Shown piece by piece: positions 1 to 26,151 of a DNA stretch of 26,151 nt (positions are counted from its first letter, which is position 1; every line of letters starts with the position of its first letter). Source of the DNA: a virus; IMG/VR virus record IMGVR_UViG_3300044940_000039, positions 1-26,151 of that record; one strand, written 5' to 3'. A model generated the notes under the pieces. The model was not told the DNA's origin and ran no database searches. It saw nothing but the letters and a program-made list of their open reading frames with translations. The position numbers were made by a program, and so were the translations under genes.

Positions 1-1
1 G

Positions 2-130
2 GCCACGGCGACAGGAACCACAATCACAGCGGGCCGCCCGGCCGTCGCTGAGATCGGGCGTCTACCATCACCGCAGCCGGGGACGGTGTCCGAAATCCCC
101 GGCACTCAACTTTATCAAGAAAGGACATGA
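2..130 (+). CDS. Possible 3' end of an upstream plus-strand gene
   Basis: The frame beginning at base 2 is open from the window edge to a TGA at 128-130 and would encode about 42 residues ending in QLYQERT. The frame beginning at base 3 is also open, to a TGA at 135-137 that overlaps the next start as ATGA, but its product is rich in Arg and Ser. I cannot decide which, if either, is coding, and I recognise no domain. An AAAGGA sequence near 122-126 could be the ribosome binding site of the next gene. If neither frame is real, this stretch is the leader of the plus-strand operon, but I see no convincing promoter in it. Confidence 0.25.
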   Translation, partial: ATATGTTITAGRPAVAEIGRLPSPQPGTVSEIPGTQLYQERT

Positions 131-133
131 GCC

Positions 134-250
134 ATGACTAATCACAATCAACCCAACCGCCCCGTTGTCGCAGCCCTCGTGGTGGCCAGTGCTGCGACTG
201 TCGCGCTGGTCCTGGTCGGCTGGGCGATCTCACACTATCTGGTGCCCTGA
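134..250 (+). CDS. Small single-pass membrane peptide, 38 aa
   Basis: The frame starts at ATG 134 and encodes 38 residues. A polar, Asn-rich N-terminus of about 10 residues is followed by one hydrophobic helix (roughly residues 11-33, Val/Ala/Leu rich, then GWAI) and a short tail HYLVP. The TGA stop overlaps the ATG of the next gene by one base (TGATG), which suggests translational coupling. An AGGA-type ribosome binding site lies about 10 bases upstream. It is too short for family assignment. Small single-TM phage peptides include holin-like, pinholin and superinfection-exclusion proteins, but the sequence does not choose among these. It is the first gene of the only plus-strand cluster in the window. 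Confidence 0.55.
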   Translation: MTNHNQPNRPVVAALVVASAATVALVLVGWAISHYLVP

Positions 251-507
251 TGACCGCGGCACCCTACGCCACTCCAGGCCATACATCGGAGACCGCGCGG
301 GAACCACCCGAACAACACTGGGGAGCGATAGCAAAGCAAATCGGCACCAACGAGACCATGAACGAAGTCGCCCCTACCAGGGAGGAACTCGACACAAAAC
401 TTTTCGGTCGGGCCTACCCGGCGGCAGCAGACAGCGTTTTCTACTACCGTTTCACACCTGAATACGAACTCACCTTCCCTGAAGTCTCTGAAATGAGGAG
501 CGCCTGA
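250..507 (+). CDS. Hypothetical phage protein, 85 aa
   Basis: The 85-residue frame starts at ATG 250, overlapping the stop of the 38-aa membrane peptide by one base, and ends two bases before the next ATG. The protein is soluble-looking, with a Pro/Thr-rich N-terminus, an acidic middle (REELD) and an aromatic segment (FYYRFTPEYE). An internal ATG at 358 is an alternative start. Third-position GC is lower than in the minus-strand structural genes, which hints at a different origin or less constraint. I do not recognise a family. Support comes from the tight spacing on both sides. Confidence 0.55.
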   Translation: MTAAPYATPGHTSETAREPPEQHWGAIAKQIGTNETMNEVAPTREELDTKLFGRAYPAAADSVFYYRFTPEYELTFPEVSEMRSA

Positions 508-509
508 AG

Positions 510-746
510 ATGAAACTGCGCGAACTGATCAGGCTGCTGGAGCTGCACGCCGCGGCCCTCAGCGAGAACGCCAACGTCCAGATCGTCTATCCGATGGGCG
601 GGAAAAGTCAGGCCTACAGGCCCAAGGTGGGCCACGTCACCGGGATTGAGGTCTTCGGACTTTCCGGTGTTGGTCCGGAGACGTTGCGCATCAGGCTCAA
701 CTACGCGCGCGGCGGCGAGGGGCGCAGCGACGAGGGGCTCGGCTAG
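510..746 (+). CDS. Hypothetical phage protein, 78 aa
   Basis: This is the third gene of the plus-strand cluster. The ATG at 510 is preceded by AGGAG at a usable distance inside the end of the previous gene. It begins with an amphipathic helix (MKLRELIRLLELHAAALSE), continues with alternating strand-like segments (ANVQIVYPMG, GIEVFGLSG, LRIRLNYA) and ends in a Gly/Arg-rich tail. Third positions are strongly GC, as expected for a real gene here. No family is recognised. The gene converges on the minus-strand gene that ends at 800. The 53 bases between them show no clear intrinsic terminator, only weak short inverted repeats without a T-run. Confidence 0.7.
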   Translation: MKLRELIRLLELHAAALSENANVQIVYPMGGKSQAYRPKVGHVTGIEVFGLSGVGPETLRIRLNYARGGEGRSDEGLG

Positions 747-799
747 ACCACGCAGCCAGCGGCTCCAGGCACTGATCGTCGGTCAGCGGCGGGTCGGAA

Positions 800-1057
800 T
801 CAGTCGCCTGTCCCCAGGCTCATGCTGTCGTCGCCCAGCGCGAGCCGCTCCGAAAGCAAATCCTCGATCGCTTCGTTTTGCCAGGCGATGATCTGCCAGT
901 AGGCCTGGACGGACCGCGCAATCGCGGCCATCTGCCGCGTGCTGGCGTAGCGATCCGGCGGCCTGCCGGTGCGGAACGCGCGCACCATCTGCGCCGCCGC
1001 CTCGAAATCATCCGCGTGCCGGTCGCGGAATGCGTCGATTTCGCCGGCGGAAATCAC
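800..1057 (-). CDS. Hypothetical protein at the end of the lysis cassette
   Basis: This is the last gene of the long minus-strand transcription unit. I place the start at GTG 1057, which overlaps the stop of the outer spanin as GTGA; an in-frame GTG at 1066 is the alternative. The roughly 85-residue product is helical and charged, with an AFRDRHADDFEAAAQMVRAF stretch and a later segment QAYWQIIAWQNEAIEDLLSE. There is no signal peptide or membrane helix. Position after the spanins suggests an accessory late protein, but no function can be assigned. The frame is GC3-rich and ends at TGA 800-802, facing the plus-strand genes. Confidence 0.72.
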   Translation of the reverse strand: MISAGEIDAFRDRHADDFEAAAQMVRAFRTGRPPDRYASTRQMAAIARSVQAYWQIIAWQNEAIEDLLSERLALGDDSMSLGTGD

Positions 1058-1260
1058 CGCTGGCACCCCGCGTCGTAGCCGATCACCACGTCGGTCCCCG
1101 CCTCGCCCACGGGGTCCGGCGTCTCAGGATGCGCCAGCAGCGCATGCTCCAGGGACGCAACCGGCGACCGCAGCCCCTCACAGACAGCATCAGGGCTGGC
1201 GACGGTTACGCAGCCGCTTGCGCCAGTCAGAGCCAGAAGCCCGAGAATCCTCGATCGCAT
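1054..1260 (-). CDS. Rz1-like outer-membrane spanin lipoprotein
   Basis: The 68-residue product has a short basic N-terminus (MRSR), a hydrophobic stretch ILGLLALTG and a lipobox-like ASGC ending at Cys17. It would therefore be processed to an outer-membrane lipoprotein of about 52 residues, with several prolines (HPETPDP). The gene begins inside the preceding inner-spanin gene, overlapping it by about 70 bases in another frame. This is the classic nested Rz/Rz1 layout in which inner and outer spanins span the periplasm and fuse the membranes in the last step of lysis. Position -3 of the lipobox is Ala rather than the more usual Leu, so lipidation is likely but not certain. Confidence 0.75.
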   Translation of the reverse strand: MRSRILGLLALTGASGCVTVASPDAVCEGLRSPVASLEHALLAHPETPDPVGEAGTDVVIGYDAGCQR

Positions 1261-1429
1261 CGGCGATCTCCTTTCGTGTCCGCGCGTCGGCCTCGGCCTT
1301 CCGCGCCGCCTGCCTGGCGCGCTCGTCTCTCACGGCATCCCGCCGCAGCCACACCGCGCACACCAGGGCCAGGACAATCAGGACGACGACGGCGAGGATT
1401 ACCCCCGCCGCCAGCAGTTGCGCCCACAT
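1190..1429 (-). CDS. Rz-like inner-membrane spanin
   Basis: The 79-residue product has one N-terminal transmembrane helix (about residues 5-28, AAGVILAVVVLIVLALVCAV) followed by a highly charged helical region (RDAVRDERARQAARKAEADARTR) suited to a periplasmic coiled coil. This is the organisation of i-spanins. It lies directly after the holin-like gene and its 3' third overlaps the lipoprotein gene in a different frame, so the two form a spanin pair. The start at ATG 1429 follows the stop of the upstream gene by a few bases. Sequence families of spanins are poorly conserved, so the call rests on topology and context. Confidence 0.77.
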   Translation of the reverse strand: MWAQLLAAGVILAVVVLIVLALVCAVWLRRDAVRDERARQAARKAEADARTRKEIADAIEDSRASGSDWRKRLRNRRQP

Positions 1430-1432
1430 GGA

Positions 1433-1639
1433 TCACCCGATCCGCTTGGTCGCGGTCACGCGGCCCCAGATCGCCAGCAGACCGCCGATGGCCATCACGA
1501 TCCGCTCGACCAGCTCGACCACCGACGCCTGGTCTTCGGCGCTGAACGTGTAGCCGAACAGCCCGGCGACGGCGGCCACGACGACCAGCAGGCCGCCCCA
1601 CACGGTTTTGGAGGCGAGAATTCCCTTCGTTCCTTCCAT
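1433..1639 (-). CDS. Holin-like small membrane protein
   Basis: The 68-residue product has two hydrophobic segments: about residues 13-31 (VWGGLLVVVAAVAGLFGY) and 48-59 (IVMAIGGLLAIWG). An acidic connector (SAEDQASVVELVERI) separates them and a basic tail (RVTATKRIG) closes the protein. Similar small proteins beginning with a SKTVWG-type segment and ending GRVxATK are common beside amidases in phages and are annotated as holin-family or hypothetical membrane proteins. Its place between the amidase and the spanins fits a holin that times lysis by opening the inner membrane. Two other membrane proteins nearby (2174-2479 and 2531-2788) are competing candidates. Confidence 0.75.
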   Translation of the reverse strand: MEGTKGILASKTVWGGLLVVVAAVAGLFGYTFSAEDQASVVELVERIVMAIGGLLAIWGRVTATKRIG

Positions 1640-1682
1640 CTCATGCTCCTGCGTTGGGAATGCCGCCCACCCGGCGGCGGGG

Positions 1683-2165
1683 TTACAGCGCGGCTGCGAT
1701 CAGCGCGCGAATCCGGTCGCCGACCTCCACCGGATCGCCCGGGCGGTCCATGCCAGGCAGCCAGCAGATGTCCCATTTGCCGCGCTGCGGAATCTTCAGC
1801 GTCGGCTGCACCTCGGCGTGCGACAGGACCGTTGTCCGGGTCACAGGGATCCGATATTCCCGCGCCAGTGCAGCGCAGAGCCGGACCAGCTCCGACACCT
1901 GCGCCGGCGTGATCGGGAATTTCCCCGCGTTGAACGGGCGCTCCACGGCGCCCGCCATCGCGGCCAGCGCGACGCCAATCGACCCGGTGTTGCAGCCGCG
2001 CGTGTGCGCTGCGTAGGCCCCCGGTTTCGGCTTCTCGTTCGCACTGATCGGGAAGCGGCCGGGGTGCACACGCCCGGCGCCGTCGATCACCCGGTGATAG
2101 TGCGTCAGATCCAGACCGGTCGGCGTGTGCGTTCCCCCGGTCCAGTGCAGGATGATGCGCTGCAT
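1683..2165 (-). CDS. N-acetylmuramoyl-L-alanine amidase (endolysin)
   Basis: This 160-residue single-domain protein matches the Amidase_2/PGRP fold, which cleaves the amide bond between N-acetylmuramic acid and L-alanine. Visible signatures are the N-terminal zinc-ligand histidine in IILHWTGG, the AHTRGCNTGSIGVAL segment typical of the family, and the C-terminal SHAEV ... GKWDICWLPG segment that carries the remaining ligand and catalytic positions. There is no signal peptide, so export probably depends on a holin. I prefer ATG 2165, with a GAGG ribosome site upstream; a GTG at 2177 overlapping the previous stop as GTGA would add four residues. It lies in the lysis cassette between a membrane protein and the holin-like gene. 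Confidence 0.9.
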   Translation of the reverse strand: MQRIILHWTGGTHTPTGLDLTHYHRVIDGAGRVHPGRFPISANEKPKPGAYAAHTRGCNTGSIGVALAAMAGAVERPFNAGKFPITPAQVSELVRLCAALAREYRIPVTRTTVLSHAEVQPTLKIPQRGKWDICWLPGMDRPGDPVEVGDRIRALIAAAL

Positions 2166-2173
2166 TCCGGCCC

Positions 2174-2479
2174 TCACTTGGGCTGACCATTGGAAATGGC
2201 GCGCAGGATCGCGTTCGTCTCGCGCTGCACCAGTTTCAGCTCGTCAAGACTTTCCTTGATCCCGTCCAGCCTCGCCGCCATCGACGATTGGCTGTTTTCG
2301 ACCGACCGCAGGCGAATGTCCGACCCGACCGCCGCCGCCTCCATTTTCGACAGCCGCGCGTCGATATGGTCTACGGACCCGCTCAGCTCGCCCCACGCGA
2401 CCGCCATCGCGACGGCCATCGCAGCCAGCGGGATCAGCGTGCCGAGGTTGAATTCGAACTTCATCTGCGGGCCGGGCAT
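2174..2479 (-). CDS. Membrane-anchored coiled-coil protein, possible holin
   Basis: The 101-residue product has one transmembrane helix near the N-terminus (about residues 13-30, GTLIPLAAMAVAMAVAWG) followed by a long heptad-like region (VDHIDARLSKMEAAA ... ARLDGIKESLDELKLVQ) to the C-terminus. ATG 2479 is preceded by AGGA at seven bases; the in-frame ATG at 2464 is less well placed. It overlaps the amidase region by GTGA if the amidase uses its upstream start. Phage proteins of this one-TM plus coiled-coil design adjacent to an endolysin are often annotated as holin-like or as DUF2730-type hypotheticals. The function is therefore inferred from location only. Confidence 0.75.
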   Translation of the reverse strand: MPGPQMKFEFNLGTLIPLAAMAVAMAVAWGELSGSVDHIDARLSKMEAAAVGSDIRLRSVENSQSSMAARLDGIKESLDELKLVQRETNAILRAISNGQPK

Positions 2480-2530
2480 TGTCTGGTCCTGGGTAGGTGT
2501 GGCAACGGGAGTGGTGTCGTCGGACGGCGG

Positions 2531-2788
2531 TCAGCAGTCTGCCTCGATGTAGTGGCTGACGACAGCCATGCCGATGACCGACGAGGTGCCGCCCACGCTG
2601 AAATAACTGCAGGGCGCCAGCAACTGCGTCGCGGCCGGAATGTCGGTCGTGACCGTTCCCGTCGCCACCGCGCCCAGCATAACACCAACCGCTCCGATAG
2701 TCAGCACCACTCCTGCACCGGTGCGCGCGACCAGACCCTCGACCAGCGCCTGCAATCGGGCTATCTGTGCGTTTTCTCGCGGAGTCAC
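2531..2788 (-). CDS. Small membrane protein of the tail/lysis junction
   Basis: The 85-residue product starts at GTG 2788 with a short helical segment (NAQIARLQALVEGLVA) followed by a hydrophobic segment (GAGVVLTIGAVGVMLGAVATG, about residues 24-44) and a mixed C-terminal part ending SHYIEADC. It lies between the last fibre-like gene and the coiled-coil membrane protein. I recognise no family. It may be another lysis-related membrane protein or a minor virion protein. The Cys pair (one mid-protein, one at the very C-terminus) is visible but of unknown meaning. Confidence 0.7.
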   Translation of the reverse strand: MTPRENAQIARLQALVEGLVARTGAGVVLTIGAVGVMLGAVATGTVTTDIPAATQLLAPCSYFSVGGTSSVIGMAVVSHYIEADC

Positions 2789-2799
2789 GGTGCCTTGCC

Positions 2800-3507
2800 T
2801 CAGATGCGCAATATCGACCCGCCTATCGCCAGAACCGTCGATCCTGCTCGGAGAAGCCGCGGCGATCCACCGACCGGAAGCGAAAACGAAATCGCCGCCA
2901 GCATGTCATTGACATAAAACCCGCTCGTCCAGGTTGCAGTAATCGTCCTGCCGGTCTCGGCGGCCAGATCGTGGTCCGACGCGCCTGAGACCGAGTAGTT
3001 GTTCCAGACAGACGCCACGTCGAAGTCCTCGGTGGCGAGGCCGCCCCACGTCACGGAGCCGGCAGAGTACTGGCGCTGGGTTATGGCCAGCACGTTCCCG
3101 CCGTCCGGGATATCGAGGCTGACCGAAAACGTATCGCCCGACTCCGTAAAACTGGCCGCGCTGTCGTGGTAGGTTGGCTCGCCATCGCAGACCGCGACGA
3201 ACACGAGGGTGTCGTAAACCCAGGCGGTGTGAGTCAACACGATGTCAGCCGTCGAGCCGGAAGCAATCGCCACGCGCCAGAACGAGACAATCGGGGACAA
3301 TCCGCTATTGAATTCGCTGCTGATCCGCTCCGCCGACTCGCCCCCAACCGTCACGGCGCTGAGCGACCGACCCGATTCCGTGGCGGTGACGCAGCAGAGG
3401 ATCAGCCAGCGGTCCGCACTCGGCGTGCCGATGTCCACGCCGGTGTGGGTATGAGTTGGACTGTAAGCGGCATGAAAGCTGTAGGAGAACCACGGCGCGG
3501 CATGCAT
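2800..3507 (-). CDS. Putative tail appendage or minor tail protein
   Basis: The 235-residue protein lies three bases after the large tail fibre. It consists mainly of short beta-strand-like segments rich in Ser, Thr, Val and Gly (for example AVTVGGESAER, GDTFSVSLDIPDGG, GRTITATWTSG). This resembles the beta-sandwich or adhesin-like proteins found at the tips of siphovirus tails. There is no enzyme motif, signal peptide or clear coiled coil. Context (immediately downstream of the fibre, upstream of the lysis genes) suggests a secreted-side virion component or receptor-binding accessory. That role is an inference from composition and neighbourhood. Confidence 0.82.
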   Translation of the reverse strand: MHAAPWFSYSFHAAYSPTHTHTGVDIGTPSADRWLILCCVTATESGRSLSAVTVGGESAERISSEFNSGLSPIVSFWRVAIASGSTADIVLTHTAWVYDTLVFVAVCDGEPTYHDSAASFTESGDTFSVSLDIPDGGNVLAITQRQYSAGSVTWGGLATEDFDVASVWNNYSVSGASDHDLAAETGRTITATWTSGFYVNDMLAAISFSLPVGGSPRLLRAGSTVLAIGGSILRI

Positions 3508-3510
3508 CGC

Positions 3511-6162
3511 TCACCCCCTCGCCCTGTTGAACCCGGCTACCGTGCCGATGCCCAGCATGTAGAGGATGCCAATTTCGACGTCCGTCGTGCTGGCCTCGGT
3601 CGCCACGATCCCGGCGCCGAAACCCTGCGCAGACGTGGCAGGAATGTTGCTCGTGATCGTCACGTCGAACACCGTTGACGTGCCGGCGCCTTGATAGACG
3701 CGGAAGCGAACCTCTGTTCCCGCCGCGTTGCTCTCGATGTCGAAAACATAGGGCGTGTCGAGGATGAGGTTCAAAGACCCGGCAGTAGTGCGGATGGAGT
3801 TGCTCGCGGTCTTGGCAACGAGCGCGTCTCCGATTGCCTCGAAATACGCACCGTCCGTAGCGTCCGCGCTGGATTCCGTATCGAGAAACCCCATTCGCAC
3901 GGTCCTGCCCGTAAACGCCGTTCGCCACAGGAATGAACACCGGAACTTGTAGGGAACGACACCGAAATACATCCCCGTTGGACTGGAGGTCTGATAGCGA
4001 TATCCGCCGTTCTCCGTAGTGCCGGACCGCAGGAACACACCGTTCTGGTTGTAGCCAAACACTGCTGCGCTGGGGATCGCCGCTGTGTTGGTACCGCCGC
4101 TGACCGCCGCACCCACGAAGACCGCACTGCCGCCGACGTTGTTGCTGCCGAACCAATCTTCTGACCAGTAATCCCAATTGCCGAGCGCAGCAACGCCGCC
4201 GGTAGCCGAGAGCGTGGTGCCGGAGAGGGACAGGCCGGATCCGACTTCCAGCCAAGCCATGCCGGACGCCGACTGATCGTAAAACAGGATGCGGTCCGCG
4301 CCGGGCACAGTCAGGTCGGTCGCGCCGTCCAGCGTCACCCCGTTCAGGTCAATTGCATCGACGTGCGCGGCCGCGAACCTGTTGGCCGAGGAACCCAGAT
4401 TGCGCGTGCCGTCTGCGTCGGGCACGATGTTCGCGTCAACCGGGTCGCTCCACGAGATGCCGCCCCCGCCGCCCGGCGGCGAAGCCCAGGTTCCATCGGC
4501 CCGCAGGAAATTCGTCGTGCCACCACCGGACGCAGGCACAAGGCCCTTGAGCGACGAGGTGAACGTGTCCAGAAGCGCGGTTGCCTGCGCCCCGGTCAGA
4601 TCCTCGGGGTCGCCCGTGCCTGCGCTGGCTCGCCCCTTGATCGTGCCGGTGGCCATGCCGGCCAGCTTCGCATTGGTCACGGCACCGGCGGCAATGGTGG
4701 TCGCGCCGTCGCCGACGCTCGTCACGTCTCCGGTGTGGTTGGGGTGGCTGTAGTTGTTCGCCCCATTGGCCACCCCGTCCAGCTTGGTCTTGTCGGCGGC
4801 GGACATGAACCCTGCGACCGAGGTCGTTGCCTCCGCGTGCAGTGCTCCGCCGCCTCTGTTGCCGTGGGATGTGTCGGTGAACCGTGCTGCCGGAAGGGTG
4901 CCCGTGGTCAGATCGCTGGCCGAGCCACTGGTAGCCACTGCGGCAAGCCCGGTGATCGTCGAGGCGGGCTGGGTGCCGGTATGCGTCGCCCGATCCCGCA
5001 GCGCCGCATCCGAGGCATTCGCGGTCGCTCCATCCGCCACATTCAGGATGGCCCGCGCCTGGGCCGGGGTCAGCACTTCCGGCGCTCCGGTTCCAGCACT
5101 GTCGCGTCCCAGGAAGCTGTCGGTGGGCACGTCAGCAAGCTTGCTCAGCGTCACGGCACCTGCATCGATCGTCCAGACCGTGCCAGAGCCAGACACCGTT
5201 ATGTCGCCCTTGTCGCCGTCGCTGACTCCGCCGCCGCCGCCGGCAGGAGGCGCTGCCCACACCCCGTCCGCGCGCAGGAAATTCGTCGTTCCGCCCCCGG
5301 ATGCGGGGGCAAGGCCCTTCGCGCTCGCGGTGAAGGTATCAAGCAGCGCCGTCTGCGCCGCGGCATCGGCGGACGTGAGAATGGCGCGGCCTGCGGCAGT
5401 GCTGTCAGATATATCTGCCGCTACGTGCTGGTGCGCCTGCGGCGGGAACGTCGTGGGTCTGCCCGTCAGGTCGCTCCACGCCCCACTCGTTGCGATCGCC
5501 GCCAGCCCGGTAATCGTCGAGGCCGGCTGCGTGCCGGTATGCGTGGCGCGATCCCTGAGCGCTGCGTCAGTTGCGTTTGCCGTCGCTCCGGGCTCGATCG
5601 AATCAAGCTTGGATTTGTCCGCCGCACTCAGAAACCCGCTCTGCGTCGTCGTGGCAGTAGCGTGCAGACTGCCGCCGCCGCGTGCGCCGTGCGAACCGTC
5701 GTCGAATCTGGCGGCTGGAATCGTCCCGCTCGACAGATCGCTGGCCGAGCCACTGGTGGCGATCGGCGCGAACGCAGGCGCGCTCACCACGTCACCCCAC
5801 GGTATCGGGTCACCGGGCTGCAGTGCTGTCTCAGCGAGTGCGCCCTGCGCCGCCGTGGCTCGCGCGTCAAGAGCCGACTGCAAATCGATCTGATCAGACA
5901 GAGTGCCGGTTATCGCGCCCCAGACAGCTCCGCCGCCGCCTCCCGGCGCAGCGACCCAACCGGTGTCGTAATCGGTTGCGCTCAGTTTTGTCAGAACTGT
6001 TCCGACCCCGCCGCCTGGCGGGACGCCGACGCCTGGCGGCCCCTGGATACCGACTTCGGATATCAATACGTTGTACGGAGCGCAGGTGGCCTGCACCACG
6101 TATTGCACAGTGCCGGACACTGTCACTGTCGGCCCGGATACGATATTGACTTCGACGCGCAT
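3511..6162 (-). CDS. Large tail fibre / receptor-binding protein with internal repeats
   Basis: The 883-residue protein is the largest in the window. Residues 37-55 contain a short collagen-like stretch (GIQGPPGVGVPPGGGVG). Residues about 75-570 form a repetitive shaft: modules with SGSASDL, PAARF, SHG.RGGG, AADK.KLD, DAALRDRATHTGTQPAS and LLDTFT recur, separated by Gly-runs. Residues about 665-883 form a non-repetitive beta-rich domain (YFGVVPYKFRCSFLWR, RMGFLDTESS, DGAYFEAIGD) that resembles jelly-roll head domains of phage fibres and probably binds the host receptor. The start overlaps the previous stop by one base (TGATG). No reverse transcriptase or variable-repeat cassette is present, so diversity-generating retroelement control is not indicated. 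Confidence 0.93.
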   Translation of the reverse strand: MRVEVNIVSGPTVTVSGTVQYVVQATCAPYNVLISEVGIQGPPGVGVPPGGGVGTVLTKLSATDYDTGWVAAPGGGGGAVWGAITGTLSDQIDLQSALDARATAAQGALAETALQPGDPIPWGDVVSAPAFAPIATSGSASDLSSGTIPAARFDDGSHGARGGGSLHATATTTQSGFLSAADKSKLDSIEPGATANATDAALRDRATHTGTQPASTITGLAAIATSGAWSDLTGRPTTFPPQAHQHVAADISDSTAAGRAILTSADAAAQTALLDTFTASAKGLAPASGGGTTNFLRADGVWAAPPAGGGGGVSDGDKGDITVSGSGTVWTIDAGAVTLSKLADVPTDSFLGRDSAGTGAPEVLTPAQARAILNVADGATANASDAALRDRATHTGTQPASTITGLAAVATSGSASDLTTGTLPAARFTDTSHGNRGGGALHAEATTSVAGFMSAADKTKLDGVANGANNYSHPNHTGDVTSVGDGATTIAAGAVTNAKLAGMATGTIKGRASAGTGDPEDLTGAQATALLDTFTSSLKGLVPASGGGTTNFLRADGTWASPPGGGGGISWSDPVDANIVPDADGTRNLGSSANRFAAAHVDAIDLNGVTLDGATDLTVPGADRILFYDQSASGMAWLEVGSGLSLSGTTLSATGGVAALGNWDYWSEDWFGSNNVGGSAVFVGAAVSGGTNTAAIPSAAVFGYNQNGVFLRSGTTENGGYRYQTSSPTGMYFGVVPYKFRCSFLWRTAFTGRTVRMGFLDTESSADATDGAYFEAIGDALVAKTASNSIRTTAGSLNLILDTPYVFDIESNAAGTEVRFRVYQGAGTSTVFDVTITSNIPATSAQGFGAGIVATEASTTDVEIGILYMLGIGTVAGFNRARG
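4474..5754 (-). repeat. Duplicated modules within the tail-fibre gene
   Basis: Three protein modules each occur twice inside the fibre shaft. DNA positions are 5602-5754 and 4777-4929 (SGSASDL to AADK.KLD), 5461-5583 and 4900-5022 (DAALRDRATHTGTQPAS to SDLT), and 5248-5343 and 4474-4572 (LLDTFT to the Gly-run). The order differs between the copies: the first array reads B-A-C and the second A-B-C with A and B overlapping. By eye the DNA copies are roughly 80 percent identical, with short perfectly conserved stretches. This fits an older duplication or recombination between related fibre modules rather than a recent tandem duplication. Confidence 0.85.
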
Positions 6163-6464
6163 CAGACAACTGTCAGGACGAATTGTGGCAGCGCGAGGCT
6201 GTCGGTGGGGCTGTTCAGCTGCAGCCTGAACCAGTATCTGCCGATACTGAGTGGGGTCGATCCGTCGATCGTGATAGCTATCACTCCACTCGACGGCGCG
6301 GTTATCTGCGCGCTGATTCTGCCAACCAGCGGCTGCGCCAGGTCGAACAGATTTGTGGTCCAGCCGGTCAGATCCAGCGGGCCACTTGTGTCGGATATCG
6401 TGATCGACAGACGGACGTCCGATCCGCTAGGCGCGCAGATCTCGGTTGCAGGTGAGCAGCTCAT
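6162..6464 (-). CDS. Small beta-rich protein preceding the fibre
   Basis: The 100-residue protein is composed of alternating polar/hydrophobic strand segments (VRLSITISDTSG, LDLTGWTTNL, GVIAITIDGS, IGRYWFRLQL, LPQFVLTVV). It looks like a single Ig-like or BppU-N-like beta-sandwich domain, as seen in proteins that attach fibres to the baseplate. It overlaps the upstream 48-aa gene by ATGA and the fibre gene by one base, so the three are probably translated together. Two cysteines lie near the N-terminus (CSPATEIC). A baseplate adaptor role is inferred from size, fold-like pattern and position. Confidence 0.82.
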   Translation of the reverse strand: MSCSPATEICAPSGSDVRLSITISDTSGPLDLTGWTTNLFDLAQPLVGRISAQITAPSSGVIAITIDGSTPLSIGRYWFRLQLNSPTDSLALPQFVLTVV

Positions 6465-6607
6465 GGCGCGCCCCCGAAAATCTTGAGGTGCGAACGGATT
6501 GCAGGGGCGGTCCAGTCCTGGCCGTGGTTGATGAGGATCGCGGCGCCTGCGCCGGTCATGCCCGCTACACCGTCCGTCGCCCTTCTCATTCCTGTCTCAC
6601 TTTTCAT
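6461..6607 (-). CDS. Small hypothetical phage protein, 48 aa
   Basis: The 48-residue frame starts at ATG 6607 and stops at TGA 6461-6463, overlapping the next start as ATGA. The product has a basic N-terminus, a Gly/Ala-rich segment with modest hydrophobicity (GVAGMTGAGAAILIN) and the motif DWTAPAIRSHLKIFGG. The ribosome site upstream of 6607 is weak. In-frame ATGs at 6589 and 6559 are alternatives. The exact four-base overlap is the main support. I do not recognise a family and cannot assign a role beyond probable membership of the tail-fibre operon. Confidence 0.6.
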   Translation of the reverse strand: MKSETGMRRATDGVAGMTGAGAAILINHGQDWTAPAIRSHLKIFGGAP

Positions 6608-6636
6608 TTTTCTGCATTTGTTTCTCGTGGTTGCAA

Positions 6637-7200
6637 TTAGGGGCTTGCTATCGTCGGATTGCCCTCCACCTCTCCAAAGTTGCTCACCGGCCAGAAAAAG
6701 ACTCCATTATCGACTTGAAGCCTCACGTTTCGAATTTCACTGGTGGATGAACCGGTGTTGCGATGCTGCAAAAAAACCAGATCACCGGGCTGCACGTGCA
6801 AATCATAGGTCTTTGCGACAAATGTCGTTCCACCTTGGCTAATCGTCGTCAGCACACTAGAGGTGCGAGCCCGGCGGCGGTAAATGCGAACCTCGGAAGT
6901 ATTGTTGACGTTTACCCTATGTTCAAAGGCAATTCTGATAGTGCCCTCCTGAATGAAGGCCAGATTGAAATCCGGGACAGTGACAAAAGTTGTGTTCGAT
7001 ACAGAATGCACCGTATCTGCCCGCATTCGAATTGACGTGCCGGGGGTCAGCCTTTCCAATGCTGACAGCAAAAGACGCGGGGCACCTGGTGCGCCTTCCG
7101 CGATGGCAATCGGGTTGTCCCGCAACGCCTGAATCGTCGTTGCGAACGGTTTGGCCCCCACGGCCACCAACGCATTGGAAATATTGGTATATCCCGGCAT
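6637..7200 (-). CDS. Putative minor tail protein downstream of the hub
   Basis: Starting at ATG 7200 (one-base TGATG overlap with the hub gene), the product has 187 residues; GTG 7209 is an in-frame alternative. An N-terminal helical region (NISNALVAVGAKPFATTIQALRD) is followed by a beta-rich C-terminal half (TTFVTVPDFNLAFIQ, IRIAFEHRVNVN, TSEVRIYRRRA, GDLVFLQHRN). The pattern suits a virion protein at the tail tip, perhaps a fibre anchor or a capping beta-sandwich. The gene lies between the hub and the small adaptor genes. Its DNA is noticeably more AT-rich than its neighbours, which suggests separate acquisition. Confidence 0.8.
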   Translation of the reverse strand: MPGYTNISNALVAVGAKPFATTIQALRDNPIAIAEGAPGAPRLLLSALERLTPGTSIRMRADTVHSVSNTTFVTVPDFNLAFIQEGTIRIAFEHRVNVNNTSEVRIYRRRARTSSVLTTISQGGTTFVAKTYDLHVQPGDLVFLQHRNTGSSTSEIRNVRLQVDNGVFFWPVSNFGEVEGNPTIASP

Positions 7201-8915
7201 CACACCCACCCGTATGGCAATTCGTTCCCGGCCCCGTCCGTGCCGTCCACGTCAACCCAGCCGCCAATCTCGGTGACCGGTCGTGTCTCGGTATCGGCGA
7301 CCCACTCCCAGAGCAGGCCGCCACTCTCGTTGTCCTCGGCCTGGAACCTGTATCTGTGCCCCTGAACGACGGTTTCCGCGCTCGTTATCAGCCACGGCTC
7401 GACCGTCTCCGCCCCCGTCGCGTCCACGCGCAGAAAATGCCGAATCTGCAGCACGTCGCCGGTCCAGCACGTCGGAATATCCCTGGCGGTCAGGTCGAAC
7501 GTGATATAGCGCCGCACGTCCCGGAACCTCAGCAGATACGCGCTCGCCAGGGTGCGCGCGATAACTGCGGTGTTCACCCAGCGACAGAAAATTTCGCGAA
7601 CGGCCGGCTCGCCGTATTGCCGTTCCTTGTCCACGTCTATTGCCGCCTCGGCGTTGGCGAAATTGGATTTGTCGCTCAGGCTCAGCGTCGGATTTCTCGG
7701 GTTGTAGTAGACGTAGACCTGACTCGCGCGGCGCTCCGGTTTCTCCTCGATCGCCACGCTATCAGAGATCAGGTGTGCCTCCTGTGTCAGCGTGTTAGGC
7801 GCGTAGTTCGGGCGCTGGGCCCTGTAGATGATCTGCTGAATCCGCTCGTCCCACCAGATATTGACCAGCGCCTGCTGACAGAGCTCGCCGAGCAGGCGCT
7901 GCACCGGGACAGGATCCGAGATATGCGCAGTGAACCGATACAGTTCGCGCCACTCGCTCTGCTCCTGGTCCCACGCGGGTTTGTCGATATACGCGGTTGG
8001 AATCCCGCCCCACACCGTGAGCAGATCGTAAACGATATCGGCAGCCGGGGTGTCAACGTACGACAGAACACGCTGAACCCGATCCGACTGATTGTGCGCA
8101 GCCGCCGTCGTGCCGAGGCGGCCGCGGACAACGCCCGTGAACTGGATATTTGTTCCAGATACCGCGCGCGCGGAATAGGAAACAATCTCGTTGTTGATCC
8201 GCAGGTGCCCGGACGTGGGGTAATCGTCGAGAACCGCCCCGGCCACCTCGAACGAGGTGACGGTCGCGTCCATACCGGTTGCCAGCGCACCGGGAGACAG
8301 AGCCGGCGCGGTCACGTTCGTGTCGGTGACCCGGCGCAGAACATCTTTCGCCGTGATTCGGACCTGCGAACGGAATGCGTCGATTTTCTCGATCACATAC
8401 TCGCGCCTGATCATTTCGGACAGTTCGTCGCCGAAATAGCCGTCATAGATCCGCAGGACGTAGCCCACGTGGTAGGGGTGACGCGCCAGCCATTTCGTCC
8501 AGAAACTCCCGCGCGAAACAGGGTCGTAATCACGGGTATCAGGATACGGGTCGTATCCGACGTCGTTCGACGGGAAATCCCTGATCGTGACCTCGGCAAC
8601 AGCGCGCAGTCCCAGCGGCTGTATATCGTCGTTACCGGCCCCCACGTTCAGCACGGTCGGGGCGGTCTGCACGTCAATCAGCGCCGGTATCGCCGTGCCC
8701 GGCTGGAACCCGCTCGGCAGCGCACGGTTCGCGGCGGGCGCGACAAACCGCGTGACGTAGGTGTCGGTCAGGTCGAGCGCAGGCAGGAATCTGCACGTTG
8801 CGTCGGTGTTGAAGCAGCGCTGACCGCTCGCCATACACGGAGCGACGCCGAACGTGCGACTGCACCTCGGCTCGACGATCTCCACCACCTGCAATGGTTC
8901 GCGCGCGAACGTCAC
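7200..8915 (-). CDS. Tail hub / central baseplate protein with Cys cluster
   Basis: The 571-residue protein lies two genes after the tape measure, where siphovirus baseplate hubs are found. It has strand-rich domains and long segments such as YVLRIYDGYFGDELSEMIRREYVIEKIDAF and QVYVYYNPRN. Near the N-terminus, cysteines at residues 18, 27, 34 and 41 form C-x8-C-x6-C-x6-C around TFGVAPC and FNTDATC. The same type of motif occurs in lambda gpL-like and GTA hub-associated proteins, where such cysteines hold an iron-sulfur cluster; here that is an inference. The start overlaps the upstream gene by four bases. The protein probably forms the ring through which DNA leaves the tail. Confidence 0.88.
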   Translation of the reverse strand: MTFAREPLQVVEIVEPRCSRTFGVAPCMASGQRCFNTDATCRFLPALDLTDTYVTRFVAPAANRALPSGFQPGTAIPALIDVQTAPTVLNVGAGNDDIQPLGLRAVAEVTIRDFPSNDVGYDPYPDTRDYDPVSRGSFWTKWLARHPYHVGYVLRIYDGYFGDELSEMIRREYVIEKIDAFRSQVRITAKDVLRRVTDTNVTAPALSPGALATGMDATVTSFEVAGAVLDDYPTSGHLRINNEIVSYSARAVSGTNIQFTGVVRGRLGTTAAAHNQSDRVQRVLSYVDTPAADIVYDLLTVWGGIPTAYIDKPAWDQEQSEWRELYRFTAHISDPVPVQRLLGELCQQALVNIWWDERIQQIIYRAQRPNYAPNTLTQEAHLISDSVAIEEKPERRASQVYVYYNPRNPTLSLSDKSNFANAEAAIDVDKERQYGEPAVREIFCRWVNTAVIARTLASAYLLRFRDVRRYITFDLTARDIPTCWTGDVLQIRHFLRVDATGAETVEPWLITSAETVVQGHRYRFQAEDNESGGLLWEWVADTETRPVTEIGGWVDVDGTDGAGNELPYGWV

Positions 8916-9706
8916 CCCAGATACCCCGTCACTGGCAGGCTGACCTGCACGTGGTTGAGCACCCCCATATACTCTGGCGCTGGCGCAGTATCAGTCCAGC
9001 ACCAGGCCACGCTTTCCGGCATCCTGAGCGGGTTCTGGATCAGACCGAACGGCGTTTGCGGCAGCGACAGCGCGAACGGCTCGAACTCGGCCCGATACCA
9101 GTCGTCAGTCAGGTTGGACCACTCCAGGGTGGCCGTCTGCGCCTGCCGCTGGATCACCCGACCAAGCCACTGCCCTGTCTCGCTGATCGCGTGCCGCGTC
9201 TCGACAGCCCGGTTCAACCCGATCGGGCGGACACCAGCCAGCATCGCGCGCTGCATCTGCAATGCCTTGCCCCACCGGATGATGCCGATCTGAGCGTCCA
9301 CACCTGAGCCGCTGACGGTGATCCGAACCCGGCGAATTACATGCGCCGCGCCGGCCCCGGTGTTGAACATCACCGCAATCGTCGAATTGTCGGTCGGGCC
9401 AACCGTGGCCCGCGTCGTGAAACCGCCGCCCGTAGTGGCCGATGTTTGAACAGTGACCGTGCGGCCCGCCAAATTGTGCGCCGCGATGAACAGGGTATCC
9501 ACTTCCGCGGCCGCAGCCGTTTCCAGCGTCCAGTCCGCCGGCAGGGCACCGCATGACCACCGTTGAAAGGTGTAGTCGTTTGCGGCCAATTCCGGGTCAG
9601 CCCCGTCACCAGTAATTGTGCCGGACACAGGATTCCACAGGATCCGGGCACAATTCAGGGGACGATTGTTCGACCCGACGGTGTAATTTGACAGATCCAG
9701 TGTCAC
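8912..9706 (-). CDS. Putative distal tail protein
   Basis: I place the start at GTG 9706, overlapping the tape-measure stop as GTGA, which gives 264 residues. The open frame extends further upstream inside the tape-measure gene, but that part is a shadow. The product is beta-rich (LAGRTVTVQTSATTGGG, TRATVGPTDNSTIAVMFN, IRRVRITVSG) and ends with segments typical of tail structural proteins (FALSLPQTPFGLIQNP). Its position between tape measure and hub matches the distal tail (Dit) protein, which links the tail tube to the hub. Direct family recognition is weak, so the call is by gene order and composition. Confidence 0.83.
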   Translation of the reverse strand: MTLDLSNYTVGSNNRPLNCARILWNPVSGTITGDGADPELAANDYTFQRWSCGALPADWTLETAAAAEVDTLFIAAHNLAGRTVTVQTSATTGGGFTTRATVGPTDNSTIAVMFNTGAGAAHVIRRVRITVSGSGVDAQIGIIRWGKALQMQRAMLAGVRPIGLNRAVETRHAISETGQWLGRVIQRQAQTATLEWSNLTDDWYRAEFEPFALSLPQTPFGLIQNPLRMPESVAWCWTDTAPAPEYMGVLNHVQVSLPVTGYLG

Positions 9707-11598
9707 GACGACGTCACCGTTGCGACGATATTCGCGCCGTTCCGGCGCGCAGTGTTCAGCTGCTCGGCCAGGCTGCGAGCAAATCGCTCGCCGTATCCGA
9801 AGGGGTCGTTTGTGATCGTGAAATTCAACGTCTGCAACGGCGCCGGGGCCGGTTGGCCACCGCCACCAGACGCCACGCGACCGCCACCACCACCGCCGCC
9901 GGGCGTGACCGATTTGATATTGCGAACCGCACCAAGGCCCGTTGCCAGCACCTTTGCAAATGCCGCCAGGTTTTTGGGGAACGGCAATTTCAGAGCCTCG
10001 GACGCACCAGTCCACGCGTTGATCAGCGCCTGGGCAATCGCGAACTTTTTCGACCCGCCAAACAGCGTTCCAAGAGAGTCAAGAATGCTCGACACCGTAT
10101 TGTCAGTGGCAGCCACGGCTCCGCCCCCGATATTTTCGACGGACTGCCGGACAATTTCCTGACTCTCGGCGATCCCCTGAGCCAGACCGGCGCCTATTTC
10201 GTTGCCAATTCGCTGGAATACACGGGAGGGCGATTGAATTTCGAGCAGATCGCGCATCCATTGAGGCAACAATTCGGTCAAGCCGAAAATCATTGCCTTC
10301 AATTCCTCCCATTTCTGTTTGATCCCGTCGATCAGACCCTGGATCATGTCCGAGCCAATTTGCAGCAATTGGCTGGGCAGCGTCTTGACGAATGTCATGA
10401 ATTCGTCGAATTTCGTGCGCATCCACTCGACGGCGCCGGTAACAGCCTGTTTTGCCTGATCGGAGAAATTCTGTATCGCGGCCAGTGCGTCGTTGAACGC
10501 CGTGCTGATGAAATCGGCGGCCTGCCCGATAATCGCCTTTATTTCGTCGCCCCACATCGTCCAGGCAGTTACCAGCAGCGTGGCAGCCGCAATAAACAGA
10601 CCGATCGGGCCGGTCGCGGCAACGAGGCCCCCAATCGCCTTGGAAACCAGGCCGACGCCAACCAGAATCGGCCCACCGAATCCAAGCGCCGTTCCGATCG
10701 CAGCGGCCGCCTCCTGAACCGGCGCCGGCAGATCGGCAAACCAGTCAATGACCTCGCCGATTTTCGTGGTAATCCTGCTGAGAGCGGGGATGACCTTGTT
10801 GATTATCGCCGGGAGCAGCACATTCGTGAATACCGGCAGCAATTCGTTGGCGATCGCGATTTTCAGGCCGTCGAATCCCTTCTGGATCTCGTCGAGTTGA
10901 TCCCCGAACTGCTCCGAAGCGGCGAGCGCGTCGTCGCTCATCACGATTCCGAGTTCCCGCGCGCGATCGCGCAGAGACGCGACAGATCCAGCGGCGCCGG
11001 AGAGTTTGGGGCCGAGATCGGCACCGGATCGCCCCAGTATCTGCGTTGCAATCGCGGCAGCGGCGGCCGGATCCGTTGTCTCGGAGAGTTTCGCGATAAA
11101 CGCGTCGAACGCCTGTTCGGTCGTGACGGCCCCAGCCGCGATTTGCGATTGCGAAATTCCGATCTGCTCGAACGCCGCGATTGCCGTTTTCGAGCCATTC
11201 TGCGCCTCGCCCAGCAATCTCGTCACGCGGGTCATACCGGACGCCAATTCAGACTCGGATACAGCGGCCACCTGCTCTAGAGCAAATCGCATTTCCTGGA
11301 AATACTGGCCGGAGACACCGGCCCCTCGCGCGGCTTTCGCCGTCTCGTCGCCCGCCGCCGCGACGCCCTTGGTGAACGCAAACGCAGCGCCCGTAGCTGC
11401 CGTGATCCCGGCAGTGACCGCGGACAGGGATTTGCCCAGACTGATTGTGCGATTGCCGAATTGGTTCAGGCCGCGAGCGGCGCGGTCAGCCGCACCACCG
11501 AGCCCGCCCAGCGCAGCCTCGCCACGCCTTGTGGCGTTGACAAGCGGCCCGATGTCGGCTGTGACATCGATCGCGATCTCGCCCACAACTTTCGTCAC
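9703..11598 (-). CDS. Tail tape measure protein
   Basis: The 631-residue protein sets tail length and is later ejected. It begins VVGEIAIDVTADIGPLVNAT, a typical tape-measure opening, followed by long alanine-rich helices. A strongly hydrophobic region spans about residues 300-348 (IGTALGFGGPILVGVGLV, PIGLFIAAATLLVTAW) and could insert into the inner membrane. A C-terminal segment with SPSRVFQRIGNEIGAGLAQG is characteristic of the family. Near residues 575-593 there are Gly-runs. At about 0.15 nm per helical residue, it predicts a tail of roughly 90-95 nm. GTG 11598 overlaps the chaperone stop as GTGA, which fits translational coupling. Confidence 0.97.
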   Translation of the reverse strand: MTKVVGEIAIDVTADIGPLVNATRRGEAALGGLGGAADRAARGLNQFGNRTISLGKSLSAVTAGITAATGAAFAFTKGVAAAGDETAKAARGAGVSGQYFQEMRFALEQVAAVSESELASGMTRVTRLLGEAQNGSKTAIAAFEQIGISQSQIAAGAVTTEQAFDAFIAKLSETTDPAAAAAIATQILGRSGADLGPKLSGAAGSVASLRDRARELGIVMSDDALAASEQFGDQLDEIQKGFDGLKIAIANELLPVFTNVLLPAIINKVIPALSRITTKIGEVIDWFADLPAPVQEAAAAIGTALGFGGPILVGVGLVSKAIGGLVAATGPIGLFIAAATLLVTAWTMWGDEIKAIIGQAADFISTAFNDALAAIQNFSDQAKQAVTGAVEWMRTKFDEFMTFVKTLPSQLLQIGSDMIQGLIDGIKQKWEELKAMIFGLTELLPQWMRDLLEIQSPSRVFQRIGNEIGAGLAQGIAESQEIVRQSVENIGGGAVAATDNTVSSILDSLGTLFGGSKKFAIAQALINAWTGASEALKLPFPKNLAAFAKVLATGLGAVRNIKSVTPGGGGGGGRVASGGGGQPAPAPLQTLNFTITNDPFGYGERFARSLAEQLNTARRNGANIVATVTSS

Positions 11599-11783
11599 CA
11601 GATCGGACCCCTAGGATTCCCGCGCAGCGCCTCGATTATAGCACGCCTGTCCTCGCGGGACAGGCTGCGGCTCGACTTCGTGTTGTCGGCGACCAGCCAC
11701 CAGAAATGACGCGGTGGTAGCCGCCAGAACTCGGAGGGCGCTATCCCGAGCTGTTTGACCGCGACACAGAACGCGGTCCTCAC
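11595..11783 (-). CDS. Second tail assembly chaperone (GTA/TAC-like), 62 aa
   Basis: The 62-residue product contains FCVAVKQLGIAPSEFWRLPPRHFWWLVAD-type features: a helical start followed by the FWRLPPRHFWWL pattern of small tail-assembly proteins located just before the tape measure in GTA-like and related siphophage clusters. The GTG start at 11783 overlaps the stop of the upstream chaperone as GTGA. It may be translated by reinitiation, as an extension of the upstream protein by -1 frameshifting (see 11795-11803), or by both. In lambda the equivalent pair is G and GT, which coat and deliver the tape measure during tail assembly. Confidence 0.85.
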   Translation of the reverse strand: MRTAFCVAVKQLGIAPSEFWRLPPRHFWWLVADNTKSSRSLSREDRRAIIEALRGNPRGPIW

Positions 11784-12157
11784 GAAGCCGAATTCTCCCC
11801 CGGCGGGGGACCGTCATCCTCGACCTCCGGGGCGCCCTCGAACAGCACCTGAATCAACTGCTGGACCGCTCGCGTCGCAAACAGTTGTTCAGCCTCGGAT
11901 TTGTCCACGCCCTGACGAACCGCGCGCGCAATCGAGCGGTCGATTTCCCGTTTGACCTCGGCGTCCGAAACCCTGGCACCGGCAAACCGGAGCAGCGTGC
12001 CCATTGCCCTGGCGAGCAGGAAAAATTTCGGGTTGTTCCCCCAGCTCGCGATCTGCGCCAGAGTGACAACCTCCTCGACTGCGGCGCCGGCCTCGAACGC
12101 CCGGCTCTCGGGGATTCGGAACTGCTGGCCACGCCAATTCAGGACGATATCTGCCAT
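11780..12157 (-). CDS. Tail assembly chaperone (gpG-like)
   Basis: The 125-residue product begins MADIVLNWRGQQFRIPESRAFEAG, a short strand-rich segment, and continues with helices (EEVVTLAQIASWG, PKFFLLARAMGTLLRFAG, AEVKREIDRSIARAVRQG). It ends in a Pro/Gly/Asp-rich linker (EVEDDGPPPGENSAS). Size, position between tail tube and tape measure, and the overlapping second frame match the first of the two tail assembly chaperones of lambda-like phages. The flexible end looks like a linker that could lead into the second domain after frameshifting. The start overlaps the tail-tube stop by one base (TAATG). Confidence 0.87.
   Translation of the reverse strand: MADIVLNWRGQQFRIPESRAFEAGAAVEEVVTLAQIASWGNNPKFFLLARAMGTLLRFAGARVSDAEVKREIDRSIARAVRQGVDKSEAEQLFATRAVQQLIQVLFEGAPEVEDDGPPPGENSAS
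11795..11803 (-). other. Candidate -1 frameshift site in the chaperone pair
   Basis: In the upstream chaperone frame the codons here are CCG GGG GAG (Pro119, Gly120, Glu121). A glycine tRNA on GGG can re-pair with GGG one base back. Reading then continues GGA GAA TTC GGC TTC and enters the downstream frame exactly at its GTG codon. The fusion would be about 187 residues. Bases 11796-11810 are a perfect 6-bp inverted repeat around a GGC/GCC centre, so the slip site sits in a small hairpin. This is a geometric argument; the heptamer is not a canonical X-XXY-YYZ sequence. Confidence 0.4.
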
Positions 12158-12564
12158 TACGGTGCCGCCGTGAACGTGATCGGACCGGACGACGCGAGCG
12201 TCGCAGTGATTTCAACCGCCTCGTCGTGGGGAGAGCCGATTTCCACCCCAGACAGGTGGAAATCCCCGGCAATCGTGCCGACGCCCTCGATCCGCAGTTC
12301 GTAATCGTCGAGCAGTGCGCTGGTGGACGGCCCGAGCGAGAGCGAAATCAGGGTCGCGCCGTCCAGCAGGCCGGTCAGTTCGATATCGACCGAACGCAAA
12401 CCAGGCTCGGCGAGCAACGTGCGCCAACCTTGGCTGTCCTTGTCGGTCACGTCGATCGGCTCGTTATTGATCGACAGGCCGTGTTCACGGCCACCCAGGA
12501 TCAGTGTCGCCGACGCACCCGTCCCCTGATACAGGCTGACCCGCCGACCCGCGACTTTCGGCAT
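12157..12564 (-). CDS. Major tail tube protein (TP901-1 family)
   Basis: The 135-residue protein forms the stacked hexameric rings of the tail tube. The central pattern, with NEPIDVTDKDSQGWRTLLAEPG followed by RSVDIELTGLLDG, is typical of the TP901-1/GTA major tail protein family: an IDVT motif, then S..WR.L, then a strand leading to the GLLDG or GxFxD turn. The N-terminal VAGRRVSLYQGTG and C-terminal ITATLASSGPITFTAAP strands fit the tube beta-sandwich. The ribosome site is strong (GAGGAG), as expected for an abundant protein, and a small hairpin lies just upstream. Confidence 0.93.
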   Translation of the reverse strand: MPKVAGRRVSLYQGTGASATLILGGREHGLSINNEPIDVTDKDSQGWRTLLAEPGLRSVDIELTGLLDGATLISLSLGPSTSALLDDYELRIEGVGTIAGDFHLSGVEIGSPHDEAVEITATLASSGPITFTAAP

Positions 12565-12585
12565 GTGTATACACTCCTCTTGATT

Positions 12586-12599
12586 GCGTCTCTCGACGC
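12586..12599 (-). other. GAGA-tetraloop hairpin in the tail-tube leader
   Basis: On the minus-strand RNA this 14-base segment folds as GCGTC-GAGA-GACGC, a 5-bp stem closed by a GNRA-type tetraloop. It is followed by the ribosome site GAGGAG and a 10-bp palindrome (GTGTATACAC, about 12566-12575) directly before the tail-tube ATG. No T-run follows, so it is not an intrinsic terminator. It could protect the mRNA or influence translation of the abundant tube protein; this is speculative. Confidence 0.35.
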
Positions 12600-12627
12600 G
12601 GTTGATCGATAGCCCTGAATCGGGCGG

Positions 12628-13023
12628 CTACACGAATTCGGTCAGTCCGCGATATTCGCAGACGCCGTGAAACGAACCGTCACCCACGCGGGAAACCTGG
12701 GTTGTCTGGCGGCGCAGCAGAATCAGGTTCTGCCCGGATATCGTCAATTCGCCGTGGTGCAGTCTGTCGTAGATCTGCCCCTGGATCAGTTTCGCCTCCC
12801 GCATCGAGCCGGATCTGCTGCGAGTATGTATGCGCGCCACGAAATCGAATCCATTCTGCTCTTTCGTGTCGAACGGGGCAACAATTATCGCGCCAATCTC
12901 CACGTACGGATACGTGGCGGTCGATCCGCCGTCGGTCTCCTGCGGAGCCGAATCGTAAACCCGCAGCCCCAGCGCGGTCAGTGCGTTATAGATGGCACGC
13001 TGGATCTCTAACTCTGCCGACAC
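12628..13023 (-). CDS. Tail completion protein, DUF3168 family
   Basis: The 131-residue protein starts at GTG 13023 and opens with a helix (ELEIQRAIYNALTAL), as in DUF3168 tail completion/terminator proteins. Further signatures are YPYVEIGAII, then a strand with ARIHTRSRSGSMREAKLIQG, and the ending DGSFHGVCEYRGLTEF. These proteins cap the head-proximal end of the tail tube and allow it to join the head. Gene order (head closure, gp10-like, DUF3168, tail tube) is the standard one for HK97-type phages. Confidence 0.93.
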   Translation of the reverse strand: MSAELEIQRAIYNALTALGLRVYDSAPQETDGGSTATYPYVEIGAIIVAPFDTKEQNGFDFVARIHTRSRSGSMREAKLIQGQIYDRLHHGELTISGQNLILLRRQTTQVSRVGDGSFHGVCEYRGLTEFV

Positions 13024-13027
13024 GCCG

Positions 13028-13429
13028 TCACCTGCGTTTTCTGGCCAATCTGCGAACCAGTTTCTCAGTAAAAACAGACAGATAGCGCTGCGCCAACTCA
13101 GATTGGGCCGACATGAGCGCCTTCGTGAACATTGCGTCCTCCCTGCGGTCAGGGCCCTGGCCGTATTCCCGGAACCGCCAATAATAGCTGCGGCCGTCCG
13201 AATTCGCGATCACGTGCGCAACAACACGATCCCGAGATCCTCGTCCGCGTTTGTGGCCGATTCCCCTACGCAGATCACCACTGTCAACCGGCGCGTTCTC
13301 CCTTGCGTCGGCGGCGACTCCCTTTGCCAGCTCAGCCGTGGTCGCGCGCAGCAGATTTCGCGCCTCGTTGGGGGCAATTTCGCGCAAAACCCGATTGACG
13401 TCCGCAATTCCGGTAATTCTGACAGTCAC
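13028..13429 (-). CDS. HK97 gp10-like neck/tail completion protein
   Basis: The 133-residue protein has the pattern of the HK97 gp10 family: a helical N-terminal half (INRVLRE-like region, then NEARNLLRATTAELAKGVAADARENAPVDSGDLRRGI) followed by strands and SYYWRFREYGQGPDRREDAMF, with C-terminal helices. The APVDSGDLRRGI segment is a hallmark of this family. It acts at the head-tail interface during tail joining. The GTG start at 13429 overlaps the previous stop by four bases. The C-terminus is strongly basic (VRRLARKRR). Confidence 0.94.
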   Translation of the reverse strand: MTVRITGIADVNRVLREIAPNEARNLLRATTAELAKGVAADARENAPVDSGDLRRGIGHKRGRGSRDRVVAHVIANSDGRSYYWRFREYGQGPDRREDAMFTKALMSAQSELAQRYLSVFTEKLVRRLARKRR

Positions 13430-13758
13430 GACGCCACCCCCCGCTCCGCCTCGATCACCAGATACAGCGCCCGCCTGGATTCACGGCGTATTCCGCGAAT
13501 GTTGTAGACCACACCATTCCAGACGATCCGATCGGTTTCGTTCACGTCCGACCGATTGTAGATCGTGAAGAGGACCGCGAACGTCGCCGCGATCCGCCCC
13601 TCGACAACCGCCTCCAGCCCCGATTTTGCCCGCACCTCGGCCCACGGCCTCGGATTCCGCTCGAAATCCTGCCAGGTCGTGACCGTCCCGCCGGCGCCGT
13701 CTGGCGTCCGCACCAGGCGCTGCAGAGTAATCCGTTCGCTTAATGCCCCAGCGCCCAA
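13426..13758 (-). CDS. Head closure / head-tail adaptor protein
   Basis: The 110-residue protein belongs to the SPP1 gp16 / HK97 head-closure group. It contains ERITLQR near the start, then TWQDFERNPRPWAEVR, and YNRSDVNETDRIVWNGVVYNIRGIRR, the usual strand-turn-strand core. It plugs the portal channel after packaging and forms the tail attachment site. The start codon is TTG at 13758, preceded by GGAGG at seven bases. An ATG start is not available in this region, and the strong ribosome site makes TTG convincing. Confidence 0.92.
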   Translation of the reverse strand: MGAGALSERITLQRLVRTPDGAGGTVTTWQDFERNPRPWAEVRAKSGLEAVVEGRIAATFAVLFTIYNRSDVNETDRIVWNGVVYNIRGIRRESRRALYLVIEAERGVAS

Positions 13759-13759
13759 G

Positions 13760-13825
13760 TCACGGCCTCCGATATCCGAGCGACTCGATCGGCGCCGAGG
13801 CGGAGAGCGGCAATTCCGGCATCAT
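13760..13825 (-). CDS. Possible 21-aa microgene between connector and head closure
   Basis: An ATG at 13825 overlaps the connector stop as ATGA and opens a 21-codon frame (MMPELPLSASAPIESLGYRRP) that ends just before the head-closure TTG. The GGAGG ribosome site of the next gene is part of this frame. It may serve only to carry ribosomes across the 63-base gap. It is too short to support as a protein; I list it because the overlaps are exact. Confidence 0.25.
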   Translation of the reverse strand: MMPELPLSASAPIESLGYRRP

Positions 13826-14373
13826 GTCGGCACCTGCACCCGCAAGGGCGAGAGCAGCGACCACACGGCATATGGCGGCTCTCTCATCGTCGCCGGCGAT
13901 GCTGCCTCCCGCACCGCATACCACTGGGCGACCAGCATCATGATCGCCAACTTGATCGCGTACGGAACAGACTGGGCATTCGGCCAGCCCGTCTCCATGG
14001 TCAGCGCAACACCATCCATGTCGTCCGGCAGGCCGGAAAGGCTCACGGAGCCGTCCGATTGCAGATCTGCGGTTGCGCCCGGCACGACGGTCCACGCGCC
14101 CGCCACGTTCCGTTGCACCTGCAAATTGCGTGCATCCGGGAAGATCGGCTCGACGCTGGACTCGCCAACGAACAGCGGAATCGCCCACGTCTGCGCCACG
14201 ATCCCGCGCCCGAGATAGCCGTCGTAGCCGTCCAGATAGCTCGTCGCCGCCAGCATATAGCTGCTGATCAGCGCGCCATCGTCGGTCCCGTCCACGCGCA
14301 GATGCAGCTTGACCATGTCCAGGTCGACTGGCAGCTCTGCCGGTTCGACGATCCTGAACGGGCGCCCGGGCAT
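13822..14373 (-). CDS. Head-tail connector protein (gp6-like)
   Basis: The 183-residue protein resembles the phage gp6-like/phiE125 gp8 head-tail connector family. The N-terminal part contains VDLDMVKLHLRVDGTDDGALISSYMLAATSYLDGY, the conserved opening helix pair; a beta-rich insert follows (LQVQRNVAGAWTVVPG) and the C-terminal helices include IKLAIMMLVAQWYAVRE. Twelve or so copies form a ring on the portal. It begins three bases after the small 59-aa gene and overlaps the 21-aa microgene or leads directly to head closure. Confidence 0.94.
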   Translation of the reverse strand: MPGRPFRIVEPAELPVDLDMVKLHLRVDGTDDGALISSYMLAATSYLDGYDGYLGRGIVAQTWAIPLFVGESSVEPIFPDARNLQVQRNVAGAWTVVPGATADLQSDGSVSLSGLPDDMDGVALTMETGWPNAQSVPYAIKLAIMMLVAQWYAVREAASPATMREPPYAVWSLLSPLRVQVPT

Positions 14374-14376
14374 GGA

Positions 14377-14556
14377 TTACTCGCTCTTGTTCTCTGGCGC
14401 GCCCTTGAGCGCCTTTTTCGTCGGCGCGTCCTCGACGCATCCCATCTCGCGGCCGATCCGCTCCGCCTCGCCCGTCACGTCATCGCCGACCGCAAAGCTG
14501 CTAGGATACACGTCGCCGGGGAGGCATGCCTTGAAAGCCCTGGTCACCTTGGCCAT
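14377..14556 (-). CDS. Small conserved phage protein after the capsid gene, 59 aa
   Basis: The frame starts at ATG 14556 behind a good ribosome site (AGGAG, seven bases) and ends at TAA 14377-14379. The 59 residues are MAKVTRAFKACLPGDVYPSS followed by FAVGDDVTGEAERIGREMGC and a Lys/Glu-rich tail. Short proteins of this design (an RAFKA..PG..YP pattern, then GD, then a small helix ending GC) are often found between capsid and connector genes in HK97-like phages. The role is unknown; a small head or connector accessory is plausible. Confidence 0.8.
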   Translation of the reverse strand: MAKVTRAFKACLPGDVYPSSFAVGDDVTGEAERIGREMGCVEDAPTKKALKGAPENKSE

Positions 14557-14611
14557 CGCTCGTCTCCTGTAATGATGGCGAGGGCGCGTCAGCGCCCCCG
14601 CCGCGCCGCCA

Positions 14612-15886
14612 TCAGGTCGTCGACATCTTCAGCAGCTTGACCGCGTCGTCATTGGTGACGACGCCGCCGACCAGCCGGCGGATGTGCCAACGCACGTAGC
14701 CGGGCCGGGTCACCTCGTCGCGCGTGATCCGCAGGCCAGCGCGCTCCGCGAAGGTGTAGGCCCGTGCGAAGTCGCCGAAGGCGATCGGCAGGCTGCCAGC
14801 CGCAACATCCGGCCATGCCTCCGCGATCCGAACCTCGTAGCCCAGCAGCTGCGACGGCTGGCCGGCAATCAGGCTGTCGATCCACAGCGGGCGGCCGTTG
14901 CTGTCCCTGAGGGCACGCACCTGTGCCGCGGTCATGCTGTTCATGACCCACACCGCGCCGGGCCGGTAAGGCGCGCGCAGCGTGTAAACCAGCCTGACCA
15001 GGTCGCCGTGCGGGTCCGCCGAGAAGGCGCCAGCTACCCCGGTCGCCACGTATTGCAGCGTCTGGTCAGCCCGCGAGCCGTCCGCCGTGGGCACCGGAGC
15101 CGTGGTCAGCAGGCCCTGCGGCTGGTCGGTCCCGGTGCCGGCCACGATCGCCGTGTCGATCCCGGTCCCGAACGCCGTCACCGCGCTGTTGATCAGCCAC
15201 GACTCGACGTCGAAGAGGATGTCGAGAAGCGCCCGATCGCTGGCCTCTGGGTAAGCGTAGATCTCGCCCCATGCCGGCCTGGCCTCGTAGAGGCTGGGCG
15301 TGGCCGTGATCGTCCGGGCGGCGGTCTCACCGATCCAACCGTAGGCCATGCCGCGCTTGTCGACCAGCTCGCGGTAGTCGGTCGTGCCGACCTGCACGGT
15401 CTTGACCAGCGAGCGCAGCACGGCGGCATTCGCCAGCTTACGATTGATGTCGCGCGACACCTCTTCAGGCACAGCAACGCCACCGGCAGAAGGCGTGCCG
15501 GTCTCCACCGCCTTGCGCTCGATCTCGGCCAGCGCCTGCCTGGCCTCGACGCTCGGACGGCCGTCGTCCGCGTGGCTCCGAAGCCAGGCCACGAAGGCCT
15601 TGCGGTGCTCGGTCGCCAGATTGCCGGCGTCACCGGTCGTGGCAACGCCACGGCCCGCCTTCCGCGCGGCTTCCTCGGCCAGCTGCCTGGCCTCGGCCAG
15701 CTCGGCACGCAGCTTTTCCTCGGCCGCAGCACGCTCGGAGATCACCCGCGCAAGCTCGTCCCGGATTTTCTTGACCTCGTCCGAGCGGACGACGTCCTTT
15801 GCGACCTCATCGACGCGGGCGCGCAGCTCTTCCGTGAGCCTTGCATCCTGCTCGATGAGCGTCTTGATTTCAGCCATGTCGGTCAT
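14612..15886 (-). CDS. Major capsid protein, HK97 family
   Basis: The 424-residue protein forms the icosahedral shell. Residues 1-75 are a charged coiled coil (the delta or scaffold domain), followed by a linker to about residue 130, which the prohead protease would remove. The HK97-fold part includes VPEEVSRDINRKLANAAVLRSLV, an E-loop region around GWIGETAARTITATPSLYEA and a C-terminal axial domain (VWVMNSMTAAQVRALRDSNGRPLW, AFGDFARAYTFAERAGLRI). The E-loop shows no lysine where HK97 carries its cross-linking Lys, so covalent chainmail is unlikely. ATG 15886 overlaps the protease stop as ATGA; MAEIK three residues later is an alternative start. Confidence 0.98.
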   Translation of the reverse strand: MTDMAEIKTLIEQDARLTEELRARVDEVAKDVVRSDEVKKIRDELARVISERAAAEEKLRAELAEARQLAEEAARKAGRGVATTGDAGNLATEHRKAFVAWLRSHADDGRPSVEARQALAEIERKAVETGTPSAGGVAVPEEVSRDINRKLANAAVLRSLVKTVQVGTTDYRELVDKRGMAYGWIGETAARTITATPSLYEARPAWGEIYAYPEASDRALLDILFDVESWLINSAVTAFGTGIDTAIVAGTGTDQPQGLLTTAPVPTADGSRADQTLQYVATGVAGAFSADPHGDLVRLVYTLRAPYRPGAVWVMNSMTAAQVRALRDSNGRPLWIDSLIAGQPSQLLGYEVRIAEAWPDVAAGSLPIAFGDFARAYTFAERAGLRITRDEVTRPGYVRWHIRRLVGGVVTNDDAVKLLKMSTT

Positions 15887-16524
15887 TTCGACACCTCGAT
15901 CATCGACTTTTTCACTTCGGCCAGACGCTTCAACGCTTCGGCCAGCTCATCAAGGTCCGCGCCCGACTCACTCAGAGCGACGACACCCTTCCAGCCGTGG
16001 CGCATCAGCGCCCCGACCACACGACGCGACAGCCGCGACTCTCTCAGCAGCAATCGCTCGAATTCCCTTTCCGTCATCTCGGCGGCCTTGACCGCGTCGA
16101 TCGTGGCATGCGCATTGGCGGGGAAGGTCACGATCGACACCTCCCAAAGGTCGATGGCCTTGAGGATGCGCCGTCCCTGCCCGTCAGGCTCCGATTGCAC
16201 CGGGCGATAGCCGATGGACAGCCCGTCTATCGCCCCGGCTTGCAGCAGCGCGTAGACCTCTGCGCCCTGCGACGTTTTCAGCGCCAGCCGGCCCTTGACA
16301 TAGAGCCCGCGATCATCCTCGCGCACCTCTTCCCACACCCCGATCGGCCGCTCCGGGTCGTGCTGCCACAGCATCTTGGGCCGCCGCCTCTCGATCGACG
16401 CCTTGAACGCGCCGGGCGCGACGATGTCCCTCACGGAGTCCTCAATCCCGAACACCGAGCCGTAGCCCTCGACGATGCCTTCGGGCGACGCCTTCGCGTC
16501 GAACTTGAAATCAAGAGTCTCCAT
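15883..16524 (-). CDS. Prohead protease, HK97 family (U35)
   Basis: The 213-residue serine protease cleaves the capsid scaffold domain during maturation. Recognisable features are the opening GIVEGYGSVFGIEDSVRDIVAPGAF, catalytic His55 in LWQHDPERPIG, and catalytic Ser103 in IDGLSIGYRP, followed by LWEVSIVTFPANAHATI. The C-terminal 60 residues are helical and charged, possibly a self-cleaved tail. The gene overlaps the portal gene by 14 bases and the capsid gene by four, the normal head-module arrangement. Confidence 0.97.
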   Translation of the reverse strand: METLDFKFDAKASPEGIVEGYGSVFGIEDSVRDIVAPGAFKASIERRRPKMLWQHDPERPIGVWEEVREDDRGLYVKGRLALKTSQGAEVYALLQAGAIDGLSIGYRPVQSEPDGQGRRILKAIDLWEVSIVTFPANAHATIDAVKAAEMTEREFERLLLRESRLSRRVVGALMRHGWKGVVALSESGADLDELAEALKRLAEVKKSMIEVSK

Positions 16525-17746
16525 CGTCGTCTCCTGTCTGGCCCTCGGACGCGGACCTGCCAGCGGGCGGGTTGGTCAGCAGCGGGCTCATGGGGTCGTC
16601 GCTCAGCCCGTCCGTCGGCAGATCCTCGAGCGCCGCCACCTGGCGCGGCGACAGCGCTCCCATCGTGCGCAGCTTCATCATGAATTCCGCCCGCTCGCCG
16701 GGAGACCCACGCAACAGCCCCTTGAGCTCCACGTCCGAGTAATAGCCCTGCTGGATCAGTCTCGGGCCCAAAACGTCCATGTCAAACGCGCCGCACAGCC
16801 GCCGCGCCCACGGCTGGATCGTGTCGGTCACGTGCGCGATATTCCATTGGTAGGCAGACGCATAGGTCTGCCCGCCCATCTCGTGCATCAGCCGCGCCGG
16901 TTGCACCCGGAACACCCGCGCCACGTCCTCGATCACCCGCTTGCGCGCGTCGTCGATCTCGATCTCCTCCGGCGTCAGCGACAGCCGCACCAACTCGGCC
17001 TTGCCCACGTCGACAGGGACCAGCCCGCCCTCGCCGCCCGGCCCGAAACGCTTCGCGATCCGCTCTATGAACGTCCGCGCCGCGTCCTGCGACGAAAACG
17101 CCTCGGTCACCAGCAGCCCCGAAGGTCGGCCCGCGCGCTCGGCCAGCGTCGACAGCATCCGGTCCAGACCACGCGCCACACGCACCGCAGCGCCAACAGC
17201 CCCGAGCGGCGATGCGCCCATCATCGGCCCGCGCAGAACCAGCAATTCCGACCGGTCAACAGGTCGGAAATCGTCGGTGTCGCTCGTCCTGATCCGCCAG
17301 CGCCAGCCAACGCCAGATTCATATTCTCGCATCCACTGCGACCTGCGCAGCGGCACTATCTCGAGCACGCGGTCGCGCAGCCTGTTGAGCCACGCAACGC
17401 CCGCCCCGTGCAACGCCGCATCGCCGATGACGACCTCGATCCACTCCTGCGCGGTAATGCGGTCCTGGTCGCCGTCCGGCATCCGCCCGGCGCGCGACAG
17501 CAGCAGATGTTCGGGCCGGTCAGCGGCCGTCACGTCGCCGTCCGGCGTTTTCCGCCGCAAACGCGCGGGCAATTTGGCCACGTCCTCCGCGATCACCCGC
17601 TGCGCCGCAAATACCGCTGCGACGCTGATCGCCTCTGCCGCAGTCACGCCGCCGCCGGACTGGCCGTCGAGCCGCTCGAGGACGGCATCGAGGCTGTTAC
17701 CGTGGGCCGCCTTGCGCTCGCGGAATGGCCAGAATCCGAATCTCAC
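16511..17746 (-). CDS. Portal protein, HK97 family
   Basis: The 411-residue protein makes the dodecameric ring through which DNA enters and leaves the head. Typical family segments are ISVAAVFAAQRVIAEDVAKLPARL near the start, LLLSRAGRMPDGD, WIEVVIGDAALHGAGVAWLNR, LLVLRGPMMGASPLGAV, RPSGLLVTEAF and VFRVQPARLMHE ... YASAYQWNIAHVTDTIQPW. The C-terminal tail (PAGRSASEGQTGDDDGDS) is acidic and disordered. It overlaps the terminase gene by four bases and the protease by 14 bases. Confidence 0.98.
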   Translation of the reverse strand: MRFGFWPFRERKAAHGNSLDAVLERLDGQSGGGVTAAEAISVAAVFAAQRVIAEDVAKLPARLRRKTPDGDVTAADRPEHLLLSRAGRMPDGDQDRITAQEWIEVVIGDAALHGAGVAWLNRLRDRVLEIVPLRRSQWMREYESGVGWRWRIRTSDTDDFRPVDRSELLVLRGPMMGASPLGAVGAAVRVARGLDRMLSTLAERAGRPSGLLVTEAFSSQDAARTFIERIAKRFGPGGEGGLVPVDVGKAELVRLSLTPEEIEIDDARKRVIEDVARVFRVQPARLMHEMGGQTYASAYQWNIAHVTDTIQPWARRLCGAFDMDVLGPRLIQQGYYSDVELKGLLRGSPGERAEFMMKLRTMGALSPRQVAALEDLPTDGLSDDPMSPLLTNPPAGRSASEGQTGDDDGDS

Positions 17747-19431
17747 AGGGCTACCTCATCGAGATCCAGCAACTGCGGCCGTTCCACGGCCGAGCGGCGC
17801 GACAGGAACCACCCAAGCCCCATTATCAGCGCCACAGCCCCGTCGATCTTGTTCGCCGGCAGCTCCTTGCGCGGGTAGACGTTGTCCTTGGCGTCGTAGT
17901 GGCCCACGACGTTGCCAATCATCCAGTTCATCACCGCATTGCCCGGATGGTGGATGCGGCCCTCGCGGATCAGCGCGTCGAGGGTCTTCGTGGCCTCGCT
18001 CATATTGGCAACCGTCTGCCGGTATTCGGTCGCCGGGAAATTGTCGCGCTGCAGGCGGCTGATCATGTGCTGCGCCTGCCACGGGTCAGCGACCACCGCC
18101 AGGATGTTCCGGCCGGGTGCCTCCAGCCTGATCTCGTCCTCGATGTAGCCAAAATCGATCGTCTCGCCCTCGGTCGCGATCAGGTCGCCGCGCATCTCCC
18201 AGCCGCGATAGAGCGGGTGTCGATCCTCTTCAATCGCCGCGCGCGGCACGTAGAATCTCGGAAACACGAAGAAATGCTCGCACCCGTCGAACTCGCGCCG
18301 GTAGATGTTGACCTTGGCGGCGATGTCGACCTTGGACGCAAGATCCAGCGCAATCACGCTCTCGCAATCGGCAAATTCCGCCTCATCCAGCGCGACGTTC
18401 TCGCACCCGCGCCATGCCTCGGTGTCGAACAGCGCCGAGTAGGCGTCCACCCAGACGTTGAGATGCTTCGTCAGGTAGTTCGCCCGCGCAGTCGCGACCT
18501 GCCTCGCCTTGGACGCCGTCTGCAGCACCACAGTCGGGTCCACGGAAACGCCCCAGTTCGGGTTCGCCTTCCGCAGCGTAGCCTTTTCGAACGGGTCGTC
18601 GCCCTCGTCGATGGTGTAGATGATCCCGAATGTGGCCCCGGCGGCGGCATCCGTCGCCGTGCCGTCCAGCACCTTGAGGACGTAATCGCGCACCTCGTAG
18701 CAGATGCCATGCTTGTTGCTGCCGGCGGTCGTGATCATCCACAGCAGCGACTGCGGCCGCTTGCCGATGCCGGTCTCGAGGACGTCGTAGACGTCGCGCG
18801 TCTTGTGCGCGTGCAGCTCGTCCACGATCGCCAGGTGGATATTCAACCCGTCCAACGTGTGGCTCTCAGACGACAACGCCTTGAATGTGCTGGCGGTCTT
18901 CAGCTGCGTGATCGCCTGCGCGGTCACGTCGACACCAGCCGCCGCCCGGAACCGCGGCATCTTCCGGGCCATCGCCTGCGCATCGCGGAACACGATCCGC
19001 GCCTGGTCGCGGGTCGTCGCCGCCGAATACACCTCCGCGCCAGCCTCGCGGTCCAGCGCCAGCATGTAAAGCCCGATCGGTGCGGACAGCGAGCTCTTGC
19101 CGTTCCCGCGCGGCACCTCGATGTATACTCGCCGGAACCGACGATGCCCATCCTCGTCCACCCAGCCGAACACGGTCGTCAGAACGAACACCTGCCAATC
19201 CGACAGCCGGATCAGCTCGCCGCGAGACGCCAGAGGTCCCTTGATGTGCGGGCACAGCTCGACAAACTCGCACACTCGCGACGCCCGCTGCTCGTCGAAA
19301 TGATAGCCGCTGGGCGGCGACGCGAGATCGTCCAGCTGCCGCTGGCAAGCCTGCCGCACGTATTTGCACGCAGGGATCGCCCCGGACACGACGCCCCTGA
19401 CATATTTCTGCGCGCGAGCGACGTAACTCAT
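17743..19431 (-). CDS. terL: Terminase large subunit
   Basis: The 562-residue DNA-packaging motor has an N-terminal ATPase and a C-terminal nuclease domain. Walker A is at about residues 106-113 (VPRGNGKS), Walker B at 199-205 (LAIVDE within IHLAIVDELHAH), and a coupling-type motif follows (LLWMITTAG). The nuclease domain contains the acidic strand VIALDLASKVDIAA and near the end NKIDGAVALIMGLGWF. These match the family paired with P27 small terminases (e.g. phages with HK97-type heads). It overlaps TerS and portal by ATGA-type junctions. Confidence 0.98.
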   Translation of the reverse strand: MSYVARAQKYVRGVVSGAIPACKYVRQACQRQLDDLASPPSGYHFDEQRASRVCEFVELCPHIKGPLASRGELIRLSDWQVFVLTTVFGWVDEDGHRRFRRVYIEVPRGNGKSSLSAPIGLYMLALDREAGAEVYSAATTRDQARIVFRDAQAMARKMPRFRAAAGVDVTAQAITQLKTASTFKALSSESHTLDGLNIHLAIVDELHAHKTRDVYDVLETGIGKRPQSLLWMITTAGSNKHGICYEVRDYVLKVLDGTATDAAAGATFGIIYTIDEGDDPFEKATLRKANPNWGVSVDPTVVLQTASKARQVATARANYLTKHLNVWVDAYSALFDTEAWRGCENVALDEAEFADCESVIALDLASKVDIAAKVNIYRREFDGCEHFFVFPRFYVPRAAIEEDRHPLYRGWEMRGDLIATEGETIDFGYIEDEIRLEAPGRNILAVVADPWQAQHMISRLQRDNFPATEYRQTVANMSEATKTLDALIREGRIHHPGNAVMNWMIGNVVGHYDAKDNVYPRKELPANKIDGAVALIMGLGWFLSRRSAVERPQLLDLDEVAL

Positions 19432-19916
19432 GCCCGCATCAGCCGCGTGAACGGGTCCTCATCTTCCTTCCGGTCCAGCGCGACGATGCGAGAGCGGGCG
19501 CTCGGGGTCAGACCGAATTCCGCCGCGTATCTCACCATGTCAGACATCGCCTTGTTCGCGGCCCCCACGAGAGGGTTCTGGATCGCGTTCCCGCTCTTCG
19601 TCTTGATCATCAGCCCATGGCTCAGCCCGTCACGCTCGGCCATCCGCGCCAGCGCCCGCTCCGCCTGAACCCAGCGCCCATAAGCCTGGCAATAGGCAGC
19701 AAGGCTGGCGCGGTCCAGGTTGCTGAGAATGCCGGCGTCAAACATCTCCTTGCACACCCGGTCCCACTCGGCCCTCGCCTCCGCGCTCAGGTGATCCGGC
19801 GCGTCCGGCATGGCGATGGCCACCTTCGGCTCGGCATCGTTGCGACGACTTGGCCGGTCCGTGCCAGAGATGACCTTGAGCTGCGTCGGCTTCGGCTTCC
19901 TGCCTCTGGTTGCCAT
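19428..19916 (-). CDS. terS: Terminase small subunit, P27 family
   Basis: The 162-residue protein recognises the packaging site and loads the large terminase. It has the diagnostic basic N-terminus MATRGRKPKPTQLKVISG, then PDAPDHLSAEARAEWDRV, ILSNLDRASLAAYCQAYGRW and NPLVGAANKAMSDMVRYAAEFGLTPSARSRI, all matching the P27/Terminase_4 pattern. The start is ATG 19916, eight bases after the ParB-like gene. It overlaps TerL by four bases. No packaging site could be located by eye. Confidence 0.97.
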   Translation of the reverse strand: MATRGRKPKPTQLKVISGTDRPSRRNDAEPKVAIAMPDAPDHLSAEARAEWDRVCKEMFDAGILSNLDRASLAAYCQAYGRWVQAERALARMAERDGLSHGLMIKTKSGNAIQNPLVGAANKAMSDMVRYAAEFGLTPSARSRIVALDRKEDEDPFTRLMRA

Positions 19917-19924
19917 TTCGAATC

Positions 19925-20368
19925 CTATGCCGCGCTACTGGAAACCTTCTCTGCGCAGCCGATGCGTTCGGCCTTGATCTCAGAGAACGTCCGTCCGTCG
20001 CCATCGAGGATCGCGTCGTCCCAAACCGCGATCTCTGTCAGCCGGTTGTCGGCGATGACGTATGCCCGCTTCTGCGCGTCGGACCAGCCCGACGCCACCA
20101 TGCACGGGACGCTCTCGATCCCGAGTTTCTGCGCGGCCATGACCCTGCAGTGCCCGGCGATGATGACGCCATCATCGTCCACAAGGACAGGCACGGTCCA
20201 CCCCCATTCCTTGATTGACGCGGCGATCTGCGAAACTTGCTGCTCGGAATGAACGCGGCTGTTCCGCGCGTAAGGGATGAGTTCCGCAACCGGACGCATC
20301 GTCACCCTGGCCGCAGGCCACCTGTTATAGTCCATTCGACCCCCAGTCAGAATTCCGGCTTTGCGCAC
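19925..20368 (-). CDS. ParB/Srx-fold domain protein without a partner domain
   Basis: The protein has the ParB N-terminal fold: LIPYARNSRVHSEQQVSQIAASIKEWGW, then PVLVDDDGVIIAGHCRVMAAQKLG with the GHxR motif, and SDAQKRAYVIADNRLTE. In many alphaproteobacterial phages this domain is fused to a DNA methyltransferase or a longer C-terminal region. Here it ends about 30 residues later (WDDAILDGDGRTF ... EKVSSSAA), eight bases before TerS. GTG 20368, which has GGGGAG six bases upstream, is my preferred start; ATG 20335 is the alternative. It overlaps the HNH gene. DNA-binding, CTP-dependent or nuclease roles are all possible. Confidence 0.85.
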   Translation of the reverse strand: MRKAGILTGGRMDYNRWPAARVTMRPVAELIPYARNSRVHSEQQVSQIAASIKEWGWTVPVLVDDDGVIIAGHCRVMAAQKLGIESVPCMVASGWSDAQKRAYVIADNRLTEIAVWDDAILDGDGRTFSEIKAERIGCAEKVSSSAA

Positions 20369-20786
20369 AAATGGCTCCCCGCGCGGTCCCCATCGGCGAG
20401 CTTCCCAGGATTTCAGCGCCCCCCGGCCGGTCAGACGGCCGAGTGATCGGGTATCCGTCCAGCCCGACAGGGCGATACGCTTCCTTGGCGCGGGCTATGG
20501 CCTCGGCGTCGTCGCCGTGCCGCACCTCGATTGCGTGGCACACGCTGTCGTGGCAGCGCTTGCAGACCGCCCACGTGTTGGCCGGGTCCAGGAACAGGTC
20601 CGGCCGCAGCCTCGCCGGACGCTTGTGGTCCACGACTGCCGCGCGATGGTCGCGCTTGCCGCTCGACAGCAGGACGCCGCACATCTGGCAGGAGTATAGA
20701 TCGCGCTTCAGGATCTGCCGCCTGTGCCATTCCCAGGCCGATGTTTTGTATCGCGCCATGCTATCCGTGATTGGCGGATTCGCCAC
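20325..20786 (-). CDS. HNH endonuclease
   Basis: The product has the HNH layout: Cys33-x2-Cys36 (CQMC), Asp53-His54 in VVDHKRPARL, Asn70 in DPANTWAVC, and Cys75-x2-Cys78-His79 (CKRCH). The paired CxxC motifs would hold a structural zinc and the DH...N...H positions the catalytic metal. I prefer GTG 20786, with GGAG five bases upstream; ATG 20759 (MARYKTSAWEW) is also possible. HNH proteins beside terminase genes assist cos cleavage in HK97-type phages. The last 14 or more codons overlap the ParB-like gene. Confidence 0.9.
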   Translation of the reverse strand: MANPPITDSMARYKTSAWEWHRRQILKRDLYSCQMCGVLLSSGKRDHRAAVVDHKRPARLRPDLFLDPANTWAVCKRCHDSVCHAIEVRHGDDAEAIARAKEAYRPVGLDGYPITRPSDRPGGAEILGSSPMGTARGAICAQSRNSDWGSNGL

Positions 20787-20961
20787 GCTGGCTCCGCCTT
20801 GCCTCGATTGCACTCGTCGCCGTTGGGCGCGGTGTCGCTCCTGGTGCTGCAGTTTCGCCCGGCCAGGCCCGGACCTCATGACCGATCAGCAGCGTTCGTT
20901 TTCAGGGGCGCGTCGCCCGATCATAGCGATCATTTACCGCGAAACAGGCAGAAATGTCACG

Positions 20962-21354
20962 TCAAATTTTCGGCGGCTTTCTCGCGTTCAGCTTCCGTTC
21001 CAGCGTGATCAGCGCGGCGACCCACCGACGCCACGCTGACTGTCGAACCATGCCGACCTCGATGCAGATCTCGCGCCAGCGCCAGCCTTCTGCGCGCATC
21101 CAGAGGATCTTCGCGTCGATCGGCTGCACGAGCCGCATCCAGCCGAGGCATTCCTCCATCCGTGAGATTTCGGCGGCTGTCGGGACAACGCGAACGTGCG
21201 CATTGTGGTATCCGTAGGCGTGCCTTGCCTCGCGCACGTATTCCGGCCACGAGCTGCCGTATCCGCGCGGGCCGCTGCCGGCTGGATTTGGGAGCCGCCG
21301 CAGGGTCAGCGCGGCTTCCTCGAGCCTGGCCTCGATTTCGTCGCGGGTGATCAT
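20962..21354 (-). CDS. DUF6362 family protein
   Basis: The 130-residue protein starts at ATG 21354, overlapping the upstream stop as ATGA. It contains LEEAALTLRRLP, GYGSSWPEYVREARHAYGY, PTAAEISRMEECLGWMRLV, DAKILWMRAEGWRWREICIEVG and SAWRRWVAALITLERKLN, the layout of the DUF6362 family found in phages and prophages of alphaproteobacteria near packaging genes. The central EICIEVGMVRQSAWRRW part looks like a helix-turn-helix, so DNA binding, perhaps as a late regulator, is plausible. No function is established here. The 175 bases downstream (20787-20961) contain no recognisable gene, only tiny ORFs. Confidence 0.87.
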   Translation of the reverse strand: MITRDEIEARLEEAALTLRRLPNPAGSGPRGYGSSWPEYVREARHAYGYHNAHVRVVPTAAEISRMEECLGWMRLVQPIDAKILWMRAEGWRWREICIEVGMVRQSAWRRWVAALITLERKLNARKPPKI

Positions 21355-21773
21355 GTGCTTCCTGCCGCGCCTCCACAGAGCCACGGAGAGCGCCGCTGAG
21401 CGGCCTTTAGCCACTCGGGCGCATCCACCCACCGAAAGCCGCCCATGTGCGGCTCTATGGCCGCCTGCGGCTTTCCTGCGACCCATGTTCTCTCCATCGC
21501 CATTCCCTGGCTGTCCTCCCAGCCGTGGAGGTGCAGATAAATCACCGCATCGGCCGCGCGCACCCATTGTCGGTTCCAGTCGGCCCAGGCTGCTGCGTTG
21601 GTCGGCAACAGGTGCCTGCCGGCGATCAGGTGCCAGTGGGCGATCGGCGACATGGGCAGCAGCCCTTGCCGCGCGAGCCAGGCGCACGCATCGCCTGCCG
21701 CTCGGGCGCGGTCCTCCATCACGGCCGGCGACTGGTGGGTATACGGGCTGCTGACGAAGACTGTCATGGTCAT
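21351..21773 (-). CDS. DUF1937 family protein (nucleoside deoxyribosyltransferase-like)
   Basis: The 140-residue product opens VFVSSPYTHQSPAVMEDRARAAGDACAWLARQG, the (A/S)SPY(T/S)H signature of DUF1937, followed by PMSPIAHWHLIA and a helix-loop with DAVIYLHLHGWEDSQGMAMERTWV. DUF1937 is related to nucleoside 2-deoxyribosyltransferases, which bind nucleotides in a Rossmann-like pocket, so a nucleotide-salvage or modified-base role is possible. The ATG overlaps the stop of the 37-aa gene as ATGA, and its stop overlaps DUF6362 likewise. A GAGG eight bases upstream may be the ribosome site. Confidence 0.9.
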   Translation of the reverse strand: MTMTVFVSSPYTHQSPAVMEDRARAAGDACAWLARQGLLPMSPIAHWHLIAGRHLLPTNAAAWADWNRQWVRAADAVIYLHLHGWEDSQGMAMERTWVAGKPQAAIEPHMGGFRWVDAPEWLKAAQRRSPWLCGGAAGST

Positions 21774-21883
21774 GGGTGGGCCTCAAAATGGGATTTCGTC
21801 GTCGAGATCAGCGGCCGTGGCCATGATGCGCGCCGCTCGGGCTGCGAGGCGTCGAGCGCCTGCCAGTCGATGGGGGTGCTCAT
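21770..21883 (-). CDS. 37-aa microgene holding an out-of-frame SSB-like tail
   Basis: ATG 21883 overlaps the stop of the winged-helix gene as ATGA, and TGA 21770-21772 overlaps the DUF1937 start as ATGA, so the 37-codon frame (beginning MSTPIDWQALDASQPERRAS) fits perfectly between its neighbours. In the -1 frame the same DNA reads [19 protein letters not shown] and stops at 21783. That ending is the acidic SSB C-terminal tip. A gene that started as MSTPIDWQALDA and finished DDEIPF would be similarly placed, with its stop merging into the GAGG ribosome site of DUF1937. A frameshift mutation, programmed frameshift or dual coding are all possible. Confidence 0.5.
   Translation of the reverse strand: MSTPIDWQALDASQPERRASWPRPLISTTKSHFEAHP
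21781..21809 (-). repeat. Near-duplicate of the SSB C-terminal coding sequence (copy 1)
   Basis: These 29 bases differ from 22963-22991 at only two positions. On the minus strand both encode DLDDEIPF followed by TGA and GG. The copy at 22963-22991 is the genuine end of ssb. This copy lies inside the 37-aa microgene, in a different frame from it. Confidence 0.85.
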
Positions 21884-22104
21884 TTTTTGGCTCCTGTCAC
21901 CACGTAGATTGCCGGCACGCCGCCACAGCGAGCGGTGATGACCTGCTTGAGCCGTCCCGACCTGGTCAGATCGCGGATGGCCTCGCGCGCGCCCTGCGGG
22001 GTCAGCTTGGCGTTGAGCGCAAGATCATTGGCGGTGATCTGGCGGCCGGCCATGCGGTCGAGAAAGCGGGCGATGGCGGTCTGGGTGGTGTTCGGGCGTG
22101 TCAT
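21880..22104 (-). CDS. Small winged-helix DNA-binding protein
   Basis: I place the start at ATG 22104, which has AAGGAG seven bases upstream; an upstream in-frame start at 22122 lacks this. The 74-residue product reads as a winged helix: TAIARFLDRMAGRQITANDLAL, then a recognition helix LTPQGAREAIRDLTRSGRLKQV, and a wing VITARCGGVPAIYVVTG. Such proteins in early phage operons often act as local transcription regulators. No closer family is recognised. The stop overlaps the 37-aa gene as ATGA. The target is unknown; the upstream early promoter is a candidate. Confidence 0.77.
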   Translation of the reverse strand: MTRPNTTQTAIARFLDRMAGRQITANDLALNAKLTPQGAREAIRDLTRSGRLKQVITARCGGVPAIYVVTGAKK

Positions 22105-22145
22105 GGGAGGTCTCCTTCGCATCGCGGTATCCAGTTACCCCACTC

Positions 22146-22400
22146 TCAGAGGCGCTGTAGCGGCCCGTGGCGGCCCAACTTCGATTTCGGTCTCTGGGAC
22201 GGCCAGTCGGCTGGCTTGTATCCGTCCAGATAGGCGCGCAACAGGCGCGCGGCTGTTTCGCTGGGCGTCCGAGCGCCGCGTTCCCACTCGGACACCGTTT
22301 GCGGACCGCGCAGGCCCATCACGGCGGCCAGCTGAAATTGCGTGAGGCCCAGCCGGAGCCGGGCCTCGCGGATTTCGTCGGGGGTCATCGCCTCACTCAT
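22146..22400 (-). CDS. XRE-family helix-turn-helix regulator
   Basis: The 84-residue product starts at ATG 22400, eight bases inside the end of the upstream gene; the longer open frame is a shadow. It carries a complete HTH_3 domain: DEIREARLRLGLTQFQLAAVMG, then the recognition helix GPQTVSEWERGARTPSETAARLL, as in Cro/C1-type regulators and NadS-type antitoxins. The tail (DWPSQRPKSKLGRHGPLQRL) is basic. With no partner toxin beside it and a promoter upstream of its operon, autoregulation of the early genes is the simplest idea. The operator is not proven. Confidence 0.9.
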   Translation of the reverse strand: MSEAMTPDEIREARLRLGLTQFQLAAVMGLRGPQTVSEWERGARTPSETAARLLRAYLDGYKPADWPSQRPKSKLGRHGPLQRL

Positions 22401-22689
22401 CTGCGCGCAGGTCGTCGAGATGCAGCACCTCGTCGGCACCGGCCCCGACCAGCGCGCAGCCGTTCGCATCCACGGCCCACACGGGGTAGCCGGTATCGAC
22501 CCACTCGGGGATCGGGGCCGACGGCAGGTTCGCGAAATCCACGCCATAGGCCTCCGGGTCGATCGCGTCGCCGTTCTCGTCGCGGCAGGCGGACAGCTCG
22601 ACGATCAGGTCGCGCAGCTCGTACACGTCGCGGCAGTCCCAAGCGTTGATCTCGGCGGCGATCGTCTCGGGGGTGCGGGTGGTGGTCAT
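22393..22689 (-). CDS. Hypothetical acidic phage protein, 98 aa
   Basis: The first gene after the promoter at 22737-22765, it starts at ATG 22689 with AGGAG a suitable distance upstream. The 98-residue product is acidic: TPETIAAEINAWDCRDVYELRDL, LSACRDENGDAIDPEAYGVDFANL, then WVDTGYPVWAVDANGCALV and a C-terminal GADEVLHLDDLRADE. The second half looks like a small beta-sheet domain. I recognise no family. It overlaps the XRE gene by eight bases, so the two are co-translated. DNA mimicry is conceivable from the acidity but not supported by any motif. Confidence 0.85.
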   Translation of the reverse strand: MTTTRTPETIAAEINAWDCRDVYELRDLIVELSACRDENGDAIDPEAYGVDFANLPSAPIPEWVDTGYPVWAVDANGCALVGAGADEVLHLDDLRADE

Positions 22690-22736
22690 CGTCGTCTCTC
22701 CTCTCTCTGGGGTTCGTTCCCCGTTTCAGTGATTCA

Positions 22737-22765
22737 CATATAACGCAGGGCGTTCAGCCTGTCAA
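22737..22765 (-). promoter_or_regulatory. Strong sigma70-type promoter for the early gene block
   Basis: On the minus strand TTGACA (22765-22760) is followed after exactly 17 bases by TATATG (22742-22737). Transcription would start near 22730, about 40 bases before ATG 22689. The leader contains a short GGGG-AACGAA-CCCC hairpin and a purine-rich ribosome site. The region is AT-rich in an otherwise GC-rich window, which adds support. It would drive 22689 leftwards through the regulators and possibly beyond. Confidence 0.7.
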
Positions 22766-22772
22766 CAGGTCC

Positions 22773-22790
22773 GCAGACATTTTTTTCTGC
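22773..22790. promoter_or_regulatory. A-tract inverted repeat upstream of the -35 box
   Basis: GCAGA and TCTGC flank an A/T-tract of eight bases, ending eight bases upstream of the -35 hexamer. It could be an operator for the XRE or winged-helix protein or an UP-type element. It lacks a following T-run after the second arm, so it is not an intrinsic terminator. Confidence 0.35.
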
Positions 22791-22818
22791 CCGAGTTAAC
22801 CACCGCCACGCTCGCGCC

Positions 22819-22838
22819 CGCAGCGCACCGCAGCGCAC
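22819..22838. repeat. Tandem 10-bp repeat in the ssb 3' intergenic region
   Basis: CGCAGCGCAC occurs twice in direct tandem. The surrounding 22791-22962 stretch contains no gene I can support: the 36-codon frame ending near 22796 has no ribosome site and continues an SSB shadow frame. The region also holds a GCCGCGC-TA-GCCGCGC direct repeat near 22911-22926. The meaning is unknown. Confidence 0.6.
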
Positions 22839-22962
22839 CCAGGATGCCCCGCAGAGCCCACCAGTTGGCCCGTGGCGGACTTTGCGCCTTCGCGGGTGGG
22901 TGACATAGGGGCGCGGCTAGCGCGGCTGTAGGGCCGTCCTGTGGCCTCTACGAGGGTGGCCA

Positions 22963-22991
22963 CCTCAAAACGGGATTTCGTCGTCAAGATC
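22963..22991 (-). repeat. SSB C-terminal coding sequence (copy 2, genuine ssb end)
   Basis: This is the partner of 21781-21809, with 27 of 29 bases identical. It encodes the DLDDEIPF end of SSB, the stop codon and two further bases. Confidence 0.85.
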
Positions 22992-23432
22992 CGACCGCGC
23001 GCCGCCGCCGAAACCGCCGTCGCCCACGCCTCCAGCGCAGTCGTCCGTGCCAAACCGTTCGTCGCTTGCGCCGCCGTCGCTGCGAACATCGAGCACCGTC
23101 AGCCCGCCGCGATAGGGACGCAGCACAATTTCGGTCGTGTATCGATCCTGCCCGGCCTGGTCCTGCCACTTGCGGGTTTCAAGACGGCCTTCGATGTAGA
23201 CCTTCGCGCCCTTCTTCAGAAAATACTCGGCAATCCGCGCCTGCGGCTCGGAATAGATCACGACCGAATGCCACTCGGTCTTCTCGCGCCGCTCGCCGGT
23301 GGCCTTGTCGCGCCAGGTCTCGGAGGTGGCAATGCGCAGGTTCACCACCTTGCCGCCGTTCTGGAACGTCCGCACCTCGGGGTCGCGGCCGAGGTTGCCG
23401 ATCAGAATGACCTTGTTCACCGACCCCGCCAT
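22965..23432 (-). CDS. ssb: Single-stranded DNA-binding protein
   Basis: The 155-residue protein coats single-stranded DNA during phage replication and recombination. Residues 1-110 are a canonical OB-fold: [75 protein letters not shown], then YTTEIVL. A Gly/Asp-rich linker follows, and the C-terminus is DDEIPF, the acidic tip that binds SSB partner proteins. It starts at ATG 23432. A TTGACA-type promoter lies upstream, so ssb can be expressed apart from primase and helicase. Confidence 0.98.
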
Positions 23433-23445
23433 CAGCGACCCGCCT

Positions 23446-23459
23446 CGCGCGCGCGCGCG
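23446..23459. repeat. (CG)7 alternating tract in the ssb leader
   Basis: Fourteen bases of strictly alternating CG lie between the candidate -10 box and the ssb ATG, immediately upstream of the GAGG ribosome site. Such tracts are prone to Z-DNA under negative supercoiling and to slippage. Whether it affects ssb expression cannot be told from the sequence. Confidence 0.8.
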
Positions 23460-23485
23460 TATCTCATAACCATAACCATTGTCAA
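23458..23485 (-). promoter_or_regulatory. Candidate ssb promoter
   Basis: A perfect TTGACA (23485-23480) is followed after 16 bases by GATACG (23463-23458), a weak -10. The spacer contains two GGTTATG-like repeats, and the region upstream is a CT/GA microsatellite (about 23490-23520). The predicted start lies near 23452, within the CG tract and about 20 bases from the ATG. Confidence 0.5.
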
Positions 23486-23544
23486 GTCCCTATCTCTCTA
23501 TTCTCTATCTCTCTCTGCTGGCTGGTGAGCGTTGTTGTTGAGGC

Positions 23545-23781
23545 CTAGGACGACCAGCCCCCGGCGATTCTGCCGGGGCGGTCCCTGTGCCTCGTCGATC
23601 CTGCTGGCCGGAGCCGCGCCGTCGCCGGAGGCCCAGCCGTGGCGTGCACCTGCCCGGACTGGTTGGCCACTGCTTGCGACGGAGGTGCTTCCGCCGGGGA
23701 CCGCGCCTTGGCCTTTCGGACTGCGCTGTGCCTGGGTCCCGCCCCACAGTAGGCACGTACCGTGATCGCCGCTGCCGTCAT
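23545..23781 (-). CDS. Doubtful 78-aa ORF between primase and ssb
   Basis: The 372 bases between the primase stop and the ssb promoter (23486-23857) hold no clear gene. The best candidate starts at ATG 23781 (MTAAAITVRAYCGAGPRHSA) and is rich in Ala, Arg, Pro and Gly with no recognisable domain. A weak GAG-type ribosome site precedes it. Frames on both strands are open in this GC-rich stretch, so the ORF may be chance. The hairpin at 23559-23578 overlaps its end. Confidence 0.25.
   Translation of the reverse strand: MTAAAITVRAYCGAGPRHSAVRKAKARSPAEAPPSQAVANQSGQVHATAGPPATARLRPAGSTRHRDRPGRIAGGWSS
23559..23578 (-). other. Strong 7-bp GC hairpin upstream of ssb
   Basis: CCCCGGC and GCCGGGG flank a six-base loop (AGAATC on the minus strand). 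No T-run follows in the direction of transcription, so it is not a standard intrinsic terminator. It could reduce read-through from the primase gene, act as an RNA processing site, or be structural noise of a GC-rich region. Confidence 0.5.
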
Positions 23782-23857
23782 CTCGCTCTCGCGTCTGGAA
23801 CCGACCAGCGACCCGGCCCCGCGCTGGATTTGGCGCGCGCGGGGGTGCGCCTGTGGC

Positions 23858-24775
23858 CTATTGCGGCCGCACCTCCCTCAGCAACAACGCCATGGCGCGC
23901 AGGCCGTGGCGCTGGTGGTAATCGTTCCAGTCCCCGAGCTCGGGCGGTTGCACCCACTGGCGGCCCGACGCGCGTGCGTAGAACGCGCCCGTGCCGAGGC
24001 CGCCGAGTTGATCGAGGGGTTTGTCGTTGTCCGCTGCGACGATCGATCCGCGGATCGAGGCGGCGACGCGGGCCACGTTGTTCGCGGCGAACGCGCACAG
24101 GACCGTGGCGGACCGGCCCAGGAACTCCAGCGCGGCGCGCACCGACAGCGCGGTGGCGATACCCTCGCACACCCAGGTCTCGTGCCCTGTGCTGATCCTG
24201 TAGGACGCGCCCGACATCTTGCCACGCAGCAGGTTCCGCTTGGTGCCATCGTGCCCGATGATCTGGGCGGTGGCAATAGCGTTGTTGATCCGCCCCGGCA
24301 CGATCAGCCACGGCCCCGGCCCGTCTGGCAGCGCGCGGCAGATCGCCTGCCCGAGCTCGGTCTGCGGGATCAGCGGGCGCAAGTCGTCGATCACGAGGCC
24401 GCGCTGGTCCGGGAACCCCTTGGCTGCCAGATACGGGTGCCGGTCGTGTCGGCAGGCCCGAACAATTTCGGTGCAGATGCGAGCAACCTCGGCTTGCTCC
24501 TCAGCGGTGCGTCGCTCAGCCCGCAGATCGCGGCGCACCAGCGGCGCAGACGTCGCGCTGCCTGTCTCGCCCACGCGAAACGTTTGGCTCTGGCCCGTCA
24601 CCCAGTTCCACGCGATGCCGCCCGCGCCGTCCGGCCAGACCAGGACGCGGCCCGATCCGTTCGTTTTGGTTTTCCCCTCGACCGGGCACGGCACCCAGCG
24701 TCCCGGCACCGTTCGCGCCGGCGGCACGATTCCGACCGAACGGCAGGCCTCCCGAATTGCGTCGTCGAGGGTCAC
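23858..24775 (-). CDS. Toprim-domain DNA primase
   Basis: The 305-residue protein fits the phage primase type with an N-terminal DUF7146-like region and a C-terminal Toprim domain. Residues 27-68 (RWVPCPVEGK ... GGIAWNWVTGQSQTF) form the N-terminal part, without the CHC2 zinc motif of DnaG. The Toprim domain spans about 198-292: Glu204 in VCEGIATALSV, the DxD-type pair Asp249/Asp251 in IVAADND, and DWNDYHQ at 282-288. It synthesises primers at the replication fork. The GTG start overlaps the helicase stop as GTGA, so the two are coupled. No helicase domain is fused; the adjacent gene supplies it. Confidence 0.9.
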   Translation of the reverse strand: MTLDDAIREACRSVGIVPPARTVPGRWVPCPVEGKTKTNGSGRVLVWPDGAGGIAWNWVTGQSQTFRVGETGSATSAPLVRRDLRAERRTAEEQAEVARICTEIVRACRHDRHPYLAAKGFPDQRGLVIDDLRPLIPQTELGQAICRALPDGPGPWLIVPGRINNAIATAQIIGHDGTKRNLLRGKMSGASYRISTGHETWVCEGIATALSVRAALEFLGRSATVLCAFAANNVARVAASIRGSIVAADNDKPLDQLGGLGTGAFYARASGRQWVQPPELGDWNDYHQRHGLRAMALLLREVRPQ

Positions 24776-26151
24776 GCCGCTCTCCGTTGTTTGCGGAACC
24801 GTCGCACCTCGCGCTCGACCAGCGCAAGTGCGTCATTGTCGGCGGCGCTGCGCACCGGTGCCTCGAACCAACCGCGCGGGAGTTTCGCGCCGGGATAGAT
24901 TCCCGCCCAGATTCCGTAGGCCCACCGGCGCGCCTTGTCGGGTTCACGCGCGCGGGCGAACGTGTAGACCAATGCCGCGTTCCAGACCGTGCGCGGATTG
25001 GCGAGGCACGGCGCGCGCAGACCGTCGCGCGGGGTGAGCGTGTAGCGGGAGGTGTCGAACGCCTGTAGCGTGCCGTCCACGGTGACGATCCCCGACCGTG
25101 CCGGGCGCTCGTAGCCGCAGGCAAGGCAAGTGGGTCCGCGCATGACGGCGCTGCATTGAGGGCAGGCCAGCGACTCGCGCTGGCGCTTCTCGCGCGTGCG
25201 GGCCTTGGAGTCCTGCTTTTCGGCCGCGTCCAATTCACCTGCGCCGTGGTCCCAGATGTCAAACATTTCGCCGGCAAATCGTTCGACGTTGCCGCTATGG
25301 TCCAGCCACAATGCGCGCGATTTGCCCGGCGCAGACCGCATCACGCGGCCGATTTCCTGCATGTGCCCGCTGAGGCTTTTGCGGTAGGGCCGACAGGAAA
25401 TGCCGACCAGGCAATCCGGCACGTCGAATCCTTTGGTCAGCACGCCGCAGGACACCAGCCCCACGATCACGCTGTCGGGGCGTCGGAACTCGGCAATTTT
25501 GGCGGCACGCTCCGCGTCGTTCCGGTCCAGATAGCTGATCTGCTGGAAATTGTAGCCCGCCGCTCGGAACTCGGCGCACAGCGCCCGCCCGTGGGCGACG
25601 GTGGGCGAGAACACGATGGTTTTGACCGGCCCGCCGAAATGTTCCCGCGTTTTCCGCACCCACTCGCGCACCACGTCGCCGATGATCTTGATCCCCGCGG
25701 CGGTGGCGCTTTCGTCGCTGAACTCGCCGTCCCAACCGACGCTGAGCTCGCTGTCGTCCGGGGATTTCGCGACGTAGATCGTCGGCTCGACAAGGTGGCC
25801 GTCCTCGATCAGCGAGCGGGTGGAGCGCACGTTGACGATCCCGTGCCAGTCGCGGGCCATTCCGCGCGTGAACGGTGTCGCCGTCAGCCCGATACAGACG
25901 GCCTCGGGATGGCGGTCCATCAAATCGATCGTGGATTTCATCCGGCAATGCGCCTCGTCTACCACGATCAGAGACGGGTCGCGCGGCAGGATGCGCCGGG
26001 CGAGCGTCTGTGCGCTGCATACCTGGACGTGCTCACGCGGCTCCCAGCGTATGTGATTGCCCTGCACGACGCCGTGCGGGATTCCGTAGGTGTCGAGGAC
26101 GGCGCTGGTCTGATCGACGAGCGCCACGCGGTCCACGATGAAGAGGCTGTA
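24772..26151 (-). CDS. SF2 DEAD/DEAH-type helicase (partial at the right edge)
   Basis: The frame remains open through the window edge (YSLFIVDRVALVDQ precedes the first available GTG at 26136), so the start and Walker A motif lie outside. Visible motifs are Ia (IVDRVALVDQT), II (LIVVDEAHCRM, DEAH), III (GLTATPF), then IV-VI in the second RecA domain: KTIVFSPTVAHGRAL, VSCGVLTKGFDVPD and MQEIGRVMRSAPGKSRALWLDHSGN. A four-cysteine zinc ribbon follows (CPQCSAVMRGPTCLACGYERP) and a helical C-terminal domain ends the protein. It resembles phage and plasmid RAD3/SSL2-like helicases that unwind DNA at replication. Four bases overlap the primase. Confidence 0.95.
   Translation of the reverse strand, partial: YSLFIVDRVALVDQTSAVLDTYGIPHGVVQGNHIRWEPREHVQVCSAQTLARRILPRDPSLIVVDEAHCRMKSTIDLMDRHPEAVCIGLTATPFTRGMARDWHGIVNVRSTRSLIEDGHLVEPTIYVAKSPDDSELSVGWDGEFSDESATAAGIKIIGDVVREWVRKTREHFGGPVKTIVFSPTVAHGRALCAEFRAAGYNFQQISYLDRNDAERAAKIAEFRRPDSVIVGLVSCGVLTKGFDVPDCLVGISCRPYRKSLSGHMQEIGRVMRSAPGKSRALWLDHSGNVERFAGEMFDIWDHGAGELDAAEKQDSKARTREKRQRESLACPQCSAVMRGPTCLACGYERPARSGIVTVDGTLQAFDTSRYTLTPRDGLRAPCLANPRTVWNAALVYTFARAREPDKARRWAYGIWAGIYPGAKLPRGWFEAPVRSAADNDALALVEREVRRFRKQRRAA

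Follow-up and report, generated by a model that had tools for sequence, protein, structure and literature searches.

A second SSB-type tail in an uncultured phage genome as a probable scar of module exchange

The genome of an uncultured virus (an IMG/VR record of 26151 bases, referred to in full as the window) contains two stretches that encode the tail of a single-stranded DNA-binding protein, DLDDEIPF-stop: one at the end of its ssb gene and one further downstream. The second tail is probably a recombination scar: when phage modules were exchanged, an ssb or ssb-tailed gene would have been replaced, with only its 3' end staying behind. The genes concerned lie on the minus strand in the order helicase, primase, ssb, ORF98, XRE-type regulator, ORF74, a 37-aa ORF, DUF1937, DUF6362, HNH and ParB-like, followed by genes resembling terminase. 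Paracoccus phages carry the closest cultured relatives of the window ssb. The features around the joint are as follows.

22965–23432, minus strand: genuine ssb, 155 aa, with the first tail copy at 22965–22991 (PF00436, E = 1.6e-35; phrog_44)
21880–22104, minus strand: ORF74, 74 aa, the last intact gene before the joint (96% protein identity to L002)
21770–21883, minus strand: chimeric or truncated ORF, MSTPIDWQALDASQP...ISTTKSHFEAHP, 37 aa, its first 15 codons from a DUF1937 gene that is intact in L002
21783–21837, minus strand: foreign piece, 17 codons ending DLDDEIPF-stop, presumably the 3' terminus of an ssb or ssb-tailed gene since lost
21783–21824, minus strand: sole frame containing the tail that opens with an ATG, 13 aa, not preceded by a convincing ribosome-binding site
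21783–21809, minus strand: second tail copy, DLDDEIPF-stop (plus GG to 21781), whose TGAGG overlaps the presumed DUF1937 ribosome-binding site
21351–21773, minus strand: replacement DUF1937 gene (nucleoside deoxyribosyltransferase-like), 140 aa (PF09152, E = 2.7e-17; phrog_355)
19925–21354, minus strand: far-side module leading to terminase, with DUF6362 (20962–21354), HNH (20325–20879) and ParB-like (19925–20368) genes

The original prediction had placed the two tails about 1.2 kb apart, with a match of 27 out of 29 bases and the same minus-strand reading. Recomputation bore out each of these points: 21781–21809 and 22963–22991 match at 27 of 29 positions, lie 1182 bp apart and both read DLDDEIPF-stop. 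No other IPF-stop ends occur in the six frames of the window, for which composition predicts 5.6e-9 occurrences of DLDDEIPF-stop and 0.001 of any [DE][DE][ILV]PF-stop. The former figure rules out a chance origin of the second tail, and to judge from the sequence the two copies would need a common origin at the protein level. The eight residues of the second copy are those of the canonical SSB tip (DDDIPF in E. coli), complete to the stop and undecayed. Unlike a true SSB C terminus, however, the second tail has no OB-fold domain ahead of it, only 17 foreign codons behind the start of a displaced DUF1937 gene, and it is known from DNA alone. Other 27/29 repeats in the window were confined to a long, repetitive gene (3511–6162), in which near-identical 29-bp direct repeats at 4907–5760 (near 4.9–5.7 kb) probably correspond to protein repeats of a tail-fibre-like product.

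The position of the second tail was defined by comparison with L002/G001, the only relative found for ORF74. Across window 22114–21835, this relative is about 99% identical, with 277/280 bases matching by one count and four mismatches in 280 bp by the other (98.6% by blastn); three of the four mismatches fall within ORF74 and one at the breakpoint itself (21837). Homology then ends at 21837/21838, with 15/55 identity beyond, and the second tail starts 28 bp past the breakpoint, directly before the new module. The breakpoint lies within a DUF1937 gene. In L002, the ORF beginning MSTPIDWQALDASQP runs on to 158 aa and is an intact DUF1937 gene (PF09152, E = 5.6e-23), whereas in the window it is truncated after 15 shared codons; the displaced and replacement DUF1937 proteins are distant homologues with 35% identity over 66 residues. 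An abrupt loss of homology inside a gene that is whole in a relative would mark this place as a recombination joint of the kind that makes phages mosaic. Past its DUF1937 gene, G001 has a terminase and a portal unlike those of the window (genes named by reading translations), and blastn found nothing shared between the two besides the 280-bp stretch. Because G001 leads into a different terminase and portal, G001 and the window phage are mosaics.

Two further joints were found at the end of the genuine ssb. G003 is 86% identical to the window from helicase to ssb, and its homology ends at 22961, four bases past the ssb stop; homology to L042 ends at 22956, within ten bases of the same stop. With both ending near the ssb stop, joints recur at the end of ssb; a third joint holds the second tail copy. 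The window sequence that follows ssb at 22943–22834, which has no clear gene, is 87% identical to L042 746–855. The matching L042 block follows a winged-helix-like gene, which means that a gene was gained or lost exactly where ssb ends. The ORF98-XRE pair (window 22703–22201) also occurs in G003 at 43370–43866 with 73% DNA identity, where it is on the opposite strand some 9 kb away from ssb, as a two-gene unit that has moved.

Gene order in relatives indicates what the far-side module may once have followed. In L046, a DUF1937 gene stands directly after ssb. The ssb gene lies upstream of a ParB-like gene by about 1.7 kb in L042, 2.1 kb in L044 and 2.0 kb in L099, and in Paracoccus phage Shpa the distance from ssb down to ParB is about 1.4 kb and includes HNH. 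In the window, the second tail is 1.4 kb upstream of ParB, with DUF1937, DUF6362 and HNH between, and thus appears to sit where an ssb would have stood relative to the far-side module. As an alternative, the original prediction had named a recombination scar involving another ssb-like gene, and the breakpoint 28 bp away and the presence of ssb at the matching place in relatives support this.

We propose that an early module (helicase, primase, ssb, ORF98, XRE, ORF74 and the first DUF1937 codons) was joined at 21837/21838 to a module from another phage. The incoming module would have carried the last 17 codons of the gene that formerly preceded it, most likely that phage's own ssb, and after them the donor's own DUF1937-DUF6362-HNH-ParB-terminase block. 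One DUF1937 gene would thereby have replaced another, and the genuine window ssb would have arrived with the early module. The TGAGG of the second copy is suitably positioned to serve the new DUF1937 gene as ribosome-binding site, and perhaps the leftover tail was kept because it forms that site. On the most parsimonious reading, the tail piece would be a recent scar without function. The window would then document a module swap in which one DUF1937 gene was exchanged for another and an ssb-tail fragment left behind, and it suggests that joints recur at the 3' ends of ssb genes, which offer conserved codons and a TGAGG. A leftover from a gene-block swap is an ordinary event in phage evolution and indicates no new function.

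A comparable case is mycobacteriophage Island3, in which the last 18 residues of gp68 are closely related to the end of its upstream neighbor, at the DNA level too, and the relationship was ascribed to recombination (PMC3029335). As in Island3 genes 68 and 67, the window has a small ORF near C-terminal codons repeated from a nearby upstream gene, consistent with modules having been exchanged by recombination at a short sequence common to both. The Island3 repeat, however, is about 50 bp long and encodes the C terminus of the small gene itself (85 aa), whereas in the window only 29 bp are repeated and the small ORF reads them in another frame. The Island3 study considers short boundary sequences as well as illegitimate recombination among the origins of mosaic joints (PMC3029335). 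The window joint resembles other phage mosaic joints at gene boundaries in that homology stops abruptly near a gene end and the flanking modules differ, but here one gene is cut short and a fragment of another retained.

The original prediction had called the second segment a copy of the ssb tail. The tail is real and beyond chance, but its DNA identity is no proof of copying from the neighboring ssb. The 27/29 match covers the codons of the tail with their stop, takes in two bases of a GAGG ribosome-binding site, and extends no further. When 15 distinct DLDDEIPF-stop tails from the fetched loci were compared, a small sample, at least 25 of 27 bases were shared in 15% of pairs, and seven of the 15 continued with TGAGG. 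Because such identity is ordinary once the residues are fixed, the two tails need not reflect a duplication inside the window phage. Direct duplication of the 3' end of the phage's own ssb would account for the 27/29 identity within one record, but the ssb end of L042 fits the second copy better (29/29), and copying from the neighboring ssb was rejected because the similarity ends at the tail and its ribosome-binding site and synonymous identity at this level is common among unrelated tails; we regard an origin by self-duplication as very unlikely. Somewhat less improbable, though still unlikely, is that the joint is a metagenome assembly chimera of co-occurring phages. The window is an uncultured virus record, a single metagenome (3300044998) supplied all three of its nearest relatives (L002, L042 and L043), and the G001 contig starts within the 280-bp shared stretch, a pattern typical of assembly branch points. 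Nevertheless, phages of this sort normally have the gene order that runs across the joint (replication, regulator, HNH, ParB, terminase), mismatches between the contigs over the 280 bp show that they came from different templates, and a foreign side that starts in mid-gene is equally expected of a biological joint. The same scar could also derive, by the same mechanism, from a phage gene other than ssb that bears an SSB-like tail: DUF6511, a single-strand annealing protein or a family of 216–224 aa. Candidates exist, including DUF6511 near DUF6362 in L037, the family upstream of DUF6362 in L030, L035 and L039, an annealing-type protein in L111 and the SSB-like-tailed proteins of L130 and L132. 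Directly before DUF1937, however, only ssb was found (L046), ssb also stands just upstream of ParB modules in several relatives, and DUF6511 was present in 1 of 50 records, so it is plausible but rare. A donor of this kind is possible, and clearly the less favored option; we consider it rather likely that the donor gene was an ssb, the remainder falling to another ssb-tailed gene. The nine residues before the second tail are not distinctively SSB-like. No donor emerged when viral and genome collections were queried with the DUF1937 protein, when phage and plasmid collections were queried by DNA, or when the 10-residue tail end plus stop was sought; nor did one emerge from a search for the tail followed by a DUF1937-like start, in which one pattern required a PY-S/T-H motif and particular codons and so would miss donors with other codons. 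The donor-side context appeared in the searched collections only as the same gene order with other sequences (L046).

The leading idea of the original prediction was that the second tail could yield a peptide, or a fusion, able to compete for the partners of SSB. Such a product would be either a working 13-aa micropeptide or a frameshift fusion with the 37-aa ORF. The SSB tip is described in PMC10164576 as the docking place of many SSB partners, and a tip peptide on its own might bind the same partners; there are small phage proteins ending in DLDDEIPF, for example a 71-aa frame of L132, and the exact, complete tail would suit such a role. A recent origin at the joint suffices to account for the undecayed residues, however, and the setting offers no support for the suggestion. 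The 37-aa ORF has a good ribosome-binding site (AGGAG before its ATG), but it reads the tail DNA as ISTTKSHFEAHP, in a frame other than that of the tail, and its stop overlaps the start of the replacement DUF1937 gene; no family match was found for it. The tail frame is open for 37 codons, and its sole start codon is the ATG at 21824, 13 codons before the stop, ahead of which no convincing ribosome-binding site was seen by eye. A slippery heptamer was sought in the ORF overlapping the tail and none was found, and a programmed frameshift into the tail frame was rejected on that ground. The original prediction itself took absence of the tail from related phages as refuting a functional peptide, and the second tail is missing from the two nearest relatives: from G001, and from the 16 kb of G003 examined, where the only such tail is that of ssb. 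The tail frame of the second copy is therefore probably not translated. We think a micropeptide or fusion highly improbable, and equally so that a free 13-residue SSB-tip peptide, derived from a joint at an ssb end, competes with SSB for its partners during infection. A literature search on SSB-tip mimic peptides returned nothing relevant.

Of the ssb loci examined, L111 alone showed another IPF-type tail, carried by a protein other than SSB. This protein (2465–3320, upstream of ssb) resembles a single-strand annealing protein by eye and ends like the adjoining ssb; it had no Pfam match. SSB-tip-like ends also occur on DUF6511 (PF20121) proteins, which are zinc-finger-like and end in TPDDVPF, YSDDIPF or SEVPF, and in which the PF20121 profile match runs to its last position. 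Proteins with tails of this type are encoded at L037 690–1047, L156 2489–2836, L157 2501–2845 and L130 7297–7906; the L130 protein, a possible distant DUF6511 relative below the cut-off, ends in DLDDEIPF. Judged by these ends, DUF6511 may be a non-SSB family that shares SSB docking sites, and none of the papers searched names it. Finally, the family of 216–224 aa open frames upstream of DUF6362 (L030 2967–3642, L035 3523–4174 and L039 3603–4278) ends in DWERGDEIPF or similar and is a possible SSB-tip mimic outside SSB.
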